The translations under genes were made by a program, and so were the position numbers. Below the pieces are notes generated by a model. It searched no databases, had not been told where the DNA came from, and saw nothing but the letters and a program-made list of their open reading frames with translations. Of a stretch of 44,164 bases of DNA, positions 1-44,164 are shown one piece after another (positions within the stretch are counted from its first letter, which is position 1; every line of letters starts with the position of its first letter). Source of the DNA: Oscillochloris sp. ZM17-4 (GTDB taxonomy: Bacteria; Chloroflexota; Chloroflexia; Chloroflexales; Chloroflexaceae); contig NZ_JAIEWN010000003.1 in the NCBI RefSeq assembly GCF_019599295.1, positions 55,497 through 99,660 on the forward strand. The letters are read 5' to 3'.

Positions 1-45
1 TTCCCCTGGCCTGCTCATCATTGAGGTGGTGCGCCTCGCGGCGAC

Positions 46-1775
<1,730 letters not shown>

Positions 1776-1782
1776 AAAAGCG

Positions 1783-1833
1783 GAAGAAGTGCAGCGACAC
1801 GGCACACGATGGGCTGCGTCATTGCACCTCTTC
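1783..1833. terminator. hairpin between convergent XRE and sucC genes
   Basis: GAAGAAGTGCA (1783-1793) can pair with TGCACCTCTTC (1823-1833) with one A-C mismatch, loop 29 nt. It lies between convergent stops at 1775 and 1846. There is no strong U tract, so this is a weak terminator call. Confidence 0.35.
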
Positions 1834-1845
1834 ACCGTCTGCACG

Positions 1846-2982
1846 CTAGCCCCGCGCGGCGGCGACCGCCTTCTGCGCTGCGTCGGCGAGCGACTCGGCC
1901 GGGACAAGCCGCGACTCGGCGAGCAGCCGGCGGCCCTCGACCTCGTTCGTGCCGGTCAGGCGGGCGACCATCGGGACATCGGTGTCAACCTCTTCGAGGG
2001 CGGCGATGATGCCGCGGGCGACCTCATCGACGCGGGTGATCCCGCCGAAGATGTTGAACATCACCGCCTTGACATTCGGGTCGGCGAGGATGATCTGGAG
2101 GGCCGCCTTGACCTTCTCTTTGCCGGCGCCGCCGCCGATATCGAGGAAGTTAGCCGGCTCGCCGCCGTAGAGCTTGACCACATCCATTGTGGCCATGGCC
2201 AGGCCGGCGCCATTGACCATACAGCCGATGTTGCCATCAAGCTTGATGAAGGTGATCCCGGCCTCGCGAGCCTGGCGCTCGGTCGCCGGCTCATCGGACG
2301 AGTCGCGCATATCCTCAAGGTCGGCGTGCCGGAAGAGGGCGCTGTCGTCGAGCAGCACCTTTGAGTCCAGCGCCTGGAGGCTGCCATCGTCGCGGATCAC
2401 CAGCGGGTTGATCTCGGCCAGGGAGGCGTCCGACTCCACAAAGACCCGGTAGAGCGCGCTGGCGATCTGGGCGAACTGGCGGGCCTGCTTGCCGTCCTTC
2501 AGCCCGATGGCGAAGGCCAGCTCGCGGGCCTGATAGTCCAGCAGGCCGAGCTGCGGGTGCGCGGCGATCTTGATGATCGCGCCGGGGTTCGTCTTCGCGA
2601 CCTCCTCGATCTCGACGCCGCCCTCGGCCGAGGCGATCATCATCACCCGCTTCGTGGCGCGGTCGAGGATGGCGCTGACGTAGATCTCTTTCTGGTAGCT
2701 GATCGCCTCGGCGACCAGCACCTTCTCGACCGTCAGACCTTTGATGTCCATGCCCAGGATCTGCCCGGCGACCTGCTCAGCCTGCTCGGGCGTGTCGGCG
2801 AGCTTGACGCCGCCGGCCTTCCCGCGCCCGCCGACGAACACCTGGGCCTTGACCACGACCTTGGTGCCGATCTGCTCGGCGATGGCGCGGGCCTCGGCGG
2901 GGGTGCTCGCGACGCCGCCGCCGGTTACTGGAACCCCGTATTTGGCGAGAAGATCGCGGGCCTGCTACTCGTGCAGTTTCAT
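1846..2982 (-). CDS. sucC: succinyl-CoA synthetase beta subunit with amber codon 6
   Basis: ATP-grasp subunit of the TCA-cycle enzyme that couples succinyl-CoA hydrolysis to nucleotide triphosphate synthesis with SucD. Without interruption the frame from ATG 2982 gives 378 codons, near the family's ~385. The reading is MKLHE[16 protein letters not shown], then [17 protein letters not shown]; family members read MxxHEYQAR at this place. The stop is TAG at 2967-2965 where a Tyr TAC or TAT is expected, a single-base change. The nearest in-frame ATG is 2856, and starting there would remove 42 residues of the first ATP-grasp subdomain. The rest is intact, including NINPLV-like AEINPLVI and NIFGGITR. 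sucD is not adjacent. It may be a true nonsense mutation, a base error in the assembly, or a shorter translated form; identity as SucC is certain. Confidence 0.85.
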
Positions 2983-3132
2983 GGGTTCTGGTGCGCTCCC
3001 CTGCGTCCGACAGCGCGCCGAACACAGGCCAAACAACGAAGCATGGGACACAGCCCCGCGCACCATCGCACGTGGCACAGGCCGCCAAAGTGATCAGAAT
3101 GACAACAACTTTTGTGAGGTGCTGATGCCATT

Positions 3133-3162
3133 ATGGTAGCATACCGGTGTTGGAGATGTCAA
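3133..3162 (-). promoter_or_regulatory. sigma70-type promoter for sucC
   Basis: On the minus strand TTGACA (3162-3157) is followed after 18 bp by TACCAT (3138-3133), with a TG one base before the -10 (extended -10). The expected start would be near 3126, leaving a leader of roughly 140 nt before the sucC ATG at 2982. Confidence 0.5.
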
Positions 3163-3179
3163 ACGTTTAGGGGTTGACA
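3157..3179. promoter_or_regulatory. TGTCAA-N11-TTGACA dyad overlapping the sucC -35
   Basis: TGTCAA (3157-3162) and TTGACA (3174-3179) are exact inverted repeats 11 bp apart. The left half is the minus-strand -35 of sucC. A protein bound here could affect sucC and possibly the rightward mycoredoxin gene. It could also simply be two back-to-back -35 elements. Confidence 0.4.
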
Positions 3180-3251
3180 AGGTGTGTGCAAAGAGGGAAA
3201 AATCCCGTTAAATATCATCTTGATCTGGACTGATCGCGCAACTGCATCTGC

Positions 3252-3257
3252 TATAAT
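3252..3257 (+). promoter_or_regulatory. extended -10 for the mycoredoxin gene
   Basis: TGCTATAAT contains a consensus TATAAT at 3252-3257 with an upstream TG. No good -35 is seen at 16-18 bp. The ATG at 3313 would give a leader of about 50 nt. Confidence 0.5.
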
Positions 3258-3312
3258 GATTCTGTGCAGTGATATCTCGCGGCCATCGCTCGTATGCTAA
3301 GGGAATGGTGTT

Positions 3313-3558
3313 ATGGAGAGCCAGGAGATTGTTGTGTACGGAACGACGTGGTGCCCCGACTGCCGGCGTGCCCAGCGTGTCTTAGATCAAGTCGGTCGGC
3401 CCTACACCTACGTGAATATTGAGTCGGACGAGCAAGCCGCCGCCTATGTGATGCAGGTGAACCGCGGCCACCAGAGCGTCCCGACGATCGTCTTCCCCGA
3501 CGGCTCAATCCTGGTCGAGCCATCGAACATGGAGCTTCAGGCCAAGCTGATCGGATAG
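3313..3558 (+). CDS. mycoredoxin/glutaredoxin-like protein
   Basis: An 81-residue thioredoxin-fold oxidoreductase, full length for the mycoredoxin (Mrx1-like) group. The N-terminal beta strand EIVVYGTTWCPDC ends in the dithiol active site CPDC (about residues 14-17). The cis-proline segment SVPTIVFPDGS and a following C-terminal helix (VEPSNMELQAKLIG) match glutaredoxins that reduce mixed disulfides with low-molecular-weight thiols. Mycothiol as partner would be inference, since no thiol biosynthesis gene is in the window. The ATG at 3313 follows a purine-rich AAGGGA. It has its own extended -10 promoter, and a strong bidirectional hairpin separates it from convergent purA. Confidence 0.88.
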   Translation: MESQEIVVYGTTWCPDCRRAQRVLDQVGRPYTYVNIESDEQAAAYVMQVNRGHQSVPTIVFPDGSILVEPSNMELQAKLIG

Positions 3559-3563
3559 CGATC

Positions 3564-3610
3564 ACGCAGTGAGGGGCGGACAGGCTAAGCCTGGCCGCCC
3601 CTCACTGCGT
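3564..3610. terminator. bidirectional hairpin terminator between mycoredoxin gene and purA
   Basis: A perfect 16-bp stem pairs 3564-3579 with 3595-3610 (core GAGGGGCGG / CCGCCCCTC). After one mismatch it is extended by CAGGC/GCCTG (3581-3585 / 3589-3593) closed by a TAA triloop. It lies exactly between convergent stops, 5 nt after the mycoredoxin stop. There is no long U tract, so termination may depend on stem strength. Confidence 0.7.
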
Positions 3611-3621
3611 AGGAAGCGTTA

Positions 3622-4914
3622 CTAGAACACCTCGGCGGCCATGATCGTCTGGTCGCGGTCGGGGCCGACAGAGATGATCCCAAGGCGGGCGCCGACCAGC
3701 TGGCAGATGCGGGCGACATAGGCCTGGGCGTTATCAGGGAGATCCTGGAAGCGGCGCACGGCGGTGGTGGGAGTCATCCAGCCCGGCATCTCCTCATAGA
3801 CCGGCTCGACCTGTTCGAGGACAGCCGTCGTGGCGGGCGGGAACTCCAGCGTCGTCTCGTGGAGCTTGTAGGCGGTGCAGATCTTAATCGTCTGGACGCC
3901 ATCGAGCACATCGAGCTTGGTGATCGCCAAGGTGTCGATCCCGTTCACCTGGGCGGCGTAGCGGGCCATGACCGCATCGAACCAGCCGACCCGGCGCAGC
4001 CGGCCGGTGGTGGTGCCCACCTCAGCCCAGGGGGTGCCGATCTGGCGCAGCGCATCGGCGTCAGGGCCATCGATCTCGGTGGGGAATGGCCCCTCGCCGA
4101 CACGGGTGGTGTAGGCCTTATACACACCGATCACCGAGTCGATGCGGGTCGGCCCGATCCCGGCGCCCTGACAGGCCCCGGCGGCACCGGGCGGCGAGGA
4201 TGTGACATAGGGGTAGGTGCCGTGGTCGACATCGAGCAGGCTGCCCTGGGCACCCTCCAGGAGGATGGGCAGATCCTTCTCCAGGGCGCGCAGGATGATC
4301 GGGTGCGTGTCGGCAATGTGGTCGGCCAGCTTGTGCCCGAAGTCGAGGTAGCGCAGGTAGGTGTCGTGGAGCGAGAGCGGCTTGACGCCATAGAGCTTGG
4401 TGAGCAGGCGGTTCTTCTCCTCAAGGACGCCGCGCAGCCGGTTGAGCAGCGTCTCCTCGTGGAGCAGGTCGGCCATGCGGATCCCGCTGCGGCTCATCTT
4501 ATCGGCGTAGGCCGGGCCGATCCCGCGGCCGGTGGTGCCGATCTTCCCCTCGCCGCGGGCCTCCTCCTGGAGCTTATCGAGCATGACGTGGTAGGGCATC
4601 ACCACGTGGGCGCGCTCGCTGACAAAGAGCTTGCTGGTGTTCACCCCGCGGTCCTCGAGGCCCTGGATCTCGGTCAGCAGCGCCTCGGGGCTCACCACCA
4701 CGCCGCTGCCGATCACATTGACGGTGGCCGGGTCGAAGATCCCCGAGGGGATGAGATGGAGCTTGAAGGTGCCAAGGTGGTTCACCACCGTGTGGCCGGC
4801 GTTATTGCCGCCGCCGTAGCGGATCACCAGGCGCGCCTTGCTCGCGAGCAGATCGACAAGGTGCCCCTTGCCCTCATCGCCCCATTGGGCGCCAATGAGT
4901 GCGACGACTGACAT
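3622..4914 (-). CDS. purA: adenylosuccinate synthetase
   Basis: A homodimeric cytosolic GTPase-like ligase that joins IMP and aspartate to give adenylosuccinate, the first committed step to AMP. The 430 residues are normal length. The N-terminal signature IGAQWGDEGKGHLVD (about 6-20) holds the P-loop variant GDEGKG. GGGNNAGHTV follows with the catalytic His. GTTGRGIGPAYADK, then EGAQGSLLDVDHGTYPYVTS and TTTGRLRRVGWFD, are all intact family motifs. It is convergent with the mycoredoxin gene across a shared hairpin, and downstream of argD on the same strand after 310 bp of repeat-bearing DNA, so probably a separate transcript. Confidence 0.97.
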   Translation of the reverse strand: MSVVALIGAQWGDEGKGHLVDLLASKARLVIRYGGGNNAGHTVVNHLGTFKLHLIPSGIFDPATVNVIGSGVVVSPEALLTEIQGLEDRGVNTSKLFVSERAHVVMPYHVMLDKLQEEARGEGKIGTTGRGIGPAYADKMSRSGIRMADLLHEETLLNRLRGVLEEKNRLLTKLYGVKPLSLHDTYLRYLDFGHKLADHIADTHPIILRALEKDLPILLEGAQGSLLDVDHGTYPYVTSSPPGAAGACQGAGIGPTRIDSVIGVYKAYTTRVGEGPFPTEIDGPDADALRQIGTPWAEVGTTTGRLRRVGWFDAVMARYAAQVNGIDTLAITKLDVLDGVQTIKICTAYKLHETTLEFPPATTAVLEQVEPVYEEMPGWMTPTTAVRRFQDLPDNAQAYVARICQLVGARLGIISVGPDRDQTIMAAEVF

Positions 4915-5103
4915 GGCCGTCCCTTTCAGGTGGGTGGACTCCAGCGGCGCTGGCGAGCGGCGCGCGTGAAGCCTAAGCGGTCAGAAGGGCAAGGGCGCTA
5001 CGAACAACGCGCTTGCCCCGCAATTGTAGCAGATATCGCGCCGGCGGCTGCGGCGACAGCGCCTAGCGCACCGGGCGAGTGCAACGTCACCTCCCGTGGG
5101 GGC

Positions 5104-5139
5104 GCGGGGGCGGCGAAGCCGCCCCCGCGTTCTTTTTTT
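5104..5139 (+). terminator. GC-rich hairpin followed by T-run
   Basis: GCGGGGGCGGC (5104-5114), GAA loop, GCCGCCCCCGC (5118-5128) form a perfect 11-bp stem, followed on the plus strand by a run of eight T. It has the form of a Rho-independent terminator, yet no plus-strand gene precedes it, since purA reads away. It may stop antisense transcription or be part of a dispersed repeat. Confidence 0.5.
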
Positions 5140-5140
5140 T

Positions 5141-5175
5141 GTCAGGTTTGGGCGGCTTGGCCGCCCAAACCTGAC
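5141..5175. repeat. palindromic repeat, GTTTGGGCGG family
   Basis: A perfect 15-bp inverted repeat, 5141-5155 against 5161-5175, with a 5-nt loop CTTGG. The core GTTTGGGCGG/CCGCCCAAAC recurs in the palindrome at 7720-7754. In both places a GGCGAAGCCGCCCCCGC segment lies nearby, which indicates one dispersed repeat family. Confidence 0.6.
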
Positions 5176-5224
5176 AAAAGTGAGGTCTGGGGCGCAGCCC
5201 CAGGGACGTTGCACTCACCCTGGC

Positions 5225-6424
<1,200 letters not shown>

Positions 6425-6541
6425 CGGCGGTCCTTTCTTAGAGCACTGAGCGGAATGATTGAGTCACTGAGCCACTGAATCTCGCGCCGCACGCTCAATC
6501 GTTGTGGGGATTATAGCATCACTCGGCTGACGGCTAATACC

Positions 6542-6572
6542 ATTTCAGATTTCAGATTTCAGATTTCAGATT
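6542..6572. repeat. heptamer array ATTTCAG x4
   Basis: Four perfect consecutive ATTTCAG units (6542-6569) plus ATT. It is part of the period-7 repeat family seen at several places in the window. Confidence 0.9.
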
Positions 6573-6651
6573 GCCGGACAGTGCGTTCCAATGCGCTATG
6601 TCTGTACTATATATGCGGTATGTTCAACAGGAAATTGGTATAACGCCCCCC

Positions 6652-6680
6652 TTGTGCAATAGGAACAAACGTGCTATACT
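6652..6680 (+). promoter_or_regulatory. promoter upstream of the KQ-repeat hypothetical gene
   Basis: TTGTGC (6652-6657), 17 bp, then TATACT (6675-6680) with an extended TG at 6672-6673. It would drive the gene at 6910 with a ~220-nt leader that includes the ten-copy heptamer array. Confidence 0.55.
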
Positions 6681-6739
6681 GACATGGCTCCTGCTGCAAG
6701 GCCGAGCGACAGAGCAGCGGGCACCCAGGCGCGGAATGT

Positions 6740-6809
6740 GCAATCTGCAATCAGCAATCAGCAATCTGCAATCTGCAATCAGCAATCAGCAATCAGCAAT
6801 CAGCAATCA
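6740..6809. repeat. heptamer array GCAATC[A/T] x10
   Basis: Ten consecutive 7-bp units, GCAATCA or GCAATCT, without interruption. It sits in the predicted 5' leader of the downstream gene. Copy number could vary between strains. Confidence 0.92.
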
Positions 6810-6909
6810 GACTGGGCACCCCAGGTACACACGGGACGAGCACCTACGACAGGTCAGAACACGCAGGCCGAACGCGCGCCACGGCCGGCGCCCTCGGCAA
6901 GGAGTACGT

Positions 6910-7581
6910 ATGGCCAGCCCCAAGCCCACCCCCGGCGAGCGCAGCGTCACCCGCACCTACCGCGCCGCCATCCGCCTCGGCGAAGACTTCATCACCCTTG
7001 AGGAGACCGTCACCCTGCCGCTGGACGCCAGCGACGAGGATGTCCAGCGGGCCGTCGATCTCGGCTGGCGCATCTACGCGGCCCAGCGCGATGCCGTAGC
7101 CCAGCAGGTCGCCGGCGCGCGCGAGGGCCACGGCCAGGCCGCGCCGATCACGGTGCGCGACCCGGACTCGCCGGCCAGCGACAAGCAGCGCAACTACATC
7201 GCCGCCCTCCAGGACGACCTGAGCTGGACGAACGAGCAGCTCGGCAGCTACGCCGGCGAGCACAGCGTGGACCTGGTGACGATGACCAAGGGCCAGGCCT
7301 CCAGCTTTATCGACAGCCTGAAGAAGGTCGCCGATGACCGCACCCGCTACGGCGCCGACCAGGGCCGCGCCCGCGCGGTGTCCGATCAGCCGGCCGGAGC
7401 CAGCCAGCCTGCCAGCGAGAAGCAGCTCCAGGCCCTCGCGCGCATCGCCCAGACCCGCGCCCTCAGCCTGGACGCGGAGACGAGCCAGCGCTTCGGCGTC
7501 GCGAGCGAGGCCCTCAGCGACGAGCAGGCCCGCGCCCTGCTCAGCGAGTGGCAGTCCCGCCCGCGCCCGCAGCGCGCATAG
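6910..7581 (+). CDS. hypothetical protein with two KQ helical repeats
   Basis: A 223-residue protein. The start at 6910 is chosen because AAGGAG (6899-6904) lies 5 bp upstream and the preceding frame is repeat-derived. The N-terminal ~70 residues (RTYRAAIRLGEDFITLEETV then a helix) are unassigned. Two copies of a helical motif follow: PASDKQRNYIAAL ... TMTKGQASSFIDSLKK (about 88-140) and PASEKQLQALARI ... LSDEQARALLSEW (about 167-214). Similar SxKQ...LTKxxASxxIxxL units are, from memory, found as tails on single-strand DNA binding or recombination-related proteins, so a nucleic-acid role is a guess. It has its own promoter and is followed by a strong hairpin with a T-run. Confidence 0.75.
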   Translation: MASPKPTPGERSVTRTYRAAIRLGEDFITLEETVTLPLDASDEDVQRAVDLGWRIYAAQRDAVAQQVAGAREGHGQAAPITVRDPDSPASDKQRNYIAALQDDLSWTNEQLGSYAGEHSVDLVTMTKGQASSFIDSLKKVADDRTRYGADQGRARAVSDQPAGASQPASEKQLQALARIAQTRALSLDAETSQRFGVASEALSDEQARALLSEWQSRPRPQRA

Positions 7582-7643
7582 GGCGCGGCGAAGCCCCAGA
7601 CGCATCGCGTTTAGGTCTGCCGCCCTAAAAACCGTGTCTTGGC

Positions 7644-7672
7644 CAACATGGCCAGCGAAGCTGGCCATGTTG
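7644..7672. repeat. perfect 13-bp hairpin with GAA loop
   Basis: CAACATGGCCAGC (7644-7656), GAA, GCTGGCCATGTTG (7660-7672). It is the first of a train of hairpins after the 6910 gene. Confidence 0.7.
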
Positions 7673-7691
7673 CAGGGCTTCTGCAACGTCC

Positions 7692-7719
7692 TGGGGCTTC
7701 GCCCCAGACCCGGTTTTTT
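7692..7719 (+). terminator. terminator after the KQ-repeat gene
   Basis: TGGGGC-TTC-GCCCCA (7692-7706) followed by GACCCGG and a six-T run (7714-7719). The form fits rightward termination. Confidence 0.55.
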
Positions 7720-7754
7720 ATTGTGTTTGGGCGGCTTCGCCGCCCAAACACAAT
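7720..7754. repeat. palindromic repeat, GTTTGGGCGG family, second copy
   Basis: A perfect 16-bp stem, 7720-7735 against 7739-7754, TTC loop. It shares the core GTTTGGGCGG/CCGCCCAAAC with 5141-5175. GGCGAAGCCGCCCCCGC follows at about 7761-7777, matching the neighbour of the first copy. Confidence 0.65.
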
Positions 7755-7799
7755 AAACAAGGCGAAGCCGCCCCCGCACCCCCACCGGCGAACACCGCG

Positions 7800-10391
<2,592 letters not shown>

Positions 10392-10420
10392 CCAGCACCT
10401 CTGCGATACCTGTTATACCA

Positions 10421-10541
10421 TTGCAGATTGCAGATTGCAGATTTTGGATTGCAGATTACCGCGCATGGCGTTCCAATTGATGCCGTGCATGGCGTTCTTC
10501 TGCACCAAATCTGCGATCTGCAATCTACAATCTGCAATCTT
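10421..10541. repeat. facing heptamer arrays between kinase and regulator genes
   Basis: TTGCAGA units (10421-10455, five, one degenerate) face AATCTGC-type units (10508-10540), the reverse complement. They are separated by about 52 bp that contains a direct repeat GCATGGCGTTC twice. The arrays could fold as a long imperfect hairpin in the mRNA. Confidence 0.85.
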
Positions 10542-10544
10542 GTC

Positions 10545-11018
10545 TTAGCTATGCCCGTTGAGCGAGGGCACCTGCACAATGCTGAAGAAGAGCCCGAGCT
10601 GCCGGATCGCCTTGATAAACGCATCGTAGTCTACCGGCTTCGTCACATAGTTGCTACAGCCCAGCAGGTGGCAGATCTCGATCTCGTGCGGGTCCTCGGT
10701 GGTGGTCAGCATGGTCACCGGCAGCTTGCGCAGCTCGGGGTCGGCCTTGATCTGGCGCAGCACCTCGACCCCGTCAACCCTCGGCATGCGGATATCGAGC
10801 AGCAGCAGGTAGGCGCGCCCGTGATCGCGCTGTGGCCCGTCGCCGCGTCGAAAAAGAAAGTCGAGGATCTCCTGTCCATTGCCGAAGACCATAATCATAT
10901 TATGCAGGCCGGCGCGGCGCAGGTTTTTCTGGATCAGGGTCGCATGTCCGTCGTCGTCGTCGGCGATCAGGATAACCACTTCATCCGTCACAGCAGCCTC
11001 TCTCTGTGGGTGGCTCAT
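10545..11018 (-). CDS. Rcp1-like single-domain response regulator
   Basis: A 157-residue stand-alone receiver. ILIADDDDGHATLIQKNL supplies the acidic pocket. YLLLLDIRMPRVDGVEVL carries the acceptor Asp, followed by the TTT segment and YVTKPVDY with the conserved Lys. The insertion between beta 2 and beta 3 (FLFRRGDGPQRDHGRAY) is typical of Rcp1/CheY-like regulators that partner phytochrome or PAS kinases. It lacks an output domain, so it acts by protein contact or as a phosphate shuttle. Its ATG overlaps the TGA of the kinase upstream by 4 nt, so the two are surely co-translated and probable cognates. Confidence 0.93.
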   Translation of the reverse strand: MSHPQREAAVTDEVVILIADDDDGHATLIQKNLRRAGLHNMIMVFGNGQEILDFLFRRGDGPQRDHGRAYLLLLDIRMPRVDGVEVLRQIKADPELRKLPVTMLTTTEDPHEIEICHLLGCSNYVTKPVDYDAFIKAIRQLGLFFSIVQVPSLNGHS

Positions 11019-13258
11019 AGCGCCTCCGGGAGCGCAACAGCGAACTGGCTGCCCACACCTGGCGTCGAGGTGACCCGCACCCAGCCGCCGAGCCGCTCAG
11101 CAATGGTGCGCACAATCGTCAGCCCCAGCCCCTCGCCCTCACTCTGGGCGGGCTCTAGGCGGTAGTAGAGCTCGAAGATCTTCTCCTGGTGCTCGGCGGC
11201 GATGCCGCGCCCGTTATCGGCCACGCAGTAGACGGCCATGCCCTCGGCGGTGCGACCGGTAATGCTGATGCTGCCGGGGCGCTCGGGGGCGAGGTACTTC
11301 AGGGCGTTGCCGATCAGGTTGGCGAAGATCTGCCCGACCTGGGTGGCATCGCCGCGACAGTGCGGCAGCGGGCCGAGATCGACGTGGATCCCGCCCTGCT
11401 TGATCTGGAAGTCGAGGGCGATCAGAGTCTCAGCGACAATCTGTCCGACATCGAGTGGCTCGATGCTGAGCGCGGCGCGGCCCAGCCGCGAGAGGCGCAG
11501 CAGCCCCTTGAGCAGGGCGTCCATCTTGCTCACGCCGGTGAGGATATAGCTGAGCGACTCGGGGATATCCTGCTCGGTGAGGAAGCTGACCTGGTCACGC
11601 TGCGTGGCGGGCAGATCGAGCTCGGCGAGGGCGAGCTTGAGATCATCGAGCGACGCCTGAAGCTCGCGGCTGAACCCCTGCACATTGACCAGCGGCGAGC
11701 GCAGGTCGTGGGAGGCGACATAGACGATCTGCTCAAGCTCACGGTTCTTGCGGGCCAGATCTCCGCTCAGGCGCTCGCGGGCGACCTCGGCCTGCTTGCG
11801 CGCGGTGATATCGATCGCCAGCTCGAAGCGCACATCGCGCCCGTCGGGCCAGCAGATGATCTGGTCAGTGATCAGAAAGTCGGTATGCAGGAGGGGGTTG
11901 TGATACTCCCAGGTGTAGGGCTGGCGGGTGCGCAGGATGATCTCGTTGGTGCAGAACGGGCAGCGCTCCGCGAGGCCCTGGAACTCGCGGTAGCACGTGC
12001 CGCCGATCGGGTTGCTGCCGAGCAGATTCTGGAAGACCTTGTTGACGAAGAGCACCTCGTCGGTGGTCGGGTCGACGACATAGAGGATCGCCGGGAAGGC
12101 GTCGAAGATCGTGAGGAACTGCTTGTGCTGCTTCTGGACGGCGCGCGCGGCCTGGCGCTGCTCGGTGATGTCGCGGATGATCGTCACGATGTCCGCATCC
12201 TCGCCGATGACGAGCCGCGTCTCGAAGGTGTGAGTCATACCGTCAGAGCCTGACAGATCGTACTCAAAGCGCTCCATCTGGCCGCTGCTGGCGGCGCGCT
12301 CAAGGGCGGCGGCGAAGGGCTCGCTGATCGCCGGCGGGACGACATCGCGGTAGTGCTTGCCGATGAACATCTCGGGCGGCATGATCAGCGCCGCGTCGCG
12401 CGGGTTGTGGTAGTCGATGAACCGCCCCTGCGCATCGTGGCGGAAGACCCGGTCGGGGATGGCCTCGAGCAGGCTGCGGTAGCGGGCCTCGCTGCGGCGC
12501 AGATCCTCCTCGGCCCGCTTGCTTGCGGTGATATCGCGGGCGAAGACGACCATCATGGCCTCGGCGGCCTCAATCAGCCGTACGCTCACCTCGACATCGA
12601 AGATCGTCCCGTCCTTGCGCCGGTGGCGCGTCTCGAAGCGGTCGTAGCCCTGGCGCATAATGCGTGCGCTGCGCTCTATGGTGTCCTGCGTGCTCTCGAT
12701 GGCCTCAACGTCGCGGACGGACATGGACAGCAGCTCATCGCGGCTATAGCCGATCATCGCGCAGTAGGCGTCGTTCACGGCAAGGAAGCGTATATCGCTG
12801 GCCCGCACGATCCAGAAGCCCTCCATGGCCGACTGGACAATCTTCTCGTAGGGCAGCAGCAGCGCCTGCTCGCGCTCGGCCGCGTGGGTGCGCAGGAGCA
12901 GGCGCACCAGGGCCAGCAGCTGCGGCGCGCTGAACGGGGGGGCGAGCCACATGTCGGCGCTGCTGCTGAGCGCCTCCGCGACCTGCGTATCGGGGGGCGC
13001 GGTGGCGAGCAGGGCGCATCGGGTTGTGCGGGCGACCCCTCTGTCCCGCAGCGCGCGGCAGACGGCCAGCCCGTCGCCGCCGGGCAGATCCTGGGCCACC
13101 AGGGCGACCGCCGGGCTGATCTCGGCGGCCAGGCGCAGGCACGCATCGGCCGAGGCCGCCTCGGCGACACGCAGGCCCGCCGAGGAGAGCGCATGGGCCA
13201 GCGCGCTGCGGGCCTGCGTGTCGCCGTGGGCGAGGAGGATGCTGGGCTGAGGCATCAT
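11015..13258 (-). CDS. multi-PAS histidine kinase with degenerate receiver
   Basis: A 747-residue soluble sensor kinase. The N-terminal ~120 residues have a receiver fold pattern, but ALVAQDLPGGDG has Ala at the acceptor position (P-4) and MWLAPPFS has Pro in place of the Lys, so phosphorylation there is unlikely (pseudo-receiver). Three PAS domains follow (about 130-250, 255-370, 380-490). The third contains CYREF ... RCPFC, which could bind a metal or cofactor. HisKA has the phytochrome-type VASHDLRSPLVNVQGFS. HATPase has GNALKYLAPERPG, DNGRGIAAEH and GEGLGLTIV. It overlaps the Rcp1-like regulator by 4 nt. A LuxR-type regulator starts divergently 225 bp away and may belong to the same circuit. 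Confidence 0.92.
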   Translation of the reverse strand: MMPQPSILLAHGDTQARSALAHALSSAGLRVAEAASADACLRLAAEISPAVALVAQDLPGGDGLAVCRALRDRGVARTTRCALLATAPPDTQVAEALSSSADMWLAPPFSAPQLLALVRLLLRTHAAEREQALLLPYEKIVQSAMEGFWIVRASDIRFLAVNDAYCAMIGYSRDELLSMSVRDVEAIESTQDTIERSARIMRQGYDRFETRHRRKDGTIFDVEVSVRLIEAAEAMMVVFARDITASKRAEEDLRRSEARYRSLLEAIPDRVFRHDAQGRFIDYHNPRDAALIMPPEMFIGKHYRDVVPPAISEPFAAALERAASSGQMERFEYDLSGSDGMTHTFETRLVIGEDADIVTIIRDITEQRQAARAVQKQHKQFLTIFDAFPAILYVVDPTTDEVLFVNKVFQNLLGSNPIGGTCYREFQGLAERCPFCTNEIILRTRQPYTWEYHNPLLHTDFLITDQIICWPDGRDVRFELAIDITARKQAEVARERLSGDLARKNRELEQIVYVASHDLRSPLVNVQGFSRELQASLDDLKLALAELDLPATQRDQVSFLTEQDIPESLSYILTGVSKMDALLKGLLRLSRLGRAALSIEPLDVGQIVAETLIALDFQIKQGGIHVDLGPLPHCRGDATQVGQIFANLIGNALKYLAPERPGSISITGRTAEGMAVYCVADNGRGIAAEHQEKIFELYYRLEPAQSEGEGLGLTIVRTIAERLGGWVRVTSTPGVGSQFAVALPEAL

Positions 13259-13280
13259 AGGCGTGGCCTGGGATAGGCAA

Positions 13281-13333
13281 GATTGCAGATTGTAGATTGC
13301 AGATTTGACCGCATGCGACGCATCAGGTCAAAT
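13281..13333. repeat. heptamer array GATTGCA/GATTGTA and adjoining dyad
   Basis: Four 7-bp units (13281-13308), the last degenerate, run into an ATTTGACC (13303-13310) / GGTCAAAT (13326-13333) inverted repeat. It sits upstream of both divergent signalling genes, so it could affect either. Confidence 0.75.
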
Positions 13334-13483
13334 TGTAAACTACCCAGGAATCTTGCCCTCGATGGAGCGATGCTGTCGCGAGATGCATCCCATTATACCG
13401 CCTGTACAGACGAGGTATAGTACGATTATGCAAAGGAGGTGCACATCAGGGCGGATTCGCCGCCAATGCATCAGGAGAATGGT

Positions 13484-14155
13484 ATGATGAATGCTATGAG
13501 TGAACCTATCACCATCCTTATAGCCGACGACCACACGATGTTCCGCCAGGGCCTGCGCGAGATCCTGGAGCGCAAGGGGGGCTTCACGGTGATCGCCGAG
13601 GTGAGCGACGGCGAGGCCGCCGTGGCCGAGGCGCGCGCCCTGCGCCCGCATATCGCCCTGCTCGACGTCTCGATGCCGGGCCTCACCGGCATTGAGGCCG
13701 CCCGCCAGATCGCCGCGGCCAGCCCAGATACCCGCAGCGTGATCCTGACGATGCACCGCGACGAGCGCACCATCCTGGAGGCGCTGCGGGCCGGGGCCAA
13801 CGCCTACCTGCTGAAGGACGCCGACGCCGCCGAGCTGATCGAGGCCATCCGGGTCGTCCACCGCGGCGACGCCGCCCTCGCCGGCAGCGCGGCCGCCCGC
13901 GTCCTCGACCTGCTGCGCCGCGGCGAGGGCGCGGTGGTCGCCGGCGACCTGCTCACCCCCCGCGAGCGCGACATCCTGGCCCTGGTGGCCCAGGGCGACG
14001 ACAACCGCGCCGTCGCGCTCAAGCTCAGCCTCTCCGAGAAGACGGTCGGCAACCGGCTCAGCGAGATCTTCCAGAAGCTCGGCGTCAGCAACCGCACCCA
14101 GGCCGCCATCGCCGCCGTGCAGCGCGGCCTGGTGCCGCCGCCCGAGGTGCGCTGA
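13484..14155 (+). CDS. NarL/LuxR-family response regulator
   Basis: A DNA-binding response regulator of 223 residues. The start at 13484 is preferred because AGGAG (13473-13477) is 6 bp upstream. GTG 13439 and ATG 13466 are in-frame alternatives, and the GTG overlaps another good AAGGAGG at 13432-13438. The receiver (about 7-125) has [18 protein letters not shown], acceptor in [12 protein letters not shown] and the Lys in YLLKDADA. The C-terminal LuxR HTH is [15 protein letters not shown] then [19 protein letters not shown] and [11 protein letters not shown]. It is divergent from the multi-PAS kinase operon and is the only DNA-binding output in this island, so it is a plausible target of that kinase. 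An unusually strong 24-bp hairpin follows it. Confidence 0.94.
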
Positions 14156-14181
14156 TCTTGCTCGGGGCCTGACACGGTACA

Positions 14182-14234
14182 TGAAGCATGTTCTGTTGGT
14201 GCGAGCTATGCTCGCACCAACAGAACATGCTTCA
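14182..14234. terminator. 24-bp perfect hairpin after the LuxR regulator
   Basis: 14182-14205 pairs exactly with 14211-14234 around a 5-nt loop CTATG. The stem (TGAAGCATGTTC ... then TGTTGGTGCGAG) is longer than normal terminators and is followed only by GTTTCTC. It may be a terminator, an RNA stability element or a small mobile palindrome. Confidence 0.5.
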
Positions 14235-14381
14235 GTTTCTCGGTTCCAGACCGCTAGGGGCGGGGAAGAATCCCCGCCCCGCCCCCGACACCTTCCCCTA
14301 CCGCCGCCCCCCTCCCCGCGCTACCATAGGTGCATCGCCGGGCATGGTACCCCGGCGTGCAAGCACCGATGGAGCGAACCG

Positions 14382-15260
14382 ATGAGGATGTGGAATAACG
14401 TTAAGACGACGGCCCTGCTGGCCTCGCTGACCGCGCTGTTTGTGGTGATCGGCGGCGCGCTCGGCGGCCAGGCGGGCATGGTGATCGCCCTGGTCCTCGC
14501 CGTCGGCATGAATATGGGGGCGTGGTGGTTCTCCGACAAGCTGGCCCTGCGTATGAGCGGCGCCCAGGAGGTCAGCCCCGCCGACGCGCCCGAGCTGCAC
14601 CGCATGGTCGAGGAGCTCGCGGCCCGCGCCGAGATCCCCAAGCCGCGGGTCTACATGATCGAGAGCGAGACGCCCAACGCCTTCGCGACCGGCCGCAACC
14701 CGGCCAACGGCGCGGTGGCCGTCACCACCGGCATCGCCCGCCTGCTCACCCGCGATGAGCTGGCCGGCGTGGTGGCCCACGAGCTGGCCCATATCAAGCA
14801 TCGCGACACGCTGATCTCCAGCGTCGCCGCCAGCATCGCCGGCGCGATCTCGATGCTCGCCGATATGGCGATGTGGGGCATGATGTTCGCCGGCCTCGGC
14901 GGCTCGGACGACGGCGAGGACGAGGGCATCGCCGGGATGGTCGGCGGTGTGCTGATGATGATCCTGGCCCCGATCGCGGCGATGATCATCCAGATGGCGA
15001 TCTCGCGCTCGCGCGAGTACCTGGCCGACGCCGGCGGCGCGCGCATCCTGGGCGACCCGCTGCCCCTGGCCAGCGCCCTGGAGAAGCTGGAGTGGGCATC
15101 CGGGCGCGTGCCGATGCAGGCCAGCCCGGCCACCTCGCACCTGTACATCGTCAACCCCCTGGTGGGCGGGCTTGCCGGCCTGTTCCGCACCCACCCGGCC
15201 ACCGCCGAGCGGATCGCTCGCCTGCGGGCCATGGCTGGACGGGGCCTCGTCGCCGCATAA
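14382..15260 (+). CDS. htpX: HtpX-like M48 zinc metalloprotease
   Basis: An integral-membrane protease of 292 residues, the normal HtpX length, which degrades misfolded membrane proteins. Two TM segments (about 10-27 and 32-50) precede the catalytic motif [13 protein letters not shown], with zinc His residues and Glu. A hydrophobic hairpin follows ([14 protein letters not shown], then [17 protein letters not shown]), and then [15 protein letters not shown] with the third zinc ligand Glu. [14 protein letters not shown] is the conserved C-terminal signature. The start at 14382 has GGAG 7 bp upstream; the longer frame from 14181 runs through the hairpin. It is the first of three successive rightward metalloprotease genes. 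Confidence 0.94.
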
Positions 15261-15277
15261 CATCTCCCTCCCCCCAT

Positions 15278-15317
15278 GCAGCGCGCGGCCGATCAATGTG
15301 GATCTGCCGCGCGCTGC
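15278..15317. terminator. hairpin after htpX
   Basis: GCAGCGCGCGGC (15278-15289) pairs perfectly with GCCGCGCGCTGC (15306-15317), 16-nt loop. It lies between htpX and the next promoter. Confidence 0.4.
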
Positions 15318-15319
15318 CC

Positions 15320-15349
15320 TTGTCGCCCGCCGATCCGCCGGGGTACAAT
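15320..15349 (+). promoter_or_regulatory. promoter placed for a leaderless transcript
   Basis: TTGTCG (15320-15325), 18 bp, TACAAT (15344-15349). The ATG at 15356 is 6 nt past the -10, about where transcription would start. No Shine-Dalgarno is visible before it. Confidence 0.45.
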
Positions 15350-15355
15350 GGGCGT

Positions 15356-17398
15356 ATGAAGAAACGCGCCGCCACCCTGCTGCTCACGCTCGCGCTCGCC
15401 GCCTGCTCCTCGGCTGTCGCCGACCCACCCCCGGCCTCCCCGGCGGCATCTAGCGCCGCCGCGCCGCCGACGGCCTCCCCCGCGCCGATCGCCAGCGCCC
15501 TGGCGATCAGCGAGACGCCGACCGCCGCGCCGCCGACCGCCGCCCCCATCGCCACCGCCGACCCGGCCGCTGACGCCGCCGACCTGGCCGCGATCGCGGC
15601 CTCGCCCCGCCTCGCCCGCGACCAGGTTGCCCTCGCCCGCGCGCTCGGCTCCTGCCGCGCCGACCCGTCCGCCTGCCCGACGGTGGCCCGCACCACGCCG
15701 CTCGATGTGCAGGTTGGCGAGACGCGCAGCTTCTGGGTGGCCGACTTCGCCACCAACGGCCAGCGCCAGATCCAGGCCGAGCTGCGCTACGCCGGCCCGG
15801 TGGTGCTGATGTATGTCGAGCAGGGCCTGGACTACCGGCAGCGCGATCTGGAGCGGGCGGCGCAGTCCTTCGAGCAGGAGATCTACCCGCGCACCCGCGA
15901 GATCTTCGGCTCTGAGGTGCAGCCCGGCGTTGATGGCGACAACCGGCTGACCATCCTCAACGCGAACGACCCTAGCGGCACCGTGCTGGGCTACTACTCA
16001 TCCCAGGACTCGCTGCCCGCCCAGGTCAACCGCTTCAGCAACGAGCGCGACATGTTCTTCATGAATGCTGCCGCCCTCGCCTTCGGCGGCACGCACTACC
16101 TCGATGTGCTGGCCCACGAGTTCCAGCACATGATCCACCAGAACCAGCAGCCCAACTCGGCGATCTGGTTCAACGAGGGCTGCTCGCAGCTCTCCGAGGA
16201 TCTGAACGGCTTCATCAGCGATGGCTTCACCACCAGCTACCTGTTTAACCCCGACACGCAGCTGAACACATGGGGCAGCGCGCCGGGCAGCTCGGCGAAT
16301 CACTATGGCGCCGCGCACCTCTTCCTGCGCTACCTCTACGCCCAGTACGCCGGGACCGAGCAGCTGCGCCCGCTCATCCAGGCCGACGCCGGCGATGAGG
16401 TGGATGCCTTCGTGGCCCTGGCCGACAAGACCCGCCCCGATATCGCCGGCTTTGGCCAGCTGGTCGCCGACTGGGCGGTGGCCAATCTGATCGATGACCC
16501 ATCCGCCGGCGACGGGCGCTTCACCTACCAGACCGGCCACGATCTGCCGGAACTGCTGCCGATGAAGGCCGATACCACGCCGATCCGCGGCGGCCAGATG
16601 AGCGACACGGTGTCGCAGTTCGGTGCCGACTACCTGGCCCTGCCCGATGGCACCACCAGCCTGGAGTTTCAGGGCTCCACCAGCGTGCGCCTGGCCGCCG
16701 AGCTGCCCAGGGGCCGCTACACCTGGTGGAGCAACCGCAGCGATGATAGTGAGGCTACGCTCACCCGCGCCGTCGATCTGCGCGGCCTGAGCGCGGCCAC
16801 TCTCACCTTCGACACATGGTACGAGATCGAGAACGACTACGACTACGCCTTTGTCACGGTCTCGACCGATGGCGGGGATACCTGGGAGACCCTGCCCGGC
16901 AGCCTGACCACCACCGACGACCCGCAGGGCGTGAACTATGGTAACGGCATCACCGGGGTGAGCGGCGCGCCCGGCCGCGCCCTTGACGACGGGCTGCGCG
17001 GGAGCTGGGTCAGCGAGAAGATGGATCTGAGCGCCTACGCTGGCCAGCAGGTGCTGCTGCGCTTCTGGCAGATCAACGACCAGGGCTTCAACGCGCCGGG
17101 CATGCTGATCGATAACATCGCCATCCCGGAGCTCGGCTTCAGCGACGATGTGGAGCAGGGGGCGGGCGACTGGCAGGCGGCGGGGTTTGTGCGCGTGGAC
17201 GGTGACCTGTCCCAGCACTGGCAGCTGCGCCTGGTGATCACGGCCGCCGACGGCTCGGTGCGGGTGGAGCCGCTGTCCGTGGGCGCCGACGGGCGGGCGG
17301 CGGCGCGGCTGGCACCCGGCGAGCGCGGCGTGCTGATGGTGATGGGGGCGACCCTGCACACCACTGAGGTCGCGAGCTATAGCGTGACCTCCAAGTGA
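15356..17398 (+). CDS. immune-inhibitor-A-like lipoprotein metalloprotease
   Basis: A secreted zinc protease of 680 residues, probably lipid-anchored. The start at 15356 gives a classic lipoprotein signal: MKKRAATLLLTLALAACSS, with lipobox LAAC. A Ala/Pro/Thr-rich linker (20-70) leads to the catalytic part, where HEFQHMIHQNQQPNSAIWFNEG (split here for reading: HEFQH zinc-Glu motif, then downstream Glu) resembles M6/M30-type peptidases. The C-terminal region LTFDTWYEIENDYDYAFVTV with STDGGDTWETL and MLIDNIAIPE is the MAM-like fold typical of immune inhibitor A proteins. Role: extracellular protein degradation; substrate unknown. Its TGA overlaps the start of a second HExxH protein, which implies co-production. 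There appears to be no ribosome-binding site. Confidence 0.85.
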   Translation: MKKRAATLLLTLALAACSSAVADPPPASPAASSAAAPPTASPAPIASALAISETPTAAPPTAAPIATADPAADAADLAAIAASPRLARDQVALARALGSCRADPSACPTVARTTPLDVQVGETRSFWVADFATNGQRQIQAELRYAGPVVLMYVEQGLDYRQRDLERAAQSFEQEIYPRTREIFGSEVQPGVDGDNRLTILNANDPSGTVLGYYSSQDSLPAQVNRFSNERDMFFMNAAALAFGGTHYLDVLAHEFQHMIHQNQQPNSAIWFNEGCSQLSEDLNGFISDGFTTSYLFNPDTQLNTWGSAPGSSANHYGAAHLFLRYLYAQYAGTEQLRPLIQADAGDEVDAFVALADKTRPDIAGFGQLVADWAVANLIDDPSAGDGRFTYQTGHDLPELLPMKADTTPIRGGQMSDTVSQFGADYLALPDGTTSLEFQGSTSVRLAAELPRGRYTWWSNRSDDSEATLTRAVDLRGLSAATLTFDTWYEIENDYDYAFVTVSTDGGDTWETLPGSLTTTDDPQGVNYGNGITGVSGAPGRALDDGLRGSWVSEKMDLSAYAGQQVLLRFWQINDQGFNAPGMLIDNIAIPELGFSDDVEQGAGDWQAAGFVRVDGDLSQHWQLRLVITAADGSVRVEPLSVGADGRAAARLAPGERGVLMVMGATLHTTEVASYSVTSK

Positions 17399-18264
17399 TG
17401 GGCTCCCTGCCGCGGATCTCACGCGAGGCGCTCGGCCCGATCCTGATCGCCTCGCTGCTGGTGCTGATGGCGGCGCTGCTGGCCCCGCGGCCCCGCCCGG
17501 GCATCGCGCCGCCCTCGGCGGTGGTGGGCGCCCCGGCCGCGCCGGAGCGTCTGGTGCTGCCCGGCGTGGCCACGCCGACTCCCATGGCCATCTCGGGCGA
17601 GTACACCCCCGGCGGCGCGCTCGATATCGTCAGCGCCGAGGGGCTCTTCCCCGCCGGCGAGAAGGACGCCCTGGCCGCCGACCTTGGGCGCGCCCTGGCC
17701 TACGTGAGCCAGCGCTTCGGCAGCGGGCCGACCGGCCGGATCAGCGCCTACCTCGTCCTGGAGCCGGGCTGCGGCCTGCACGGGATCGCCTACACCGCCG
17801 AGCGCATGGTGCAGGTCTACACATGCCCCGACCTGCCGCGCGCGCGCGCCGTGAACATCATGGCCCACGAGTTCGTCCACCAGCTGGCCCAGGATCGCTA
17901 TGGCGACCGGCACCTTCAGGCCGACCTGATCCTGCTGGAGGGGGTGGCCACCTGGGGCGCCGGCGACTACTGGCTGGGCGGCGAGCCGAGCTTCGCCGCC
18001 TTCGTGCGGCCGTGGGTTGCCGCCGGCAACGCCCTGCCCCTGGCCACCAGCTATGTCGGTCGCCCGATCAACGACATGAACACGCTCTACTACGAGTGGG
18101 CCAGCTTCGTCGAGTTTCTGATCAAGGTCTACGGCCGCGACCGCTTCGACGCCCTCTATGTCAGCGGCCACTCCGACCCCGGCTCCGCCGACTACCTCGG
18201 CGTCTACGGCAAGAGCCTGGACCAGCTTGAGGCCGAGTGGCGGGACTGGGTGCTCAGCCAGTAG
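17398..18264 (+). CDS. membrane-anchored HEFVH metallopeptidase-like protein
   Basis: A protein of 288 residues with an N-terminal signal anchor (ALGPILIASLLVLMAALLA, about 11-30), so most of it is outside the cytoplasm. It carries NIMAHEFVHQLAQDRYG (gluzincin HExxH) and, about 20 residues on, LLEGVATWGAGDYW, whose Glu fits a third zinc ligand (peptidase MA-like group). AYLVLEPGCGLHGIAYT and a second Cys in VYTCPDLP could form a disulfide. The ATG at 17398 shares its A with the TGA of the upstream protease, and an in-frame GTG at 17395 is an alternative. The 3' end forms the left arm of an 18-bp terminator. Family known only broadly; substrate unknown. Confidence 0.82.
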   Translation: MGSLPRISREALGPILIASLLVLMAALLAPRPRPGIAPPSAVVGAPAAPERLVLPGVATPTPMAISGEYTPGGALDIVSAEGLFPAGEKDALAADLGRALAYVSQRFGSGPTGRISAYLVLEPGCGLHGIAYTAERMVQVYTCPDLPRARAVNIMAHEFVHQLAQDRYGDRHLQADLILLEGVATWGAGDYWLGGEPSFAAFVRPWVAAGNALPLATSYVGRPINDMNTLYYEWASFVEFLIKVYGRDRFDALYVSGHSDPGSADYLGVYGKSLDQLEAEWRDWVLSQ

Positions 18265-18296
18265 GCTGGGCCACAGCTCAGCCTACTGGCTGAGCA
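18251..18296. terminator. 18-bp hairpin overlapping the protease stop codon
   Basis: 18251-18268 pairs exactly with 18279-18296 (core CAGCCAGTAGGCTG / CAGCCTACTGGCTG), loop 10 nt. The stop TAG (18262-18264) is inside the left arm. No U tract follows. Confidence 0.6.
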
Positions 18297-18301
18297 CTAT
18301 C

Positions 18302-18338
18302 GTAAGGGCGCAGCAGCGCCGCGCTGCTGCGCCCTTAC
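18302..18338. repeat. 37-bp REP-like palindrome, copy 1
   Basis: 18-bp arms (GTAAGGGCGCAGCAGCGC and its complement) around a single C. An identical 37-bp element lies at 31125-31161, and a related longer one at 21709-21781. Confidence 0.85.
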
Positions 18339-18342
18339 AGCA

Positions 18343-20526
18343 TCACACCCATCCCATCGACCGCCACTCGGCGTAGCGCGCCCGCAGGCGCAGGCTGACC
18401 CTGGGCGCGACGCGGTCGGCCAGCCCGATCAGCGCCGCCTCGGCGCGCCGGCCGGACGCCCTGGCGATGGCCGCCGTCGCGGCGGCGGCGGTGAAGCGGG
18501 AGTAGTCGCCCATCCACTGGAGGATGCCCTGCGGGCCGAGCACCTTCCATGCGGCCAGCAGGATCTTCGGGTTGTGCCACATCATCCCCAGCAGCATGGG
18601 GTGGTAGTCGGCCCAGCGCATGCGATCCTGGAAGAAGCGGGTCGCCGTCTCGACGCCCATCTCGTGGAGCACGCGCATAAAGATGTTCTGGAGCCGGTTG
18701 ACATCATCGGCCTGCTCCCAGGGCTCCATAAAGCGGCTGAAGACCCAGTTGAGCGAGACGTTGACCTGGAAGGCGTTGATCGGGGCCATGTGCGTCGGGT
18801 CCAGCAGATCGTGGGACAGGGCGTAGTCGAGCAGGCCGGCGGTGCGGCGCAGGTTGCGCACGTGGGAGCCGAAGCCGCAGAAGGTGAGCGGGCTCTGCTG
18901 GGCCGCCGAGTCGCCCACAGGCAGCACGCCGGGGAGCAGGGGCGCCTCCTGGAGGCGCAGGCTGTGGCGGGCCGGGATGTAGCCGTAGACTGGCCTGGTG
19001 TGGCGGAAGGCCGGCCCCGGCTGCTTGTAGGTGGGCAGCAGGGTGAAGTACTGCTCGAACAGGTCGAGCATCGAGTAGCTGCGCGCGCTGTCGCGCCGGA
19101 TCGCCGAGTAGTAGAAGAGGTAGACGGTCAGCTCGTCGCCCCGGCCGGGGAAGCCCTCCCACATGAGCTGCTCTCCGCTCTGCGAGTCGGCCACGCTCAC
19201 CAGGATGTCGCCCAGGGTCGGGTCGTACTCCTGGGGGCCGTCGCCCTGGGCGAATCCGTGGGCCACCGTGCCGACGGTGGGGCAGACGCCGGCGAAGGGC
19301 CGGCCGGCGTGGCGAAGCAGGGCCAGGGGCGAGGTGCTGCCCATGCCGTCGAGCAGCAGGCGGGCGCTGTAGCGCTCGCCATCCCCGCGGCCCGCCGGCG
19401 CGAGCTCCACCTCGACGGTCGGCCGGTCGCCCGTGGAGACGCGCAGCTTGCGGAAGATCCGCCCGCTGAGCACCGTGCCGCCGGCATCCTCCAGCTTGCG
19501 CCGCATCAGCCGCAGCAGCGCCGACGCGTCGATGGCCACGTTCAGCACCTCGGGCAGCCACAGGTCGGTGGATGGCACGTCGCTGTGTTTGCCACTGTGG
19601 AAGCGCACCAGCCCGTCGCGGTACTCGCGCATCACCACGGCGTCTAGGTCGTCCCAGCTCACCACGCCCGTCCCGACGAGCGCATCCAGCTCGGCCCGGC
19701 TGATATTCCACTCGCGGTGTGCGCAGCCCACCTCGCTGCGGTCGAAGACCATCACCTTGCGGCCGTAGCGCGCCGCCATCACCGCCGCGTGGAGCAGGCC
19801 GAGCCCGCCGCCGGCGTAGATCAGGTCGAAGTCGGGGGTCGGCGTCGGCTCGCCCGCGACCTCATAGACCGAGGCGTCGTAGGCCCCGCGCATGATCTGC
19901 TCCCAGCCGGCCTCCAGGCGCGCCACGCGCTCCAGGTGCTCGATGGCGCCCATCTCCAGGAAGTGCTCGACCGTCTGCGGGTAGCGCGGCCGGAGCTGGT
20001 CGATGAGCGCGGCCTGGGCCGCGCTCACGCTCCGCGAGACCAGCGCCGGCCCGCCGGTGTCATCGTCGTCATCGTCATCGCCTGCGATCATCAGGGCCGG
20101 CTCGCGCACGAGGCGCCGGCGCAGCTCCGCGCTCAGCTCGGCGTAGCACGCCGCGACCCGGCGGCGCAGCTCGCCCCCCAGGCGCATCTGTCGCCAGGGC
20201 CACGCCGGGCCGGGGCTATCGAGCACCACCTCAACCTCGGCGTGGGTCGATACCGCCCCGTCGTGGAGGGTGATCGTCAGCGTGGCCCGGGTGCCCTGGC
20301 CGGTCACCGGCGCGGCCTCCCAGCGCATCTGGTCGCCTGCCGGGCTGTCGGCGCGCATATCGATGCGGTAGAGGTCGCTGTCATAGCGCCAGAGCGTGCC
20401 GAGCGACTCCCATCCGCCGGGGAGCTTGGGCCAGATCTGGGCATCCCTGAGCAGATCGGCCGCCAGATCGTGGGGGGCTGGGAGCTCAAGGTAGGCGCGA
20501 TAGCGTGTCTTCATGCGGGGATTCAC
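18343..20526 (-). CDS. cruA: CruA/CruP-type lycopene cyclase family flavoprotein
   Basis: A large FAD/NAD(P)-dependent protein of 727 residues. DLIYAGGGLGLLHAAVMA (around 225-245) is the dinucleotide fold. CAHREWNISRAELDALVGTG is the EWNISRxEL block I associate with CruA and CruP. LLDGMGSTSPLALL and GDSAAQQSPLTFCGFG are later FAD contacts. In green bacteria and some cyanobacteria CruA cyclises lycopene to gamma- or beta-carotene; CruP is a paralogue with disputed activity, so the substrate is inferred. The first ~165 residues (RYRAYLELPAPHDLAADLL ...) look like an SRPBCC/polyketide-cyclase-type lipid pocket, joined by an Asp run (DDDDDDD, near 20063-20083). The start is GTG 20526 (AGGAG 3 bp before) or ATG 20514. 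It is last in a leftward gene set with gatD and proA. Confidence 0.8.
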   Translation of the reverse strand: MNPRMKTRYRAYLELPAPHDLAADLLRDAQIWPKLPGGWESLGTLWRYDSDLYRIDMRADSPAGDQMRWEAAPVTGQGTRATLTITLHDGAVSTHAEVEVVLDSPGPAWPWRQMRLGGELRRRVAACYAELSAELRRRLVREPALMIAGDDDDDDDTGGPALVSRSVSAAQAALIDQLRPRYPQTVEHFLEMGAIEHLERVARLEAGWEQIMRGAYDASVYEVAGEPTPTPDFDLIYAGGGLGLLHAAVMAARYGRKVMVFDRSEVGCAHREWNISRAELDALVGTGVVSWDDLDAVVMREYRDGLVRFHSGKHSDVPSTDLWLPEVLNVAIDASALLRLMRRKLEDAGGTVLSGRIFRKLRVSTGDRPTVEVELAPAGRGDGERYSARLLLDGMGSTSPLALLRHAGRPFAGVCPTVGTVAHGFAQGDGPQEYDPTLGDILVSVADSQSGEQLMWEGFPGRGDELTVYLFYYSAIRRDSARSYSMLDLFEQYFTLLPTYKQPGPAFRHTRPVYGYIPARHSLRLQEAPLLPGVLPVGDSAAQQSPLTFCGFGSHVRNLRRTAGLLDYALSHDLLDPTHMAPINAFQVNVSLNWVFSRFMEPWEQADDVNRLQNIFMRVLHEMGVETATRFFQDRMRWADYHPMLLGMMWHNPKILLAAWKVLGPQGILQWMGDYSRFTAAAATAAIARASGRRAEAALIGLADRVAPRVSLRLRARYAEWRSMGWV

Positions 20527-20549
20527 TTTCTCCTACGCGACAAACACGT

Positions 20550-20594
20550 GGGGCACAGCGGCATAGAGACGCGGGCTCTATACCTCTGTGCCCC
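20550..20594. repeat. imperfect hairpin upstream of cruA
   Basis: 20550-20568 pairs with 20576-20594 (GGGGCACAG ... ATAGAG / CTCTAT ... CTGTGCCCC), 19 bp with two mismatches, loop GCGCGGG-like 7 nt. It lies between the small upstream gene and cruA, so it could attenuate or stabilise the operon mRNA. Confidence 0.5.
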
Positions 20595-20614
20595 TGAACA
20601 TCTGGCGGGTATCG

Positions 20615-20893
20615 TCACAGTCCGGTGATTCCGCTGCCTCCCTTTCCGGCGCGGCGGATTCGCTCGATGGTGCCCCACCCCGCCCGGGCCGGCGCGCGGC
20701 TCGGCGCGAGCCCGTGGGATACAAGCTTGGCGGTGTCGCGCCAGCCGGTCGCCGGCTCGGGGTCGTCGGCCGGCTGCTCGGCTCCCTCGGCCATCAGGCT
20801 CATAATCACCGCGACTGCGGCGGCGGCCTCCTCACTCGTCGGGTCGGCGGAACCGGGCGTGGCGATGATCTGGATCTGGAGAGGTGTGCTCAT
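20615..20893 (-). CDS. small protein, acyl-CoA carboxylase epsilon-like
   Basis: A 92-residue protein. A beta-rich start (LQIQIIATPGSADP) and a helix (TSEEAAAAVAVIMSLMAEG) are followed by an Asp/Glu/Pro linker and a basic tail with Trp residues (TGWRDTAKLVSHGLAPSRA). This pattern, SxEEAAAxxAxxxxL ... W ... R, resembles the short epsilon-type subunits found with biotin-dependent acyl-CoA carboxylases in actinobacteria and Chloroflexota. No carboxylase gene is in the window, so the assignment is tentative. It starts 7 nt downstream of the gatD-like stop and is clearly in that transcript. Confidence 0.6.
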   Translation of the reverse strand: MSTPLQIQIIATPGSADPTSEEAAAAVAVIMSLMAEGAEQPADDPEPATGWRDTAKLVSHGLAPSRAPARAGWGTIERIRRAGKGGSGITGL

Positions 20894-20900
20894 AGTATGC

Positions 20901-21695
20901 TCACAGCAGTCGGCTCGTCATCGTCTGCTGGGCGCGCAGCTCCAGCGACGCGTCGAGGGGGGCGATGGCCACATCCGCGCCGTAGCGGCGGCGCATGGCC
21001 AGGTCGATCAGGTGGTCGGTGAGCTGCGGGTTCTTCGGCAGCAGCGAGCCGTGCAGGTAGCAGCCGATGGTGTTGCGGTAGATCGCGCCGCCGCGGCCAT
21101 CCTCGCCGCTGTCGCCGTGGCCGGACAGGACGCGCCCCAGGCTGCGCACCCCCGGCCCGTGGTAGGTGCGCCCGCTGTGGTTCTCGAAGCCCACCAGACG
21201 GACAGGAGTTGGGGGTTGGGGGTTGGGGGTTGGCACGAAAGACCCAGCCCCCAACCCCCAACCCCCAACCCCTACCTCAATCACAATATTCCCGATCAGG
21301 CGCCTGCTGCCGCCGACGGTGTGGACATCGAGGGCGCCGAGGCCCGGCAGGCGCTCGCCGGTGTGGGTGATGAAGTAGTGGCCGAGCAGCTGGTAGCCGC
21401 CACAGATCGCCAGCAGCACCAGCCCGTCGTCGATCGCGGCGCGCAGCCCCGGCCCCTGGCGCTCCAGCAGGTCGGCGGCGATCAGCGACTGCCCGCTGTC
21501 CTGCCCACCGCCGAAGAAGGCCAGGTCGAAGCCGGCCCAGTCCACGCTATCCCCCGGCTCCACCGGCGTCACCTCCAGGGCGATCCCGCGCCAGGCGCAG
21601 CGCTGCCGCAGGGCGATCACGTTGCCGCGATCTCCATACACGTTCATCTCGGCGGGGTAGAGGTGGGCGAGCTTTAAGATAGAGGGTTGTATCAT
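20901..21695 (-). CDS. gatD: GatD/CobQ-like glutamine amidotransferase
   Basis: A class I glutamine amidotransferase of 264 residues from ATG 21695; the longer frame to 21815 runs through a palindrome. LLAICGGYQLLGHYF carries the nucleophile Cys, and GCYLHGSLLPKNPQLTDHLI carries the catalytic His in the form typical of GatD, which supplies ammonia to MurT for amidation of the lipid II D-Glu. NVYGDRGNVIALRQR and GGGQDSGQSLIAADLL also match. murT is not in the window, so another acceptor (CobQ-like) is possible. Just before VGFENHSGRTYHG there is an in-frame insertion of ~22 residues (VGVGGWGLGAGSFVPTPNPQ then PPTP) encoded by two facing GTTGGGG heptamer arrays. A 7-nt gap separates it from the next gene. 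Confidence 0.85.
   Translation of the reverse strand: MIQPSILKLAHLYPAEMNVYGDRGNVIALRQRCAWRGIALEVTPVEPGDSVDWAGFDLAFFGGGQDSGQSLIAADLLERQGPGLRAAIDDGLVLLAICGGYQLLGHYFITHTGERLPGLGALDVHTVGGSRRLIGNIVIEVGVGGWGLGAGSFVPTPNPQPPTPVRLVGFENHSGRTYHGPGVRSLGRVLSGHGDSGEDGRGGAIYRNTIGCYLHGSLLPKNPQLTDHLIDLAMRRRYGADVAIAPLDASLELRAQQTMTSRLL
21208..21272. repeat. facing heptamer arrays inside gatD
   Basis: GTTGGGG units (21208-21233, three and a partial) face CCCCCAA units (21248-21272, three and a partial) across a 14-bp loop. The whole lies in frame in gatD and makes a Gly/Trp then Pro/Thr/Asn segment. Confidence 0.92.
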
Positions 21696-21708
21696 GGGAT
21701 TGTCGTTG

Positions 21709-21781
21709 GGGCGCAGCAGGGGCCGCGCCCGATGCATATGAGGTCGCTGGGCTACTCGGAGGCGCGGCCCCTGCTGCGCCC
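21709..21781. repeat. REP-like palindrome, long variant
   Basis: 21-bp perfect arms, 21709-21729 and 21761-21781, with a 31-bp centre. The ends (GGGCGCAGCAG ... CTGCTGCGCCCTTAC) match the 37-bp elements at 18302 and 31125. It occupies the proA-gatD gap. Confidence 0.75.
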
Positions 21782-21792
21782 TTACCGCACGC

Positions 21793-23064
21793 TTACGCCC
21801 GCACGCTATAGTCACCGACGGCCACCCACCGATAGGTCGTCAGCTCCCTCAGCCCCATCGGCCCGCGGGCGTGCAGCTTCTGGGTGCTGACGGCCACCTC
21901 GGCGCCGAGGCCGAACTGGCCCCCGTCGTTGAACCGCGTGCTGGCGTTGACGAACACTGCCGCGCTGTCCACCTCGCGCACAAAGCGCTCGGCCGCCGCC
22001 GCGTCCTCCGTGAGGATGGCGTCGCTGTGCGTGCCGTAGGCTGCGATATGGTCGAGGGCCATATCGAGCCCGTCCACCACGCGCACCGACAGGATCAGGG
22101 CCATAAACTCGGTGCCGAAGTCGTCCGGCCCGGCGGGCACGATCCGCCAGCCCGCGGCGCCGGGCGCGTCGGCCAGGATGCCCAGCGCCTCCGCGTCGCA
22201 GCGCAGCTCGACCCCGGCGGCGCACAGCGACTCGGCCACCGGCGGCAGCAGGGCCGGGGCGGCCTCGCGCTGCACCAGGAGCGTGTCGAGGCTGTTGCAG
22301 ACGCTCGGGCGCTGCACCTTGGCGTTGTGGATGAGCGGCACGGCGCGCGCCACGTCCGCCGTCGCGTCGGCGTAGATGTGGCAGACCCCGATGCCGCCGG
22401 TGATCACCGGGATGGTGGCGTTCTCTAGGCAGAAGCGGTGCAGGCCGCCGCCGCCGCGCGGGATGATCATATCGACATAACGATCTAGGCACAGCAGCCC
22501 GCGCACCAGCTCGCGGTCGGGGTCGGTGATGCTCTGGACGGCGTCGGCGGGCAGCCCGCAGCGCCCCAGGGCCACGCCGATTGCCTCAGTGATCGCGGCC
22601 ACGCTGCGGGCGATATCGCTGCCGCCGCGCAGGATGGAGGCGTTGCCCGTCTTCATGCAGAGCGCGGCGATATCGACCGTCACATTCGGCCGGGCCTCAT
22701 AGATCACGCCGACCACGCCGAGCGGCGTGCGCCGCTTGTGCAGGCGCAGGCCGTTGGGCAGATCGGCCGCGTCAAACAGCTCGCCCACCGGGTCGGGCAG
22801 CCCGGCCACGCTGCGCGTGTCGGCGGCGATCACCTCCAGCCGCGCCGGCGTGAGTAGCATGCGGTCGAGCAGCGCGGGGCTGGTGCCGGCGGCGCGCGCC
22901 GCATCCATATCATCGCCGTTCGCGGCCAGGATCGCCTCCTGCCGCTCGATCAGGACATCGGCGATCATCAGGAGCGCCGCGTCCTTCTCTGCGCGTCCCA
23001 GGCGGGCCAGCTGCCGCGCCGCCGCCTTCGCCCGCCGGCCGATCTGCTCAAGGTCGCCGCTCAT
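21793..23064 (-). CDS. proA: glutamate-5-semialdehyde dehydrogenase
   Basis: NADPH-dependent gamma-glutamyl phosphate reductase, second step of proline synthesis. The 423 residues are standard. Motifs in order: [72 protein letters not shown] with the catalytic Cys, [10 protein letters not shown] and [20 protein letters not shown] near the end. All are intact. Its ATG overlaps the TGA of the small membrane protein upstream in an ATGA junction, and gatD follows after 97 bp holding a palindrome. proB, the usual partner, is absent from the window. Confidence 0.96.
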
Positions 23065-23393
23065 CGTCGCTCCTTCGTGCGCGCCCGCTCCTCGGCCACC
23101 ATCTCGCGGGCGCGGCGCAGCTTCTCGCCCATCTCGCCGCCCGTGTAGGACCGCACCATCATCAGCAGGCTCACGCCGATCAGCGCCACCCCCAGCATGC
23201 TAGAGACCTGCACCAGCTGCGCGCCCGCGCCGGCAGACGCGAGCCCGTTGCTCAGGGCGAACATGGCGAAGGCCGCAGCGCTGAACCCGAATGCGCTGCG
23301 CCGAGAAGATCGGGCGGGCGCCCGGCGCGTCATCGCCGCCAGGGCTATGGCCATCGCCGCTGCGGCGATCACACGAATCATAAAAACGCTCAT
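23061..23393 (-). CDS. small membrane protein preceding proA
   Basis: A protein of 110 residues with no recognised family. A possible first TM ([16 protein letters not shown], 6-21) is followed by a basic loop and two further hydrophobic stretches ([21 protein letters not shown] and [14 protein letters not shown]). The C-terminal cytoplasmic tail ([20 protein letters not shown]) is highly charged and probably helical. Its stop overlaps proA by 4 nt. An extended -10 (TGGTACAAT) lies about 40 bp upstream, so it is the probable first gene of the leftward operon. Confidence 0.72.
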
Positions 23394-23433
23394 GTCACAT
23401 CCTCAATATGCGATATGCGAGCACTATGCGCGT

Positions 23434-23439
23434 ATTGTA
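23434..23439 (-). promoter_or_regulatory. extended -10 for the leftward proA operon
   Basis: Minus-strand TGGTACAAT, hexamer TACAAT at 23439-23434. No good -35 is evident. The distance to the ATG at 23393 is about 40 bp. Confidence 0.4.
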
Positions 23440-23507
23440 CCATTAGTGGCGTCACAGACTTGCCAGCGGCGGCGCATCAGCATACAATAGCGCAGCCCCT
23501 TTACGTG

Positions 23508-23577
23508 CCCGCCATTTCGCGTTCGCGCCGTTTCGCGTCCGTGTCCTTCGCGCCATTTCGCGCCCTTCGTGTTTCAA
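23508..23577. repeat. degenerate CCNTTCGCG short repeats
   Basis: Upstream of the amidohydrolase, CCATTTCGCG, CCGTTTCGCG, CCTTCGCG, CCATTTCGCG and CCCTTCGTG recur at irregular spacing. The purpose is unknown; they could be remnants of an older dispersed repeat. Confidence 0.55.
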
Positions 23578-23599
23578 ACGCCCCGGAGCCCAGGTGCCC

Positions 23600-24931
23600 A
23601 TGTACGACCTCCTCATCCGCGGCGCAGGCCTGCTCCAGATCGACGGGGCCGCCGCCAGCCTGCTGCCCGGGCACGACATCGCCGTGCGGGCCGGGCGCAT
23701 CGTCGCCGTCGCCCCCGCGATCAGCCCCGGCCTCGCCGCCGAGGTGATCGACGCGGCCGGCATGCTCGCCGCGCCCGGCCTGGTCAACGCGCACGCCCAC
23801 GCCGCAATGGGCCTCTTCCGCGGCGTCGCCGAGGATGTGCCGGTCGATGTGTGGTTCAACCAGCGCATCTGGCCGATGGAGACGAACCTCACCCCTGAGG
23901 ATATCTACTGGGGCACGCTGCTGGGCATCGCCGAGATGATCGAGGCCGGCGTCACCTCCTTCGCCGATCACTACTTCGCCATGGACGAGGTCGCCCGCGC
24001 CGTGGACGAGTCCGGCGTGCGCGCCCTGCTGGCCTGGACGGTATTCAGCGGCCCCGACGAGGAACATCAGCTCCAGGACACGCTGGCCTTCGCCGCGCAC
24101 TGGCATGGCGCGGCCGGCGGACGGATCCGCACCTGCCTCGGCCCGCACTCGCCCTACACCTGCACGCCGGGCTTCCTCTCGCTGGTCTCCTCCGCCGCCC
24201 GCGCCTCGGGCCTCGGCATCCATATCCATCTCTCCGAGACGGCTGAGCAGGTCTCCCAGAGCCTCGCCGCCCATGGCAAGACGCCAGTCGCCCTCGCGCG
24301 CGACGCCGGCCTGTTCGAGGTGCCGGCCCTGGTCGCCCACGCGGCGCACCTCACCGCCGAGGATATCGCGGTCTTTGCCGATTGCGGCGTGGCCGTCGCG
24401 GCCTGCCCGAAGACCGAGATGAAGCTGGGGGTCGGCGTGACGCCGGTGGTGGATCTGCTGGGCGCGGGGGTTGCGGTGGGCCTGGGGAGCGACGGGGCGG
24501 CCAGCAACAGCAGCTACGATATTTTAGAGGCGGCCCGGCTGATCGCCCTGCTGGAGAAGCACTCCCGGCGCGACGCGCAGGTGCTGCCGGTGGGCGCGGC
24601 CCTCGGCCTGGCCACCGCCGGCGGCGCCCGCTGCCTCGGCCTGGGCGGGGCCGTCGGCGCGCTCCAGGTCGGCATGCAGGCCGACATCGCCCTGCTGCGC
24701 CTTGACGCGCCGCACATGCAGCCGGCCCACGATCTCCCGGCGGCCCTGCTCTACAGCGCCCAGCCGGCCGACGTGGACACGCTGATCGTCGCCGGGCGCG
24801 TGCTCATGCGCGGCAGGCGGCTGCTCACCATCGACAAGGGGCGCGTGCTGCGCGAGGTGTCCGCCCGCGCGGGCCGGCTCACCCGGCGCCGCGCCGGCGA
24901 GCAGGTGGCGACCTACCCCGAGGCGTCCTAG
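23600..24931 (+). CDS. amidohydrolase, MtaD/SAH-deaminase-like
   Basis: A metal-dependent deaminase of the ATZ/TRZ subgroup, 443 residues from ATG 23600. GTG 23594 with GGAG 5 bp upstream is an equal alternative. Metal ligands and motifs: HAHAAMGLFRGVAEDVPVD (HxH), HSPYTCTP, HIHLSETAEQV, AHAAHLTAEDI and GVAVGLGSDGAASNSSYDIL with the catalytic Asp. The pattern matches 5-methylthioadenosine/S-adenosylhomocysteine deaminases, which make inosine derivatives in the methyl cycle. Chlorohydrolase or guanine-deaminase relatives cannot be ruled out. It is divergent from the proA operon and convergent with two tiny membrane proteins. Confidence 0.85.
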   Translation: MYDLLIRGAGLLQIDGAAASLLPGHDIAVRAGRIVAVAPAISPGLAAEVIDAAGMLAAPGLVNAHAHAAMGLFRGVAEDVPVDVWFNQRIWPMETNLTPEDIYWGTLLGIAEMIEAGVTSFADHYFAMDEVARAVDESGVRALLAWTVFSGPDEEHQLQDTLAFAAHWHGAAGGRIRTCLGPHSPYTCTPGFLSLVSSAARASGLGIHIHLSETAEQVSQSLAAHGKTPVALARDAGLFEVPALVAHAAHLTAEDIAVFADCGVAVAACPKTEMKLGVGVTPVVDLLGAGVAVGLGSDGAASNSSYDILEAARLIALLEKHSRRDAQVLPVGAALGLATAGGARCLGLGGAVGALQVGMQADIALLRLDAPHMQPAHDLPAALLYSAQPADVDTLIVAGRVLMRGRRLLTIDKGRVLREVSARAGRLTRRRAGEQVATYPEAS

Positions 24932-24935
24932 CCCG

Positions 24936-25133
24936 TCACCGTATCTTGCGCCAGCGCATCAGGCCATACTGGGCCGCGCAGATGACCGCCCCGATCACCA
25001 CGAGGGCGGCGATCCGCGCCGGCCACCCGGCGTGGCCGACCCACACCTCAAGCAGGATGGCACCCAGCCCGATGGCCAGCCCCATGATTGCTGCCTCAGC
25101 ATAGCGTCGATCCACGCGTCCCTCACTCCCCAT
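24936..25133 (-). CDS. tiny two-TM membrane protein
   Basis: A protein of 65 residues. A charged N-terminus (MGSEGRVDRRYAEA) is followed by two TM helices (IMGLAIGLGAILLEVWVG and IAALVVIGAVICAAQYGLM) and a basic end WRKIR, so both ends are probably cytoplasmic. No family recognised. The frame overlaps the end of the 59-residue gene upstream by 11 nt, and the pair is probably translated together. Its stop is 5 nt from the stop of the convergent amidohydrolase. Confidence 0.65.
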   Translation of the reverse strand: MGSEGRVDRRYAEAAIMGLAIGLGAILLEVWVGHAGWPARIAALVVIGAVICAAQYGLMRWRKIR

Positions 25134-25302
25134 TCCCTACGTCGCGGCCCTGCCCGATGGAGTAGTTATTCGTGTCGGTCGTCGGCGGCTCGCCGGCCTT
25201 CTGCACGATCACCCCGAGCTGAATGAGCACCCAGAAGGTGCCCCACCCGATGGCGGTGAGCAGCAGGATGCCGGCGATGATCATGAGGATGATCAGTGTC
25301 AT
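25123..25302 (-). CDS. 59-residue single-TM protein
   Basis: A short gene below usual length limits. ATG 25302 is preceded on the minus strand by AAGGAG 6 bp upstream, an excellent site. The product starts with a strongly hydrophobic helix (TLIILMIIAGILLLTAIGW then GTFWVLIQLGVIVQKAGEPP) and ends in a polar tail (TTDTNNYSIGQGRDVGNGE). It overlaps the next tiny membrane gene by 11 nt. The function is unknown; a small subunit of a membrane complex or a regulator peptide are possibilities I cannot separate. Confidence 0.7.
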   Translation of the reverse strand: MTLIILMIIAGILLLTAIGWGTFWVLIQLGVIVQKAGEPPTTDTNNYSIGQGRDVGNGE

Positions 25303-25386
25303 TGGGGTCTCCTTGGATAGCGCGCACCTTCGGCGGCGGGCGTTGCCTAGTTGCCATTAACGCCATTGATTGTACGCACAGACTCA

Positions 25387-26244
25387 TTATTTTGTCGCAG
25401 GCGCCCAGCTGATCATCGCCGCATGAGTCGGCTGTGCGCGCAGGGAGAGCCTCCCGTCATCCCTCGGCGACAGCAGATCCTCCGCCGCCGCCGCGATGCG
25501 GGCGTCGCGATCTGGCTGCGGGGAGAGCCGCAGACGGTGGCGGATCTCCTCGATCGCCTCGCCCATGTCGGCGAAGCGGAAGGAGCCCGGGATGGGCAGC
25601 AGCTCCAGCGAGGCGTAGATCCCCAGCTGGTGCAGGCAGGCCAGCGCCTCGATGGCGGCGGGCAGCGCCAGCCGCCGCTCGCCGTGGACCCGCTCCCAGA
25701 ACGCCGCGAGGGCGTAGCCGGGGTGGCGCAGCCCCAGGTAGAGGTGGCAAGATCGCCGCGCCGCGCCGTCTATGGCCCGGAGGAACGGGCCGACCTCGGC
25801 CACGCCGTAGACGACGTGGGCGGAGATCACCACATCGCCGCGGATCGGCCGCTCGGGCGGCCAGCGCTCCGCGCGCACGGTCACATTGCGCAGCCCCTCG
25901 GCCGGGATCAGCTGCTCCATCTCGGCGCGCATCGCCGCCGACGGCTCGACGGCGATCACCTCGCGCACCGCCGCCGCCAGGGCCGGCATGTAGCGCCCGG
26001 TGCCCGCGCCGACATCGATCACCGTGTCGTCGGGGCGCAGGCGGGGCAGCAGGGCGCGCATAAAGCTGTCGGGCTGGGGCTGGCGCTGGCTCGCCGCCGC
26101 GAAGCGCCTGGCCCGCCCGGCCCACGGGTCGGCGTGCCGCCCGAATGAGGGGTCGGTCGCTGCCTCGCCCTGCGCCCGCTCGGCCTCGTACATCTGCCGC
26201 CAGATCGCCAGCCAGTCTTGGCCGCCCGCCTGCACTCCGCTCAT
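25387..26244 (-). CDS. class I SAM-dependent methyltransferase
   Basis: A protein of 285 residues with a Rossmann-like methyltransferase domain. Motif I is DDTVIDVGAGTGRYMPALAA (about 90-110). The acidic end of beta 2 is VIAVEPSAAMRAEM, and RPIRGDVVISAHVVYGV corresponds to motifs II/III. The N-terminal ~80 residues are helical and the C-terminal third (SLELLPIPGSFRFADMGEAI) may form the substrate lid. The acceptor substrate is not predictable. It is divergent from the RodZ-like gene and upstream of the two tiny membrane genes, with an 84-bp gap. Confidence 0.85.
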   Translation of the reverse strand: MSGVQAGGQDWLAIWRQMYEAERAQGEAATDPSFGRHADPWAGRARRFAAASQRQPQPDSFMRALLPRLRPDDTVIDVGAGTGRYMPALAAAVREVIAVEPSAAMRAEMEQLIPAEGLRNVTVRAERWPPERPIRGDVVISAHVVYGVAEVGPFLRAIDGAARRSCHLYLGLRHPGYALAAFWERVHGERRLALPAAIEALACLHQLGIYASLELLPIPGSFRFADMGEAIEEIRHRLRLSPQPDRDARIAAAAEDLLSPRDDGRLSLRAQPTHAAMISWAPATK

Positions 26245-26290
26245 GGGTCGCTCCTCCGCGCTCTAATCATCTGAAGAGGCCGTACCCTGC

Positions 26291-26310
26291 CAGTATGGTA
26301 TAATATGGCA
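26291..26310 (+). promoter_or_regulatory. extended -10 in a near-palindrome upstream of the RodZ-like gene
   Basis: TGGTATAAT contains TATAAT at 26299-26304. It is embedded in TGCCA-GTAT ... ATA-TGGCA (26288-26310), an imperfect dyad. The downstream ATG at 26439 leaves a ~125-nt leader. Confidence 0.45.
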
Positions 26311-26438
26311 GATGTAGCAAGACCATAACACAATAGGGATGTGATGTGTGGTGGCGCGGCATACCCTGGCCGTCGCTGCTGTTATCAACGAGTGAAGGCC
26401 GCCTCACGCTGTGAGCGCGCCCATGAGGTTCCCCTGTC

Positions 26439-27278
26439 ATGAGTGAGCTAGGTGCGCGGCTACGCCAGGCGCGTGAGGGCCAGGGGCTCTCGCTGGCCCA
26501 GGCGTCTGTCGACACCCGCATATTGCAGCAGTCACTGATAGCGCTTGAGGAGGGAGCCTACCAGCGCCTCCCCGGCGATGTTGTTATTCGCGGCTTCATC
26601 CGTAACTACGCCCAGTACCTTGCCCTCCCCGCCGATGAGCTGATCGAGCTCTACCGTCGCGAGCGCGGGGCCACCGATAAGATCCGGATCGTTCCGGCAA
26701 CCAACCCGCCCCGCAGCCGATCCTACGTCCTCCCCAGCTTCTTCGGCGTCTTCTTCGTCACCGTCGCGCTGATCGGCCTGGCCTATGTGACCCTGAACGC
26801 GATCGGGCGCATCGGCGATGGTGGCATCGCGAGCGTGGTGACGGTCGAGCCCTCGGCCACCGTCCCCCCGCCATCGCCGCTGCCCTCGCCCACCGCCGGG
26901 CGCGCCACCGCGATCGCCGCCGCCCCCATCTCCCCCGCGACGACGCCCGCCCCGGGGACGCCCACCGCAGGCCCGGCTGGCGGCGTCTCGTTCACCGCGA
27001 CGCAGACCGCCACCGCATCCGCGCCGATCATCGTCGAGCTGCGCATCGCCGCGCTGCGCGGCGATGAGAGCTCCTGGGTGCGCGTCCAGTCTGATGGCAA
27101 TACGATCTACGAGGGCACCATGAGCTCCGGTCAGCGCCAGGTCTTTGAGGCCCAGCGCCGCATCCTCATCCGCGCCGGCAACCCGCCGGCGGTCCTCGTC
27201 ACCGTCAACGGCCTGGAGCAAGGCCCGCTCGGACAGGTCTCCGGCCAGCCGGTGAACTGGCCCTGGCCGCCGAACTAG
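26439..27278 (+). CDS. RodZ-like HTH membrane protein
   Basis: A bitopic protein of 279 residues resembling RodZ, which links MreB to the envelope in cell-shape control. The N-terminal cytoplasmic HTH_25-type domain reads LGARLRQAREGQGLSLAQAS ... RGFIRNYAQYLALPADELI, a RodZ hallmark. A basic stretch and TM (VLPSFFGVFFVTVALIGLAYV, about 97-117) follow. Then come a Pro/Thr/Ala linker (150-195) and a C-terminal beta domain (IVELRIAALRGDESSWVRV ... DUF4115-like) ending GQPVNWPWPPN. No mre genes are nearby, so the shape role is inferred from family. There is no clear ribosome-binding site before ATG 26439. Confidence 0.8.
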   Translation: MSELGARLRQAREGQGLSLAQASVDTRILQQSLIALEEGAYQRLPGDVVIRGFIRNYAQYLALPADELIELYRRERGATDKIRIVPATNPPRSRSYVLPSFFGVFFVTVALIGLAYVTLNAIGRIGDGGIASVVTVEPSATVPPPSPLPSPTAGRATAIAAAPISPATTPAPGTPTAGPAGGVSFTATQTATASAPIIVELRIAALRGDESSWVRVQSDGNTIYEGTMSSGQRQVFEAQRRILIRAGNPPAVLVTVNGLEQGPLGQVSGQPVNWPWPPN

Positions 27279-27396
27279 AACACTGAGCCACTGAGCTCGT
27301 GAAGCGTGCGTGATCGCTGCGCCTTGTGGCGTTGCCCCAGGCTTAACCGTTCATCCGCGTGCGCAGCGCTGCTGCGATTCATAATCACCGAAATCT

Positions 27397-27894
27397 ATGG
27401 CAAGCGAACAAAGCTTCGACATCGAGTCCGACTTCGATCACCAGGAGCTGGTGAACGCCGTCGACCAGGCCCAGCGCGATATCCAGACCCGCTACGACCT
27501 CAAGGATACCAAGACGAGCCTGACGCTCAGCAAGACAGACCTGGTGATCGAGACCGATAACGAGATGTCGCTCACCAGCGTGCGCGATATCCTTGAGACG
27601 AAGACCCTGCGCCGCAAGCTCTCGCTCAAGATCTTCAGCTACGGCCCCGCCCTGGATGTCAGCGGCAGCCGGGTGCGCCAGGTGATCACCCTCCAGAAGG
27701 GCATCAACAGCGACCTCGCCAAGAAGATCGCCAAGCAGATCCGCGACCAGTTCCCCAAGATCCAGCCGCGCATCCAGGGCGATACGCTGCGCGTCGCCAG
27801 CAAGAGCCGCGATGATCTCCAGGCCGTGATCGCATTCATGCGCGAGCGCGAGGGCGATATCGAGGTTCCCCTCCAGTTTACGAATTTTCGCTAG
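27397..27894 (+). CDS. YajQ family cyclic-di-GMP/nucleotide-binding protein
   Basis: A protein of 165 residues, full length for YajQ (two ferredoxin-like domains). The start ASEQSFDIESDFDHQELVNA and the segments DLKDTKTSLTLSKTDLVIET, QVITLQKGINSDLAKKIAKQ and VASKSRDDLQAVIAFMRE are family signatures. Some YajQ members bind cyclic di-GMP and act as signal effectors; others have been linked to RNA or phage transcription, so the precise role is open. A CATAAT at 27380-27385 close before ATG 27397 suggests a very short leader. rimO follows after a hairpin. Confidence 0.92.
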   Translation: MASEQSFDIESDFDHQELVNAVDQAQRDIQTRYDLKDTKTSLTLSKTDLVIETDNEMSLTSVRDILETKTLRRKLSLKIFSYGPALDVSGSRVRQVITLQKGINSDLAKKIAKQIRDQFPKIQPRIQGDTLRVASKSRDDLQAVIAFMREREGDIEVPLQFTNFR

Positions 27895-27909
27895 AAGAAG
27901 GCCGGGAGG

Positions 27910-27935
27910 TTTGGGGAGGGCGTGCCCTCCCCAAA
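27910..27935. terminator. hairpin between yajQ and rimO
   Basis: TTTGGGGAGGGC (27910-27921) pairs with GCCCTCCCCAAA (27924-27935), 12 bp, 2-nt loop. It is extended by GGAGG/CCTCC with a small bulge. It sits 16 nt past the yajQ stop and 19 nt before the rimO ATG. Confidence 0.5.
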
Positions 27936-27953
27936 ACCCTCCCCTTCATTCGT

Positions 27954-29336
27954 ATGAAATACCACATAGTCACCCTTGGCTGTCCCAAGAACGCTGTCGA
28001 TAGCGAGGGCATGGACGGAATCCTCTCCGGCGAGGGCCACGCGCAGGCCGCCCGCGCCGATGACGCCGATGTGATCATCGTCAACACCTGTAGCTTCATC
28101 GCCGCCGCCCGCAGCGAGACGCTGAGCGTCCTCGGCGAGCTCGGCGCCCAGAAGCGCGAGGGCCAGCGCCTGATCGCCGCCGGCTGCATGGCCCAGAGCC
28201 ACGGCGACCTCGTCTCCGGCGTGGCCGGCGTCGATGCCACCCTCAGCACCCAGCAGTGGATGCGTATCGGCGAGCTGGTTGGCGAGCGTGCCAGCGCGAA
28301 CGGCAGGCAGGTGCCCGTGATCGGCCTTGAGCCTGCGGCAAAGGCCCCAACCCCCAGTGCCCAACCCCCAACCCCCAGCTCCTACGCCGACTGGCGCACG
28401 GCCCAGATCCGCCGCACCCGCAGCGCGCCCTCGGCCTACCTGAAGATCTCCGACGGCTGTAACCTGCGCTGCGCATTCTGCACCATCCCGAGCTTCAAGG
28501 GCGATATGGCCTCTAAGCCGGTCGGCTCCATCCTCGCCGAGGCTCAGGAGCTGGCCGCCCGTGGCGTGCGCGAGATCGTCCTGGTCGCCCAGCACCTCAC
28601 CGACTATGGCCGCGACCTGAAGATCACCGATGGCCTGGCCACGCTGCTCGATGAGCTCTGCCAGGTGCTCCCCGAGAATGTCTGGCTGCGCCTGATGTAC
28701 GCCTACCCCCACGGGGTCTCCGATCGGCTCATCCAGGTGATGGCCGACCGACGGCAGGTGCTGCCCTACCTCGATATGCCGCTGCAGCACGCCCACCCCG
28801 ACACGCTGCGCCGCATGCGTCGCCCCCCGGACGCCGACCGCACCCGTGGGATCATCCGCGACCTGCGCGCCGCCATGCCCGATATGGCCATGCGCTCGAC
28901 CTTTATCGTCGGCTTCCCCGGCGAGACGAGCGCCGAGTTCAAGGAGCTGCTCGCCTTCCTCGATGAGGTGCGCCTCGACCGGGTCGGCGCCTTCCGCTAC
29001 TCGCAGGAGCCGGGCACCCACGCCGCAACCCTGGCGGGGCAGGTGCGCCCGCAGGTGATCGAGAAGCGCTGGCACGAGCTGATGCAGCTCCAGCAGGGGA
29101 TCTCGCGCGAGCGTAGTCAGCACTGGCTTGGCCGTAGGATCGATGTGCTTGTTGAGGGTCATGGGACGGCGGATGACGGACGCCCGCTCGCGCTGGGCCG
29201 CTCGTTCCGCGACGCGCCGGAGGTTGATGGTCAGGTCTTCGTGTGGGGATCGCCGCCGGTTGGGGAGATTGTGACGGTACACGTCACGCAGGCGACAGAT
29301 TACGATCTGTGGGGGGAAATGAATGTTGAATGTTGA
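27954..29336 (+). CDS. rimO: ribosomal protein S12 methylthiotransferase RimO
   Basis: Radical-SAM enzyme of 460 residues that adds a methylthio group to an Asp of ribosomal protein S12. The N-terminal UPF0004 domain has LGCPKNAVDSEGM, VNTCSFI and AAGCMAQ, whose Cys ligate the second cluster. The radical-SAM motif CNLRCAFC follows in KISDGCNLRCAFCTIPSFKG. RSTFIVGFPGETSAEF is conserved, and a C-terminal TRAM domain (IDVLVEGHG onward) closes it. Two oddities: a Pro-rich insert KAPTPSAQPPTPSS (residues ~130-145) is made by CCCCCAA-type heptamers (28345-28378). The last residues MNVEC and the TGA stop are made by a GAATGTT array. Neither hits a conserved residue. The gene follows yajQ. Confidence 0.95.
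   Translation: MKYHIVTLGCPKNAVDSEGMDGILSGEGHAQAARADDADVIIVNTCSFIAAARSETLSVLGELGAQKREGQRLIAAGCMAQSHGDLVSGVAGVDATLSTQQWMRIGELVGERASANGRQVPVIGLEPAAKAPTPSAQPPTPSSYADWRTAQIRRTRSAPSAYLKISDGCNLRCAFCTIPSFKGDMASKPVGSILAEAQELAARGVREIVLVAQHLTDYGRDLKITDGLATLLDELCQVLPENVWLRLMYAYPHGVSDRLIQVMADRRQVLPYLDMPLQHAHPDTLRRMRRPPDADRTRGIIRDLRAAMPDMAMRSTFIVGFPGETSAEFKELLAFLDEVRLDRVGAFRYSQEPGTHAATLAGQVRPQVIEKRWHELMQLQQGISRERSQHWLGRRIDVLVEGHGTADDGRPLALGRSFRDAPEVDGQVFVWGSPPVGEIVTVHVTQATDYDLWGEMNVEC
28345..28378. repeat. heptamer array inside rimO
   Basis: About five 7-bp units of the type CCCCCAA/CCCCCAG, one degenerate (TGCCCAA), in frame between the two main RimO domains. They encode a Pro/Thr linker. Confidence 0.85.
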
Positions 29337-29382
29337 ATGTTGAATGTCACATTCAGCATTCAACATTCAGCATTCAACATTC
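29321..29382. repeat. facing heptamer arrays at the rimO end
   Basis: Four GAATGTT units (29321-29348, last GAATGTC) face five [A/G]CATTCA units (29349-29382), almost without a spacer, so a long imperfect hairpin is possible. The rimO stop TGA (29334-29336) is inside the left array. The convergent BlaI-type gene ends at 29386, just past the right array. Confidence 0.9.
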
Positions 29383-29385
29383 GCT

Positions 29386-29805
29386 TCAGGCGCCCGTGCG
29401 GCTCTGGATGGCCGACTGGAGCCGCTTGAGCTCGGTGGGGTTGTTGCGGGCCAGGTAGTCGACCATATACTCGATGGCCGTGTCGCTGTAGTCGTCCAGC
29501 AGGCCGTCGAGCACCTGTCGGACGACCATCGTCACGAAGTCCTCCTCCGAGATGGACGGGGCGTAGACGTAGGCGAGACCCTCGCGGTGCCGGTTGAGCA
29601 CGCCCTTCTCGGCCAGGCGGCTCATGGTCGTCATCACGGTGGTGTAGGCGATCTCGCGCTGGGCCGAGAGCCGGCGGTGAACCTTCTTGACGGTGCTGCG
29701 CTCATCCTGCCAGAGGATCTGCATGATCTCAGTCTCGAGCGGGCCGAGCACCTTCACGAGGCCATCCTTCGCCGGGCTGAAGCGGAAACGCATGTTGAGC
29801 GGCAT
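29386..29805 (-). CDS. BlaI/MecI-type winged-helix repressor
   Basis: A dimeric repressor of 139 residues. ATG 29805 is preferred over the GTG just upstream (29808), as AGGAG lies 7 bp before it. LGPLETEIMQILWQDERSTVKKVHRRL followed by AYTTVMTTMSRLAEKGVLNRHREGLAYVYAP is the winged-helix core (shown here in parts: GPLETEIMQILW, then TTVMTTMSRLAEKG). The C-terminal helices (MVVRQVLDGLLDDYSDTAIE) dimerise. In the classic system a BlaR1-type protease (M56) releases BlaI; none is adjacent. A TACATATGTC site lies in the 271-bp gap to the divergent polyprenyl synthetase gene. Confidence 0.9.
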   Translation of the reverse strand: MPLNMRFRFSPAKDGLVKVLGPLETEIMQILWQDERSTVKKVHRRLSAQREIAYTTVMTTMSRLAEKGVLNRHREGLAYVYAPSISEEDFVTMVVRQVLDGLLDDYSDTAIEYMVDYLARNNPTELKRLQSAIQSRTGA

Positions 29806-29902
29806 CACTGCACTCCTTTCAAGATTGTGGCTGCGACTTGCAGGCTTTCTGCGCTGGGCAACAGTCGTTGTGTGCTGCTTGTTGCCTGTGCTCCTACGGC
29901 CT

Positions 29903-29912
29903 TACATATGTC
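29903..29912. promoter_or_regulatory. candidate BlaI-type operator
   Basis: TACATATGTC differs from the symmetric TACATATGTA (BlaI/MecI core TACANNTGTA) at one base. A TGTAC follows at 29917-29921. It lies between the divergent repressor (29805) and the polyprenyl synthetase (30077) and could control either. Confidence 0.4.
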
Positions 29913-30076
29913 GCAGTGTACTAGTCTGGCCTCAGTCCGACAATGGATTTTGATTACGGCCTGGTTACAGAAGAGTTCGTACGCTTCGGGCTCGTAGCCC
30001 ATTGGGATGCGGAGAATACTATCGCATCTCGTACTATATCCAACGGTGGTGTGTAAGCCGTTTAGATGAGAACAGA

Positions 30077-31120
30077 ATGACACAACCTGACACTAAACCT
30101 GATACGCGCCAGCGTATCCAGGCCGCCATGCGCGCGGCCTTCCCCCAGGCCGAGGACCGGGTCGCCCGCTTCTATGCGATGCAGGAGTACCACCTCGGAT
30201 GGCGCGACCCGCAGCTCGCGCCGACGGATTCCGACCCTGGCAAGCTCATCCGCCCGCAGCTAGTGCTGCTCGCCTGCCGCGCCGCCGGCGGCGACCCGGC
30301 CCAGGCGCTGCCCCTGGCCGCCGGCATCCAGCTGCTCCACGACTTCACCCTCATCCACGATGACATCGAGGACGATAGCGACACGCGCCGCGGCCGGCCG
30401 ACGCTCTGGCACCTCTGGGGCCTCGCACAAGGGATCAACGCTGGCGACGGGATGTTTGTGATCGCGCACCTGGCGATCCACGGCCTCGTCGACGCCGGGG
30501 TGCCCGCCGAGCGGGTGCTGCGCGTCCTCCGCCGCTTCGACGAGGTGATCCTGCACGTCTGCGAGGGCCAGTTCCTCGATATCAGCTTCGAGGGCGACCT
30601 GTCGATCTCCCCCGAGGATTACCTGGCGATGATCGGGCGCAAGACGGCCGCCCTGATCGATGGGTCGGCGGCACTCGGCGCGATGGCCGCTGGCGCCGAT
30701 GATGCTACGGTCGCCGCCCTCGGCACCTTCGGCCGCAGCCTCGGGCTGGCCTTCCAGATCGAGGACGATATCCTGGGCATCTGGGGCGACCCCGAGCTCA
30801 CCGGGAAGCCGCGCGCGGCCGACCTCTACCGGCGCAAGCTCAGCCTGCCGGTGGTCCACGCCCTGCGTCACGCCGCCGACGCCGCTGATCTGGCGGCTAT
30901 CTACGCTCAGCCCGCGCCTGACGACGCGGCGGTGAGCCGCGCCCTGGCCATCCTCGACGCCGCCGGCTCGCGCCAGTACTGCACCGCGATGGCCGCCGAG
31001 CACCACCACGCCGCCCTCGCCGCTCTGGACGCGCTCGGCACCGGCGGCTCGCCCGAGGCGGCCGCCGCCCGCGCCCAGATCCGCGCCGTCGCCGAGAGCC
31101 TGCTTGGCCGGCAGTCGTAG
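30077..31120 (+). CDS. polyprenyl diphosphate synthase
   Basis: A trans-isoprenyl diphosphate synthase of 347 residues from ATG 30077; an upstream extension to 30002 reads through unstructured leader. The first Asp-rich motif is LIHDDIEDDSDTRRGRPT, and the second is FQIEDDILGIWGDPE. GKLIRPQLVLLACRAAGGDP and GMFVIAHLAIHGL support the fold. It condenses isopentenyl diphosphate onto an allylic primer. The product length (geranylgeranyl or longer) cannot be read with certainty. A link to the cruA carotenoid gene 10 kb away is possible. The 3' end overlaps the TTG start of the glycosyltransferase by 17 nt. Confidence 0.92.
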   Translation: MTQPDTKPDTRQRIQAAMRAAFPQAEDRVARFYAMQEYHLGWRDPQLAPTDSDPGKLIRPQLVLLACRAAGGDPAQALPLAAGIQLLHDFTLIHDDIEDDSDTRRGRPTLWHLWGLAQGINAGDGMFVIAHLAIHGLVDAGVPAERVLRVLRRFDEVILHVCEGQFLDISFEGDLSISPEDYLAMIGRKTAALIDGSAALGAMAAGADDATVAALGTFGRSLGLAFQIEDDILGIWGDPELTGKPRAADLYRRKLSLPVVHALRHAADAADLAAIYAQPAPDDAAVSRALAILDAAGSRQYCTAMAAEHHHAALAALDALGTGGSPEAAAARAQIRAVAESLLGRQS

Positions 31121-32393
31121 TGCCGTAAGGGCGCAGCAGCGCCGCGCTGCTGCGCCCTTACGCATCGCCTTCCTCACCGGCGAGTACCCGCCGCAGCCCG
31201 GCGGCGTTGGCGACTACACCCGCCAGCTCGGCCGCGCCCTGGCCGCCGATGGCCATCAGGTGGTGGCGATCACGATGAGGGACGGCTGCTTGGCGATCTA
31301 CGACCAGATCATGGATCGGCCCGACCTCGCCGAGCCATCTTTTGTCACCTTCCAGATGCTGCGCGATCCCCGGCCGCTCACCTGGTCGCCGCGCTCCTGG
31401 CGCTCCATCCGCACCGCCATCCACGTATGGCACCCCGACTGGCTGCATATTCAGTACCAGACCGGGGCCTATGCGATGAGCGCCGGCGTCAACCTGCTCC
31501 CCCGCTACCTGCGCCTCTTCCCGGAGCGCCCGCAGATCGCCGTGACCTTCCACGATCTGCTGGAGCCCTACCTCTTCCCCAAGGCCGGCCCCCTGCGCGC
31601 GTGGGTCAACCGCCGCCTCGCCGCTGACGCCGACGCGGTGGTGGCCACCAACGCCGCCGACGCGGATCGGCTGGCGGCCATGCGGCTGCGCGGCCCGGCC
31701 CTGGCGACGATCCCGATCGGCTCGAATATCGCTGTGGCCCCGCCCCCCGGCTACCGCCGCGCGGCCTGGCGCGAGCGCCTCGGCGTCGGCCCCGGCGAGC
31801 TCCTGGTGGCCTACTTCGGCCTGCTCTCGCGCAGCAAGGGGGCCGACCTGCTCGTCGAGGCGCTGTCCACCCTCGATAGTGCCACGCCCTGGCGGCTGCT
31901 GATCGTCGGCGGGGCCGCCATCGCCCCGCAGGATGTCGCCTTCGCCGCCGAGCTTGAGGCCCAGATCGCCCGCCTCGGCCTCGGCCAGCGCGTGATCCGC
32001 ACCGGGCACGTCGATGCGGCGGATGTCTCGGCCCATCTGCTGGCCGCCGACTGCGCCGCCCTGCCCTTCCGCGACGGAGCCTCGCTGCGGCGCGGGAGCC
32101 TGCTCGCCGCCCTCGCCCACGGCTGCCCGCTGCTCACCAGCGCCCCCGCCGATGCCGAGACCGCCGCCGCGCTAGGCGACGGGGCGGCCGCCATGCTCAC
32201 CCCCCCCGGCGACTGCGCCGCCCTGGCCGAGTCGCTCGCCCGCATCGCCGCATCCCCCGATCTGCGCGCCGACCTGGCCGCCGCCGGGCGCGCTGCCGCC
32301 GCCCCGTTCGGCTGGCCGCAGATCGCCCGCCAGCACGCCATGCTCTACGGGCGCGACGTATTGTTTCGGGCTGCCAGCTCCGCCGGGCCGTAA
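31104..32393 (+). CDS. GT4-type glycosyltransferase, N-terminus formed by a palindrome
   Basis: A GT-B fold glycosyltransferase of 429 residues. The conserved part begins RIAFLTGEYPPQPGGVGDYT, with the glycine loop. HIQYQTGAYAM and FHDLLEPYLFP follow. The C-terminal half has VAYFGLLSRSKGADLLVEAL, LLIVGGAA and PFRDGASLRRGSLLAALAHG in place of the EX7E region. The sugar and acceptor are unknown; surface glycan assembly is plausible given gmd. No ATG, GTG or TTG lies just before RIAFL. The only in-frame start is TTG 31104, inside the upstream gene, so residues ~8-20 (VRAQQRRAAAPLR) are translated from a 37-bp palindrome. The stop TAA lies in the loop of another hairpin. Confidence 0.83.
   Translation: MAGSRSAVRAQQRRAAAPLRIAFLTGEYPPQPGGVGDYTRQLGRALAADGHQVVAITMRDGCLAIYDQIMDRPDLAEPSFVTFQMLRDPRPLTWSPRSWRSIRTAIHVWHPDWLHIQYQTGAYAMSAGVNLLPRYLRLFPERPQIAVTFHDLLEPYLFPKAGPLRAWVNRRLAADADAVVATNAADADRLAAMRLRGPALATIPIGSNIAVAPPPGYRRAAWRERLGVGPGELLVAYFGLLSRSKGADLLVEALSTLDSATPWRLLIVGGAAIAPQDVAFAAELEAQIARLGLGQRVIRTGHVDAADVSAHLLAADCAALPFRDGASLRRGSLLAALAHGCPLLTSAPADAETAAALGDGAAAMLTPPGDCAALAESLARIAASPDLRADLAAAGRAAAAPFGWPQIARQHAMLYGRDVLFRAASSAGP
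31125..31161. repeat. 37-bp REP-like palindrome, copy 2
   Basis: Identical over 37 bp to 18302-18338. It starts 4 nt past the polyprenyl synthase stop and is read through as the glycosyltransferase N-terminus. Confidence 0.87.
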
Positions 32394-32485
32394 ACGGCCC
32401 GGCTGATCGACGAAGCCCCTGCGGGGCTGCCGCCATCAGCCCGCGAAGCGGGCGTTGTGGATCAGCCCGGCCGTTCACGGCCGGG
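32383..32485. repeat. compound four-hairpin palindrome
   Basis: In order: CCGGGCCG-TAAA-CGGCCCGG (32383-32402), AGCCCC-TGC-GGGGCT (32414-32428), GCCCGC-GAA-GCGGGC (32439-32453), CCCGGCCG-TTCA-CGGCCGGG (32466-32485). In addition 32395-32408 can pair with 32460-32473 (14 bp, one mismatch), which would enclose the middle two hairpins in a three-way junction. The glycosyltransferase TAA is the first loop. Confidence 0.75.
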
Positions 32486-32538
32486 TGCCTCGCGTATGCG
32501 CCGAAAACATACGCCGCACGCCCTGCTTTACGCATCGG

Positions 32539-32567
32539 TTGCAGCGCGCTGAGGCGCAGGCTATACT
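32539..32567 (+). promoter_or_regulatory. promoter of the GAF/cyclase-like gene
   Basis: TTGCAG (32539-32544), 17 bp, TATACT (32562-32567). The start codon at 32663 leaves a ~90-nt leader. It is the probable promoter of the 32.6-36.9 kb pair. Confidence 0.55.
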
Positions 32568-32662
32568 GTGCCCTATTGTGCCTGCTCGCCTATAGATGCA
32601 AACTCAGAGCCGCAATCCGTTCATCTCTCTGACGGACTCTGCGCTCATCGGGAAGGCCTGGC

Positions 32663-34669
32663 GTGCAACTGCCGAGCACCAACATACGGCGTATCTTCAG
32701 CTATGCGCTGGTGGGCGGACTCGCCCTCGGCGTGCTGATCGTTGGCTTCGTGCGGGCCGCCGATCTGAGCGTTGACCTCTCGCGTGAGGGGGCCGTGCTG
32801 CTCGCCCTGATCGTCGGCGCGCTCGTCGGGCTCTGCTTCATCGTCGCTATCAAGCTGGCGCTCCGCACGGTGGCCGCCTCGCTGCACCAGTACGCCGTCG
32901 CGCTTACCGAGACCTCGCTCCCGCCGCCGAAGACGCACGCCCTGGGCGACGAGGTTGCCTATATGCGCAACACGCTGGCCCGGGCCATTAAGAATGTGCC
33001 GCGCCCCGACAGCTACCCGCAGATAGCCCAAGGCCTGGCGATGGCCGCTGACACCCAGGCCGCCCTCGCCGTTGCGGCTGGCCATATCGCGAACCACCTC
33101 CAGATCCAGGGAGCCCTGCTGCTCATCCTCGACGGCGAGCGCGGCCTGCTCTACCCGTCGGCCACCTGGGGCCAGGCGAGCCTCCCTGATGGTGTCACCC
33201 TCGACCTGTATGAGACGGCTATCGGCCGCGCCCTCCAGGAGCAGCGCACGGCATTCTATAGCGGCGCGCAGGTGCGCGACCTGCTGCCGCTCCAGGTTGG
33301 CCCCGAGTCGATGACGCTGTTCTGCATGCCGCTGCTGGTGCGCGGCCAGCCCTTCGGCATGCTCTGCCTCACCAGCGCCGGCGCCGATGTGCGCCTCGGC
33401 GGTGATCAGCAGGCCTACGCCCGCTCGATCGCCGATATGCTCACCCTCGCTATCCAGAGCACGATGCACCGCATGCTGTTCGACCGCGAGAGCGACCGGC
33501 TGTCGGCCTTTGAGCGGCTGGGCACGATGATCGATAGCAGCGAGCGCTTCGAGTCCGCGCTTGAGCAGGTGCTCCGCGTCGCTGCGCGCGTGACCGACTC
33601 GATGCACGGGTCGCTCCTGCTCCTTGAGCCCGATGAGAGCCGCGTGCGCTACCGGATCACCCTGAAGGAGGGCGATCTTCTGCCGCTCAGCGTGACCGCC
33701 GGCGCCATTCTTAAGCACGGGCTGGCCGGCTGGGCGCTGCGTGAGCGCCGCGCCGATATTGTCGATGACGCCGAGCGCGATACGCGCTGGCTGCCGGTGC
33801 CCGGCCTCGGCGAGATGCGCTCGGTGCTGGTGGTGCCGCTGCTCTACGGCGAGCGCGCCCTCGGCGTGCTCACCCTTGCCGACCCTATCCCCCGGCACTA
33901 TAGCATGCGCAGCCTCGCTCTCGCCTCTGCCCTGGCCGCCTATGCGGTGAATATCCTCGCCCGCATGCAGCATGATGCGATGATCGATAGCGGCAGTATG
34001 GTTGTGGCTCGTCGGCTCTTTGAGGGGCGGATAAGCGCTGATGACCTGAACCGCCTGCTCGCTGACGCCGGCGCGATTGATCGCGCCCTTGCATCGCAGA
34101 CCCGCTTCGCCGTCGCGCTCTTTGTCGGCGTGCGCGGGCTCGACCGCATCGGCGAGCACCTGTCCGCCGATCAGGTGCTGACACAGGTGATCACGCCCTA
34201 CCTTGAGGAGATCAGCGCGATCGCCTACGAGCAACACGGCTATGTCGAGCACTACGACGACGGCAACTTCCTGGTGGTCTTTGGCTTCCCCTCCATTTAT
34301 GGCGATAGCCGTATCGCCGCCATCAAGGCCGCCCTCGCGATCCAGATCGTCGCTCGGCGCCTGCGCGGCCGCTGGCGCTCCCAGATCGGCTGCGACCTGA
34401 TGATGAGCGTCGGCCTCGCGCCCGGCACACTCACGTCTGGACTCGTGGGCGCCGATCTCCACCAGCGCTATGTGCTGATCGGCGATGCGATCCGTGAGGC
34501 GCGGCGGCTCCAGCAGCTCGCCCGCGCCGACGAGGTGCTGGTCTCTGATACACTGGTCGATAGCCTCGGCGCTGAGAGCGTCTTTCAGTTCGAGACTCTT
34601 GCGCCGTTTCACTCCGCGAGCGGCGATGGTATGCGCGCGGTGTATCGGCTCGCGGCAGGCCGCGCCTGA
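32663..34669 (+). CDS. membrane protein with GAF domains and degenerate class III cyclase domain
   Basis: A protein of 668 residues from GTG 32663. Two TM helices (SYALVGGLALGVLIVGFV, about 14-31, and GAVLLALIVGALVGLCFIV, about 43-62) are followed by a short linker, GAF 1 (about 120-270) and GAF 2 (285-435). The C-terminal cyclase fold (about 480-640) has FVGVRGLDRIGEHL where active enzymes have FADIRGFT, so the first metal Asp is Gly. YVLIGDAIREARRLQQL replaces the VNxAxRL Asn with Arg, and YDDGNFLVVFGFP is shifted from GDGxxAxFG. Nucleotide cyclisation is therefore unlikely and a sensory or binding role is more probable. A GAF-PAS kinase begins 58 bp downstream and is likely co-transcribed. 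Confidence 0.82.
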   Translation: MQLPSTNIRRIFSYALVGGLALGVLIVGFVRAADLSVDLSREGAVLLALIVGALVGLCFIVAIKLALRTVAASLHQYAVALTETSLPPPKTHALGDEVAYMRNTLARAIKNVPRPDSYPQIAQGLAMAADTQAALAVAAGHIANHLQIQGALLLILDGERGLLYPSATWGQASLPDGVTLDLYETAIGRALQEQRTAFYSGAQVRDLLPLQVGPESMTLFCMPLLVRGQPFGMLCLTSAGADVRLGGDQQAYARSIADMLTLAIQSTMHRMLFDRESDRLSAFERLGTMIDSSERFESALEQVLRVAARVTDSMHGSLLLLEPDESRVRYRITLKEGDLLPLSVTAGAILKHGLAGWALRERRADIVDDAERDTRWLPVPGLGEMRSVLVVPLLYGERALGVLTLADPIPRHYSMRSLALASALAAYAVNILARMQHDAMIDSGSMVVARRLFEGRISADDLNRLLADAGAIDRALASQTRFAVALFVGVRGLDRIGEHLSADQVLTQVITPYLEEISAIAYEQHGYVEHYDDGNFLVVFGFPSIYGDSRIAAIKAALAIQIVARRLRGRWRSQIGCDLMMSVGLAPGTLTSGLVGADLHQRYVLIGDAIREARRLQQLARADEVLVSDTLVDSLGAESVFQFETLAPFHSASGDGMRAVYRLAAGRA

Positions 34670-34727
34670 TCAGGTATCATGGCCATCGCTCCGGGGATTG
34701 GTTCTGGGCAATGCAGAAGGTGGTGGG

Positions 34728-36944
34728 ATGATGAGTAAGGGCCTCTCGGTTCCGGCTTCCGGCGGCGATCCGTCGCTTATCGACCTGCGCACCACGGCGC
34801 TGCTGCGAATCGCCTCGGTCATCGAGACGGCTGCGACTCTTGATGAGCTGCTGATGCTCGGCCTCGCCGAGTTCTCGCAGCTCTTTGCTATCCCCTTTAG
34901 TGGCGTGCTCTTTGTCAGCGAGGATGGCACCACCGCCCGCATGGTCAATCTTCACCCGCCGCGGGTCAGCTTGCCGATGCCGATCACGCTCGTCGAGACG
35001 CCGTCTCTGCTCCAGGTCGTCACTGAGCGCCGGGTCGTCCAGATCGGCGACCTCCATGACGAGCAGTTTGGGGCACACGCCAGCGAGACGACGCGGCGGC
35101 TGATCCAGCTCCTCGACCGCGAGCATATCAGCTCGCTGCTGATGATCCCGCTGGTCGCTCAGGATCGGGTGATCGGCATCATGATCTTCGCGACGGTGGA
35201 TCATCCACGGCACTTCTCCGAGAGCGAGGTGGCCCTGGCCCGCCTGATGGCCGGGCAGCTCGCCGCCGCGATCACCTCGTTCCGCATCACCGAGCAGGCC
35301 CAGCGCCGCACCGCGGAGCTCGCCACCCTCAACGAGATCGCCGCCGCCGTCACCTCCTCGCTGAACGCGCGCGATGTCTACCACCTGGTGATGGAGAAGC
35401 TGAATGAGTACTTTCAGGTGGACGCCGGCTCGCTGCTGATGCTCGACCCCGAGACGGATGAGCTGGTCTTTGTGATGACGCTGGAGGCCGGCGAGGAGAA
35501 GCTCTTCGGCGTGCGCGTCCCGCAGGGCCAGGGGATCGTCGGGCTGGTGGCCCAGTCGCAGCGCTATGAGCTCGTCCACGATGTGCAGAACGACCCGCGC
35601 GTCTACGTCAAGGTGAGCGAGTCGGTGAACTACGAGGTGCATACCATCCTCTGCGTGCCGATCATTGTGAAGAATCGGACGATTGGGGTGATCGAGCTGC
35701 TCAACAAGCGCGACGGTATCTTCACCGAGGAGGATGCGGGACGCCTGATGCGGATGGCGGCGACCATCGGCGTCGCCATTGATAACGCGCGCCTCTTCCA
35801 GGAGGTGACGACGGTGCGCGACCGCTTCGAGGCCATCCTGAACTCGACGAACGATGGCATCCTGATGGCCGATATGCACGGCGCCGTGGTGACGGCGAAC
35901 CCGATGGCCGCCCAGATCTTCGCCTGCCGGAAGGAGCTGCTGATCGGTCGCCAGATCGATGATCTGCTGGCTGAGCTGAGCGCGCGCGCCCTCTCGGTGA
36001 GCAGCCCGTCATGGCTGAACGACGATGACTCCGCCGATCAGGTGGTTGAGCTGGAGCTGAGCAGCCCGCAGGCCCGCTTCATCCGCCACTATACGCTGCC
36101 GGTGCGCGAGGCGAACGGCTCCGAGATCGGTCGGCTCGCGCTGTTCCAGGATATCTCCAAGGAGCGTGAGCTGGCCCAGCTGCGTGAAGACTATACCGGG
36201 ATGCTCATCCACGATCTGCGCGCGCCGCTGACCGCGATCATGAACGGGATCATGATGGTCAAGCGCGGCCTCGGCGGGCCGATCTCCGACCAGCAGCAGG
36301 AGCTGCTGAGCATCGCCCACCAGGGCAGCCAGACGATGCTGGAGATGGTCAACACCCTGCTCGATATCTCGAAGATGGAGCAGGGTCACATGGCGCTGGA
36401 GGTGGAGCCGATCTCGCCCTATGCCCTCATCGATGAGACCCTCGACCGCCTGATCGTCTCTGCCCGTGACCAGAGGGTGCAGCTGGAGCAGCAGCTCTCG
36501 GTGAGCCTGCCCTTGCTGGAGGCCGATCGGGAGAAGCTCGTGCGCGTGCTCCAGAATCTTCTCGATAACGCGATCAAGTTCTCGCCGACCGGCGCCGCTG
36601 TGACGCTCGGCGCTGTCCACTTGCGGGTCGTCGAGGGTGTGACCGGCGCGGTGGATGGCCTGCCGCTGCAGTTGCCCGCGCTGCCCGCAGGCGACTGGCT
36701 GGCCTTCTGGGTGCGCGACCAGGGCCCGGGCATTCCGCCGCAATACCACGAGCGTATCTTTGAGAAGTTTGGCCAGGTGCGGGGGCGGAAAGTGCGCGGG
36801 ACGGGGCTGGGATTAACATTTTGTAAGCTCGCTATCGAGTCTCATGGGGGGAGAATCTGGCTGCAAAGTGCGGAGGGGAAGGGGAGTATTTTTGCGCTCG
36901 CGCTGCCGCTGAGCCAGGAGCAGCGGACGGCGAGCCCGTACTGA
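34728..36944 (+). CDS. GAF-GAF-PAS sensor histidine kinase
   Basis: A soluble kinase of 738 residues. ATG 34728 (a second ATG follows directly) is preceded by AAGGTGG; a longer frame from 34485 overlaps the previous gene and lacks support. GAF 1 (about 20-195, LGLAEFSQLFAIPFSGVLFV) and GAF 2 (205-365, LNEIAAAVTSSLNARDVYH) bind small ligands or chromophore-like molecules, unknown here. A PAS domain (370-490) precedes HisKA (MLIHDLRAPLTAIMNGIMM, phospho-His) and HATPase (LLDNAIKFSPTG, DQGPGIPPQYHERIFEKFG, GTGLGLTFCKLAIESHGG). No receiver is fused and no response regulator is adjacent. Pairing with the cyclase-like GAF protein just upstream is suggested by spacing. Confidence 0.92.
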   Translation: MMSKGLSVPASGGDPSLIDLRTTALLRIASVIETAATLDELLMLGLAEFSQLFAIPFSGVLFVSEDGTTARMVNLHPPRVSLPMPITLVETPSLLQVVTERRVVQIGDLHDEQFGAHASETTRRLIQLLDREHISSLLMIPLVAQDRVIGIMIFATVDHPRHFSESEVALARLMAGQLAAAITSFRITEQAQRRTAELATLNEIAAAVTSSLNARDVYHLVMEKLNEYFQVDAGSLLMLDPETDELVFVMTLEAGEEKLFGVRVPQGQGIVGLVAQSQRYELVHDVQNDPRVYVKVSESVNYEVHTILCVPIIVKNRTIGVIELLNKRDGIFTEEDAGRLMRMAATIGVAIDNARLFQEVTTVRDRFEAILNSTNDGILMADMHGAVVTANPMAAQIFACRKELLIGRQIDDLLAELSARALSVSSPSWLNDDDSADQVVELELSSPQARFIRHYTLPVREANGSEIGRLALFQDISKERELAQLREDYTGMLIHDLRAPLTAIMNGIMMVKRGLGGPISDQQQELLSIAHQGSQTMLEMVNTLLDISKMEQGHMALEVEPISPYALIDETLDRLIVSARDQRVQLEQQLSVSLPLLEADREKLVRVLQNLLDNAIKFSPTGAAVTLGAVHLRVVEGVTGAVDGLPLQLPALPAGDWLAFWVRDQGPGIPPQYHERIFEKFGQVRGRKVRGTGLGLTFCKLAIESHGGRIWLQSAEGKGSIFALALPLSQEQRTASPY

Positions 36945-36995
36945 TGCCCATCCGCTCTGCGTGACAGCGGACGGAGGGGTGTCTCTTGCTGGAAA

Positions 36996-37157
36996 CGCTT
37001 TACATCTTTGACATATTTTCGGTCGCCAACAATCAGTTTGTATGTGCTTTGGCAATCATATATAATGAAGTCGCCCCCTCATCTATCTATTACAAACTGT
37101 AAGAATAGAGTCTGACCAAAAGCTGCACCAGAGGCGCTTTACAGGTGACGCTTTAAT
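36996..37157 (+). repeat. CGCTTTA direct repeats before the surface-protein kinase
   Basis: CGCTTTACA at 36996-37004 and 37135-37143, and CGCTTTAAT at 37149-37157, flank the promoter at 37038-37066. They could be activator or repressor half-sites, or chance. Confidence 0.35.
37038..37066 (+). promoter_or_regulatory. promoter of the kinase/Calx-beta pair
   Basis: TTGTAT (37038-37043), 17 bp, TATAAT (37061-37066). It lies in a locally AT-rich gap. The ATG at 37181 leaves a ~105-nt leader. Confidence 0.6.
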
Positions 37158-37180
37158 CCTCTACACGCACAGGTTGATCA

Positions 37181-40054
37181 ATGCGTCGCTTATACCGCGA
37201 GCTACAGTCACAAATTCATTACATGATCATCCTGCCCTATATCGTGCTGATGATCATTGTGATGCTGATTGGCTCCGGCATTGCGATTACGCTTGTGGCT
37301 GACAACTGGCAGGAGCGGTTCAATAACCAGCTCGGCCAGGTGGCGCGTAACTTCAGCGAGTCCTTTGCGCAGCGCGAGATTGGCAACATCACCTATCTCC
37401 GCCAGATCGAGTTCACCGCGCCGAACCAGGTCACCGGGGCGCCGTCGGTCGTCGATGCGATGCACGACCTCGATAGCGCCGGCCTTGAGCTCGCCTTCAA
37501 AGGGCTGTGGCAGGTGGGCCTGGGGAATGAGAATGTCGACCAGGATCGCCTGATCGTCTTTGACACCCGCGGCGTCTCGCTGCTCGACTGGGAGCGCAGC
37601 CCGGAGAATGCGAACGATCCCATTCGCTATGTCGGCACGAGCCTGTCGGACCTGCCTCTGGTGAAGGCGGTGCTGGGCAGGGAGCAGACGCCGATCGCCA
37701 ACAGCGACACCCTCGGCGATAAGTATAGCGGCCTGATCGCCTTCCGCTCGAAGAGCGGCACCGATAACCTCTACTTCTTCACTGTCGCCCCTGTCTACCT
37801 CAGCAACGCCGATACCACGGAGAGCACGCTGGTCGGCGGCCTGCTCGTGGCCCAGCGCCTCGATACGCTGCTTCAGTTTCTACAGAATAAGAGCCAGTCG
37901 GCGATCAGCACCATCTACGATGTCAACGGCGTCGCGCGGGCTACGACGGTCACCGGCGTCGATCCGATGGCGCTCGACCTTGACGCTGATCTGATCAATC
38001 AGGTGGCGGCGCTGAATGCGCCGGTCGCTGGCGCGGCCGAGGCCGGCGGCGGGCAGCGCACCGGCGATGCAGAGGACCCCTGCCTCGATATTGGCAACCT
38101 CACCGGCCGCCTCGTCACCCCCCTGGAGGCGACTCGGCTGCCCACATGCTCAGTCAACACCACGACGGTGCTCGCCGACCGGGAGTACCAGGTCGTCTAT
38201 GCGCCGCTGCTGATCCGCGGCGTTCAGTCGGGCTACTTTGCGGTCGGCCTCTCGCGTGACTTTGTGGTGAGCGCATGGTCGAGCAGCCGATCGGCTGTGC
38301 TGGCCGTGACCGCCGTGCTGGCGATGAGCGCCGTCTTTCTCGGCTACTATGTGGCCCGCCGGATCACGCTCCCCCTGGGCGACTTGGTCGATACGGCGGC
38401 GGCTGTCACCTCCGGCGACCTCGCCCGGCGCAGCCATGTGGCTGATGTGAATGAGCTCGGCCAGCTCTCGACCGCCTTCAACCAGATGACGGAGCACCTG
38501 CTGCGGCTCTACACCGCGAGCCGCGAGCTCAACCGCACGATCGAGATCGATGAGGTGCTGTCCGTCGTCAGCGCGGCTGCGGCGTCATTTGTCCCTGACA
38601 CCGAGGCTCTGGCGCTCATCGCTGCGGATGATCTCTACCTCTTCCGCGTTCGGCCCGAGGCGCCGGCCCCGCTGCGCGCCCTGGTCGGCCAGCAGCTTGC
38701 GGCCGACCACGTGCTCCTGACCGACCTTGCCACCCACGGCGATCAGGAGAGCCGGGTCTTGCCGATCGCTGACGCTGAGCTGCGCACGCAGGTGGGCCTG
38801 GGCGTTGATGTCGGCGTGCAGATGCTCTACGTCGCGCCGCTCTTTCGCCAGCGCCGCTTCTCTGGGGCGCTGCTCTTCGCCCTCTCAGGCTCCGACCCGC
38901 TCGATGAGGCGCAGCAGCAGAGCCTCGCGGTGATCGCGAATATGGCCCAGGCCGTGCTCTCGAACGCCGTGCTCTACGCCCAGGTCCAGCAGGATGCCAA
39001 GCAGCGCCAGGCCATCCTGACCTCGATCAGCGATGGCGTGGTGGTCTGCGATGAGCGCGGCCAGATTGTGTTGCTCAACCGCGCCGCCGAGCAGATCCTT
39101 GGCCGGTATGACTGGCAGCATTCTGCCCTGCGCTTCGCCGACCTGCCCCTGGAGCAGGTCGAGCAGCGCCGTGAGGTGTTTGGCCAGGGCCGCGATGAGC
39201 AGTTCCGCCTCGGCGAGCGCTTCATCACGCTCTCGCGGGCGCCTGTCGTCGCTGAGGACTCCCAGGCGCTCGGCGAGGTGATCGTCCTGCACGATGTCAC
39301 CGAGGCGGTCGCTATCGATAAGGCCAAGACGGACTTTATCGCCACGATCTCGCACGAGCTGCGGACGCCGCTCACCGTGATCCGCGGCTTCACCGAGCTG
39401 CTGCTGCGCGGCCGCGGCGACGAGGCGCTGACGGCAGATCAGTCCGACCTGCTTGGCCAGGTGCGCGCCAGGGCCGTCGATATGACCAATATGGTCAATA
39501 ACGCGATCATGATTGCCGATATTGAGTCCGGCCAGCTCCAGACCGATCTGCAGCCCCAGGATGTCGAGCTGGTGCTCAGCATGGCGATGGCGCCGCTGCG
39601 CCAGGGCTTTGAGTCGAAGAATATCGCGGTCAACCTGGATCTTCCGCCCGACCTGCCGCCGGTCCTGGCAGACCGCGAGCAGCTGAAGCGTGCCTTCGGC
39701 CAGATCCTCGATAACGCCATGCGCTACACAGATGCGGGCAGCGTGACGGTCCGGGCCTCTCTGGATGCCCGTAACAACATCCAGGTGGATATTATCGATA
39801 CGGGCCACGGCATCTCATCCGAGATGCTGCCGATGCTCTTTAAGCGATTCCAGCGCGTTGAGGGCAATAACTCAGCCCAGCGCGGCGGCGGCCTCGGCCT
39901 CGCTATCACTCGGCAGCTGATCGACCGCCACGGCGGGAGTGTCGGCGTCGTGAGCACGCCCGGCCAGGGAAGCACGTTTACAATTACGCTGTTGCAGGCC
40001 AATGAACACTCGCTCGCGGTCGCACAATCAAACGGATCCACGGCGTCGTCGTGA
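37181..40054 (+). CDS. membrane sensor kinase, extracellular sensor-HAMP-GAF-PAS-HK
   Basis: A protein of 957 residues. TM 1 (MIILPYIVLMIIVMLIGSGI, about 12-32) and TM 2 (SAVLAVTAVLAMSAVFLGYY, about 370-390) enclose a ~330-residue extracellular domain, probably a Cache-type ligand sensor (VYAPLLIRGVQSGYFAVGL, with LIVFDTRGVSLLDWE). HAMP (RRITLPLGDLVDTAAAVTSG), GAF (about 445-600), PAS (610-715), HisKA (FIATISHELRTPLTVIRGF) and HATPase (ILDNAMRYTDAG, DTGHGISSEMLPMLF, GGGLGLAITRQLIDRHGG) follow. It has its own good promoter. Its last 53 bp overlap the start of the giant Calx-beta protein in another frame, so the kinase and the surface protein should be made together. No receiver partner is adjacent. 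Confidence 0.93.
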   Translation: MRRLYRELQSQIHYMIILPYIVLMIIVMLIGSGIAITLVADNWQERFNNQLGQVARNFSESFAQREIGNITYLRQIEFTAPNQVTGAPSVVDAMHDLDSAGLELAFKGLWQVGLGNENVDQDRLIVFDTRGVSLLDWERSPENANDPIRYVGTSLSDLPLVKAVLGREQTPIANSDTLGDKYSGLIAFRSKSGTDNLYFFTVAPVYLSNADTTESTLVGGLLVAQRLDTLLQFLQNKSQSAISTIYDVNGVARATTVTGVDPMALDLDADLINQVAALNAPVAGAAEAGGGQRTGDAEDPCLDIGNLTGRLVTPLEATRLPTCSVNTTTVLADREYQVVYAPLLIRGVQSGYFAVGLSRDFVVSAWSSSRSAVLAVTAVLAMSAVFLGYYVARRITLPLGDLVDTAAAVTSGDLARRSHVADVNELGQLSTAFNQMTEHLLRLYTASRELNRTIEIDEVLSVVSAAAASFVPDTEALALIAADDLYLFRVRPEAPAPLRALVGQQLAADHVLLTDLATHGDQESRVLPIADAELRTQVGLGVDVGVQMLYVAPLFRQRRFSGALLFALSGSDPLDEAQQQSLAVIANMAQAVLSNAVLYAQVQQDAKQRQAILTSISDGVVVCDERGQIVLLNRAAEQILGRYDWQHSALRFADLPLEQVEQRREVFGQGRDEQFRLGERFITLSRAPVVAEDSQALGEVIVLHDVTEAVAIDKAKTDFIATISHELRTPLTVIRGFTELLLRGRGDEALTADQSDLLGQVRARAVDMTNMVNNAIMIADIESGQLQTDLQPQDVELVLSMAMAPLRQGFESKNIAVNLDLPPDLPPVLADREQLKRAFGQILDNAMRYTDAGSVTVRASLDARNNIQVDIIDTGHGISSEMLPMLFKRFQRVEGNNSAQRGGGLGLAITRQLIDRHGGSVGVVSTPGQGSTFTITLLQANEHSLAVAQSNGSTASS

Positions 40055-43000
40055 CGGGCTAGCATGGCTTGTCCTTCTCGCCCTACTCCTTGCGCTCCTC
40101 CCTATTGGGTGTGTCGCCGATCTGGCGCTGCGCTTCGTGACGCCCTCCAACGCGCCGTTTAAGGATGTCGGCTCCTCGTCGGGACTGAGCGCCTACATGC
40201 CCTTCCCTCCAGGCCTGAGCTACGCCGCCCCCGACCCGAACCTGCCGAACCTGCGCGAGACGGAGATCGCTCGCCGCGAGCTGACGCCGGTGGGGCTGCG
40301 CGGCGCGATCACCGTCGCCCCAGTCGTTGAGGTGGCTCCCCCGGTCTCACAGATCGACCCGCCGACGCCGACGGCGACGCCGACGGCCGTCGCTGCGCAG
40401 CGCCCCACCGCGACAAAAGCCCCCTCTCCCACCGATGTGGCCGGCGGCGCGGGCATCTCCCCCACCCCGACAAGCCTGGTGATCATCTCTGGCTCCACGG
40501 CTACCACCGGCCCTACGCTGCCCCCCTCACCGACGACCCCGCGCACGCCGACGGCGACAACCACCACTCTGCCGACGAATGGGGCCGCGACGCCAACGCG
40601 TACGCTGGTGCCGCTGCCCAGCGATACGAGCATCCCGATAGCTACGCCGACCCTGCCGCTGGTGAGCACGCCGACCCTGCCGCTGGTAAGCACGCCGACC
40701 CCGCCGCTGGTAAGCACGCCGACCCCGCCGCTGGTGAGCACTGCCACGCCGACTCAGACGGAGGTGCCGACGCAGACGCCGACGCAGACGCCGACGCAGA
40801 CGCCGACGCAGACGCTCTCGCCAACTCCGTCGAGCACGCCAACATCGACGCGTGTGCCCGACCCGGTGCCCACCGGCTTCTTCGCCGCGACGACCGTCTC
40901 TGTGGCTGAGGGGAACAGCGGCCTCACCGCTCTGACCTTTACCGTGAGCCTGGATATCAGGGCGATCTCGACGGCGCAGGTGAGCTTCCGCACGATCGAC
41001 GGCACGGCGACGGTCGCGAACAATGACTATCAGGCACTCAATGGCGTGCTCACCTTCCTGCCCGGCGAGCAGACAAAGACGATCACGGTGCAGGTGGTCG
41101 GCGATGTGGTCGATGAGCTTGATGAGTCGTTTATCCTTGAGCTCTTTAACCCGCAGGGCCTCAGGCTGCTGTCGGCGCTGCCGCAGGCGACTGGCACGAT
41201 CCTGAACGATGATGATCCTGCGGTGAGCATCGCCGTGGCGTCCCCGGCGTCGGGCAGCGTGGCCGAGGGCTCTGCCGGCATTACGACGACGGTCACGCTG
41301 AATGTGAGCCTGAGCAGTGTGAGCCTCCAGCCCGTCACGGTGAACTACGCTACGGCCGATGGCACGGCGACGACGGCGAACAATGACTATGTGGCCGCCA
41401 GCGGCACGCTGACCTTCGCGCCCGGCGAGACTCTTAAGACGATCTCGGTCGTGGTGAACGGCGATACGGTCGCCGAGCTGAACGAGGCATTCACCGTCGC
41501 CCTGAGCGCCCCGACAAACGCCACGCTTGGCATATCGCCGGCGACGATCACTATCCTCAACGATGACCTGCCGCGGGTGGGCATCAGCCCGGCGACAGTG
41601 AGCGTGACGGAGGGCACCTCAGCGACCGGCACGACGCCGATGACCTTTACGGTAACGCTGCTCGACCCGGCCAGCGCGGCGGTGAGCCTGAGCTATGCGA
41701 CGGTCGGGTCGGGCACGAACCCGGCGACGATCGGCACGGATGTGACAACTGCGAGCGTGAGCGGCACCCTCACCTTCCCCGCGGGCGCGCCTGCTGGTAC
41801 GACCCGTACAATCACGCTCCAGGTGGTTCAGGATAGCATCGCTGAGCAGAACGAGGCGCTGACGGTCACGCTGACGGCTCCCGCGCCCGCCAGCGCGCAG
41901 ATCACCGTCGGCAGCGCCACCGGCACGATCCTCGACGATGATCTGCCGCGGGTGAGCATCAGCCCGGCGACGCGCAGCGTGACCGAGGGCACCTCAGCGG
42001 CCGGCACGACGCCGATGACCTTTACGGTGACGCTGCTCGACCCGGCCAGCGCGGCGGTGAGCCTGAGCTATGCCGCCGCCGGGTCGGGCGCAAACCCGGC
42101 GACGATCGGTACGGATGTGACAACTGCGAGCGCGAGCGGCACCCTTACCTTCCCGGCGGGGTCGGCCGCCGGCACGACCCAGACGATCACGCTGCAGGTG
42201 GTGCAGGATAGCATCACTGAGCCGAACGAGACGCTGACGGTCACGCTGACGGCGCCCGCGCCCGCCAGCGCGCAGATCACGGCCGGCAGCGCCATCGGCA
42301 CGATTACCGACGATGACTTCTCAACCATCACCATTGACTCGCCATCGATTACCGAGGGGGACAGCGGGACGAAGGTCTTGACCTTTACGGTGACTCTGCC
42401 CGCTCCAGTGCCGGCTGGCTACACGGTGACGGTCAACTATGACCCCACGGTGAATGGGACGGCGACGGCTGGCTCGGATTACGTCGCTCTGGCGGCTGGC
42501 TCGGTCAACATCAATGCGGGCCAGCAGACAGGGCTGATCGTTGTGACGATCAATGGCGACACGACCTACGAGCTGGACGAGACATTCACCATCTCGCTGA
42601 CGAGCGCGAGCGTGAGCGGCTTCTCTGCCCCGATTATCGGGGCGACTGGCACGGGTACGATCATCAATGACGACACGCTGACTGCGAGTATTGACTCGCC
42701 ATCGATTACCGAGGGGAACAGTGGGACGAAGGTCTTGACCTTTACGGTGAGCCTGAACGCCCAGCCATCGGCGCTTATCGCGCCGGTGACCGTTGTCTAT
42801 CTGGTGCAGGATGGCACGGCGACCGTAGCCGATAGCGATTACATAGCTGCCCCCGCGACTGGGACTTTCACCTTCACCAGTGCAGGGGGCATGACTCGGC
42901 AAATCCCGGTGACGATCATCGGCGACACGACAGCGGAGCCGGACGAAACCTTCACGATCCAGCTTCAGAACCCGACTGGCGGTGCGGTGATCTCGGCGAC

Positions 43001-44164
43001 AAACGGCACGGGCACCGGCACCATCCTCAACGATGACTTCTCGACGCTGACATTTAATGCCCCCTCAGTCCTTGAGGGCGCGGCTGGCGTAACGACCACG
43101 CTCAACTTCCGCGCGACCTTCGTGTCGCCGCCTACCTCTGCCGGCGTGATTATCTACAGCACGGCTGATGGCACTGCCACGGTCGCTAACAATGATTATG
43201 TGCCCGTGACAAACGGCATCGTCGCCTTTGCTGCCAACGCTCCTTTTGTGGACTTGCCGGTGACGATCAACGGCGATGATGCCCTCGAGCCCGATGAGAC
43301 GTTCTCGGTGTCGATCACTGGCCCGATCGGCAACGGCGCTACGGGCACCGGCACGATCACCAACGATGACTCGGTCGTTGGCTTCAACAAGACGGCGGTG
43401 CTGGGTCTGAACACAGGGCCGGGCGGCACGACCGCGGTGCGGTATACGATCACGATCAACAATCCGCTATCGACGGGCATTCCCCTGAATGTGATTGTCA
43501 CCGATACGCTCGACGCCACCTACAATCTGACGAATACGCCACCACCAAGTGCAAGCCTTGCTGGCGCATTCACATTCACGACAGGCACCGGCGCGACAGT
43601 GAGCTGGAACGGCACCATACCGGTAGGTGCCACGCTGGTGATCACGATAGATGGTACGTTCCCGAATGTTGGGGCCTGCCAGACGCGCTACAACACCAGT
43701 CTGGTGCTACAGGTTGAGGCGTCTGCGCCGAGTCAAAGTCTAGACTCGGCCCCAGTGAATATCGACTCCGCTGGCCCCTGCACGCTGCTGCGCCTCGCCT
43801 CGCCCTTCCTGCGCAAGCCGCTCCTGCCGCTGGCGCTGCCTGCGCGCGCCGACGCTGCCCCCGCGCCGACGGCGACGGCCACGCTGACCTCCACCGCCAC
43901 AGCGCGGCCCACGGCGACGCCCACGGCGACGAGCACGAGCACGCCCACGGCCACGAGCACGGCCACGGCCACGCTGACGCCGACCAACACGCTCACGCCG
44001 ACGGGGACGCCGACGCCGACGAAGAAGCCGAATTCTAGCAGGCCGCCAGATCCGACGCTGACAAGCACGCCGGTGCCCGCGCCGACGAGCACGCCAGTGC
44101 CGCCAACAAGCACGCCGGTGCCCGCGCCGACGAGCACGCCAGTGCCGCCAACGAGCACGTCAGT
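40002..44164 (+). CDS. giant exported Calx-beta repeat protein, 3' partial
   Basis: The open frame runs from ATG 40002 to the window end without a stop (1,387 codons read), so it is partial. The N-terminus is basic (RRRDG) then hydrophobic (LAWLVLLALLLALLPIGCVA), a signal peptide or anchor with a lipobox-like IGC. After a Thr/Pro-rich stretch (about 118-292, repeating TPTLPLVS and TQTP units) come seven Calx-beta domains (about 293-1123). Each has the pattern SVxEGxSG ... DGTATxxxNDY ... GTLTFxPG ... DExFxxxL ... GTIxNDD, with Asp/Glu clusters expected to bind calcium. A DUF11-like domain (about 1124-1252) and a second Thr/Pro tail follow. Domains 3 and 4 are near-duplicates. Role: probable calcium-dependent adhesion or sheath protein. 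The start overlaps the sensor kinase by 53 bp. Confidence 0.88.
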   Translation, partial: MNTRSRSHNQTDPRRRRDGLAWLVLLALLLALLPIGCVADLALRFVTPSNAPFKDVGSSSGLSAYMPFPPGLSYAAPDPNLPNLRETEIARRELTPVGLRGAITVAPVVEVAPPVSQIDPPTPTATPTAVAAQRPTATKAPSPTDVAGGAGISPTPTSLVIISGSTATTGPTLPPSPTTPRTPTATTTTLPTNGAATPTRTLVPLPSDTSIPIATPTLPLVSTPTLPLVSTPTPPLVSTPTPPLVSTATPTQTEVPTQTPTQTPTQTPTQTLSPTPSSTPTSTRVPDPVPTGFFAATTVSVAEGNSGLTALTFTVSLDIRAISTAQVSFRTIDGTATVANNDYQALNGVLTFLPGEQTKTITVQVVGDVVDELDESFILELFNPQGLRLLSALPQATGTILNDDDPAVSIAVASPASGSVAEGSAGITTTVTLNVSLSSVSLQPVTVNYATADGTATTANNDYVAASGTLTFAPGETLKTISVVVNGDTVAELNEAFTVALSAPTNATLGISPATITILNDDLPRVGISPATVSVTEGTSATGTTPMTFTVTLLDPASAAVSLSYATVGSGTNPATIGTDVTTASVSGTLTFPAGAPAGTTRTITLQVVQDSIAEQNEALTVTLTAPAPASAQITVGSATGTILDDDLPRVSISPATRSVTEGTSAAGTTPMTFTVTLLDPASAAVSLSYAAAGSGANPATIGTDVTTASASGTLTFPAGSAAGTTQTITLQVVQDSITEPNETLTVTLTAPAPASAQITAGSAIGTITDDDFSTITIDSPSITEGDSGTKVLTFTVTLPAPVPAGYTVTVNYDPTVNGTATAGSDYVALAAGSVNINAGQQTGLIVVTINGDTTYELDETFTISLTSASVSGFSAPIIGATGTGTIINDDTLTASIDSPSITEGNSGTKVLTFTVSLNAQPSALIAPVTVVYLVQDGTATVADSDYIAAPATGTFTFTSAGGMTRQIPVTIIGDTTAEPDETFTIQLQNPTGGAVISATNGTGTGTILNDDFSTLTFNAPSVLEGAAGVTTTLNFRATFVSPPTSAGVIIYSTADGTATVANNDYVPVTNGIVAFAANAPFVDLPVTINGDDALEPDETFSVSITGPIGNGATGTGTITNDDSVVGFNKTAVLGLNTGPGGTTAVRYTITINNPLSTGIPLNVIVTDTLDATYNLTNTPPPSASLAGAFTFTTGTGATVSWNGTIPVGATLVITIDGTFPNVGACQTRYNTSLVLQVEASAPSQSLDSAPVNIDSAGPCTLLRLASPFLRKPLLPLALPARADAAPAPTATATLTSTATARPTATPTATSTSTPTATSTATATLTPTNTLTPTGTPTPTKKPNSSRPPDPTLTSTPVPAPTSTPVPPTSTPVPAPTSTPVPPTSTS
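41573..42313 (+). repeat. tandem duplicated Calx-beta units (domains 3 and 4)
   Basis: 41573-41943 and 41944-42316 are close copies: both begin CTGCCGCGGGTG and share many long identical runs (for example GATGTGACAACTGCGAGCG). Domains 5 and 6 also share a 27-bp identical segment (42333-42359 and 42690-42716). Recent unequal recombination is the likely cause. Confidence 0.8.

Follow-up and report, generated by a model that had tools for sequence, protein, structure and literature searches.

Facing heptamer arrays in frame in a gatD-like gene of Oscillochloris sp. ZM17-4: a probable copy of a dispersed hairpin element

Introduction

Arrays of heptamers are on record from several phyla, with no established mechanism behind them. 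In the window analyzed here, a 44,164-nt stretch of the genome of Oscillochloris sp. ZM17-4 (contig NZ_JAIEWN010000003.1, positions 55,497 to 99,660), two such arrays face each other inside a conserved gene. The locus raises the question of how repeats with a 7-base step came to lie in coding DNA and how the gene tolerates them. It is well suited to the question in two respects: GatD is a well-folded enzyme in which the array amounts to a removable loop, and a 330-kb contig of this genome (G000) is collinear with one of its sister species (G005), which allows each site to be compared for the presence of an array, the replacement of its unit, the inversion of its core, and the reading frame.

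Results

The gatD-like gene and its arrays

Both arrays are hosted by the minus-strand ORF at 20901-21815. Alignment with relatives places the likely start at 21695, giving a gatD-like gene of 264 aa (20904..21695, minus strand, with the frame open from 21815) with a GATase_3 domain (PF07685, CobB/CobQ-type glutamine amidotransferase; 120 bits against a cut-off of 27). The protein is a relative of GatD of the MurT/GatD complex, the lipid II isoglutaminyl synthase subunit, and a genus relative without the insert (L010) matched the solved GatD 5n9m with an E value of 7e-53. Since the window protein did not reach the NCBIfam equivalog cut-offs (NF045636, 178 bits with a cut-off of 400; NF052463, 194.5 with a cut-off of 450), the name "gatD-like" is used.

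Read on the plus strand, the G-rich arm is (GTTGGGG)3.7 (21208..21233; 100% match) and the facing arm is (CCCAACC)4.3 (21243..21272; 95% match). The 9-nt spacer between them (21234..21242) forms, with flanking bases, part of a 14-nt core, GGCACGAAAGACCC (21232-21245). The sequence-only reading had proposed that the two arrays could pair in a hairpin, which agrees with the fold of the coding-strand RNA: the segment reaches -69 kcal/mol (z -7.1), and 0 of 200 shuffles were as good. The arrays also present G-runs of four to five in the sequence. The invariant VGFENHSG follows directly after the arrays, so the described placement just before a conserved block holds. The proposed addition of about 22 residues stands as the span of the arrays, which cover 65 nt or about 22 codons. 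Relative to array-free genus members, however, the segment from IGN through FENH.G is only 5-16 residues longer (42 residues in the window protein versus 26, 30, 31, and 37 in those members) because loop codons were replaced.

Elsewhere in the window, palindromes resembling GGGCGCAGCAGCG make up a repeated hairpin family (18308-18333, 31131-31156, and 21704-21780, the last just upstream of gatD), and coding tandem repeats of 24, 45, and 375 bp occupy 40644-44159.

The site in relatives and the inverted core

In a comparison with one genome per species, 51 gatD loci were read, and the site was readable in 50. The sister species G005 has a collinear contig on which the gatD product is 88% identical, with matching facing arms at the same gatD site that encode arm peptides like those of the window. 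All four other genus members read (G001-G004) lack arrays there. These four have the loop codons DL.T in common, which are missing in both carriers; therefore, the element took the place of part of a turn that varies, and the clean gap anticipated in related GatD sequences was not seen. A target duplication was sought as well, and the relatives show replacement at this place, with no clean empty site. A Gly/Pro segment shared by all homologues in different codons, which would have spoken against an insertion, was not found either, as among the 50 readable sites the segment occurs in the window and G005 only and is written in the same heptamers.

The core GGCACGAAAGACCC has one exact match in G000 and one in G005, both in gatD and in opposite orientations, and one further match with one mismatch elsewhere in G000. 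Because no other exact copy was able to supply it, we read the gatD core as probably flipped in place since the two species split. Among the eight sites with comparable cores, an inverted core was found at gatD alone. In G007 and G015, arrays discerned by eye in gatD (AACTGCC-like and octamer-like facing, respectively) fall below the array-scan threshold and are leads, not counts.

Loop tolerance and reading frame

The AlphaFold model of the window protein, built with 26 relatives, has a mean pLDDT of 90. Apart from residues 149-161, no run of at least three residues falls below a pLDDT of 50; this segment lies inside the heptamer-encoded residues 142-163, in a turn between two long strands. 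The loop also differs in length among GatD homologues. These observations support the earlier idea of a tolerated loop insertion; the insert seems tolerated rather than useful, and the loop would then be neutral for the enzyme.

That the element class enters coding DNA was equally borne out, with 23 arrays inside ORFs, in 17 called genes, in 607 kb of G000; the calls are rough, coming from our own hexamer-score script and not from a standard caller, 2 of the 23 arrays have a poor coding score downstream, and one array-bearing called gene holds a run of N. A further 11 arrays lie in 8 genes called, also roughly, on the G005 contig. Orthologous loops may hold different units in the two species, as in a 737-codon gene and a 619-codon gene. 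As genes were called on G000 only, the partner's frame provides an independent test. Between G000 and G005, the length difference was a multiple of 3 at 6 of the 7 sites inside genes and at 15 of the 43 other sites (p 0.017 in a one-sided Fisher test); the numbers are small, and a few of the entries for the other sites share a slot, so that these are not all independent. The remaining gene-internal site differs by 34 nt. The selection for frame suggested at gatD therefore gains partial support from the class, but the difference at gatD itself is 0, which proves little.

Abundance, polarity, and placement of the arrays

Array density was estimated on the window's contig (C106) and a second long contig that also has matches (C95:1-277499), 607 kb in total. 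Density figures were limited to these because 20 other stretches had been chosen by similarity to the element; the counts of start phase, MITE ends, and arm positions also took in such stretches. With a score of at least 14, there were 132 period-7 arrays (70 in C106 and 62 in C95), whereas no other period between 5 and 21 exceeded 13 arrays on either contig, and one Markov shuffle of each contig yielded 1 and 0 period-7 arrays. Lowering the score to 12 gave 145 (78 and 67). By extrapolation, the whole 6.69-Mb genome would hold about 1,600 arrays. The units are diverse (GATTGCA, GAATGTT, GGGGACA, GTTGGGG, GGGTACA, GATAGCC, GGCAGGC, and others), and the window has, besides gatD, a single C-type array of the GATTGCA class with 10 copies (6739..6810; a shorter array lies at the same place in G005), an AGATTGC array of 3.7 copies (13280..13305), an imperfect CCCCAAC array (28345..28377; an AACCCCC array lies at about the collinear place in G005), and facing GAATGTT arrays common to G005 (29320..29382). 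Matches to the GTTGGGG pattern numbered 68 in G000 and 190 in G005, counts for which the control is void because the reversed string is identical.

Polarity was strict. The G-rich arm came first in 38 of 40 facing pairs (C106, C95, and contig C51 of G005), with one C-rich arm first and one tie, and this polarity extends to the AT-rich unit GATTTTA. For arrays no more than 40 nt from a gene, the G-rich strand mostly points away from that gene, by 58 to 5 near stops and by 36 to 14 near starts. Among 88 arrays in roomy gaps, 56% lay within 15 nt of a gene versus 22% under random placement (maximum of 33% in 200 placements); 31 of 142 non-coding arrays sit between divergent genes. The gatD copy lies inside a gene, whereas the class is mostly intergenic near ORF ends.

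Phase and arm comparisons gave less. A start phase was preferred in several families, for example with 66 of 82 GATTGCA arrays opening (G)ATTGCAG and 25 of 38 GGGGACA arrays opening AGGGGAC, and was not fixed in the GTTGGGG family (top phase 8 of 34). A fixed outer phase was consequently set aside as proof of mobility, being strong for GATTGCA and GGGGACA and absent for GTTGGGG. The idea that one arm had recently been copied from its partner found no support either and was set aside: when units were compared position by position in 52 variable pairs, 6 were closer, 9 less close, and 37 equal.

Two other features of these contigs were recorded. Intergenic inverted repeats free of heptamers (C106, C95, and C51) are G-first in 168 cases and C-first in 53, with 26 ties; in genes, the figures are 66 to 51, with 19 ties. 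At C106 307981-308441, GATTGCA arms surround about 400 bp with promoter-like and terminator-like stretches (by eye), partly kept in G005, a possible small RNA unit.

Turnover between sister species and a MITE-like carrier

Of 60 elements on C106, 28 have an array at the corresponding site in G005, 22 have no array there by scan, and 10 are not collinear; the reciprocal comparison of 49 elements on C51 gave 27, 11, and 11. Degenerate arrays are visible by eye in some of the slots scored as having no array (elements 8, 31, and 40). By eye, the unit was replaced in both arms with the flanks kept in elements 25 and 53, and it also differs at the same site in elements 17, 32, 41, 51/52, and 54. Clean one-sided indels between two collinear contigs numbered 22, of which 3 hold arrays. 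A second palindromic element, CAATACCGCAGAAGT...ACTTCTGCGGTATTG, was observed within G005 heptamer arrays (L079 16600-16840, at C51:76599, and C51:195243).

Some copies are borne by a small carrier element. The window contains a complete MITE-like element, TAATACCA...TGGTATAA (6535..6643, 109 bp), which holds (ATTTCAG)4.4, has TAA on both sides, and by eye is absent at the collinear place in G005. A second, MITE-like copy with facing GATTGCA arrays (10413..10547) starts with TTATACC and has a degenerate right end; its G005 site is cleanly empty, with TTA duplicated. A family of such elements occurs in the genus of G016 and G027, with a length of about 108 bp, ends TWATACCA/TGGTATWA, a kept core, and a GATAGCC or GATTGCA array inside one end. 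In the G016 sample, 5 of 7 perfect-ended copies have arrays inside one end. One 108-bp copy has at least 21 matches in G027 (40 of 349 candidates were scored), and matching 3-bp TWA flanks were seen by eye in 7 of the 10 copies from G016 and G027 in which both ends could be read. The core GCCGGACATGGCGTCTCAATG is kept in copies L287 9201-9312, L309, and L311-L314 (G027 copies), and the units differ among G016 copies.

The terminal inverted repeats TWATACCA/TGGTATWA were not found around the gatD copy. Of the 251 arrays of G000 in which G outnumbers C, only 2 have a WWA(T/G)ACC end within 16 nt, and gatD is not one of the two. As the ends are absent at gatD and in 249 of 251 arrays, transposition is unproved for most copies.

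Spread among genomes and unit length

Overlapping matches to GATTGYA numbered 1313 in G000, 1446 in G016, 0 in its congener G027, and 498 in G007. The pattern is present in 21 of 400 Chloroflexota genomes, in distant families, with a reversed control of 0. A scan of 80 named loci around gatD relatives detected no facing pairs there, and period-7 arrays numbered 15 in 512 kb (L098-L134) and 4 in 693 kb (L135-L177). Array abundance is therefore a trait of some genomes. The densest sample was G007 (L094 and L228-L235), with 38 period-7 arrays of score 12 or more in 64 kb and about 20 units by eye. Viral spread was considered and dropped, since exact 25-mers of two units occurred in 9 and 7 IMG/VR stretches, too few and with hosts not known.

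The unit is not always of seven bases. Over 66 kb, G015 has 8-base and 7-base arrays at 7 to 1 (periods 6, 9, 12, 15, and 18 also have 4-6 arrays each); two 8-base pairs are plainly facing and G-first, and long facing 8-base arrays, GGGACGAG / CCCCGTGT, lie at L096 7033-7295. The ratio of 8-base to 7-base arrays is 4 to 3 in 20 kb of G003 and 18 to 40 in 184 kb of G016, and G000 has a few 8-base arrays, such as GCACTGAG. Together with the polarity of GATTTTA, these arrays weaken two causes discussed for the Xanthomonas repeats (PMC4692102), and they argue against a universal 7-base polymerase footprint and against shared G-quadruplex formation.

Discussion

We consider it probable that the gatD segment is a copy of a dispersed hairpin element that entered a turn of the protein before the two species split and has been tolerated there as an in-frame loop whose core has since flipped, in a class whose history would include turnover by slippage and delivery of a minority of copies by a MITE. 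The proposal builds on what was observed for the gatD copy, namely its position, class, polarity, presence in G005, core inversion, frame, and low-confidence loop. The element would consist of two facing heptamer arrays able to form a hairpin, with the G-rich strand running inward from both sides. Entry into the GatD beta-hairpin turn would precede the divergence of G000 and G005 and would have displaced a few loop codons. The copy may have been kept because the roughly 22 residues it encodes form a disordered loop that is harmless to the fold, with selection holding the frame. No GatD function is implied, and the copy would be a passenger. Its unique center would have been flipped in one lineage, as expected if inverted arms recombine or switch template. 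Across the genome, arrays would stay in place while their units are replaced through slipped-strand turnover in 7-base steps, a process suggested by the unit changes at occupied sites, and a minority of copies may be delivered by a transposing MITE-like carrier.

Neither the recurrence of one heptamer in distant families nor the polarity is accounted for by slippage alone. A broader possibility, to which we give little credence, is a dedicated process, active across bacterial phyla, that adds short repeats of fixed step (7 and, in some lineages, 8) in one polarity to hairpins or to the ends of DNA, exchanges the unit at a given place, spreads units between lineages, and thereby creates and rewrites in-frame disordered loops such as that of GatD.

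Among the alternatives, the one that survives best, albeit as an improbable one, is that the gatD copy is a MITE insertion with decayed ends, the heptamer arrays being its subterminal repeats. It draws on the family of about 108 bp that carries arrays inside one end (5 of 7 perfect-ended G016 copies), on its at least 21 matches in G027 and the TWA on both sides of 7 of 10 copies, and on the one complete and one degenerate copy in the window. However, no such ends remain at gatD or within 16 nt of 249 of 251 G-rich arrays in G000, and the gatD core has no second exact copy in the genome.

Somewhat less likely still is retention of the arrays for a structure, either a hairpin or a G-quadruplex in RNA or DNA, that acts at gene ends, the gatD copy being stray or regulatory. 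The crowding of arrays near genes (56% of 88 within 15 nt versus 22% when permuted), a G strand that leads away from them, the G-first bias of other intergenic inverted repeats (168 to 53, compared with 66 to 51 in genes), and a different hairpin in the other species at several slots (by eye) would all fit. Nevertheless, 31 of 142 non-coding arrays sit between divergent genes, the AT-rich GATTTTA shares the polarity so that G-quadruplexes are not required, and hairpins are common anyway, occurring in 34-43% of gaps at least 40 bp long. For this last reason, and given the arrays between divergent genes, we do not claim the slots with interchangeable hairpins as terminators.

A telomerase-like reverse transcriptase that extends both 3' ends at a break with heptamers copied from a template, before the ends are joined, would yield G-first arms and so account for the strict polarity (38 of 40 pairs) and the preferred start phase in several families (GATTGCA, 66 of 82; GGGGACA, 25 of 38); DRT10 is reported to synthesize DNA of tandem repeats on an RNA template (PMC12632851). 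Against it, the GTTGGGG family has no start phase, and the many units per genome would need many templates. Moreover, among 61 genomes searched for RVT_1, matches numbered 3 in G000, 1 in G005, 2 in G016, and 0 in G007, the array-densest genome sampled (88% complete), for which reason we regard such a generator as very unlikely. Finally, a conserved functional GatD peptide with repeats by codon coincidence is hardly credible, since, although G005 has the same peptide arms, the segment is missing at 48 of 50 readable sites (all but the window and G005), the inverted core yields different residues in the two species, and the heptamers are identical rather than synonymous codons.

Arrays of this kind are also a recurring source of new in-frame protein segments.

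Tandem 7-base units also make up the cyanobacterial STRR heptamers, and facing arrays have a close counterpart outside the phylum.

The comparisons that follow draw on the available portions of the cited papers. Facing convergent heptamer arrays near ORF ends are a known kind, described in Xanthomonas by Rehm et al. in 2015 (PMC4692102). There, dispersed GGGAATC heptamers with mostly 4 copies include 70 and 75 cases of two nearby arrays in convergent orientation; the G-rich repeats lie within 50 bp upstream of ORFs (antisense) or downstream of stops (sense), and 83% occupy corresponding positions in two species but vary in length and sequence. The gatD copy shares with that convergent type the tandem 7-base unit and the G-rich-first convergence, but not the unit GGGNATC, which is the one unit type in the portion of that work considered, whereas G000 has many, including AT-rich ones. 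The Nostoc units GGGGA(C/T)T are tandem and 7-base alike but form few facing pairs (PMC4692102). The TAACTGA sets of Beggiatoaceae (PMC4679880) are similar 7-base tandem sets, mostly intergenic with 10 inside ORFs, but they are direct repeats with one inverted case in 170 sets. Geobacter metallireducens has 49 elements of four heptanucleotide units (PMC2700814), which similarly lie within and between genes but are termed predicted regulatory, and the text available for them gives no in-frame or inversion data. In a Porphyromonas gingivalis MITE with a minisatellite (PMC4596501), the array lies inside a small element with terminal inverted repeats, whereas the gatD copy lacks recognizable ends. 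Among the matches listed in the open-licence PMC literature, no title or abstract describes facing heptamer arrays for Chloroflexota. Relative to the portion of the Xanthomonas work considered, the entry into a protein in frame with a frame test, the core inversion, the MITE-borne copies, and the 8-base arrays in relatives go further. What is new here, as judged against these sources, is thus the many units per genome, the orthologous unit replacement, the 108-bp MITE-like carrier, the 8-base arrays, the core inversion, and repeated in-frame entry.

Follow-up and report, generated by a model that had tools for sequence, protein, structure and literature searches.

A dCache sensor kinase and a membrane-anchored stalk protein encoded by overlapping genes in Chloroflexales, a candidate receptor with a tethered accessory subunit

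Introduction

In Oscillochloris sp. ZM17-4 (Chloroflexota, Chloroflexales), the gene of a membrane sensor histidine kinase runs into that of a large surface protein with Calx-beta repeats. Do these two genes encode a single device and, if so, of what kind? The original prediction, made on the 44,164-nucleotide stretch of contig NZ_JAIEWN010000003.1 analysed here (the window), proposed a feedback unit in which the kinase monitors the surface or calcium state set by its partner. Accessory subunits of bacterial receptors have usually come to light singly, through genetics. Accessory proteins that act on kinases form a known kind, exemplified by LuxP-LuxQ and by QseG-QseE, in which QseG is an outer-membrane lipoprotein (PMC12691602).

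Results

Two genes sharing one junction

The kinase frame, the Calx-beta gene opening with the ATG at position 40002 and their 53-bp overlap were all confirmed by ORF coordinates and Pfam (Table 1). The ATG is the natural start of the partner, since the next in-frame ATG, GTG or TTG is a GTG at 40137, from which the membrane helix would be lost. In the parent contig the partner gene is complete, with 1451 codons (33 of them N-masked) and a stop 193 bp past the window end. The promoter that had been proposed before the kinase is plausible: its -10 box is perfect and its -35 box weak, with a 17-bp spacing that is identical in three to four related genomes. Since the -35 box matches at only 3 of 6 positions, a consensus promoter scan misses this element; the same scan found no second promoter on the + strand between it and the partner start, and we infer that receptor and partner are made from one message. 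The window had no Rfam match, and PADLOC returned no defence-system match.

Table 1 Features of the kinase-partner locus (window coordinates).
Feature	Position	Strand	Basis or content
Soluble GAF-GAF-PAS histidine kinase upstream of the pair	34728..36944; ORF opens 34485	+	Pfam; start by alignment with relatives
Sigma-70-like promoter of the pair, TTGTAT-17 bp-TATAAT	37038..37066	+	Perfect -10, weak -35; conserved
Membrane sensor histidine kinase, 957 aa	37181..40054	+	ORF; Pfam HAMP, PAS, HisKA, HATPase_c; orthologues match full length
N-terminal helix with TM1, extracytoplasmic double-Cache (dCache) sensor, TM2	37181..38365	+	AlphaFold2, Foldseek, homologues' PF14827 dCache_3
HAMP domain	38351..38503	+	Pfam, residues 391-441
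HisKA and HATPase_c kinase core	39323..39994	+	Pfam, residues 715-784 and 831-938
53-bp overlap	40002..40054	+	Encodes kinase tail (NEHSLAVAQSNGSTASS) and partner cytoplasmic tail (MNTRSRSHNQTDPRRRR)
Membrane-anchored stalk (partner) protein	40002..44164, runs off window	+	ORF; complete in parent contig, L041 3499-7854
Single transmembrane helix of partner, residues 16-46	40047..40139	+	Hydropathy; helix 16-46 in model
Juxtamembrane Y-x-P-[W/F] motif, Y65-F68	40194..40205	+	Partner alignment, three paralogous systems
Thr/Pro-rich stalk of partner	40359..40871	+	Sequence
Calx-beta repeats (7) of partner	40872..43376	+	Pfam E 6e-88, 7 stretches

The receptor is a dCache sensor kinase

With a HisKA phospho-acceptor domain and HATPase_c behind HAMP and PAS, the upstream gene encodes a histidine kinase; in the NCBI families it matches named kinases only below their cut-offs. 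Its sensor was modelled by AlphaFold2 (pLDDT 76, pTM 0.67) as a dCache, a pair of PAS-like modules carried by a long N-terminal helix and flanked by transmembrane helices on both sides, and the best Foldseek matches of the model were dCache ligand-binding domains of kinases and chemoreceptors, LuxQ and LuxP-LuxQ included. The window kinase itself has no Pfam Cache match; homologous sensors match PF14827 (dCache_3). Domains of this fold mostly have small ligands and may function without a partner. No response regulator was found among the neighbouring genes read.

The partner is an anchored stalk with an exchangeable head

From the inside outwards, the partner consists of a basic cytoplasmic tail, a single membrane helix, the YxP[W/F] motif, a Thr/Pro stalk and outer domains. 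Across the three paralogous systems described below, the tyrosine was present in all 42 aligned partners, as was a tryptophan or phenylalanine three residues on (42/42), mostly with a proline between them; farther out, only the Pro-rich transition to the stalk was conserved. Modelled alone, the membrane-proximal segment showed no fold beyond the helix (pLDDT 59), as would be expected of a docking segment.

The outer domains, in contrast to this constant base, vary. In the window they are Calx-beta repeats, scoring 291 bits against a Pfam cut-off of 27; they resemble the calcium-binding domains of Na/Ca exchangers (E 3e-17), most of them retain the DY, E..E and NDD acidic positions, and the partner's only match in the NCBI families was an exchanger model, through these repeats. 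Calx-beta heads recur in many relatives, Roseiflexus types carry DUF11, a member from another class carries CBM96, and elsewhere no domain was recognised. Because one head can replace another, calcium is not what unites the family, and the calcium state invoked by the original prediction is not supported as its theme. For the Calx-beta head in the window itself, calcium binding is possible, judging from the repeats.

The pair is conserved across the order

A protein search with the kinase retrieved 25 Chloroflexales-like relatives and one distant match, and a transmembrane protein started inside the kinase tail in every one of these relatives with a readable junction. At the level of the order, a profile of the kinase sensor matched 64 of 82 genomes and a profile of the first 130 partner residues matched 54, mostly twice each; no genome among the 82 had the partner profile without the sensor. 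Sensor-only genomes, checked where the contig allowed, had a partner there too, for example in Herpetosiphon-type members, where the genes overlap by 4 bp or lie 17 bp apart. In total, a transmembrane protein with a stalk stood behind 86 of the 90 readable kinases of this family, from 56 genomes of the order. As for the four exceptions, two (L109 and L114) have a partner by an earlier reading, one stretch ends 133 bp past the kinase and one frame was misread. The overlap measured 53 bp in 46 of the 86 pairs and 50 bp in 11, and lay between 41 and 59 bp in 68.

As a control we took the 30 best HATPase loci of the same genome, 28 of which were readable, a few with a short downstream stretch: none of these 28 other histidine kinases was followed by such a neighbour. 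Relatives with unlinked genes were sought across the order, and the linkage was not refuted; the genes are thus a real conserved pair, as had been anticipated, and the partner shows the dedicated genetic linkage to a receptor that marks kinase accessory proteins of the LuxP and QseG type.

Three paralogous systems and their surroundings

In a quick sensor tree, all members from the order fell into one clade (SH-aLRT 99) with three groups. System 1 comprises the window and the Roseiflexus and Herpetosiphon types; the members inspected have a soluble GAF-PAS kinase upstream, and the gene order with a GAF-GAF-PAS kinase before the pair is common to Chloroflexaceae-, Roseiflexus- and Herpetosiphon-type relatives. 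Directly upstream of this soluble kinase, the window encodes a class III nucleotide cyclase with two GAF domains (32663-34669). Similar cyclase genes lie there in several relatives, so that system 1 may belong to a larger signalling cluster.

In system 2 the kinase is shorter (~770 aa) and the partner can reach 3396 aa; upstream, the members inspected have a divergent gene recognised by eye as metallo-beta-lactamase-like. Giant partners of this system (3145-3396 aa) were seen at L104 (328-9834), L101 (3531-12968) and L112; the one that was scanned, from L104, contained Calx-beta repeats, a LapA-like match and long stretches without an assigned domain. In system 3 the overlaps are shorter or replaced by gaps (26, 41, -1, -34 and -238 bp, negative values being gaps).

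Two further copies were noted in the genome of the window. One pair (L044 6050-8978, C150) also has a 53-bp overlap, with a partner of merely 195 aa against 1200-3400 aa in relatives, whose head seems to have been lost in this genome or interrupted. The other is a third kinase copy (L095, C95, strand -) that is separated by 238 bp from a partner-like gene of 180 aa downstream; this pair seems to have loosened.

Stalk partners accompany dCache receptors with other outputs

Beyond the order, we searched a phylum sample of 400 genomes with both profiles. The partner profile gave weak matches in ten genomes outside the order. Six of the better ones adjoin dCache_3 receptors, five of them lying directly behind, and the receptor outputs were HD-GYP (three), class III cyclase (two) and histidine kinase (one). 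Three weak matches (L166, L173 and L174) were judged unrelated. Receptors of this kind were picked up by the sensor profile in 82 of the 400 genomes, order included. Under the same rule as before, 25 of the 41 readable receptors outside the order had a neighbour with a transmembrane helix and a stalk (20 of 35 without the six found via the partner). No such neighbour was present for the other 16, among them all four receptors with a GGDEF output, and the receptor can therefore work alone.

Since dCache receptors with HD-GYP or cyclase outputs keep the stalk partner, the partner mostly follows the sensor and not the kinase. Several partners outside the order carry ADYSPD, ADYSAD, ADYGPG or a similar sequence just outside the helix, and one group of kinases from another family (f13) has the same layout with the motif absent. 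Outside the order, the two genes usually overlap by 4 bp or 1 bp or are separated by a short gap, which makes the long overlap a Chloroflexales feature.

Three individual loci deserve mention. In another class of the phylum, the gene behind an HD-GYP receptor encodes a stalk protein whose head is a carbohydrate-binding CBM96 domain (L165 2205-5471). At L169 (1257-3473, strand -), a stalk protein is paired with a dCache cyclase bearing an N-terminal response-regulator receiver domain, possibly a point where the kinase and cyclase branches meet. Finally, a partner-like gene with an ANYAPW motif and a stalk (L172; G369 C106) lies near transposition-like genes with no adjacent receptor and is possibly an orphan partner.

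The long overlap and translation of the partner

When the partner peptide was held fixed and its codons were drawn at random, the kinase stop fell at the observed place with a mean probability of 0.096 (37 pairs); with the kinase tail fixed, the ATG was kept in 0.52 and the partner frame stayed open in 0.82. The rows are related, so these values count as support and not as a strict test or proof. An overlap of 53 or 50 bp was kept in systems 1 and 2 despite junction peptides that differ almost completely, so that the 53-bp overlap is probably older than the split of the two systems.

A Shine-Dalgarno run of at least 4 was absent at 19 of 20 partner starts and present at 10 of 17 kinase starts. 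Because the partner start lacks such a run and lies inside the kinase frame, partner synthesis probably depends on translation of the receptor, which would hold the partner ratio low. More than 80% of gene overlaps are shorter than 30 bp, and overlaps beyond ~25 nt reduce termination-reinitiation (PMC12548453), so that coupling here may be weak or proceed by some other means; another survey found that long overlaps, those exceeding 100 bp included, were not negligible (PMC2174442). The coat and lysis genes of phage MS2 resemble our pair in having a ~50-nt overlap, a downstream start inside the upstream frame and a suggested dependence on upstream translation, for which RNA unfolding has been proposed as the route (overlap -50 nt; PMC12548453). 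They differ in being phage genes, whereas here the arrangement joins a receptor to a stalk protein and is kept across an order and its paralogues. No RNA structure beyond that of shuffled sequences was detected at the junction (z +1.03), and none in the alignment either.

Discussion

On balance, these comparisons of sequence lead us to think, with confidence a little above even, that both genes belong to a single signalling device, made up of a dCache receptor and a dedicated membrane-tethered accessory subunit that would contact it. The helix and juxtamembrane motif of the partner would dock on the transmembrane or dCache part of the receptor; the stalk and head would extend across the envelope to contact a surface, matrix or ligand, the head serving outside as the variable probe of the receptor; and head engagement or stalk tension would alter receptor output, here histidine kinase activity. 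Such docking fits a partner that tracks the sensor and not the output and whose conserved part is membrane-proximal, as well as a sensor whose fold has a known protein partner in LuxP-LuxQ. Against it count the 16 of 41 unpartnered receptors outside the order, the orphan-like gene at L172 and the dCache domains that bind small ligands. The recurrence of the pairing in much of the phylum despite differing receptor outputs suggests that the stalk is a functional component of the receptor. More tentatively, and here we lean slightly to the doubtful side, Chloroflexota may use modular outside-in receptors widely across the phylum, in which a dCache core and a stalk subunit joined through a YxP[W/F] dock would have their heads (Calx-beta, DUF11, CBM96) and outputs (histidine kinase, HD-GYP, cyclase) swapped independently, with the stoichiometry set in Chloroflexales by the ~53-bp overlap.

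Could the two proteins instead never touch, the kinase sensing something else and controlling the co-transcribed surface protein, or simply sharing its message? Kinase genes are often linked to their targets, and a single conserved promoter and tight overlap would suit a regulatory operon of this sort; yet the pairing persists with HD-GYP or cyclase receptors, no response regulator lies beside the pair, and what is conserved in the partner is the membrane-proximal segment and not a functional head, all of which makes this explanation rather unlikely. The same kinase-less pairs bear on the predicted feedback unit, which is not the best reading: their shared element is the sensor with its stalk, not a kinase controlling an adhesin, and feedback of a kinase on adhesin expression fits less well. 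The calcium version, in which the surface Calx-beta protein binds calcium and the kinase reads that state, draws on the likeness of the repeats to exchanger domains and on their mostly kept acidic positions. We regard it as improbable given that Calx-beta is not conserved in the family and gives way to DUF11 in Roseiflexus and to CBM96 or no recognised domain elsewhere. Thr/Pro-rich membrane proteins are, by general impression, common in Chloroflexota, and their chance juxtaposition with kinases might have been suspected; such a neighbour follows 86 of 90 kinases of this family and 0 of the 28 controls, which refutes the idea, and we give it practically no weight.

The overlap itself calls for a separate judgement, as it could be functionless evolutionary inertia in GC-rich DNA, where linkage alone matters, a view compatible with the accessory-subunit reading. 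Stop codons are rare in GC-rich frames, the overlap varies in multiples of three, the junction is free of RNA structure, and the overlap has been lost in several lineages (-34 to 17 bp in some Chloroflexus-type members, 4 or -17 bp in Herpetosiphon-type ones). Random codons, however, give the stop position at only ~10% per pair, yet two paralogous systems kept it. Inertia is accordingly a serious contender for the overlap, if not quite the one we would choose.

How does the proposed accessory subunit compare with described systems? LuxP-LuxQ of Vibrio likewise combines a dCache-type receptor kinase with a separate extracytoplasmic protein, and its structures were among our fold matches; LuxP is a soluble periplasmic ligand-binding protein, whereas the window's partner is anchored in the membrane and carries a Thr/Pro stalk, with heads that are exchangeable within its family. 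In QseG-QseE, YycH/YycI-WalK and SaeP/SaeQ-SaeS, a linked accessory protein reaches the kinase from outside and alters its activity, but to our knowledge none of them has a stalk, a YxP[W/F] motif, a long overlap or relatives that accompany receptors other than kinases. The window partner resembles surface proteins built on Calx-beta repeats in carrying seven such repeats, which in the partner family are an optional head and not the defining part. The claim that no such system had been described stood up in the literature searched, mostly open papers: no paper brought Calx-beta and histidine kinase together with Chloroflex-, and the one that mentioned both Calx-beta and Chloroflexi was an unrelated genome report. 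We know of no description of a stalked, membrane-tethered accessory form with exchangeable heads and outputs.

Genome comparison thus points to a whole family of accessory subunits, whose likely dock is a short defined motif, in a phylum where genetic tools are scarce. The pair is also a naturally occurring example of a 53-bp overlap that has persisted across an order and through a gene duplication. Through it, the way in which filamentous, gliding Chloroflexota perceive contact with surfaces or mats could be put to the test.
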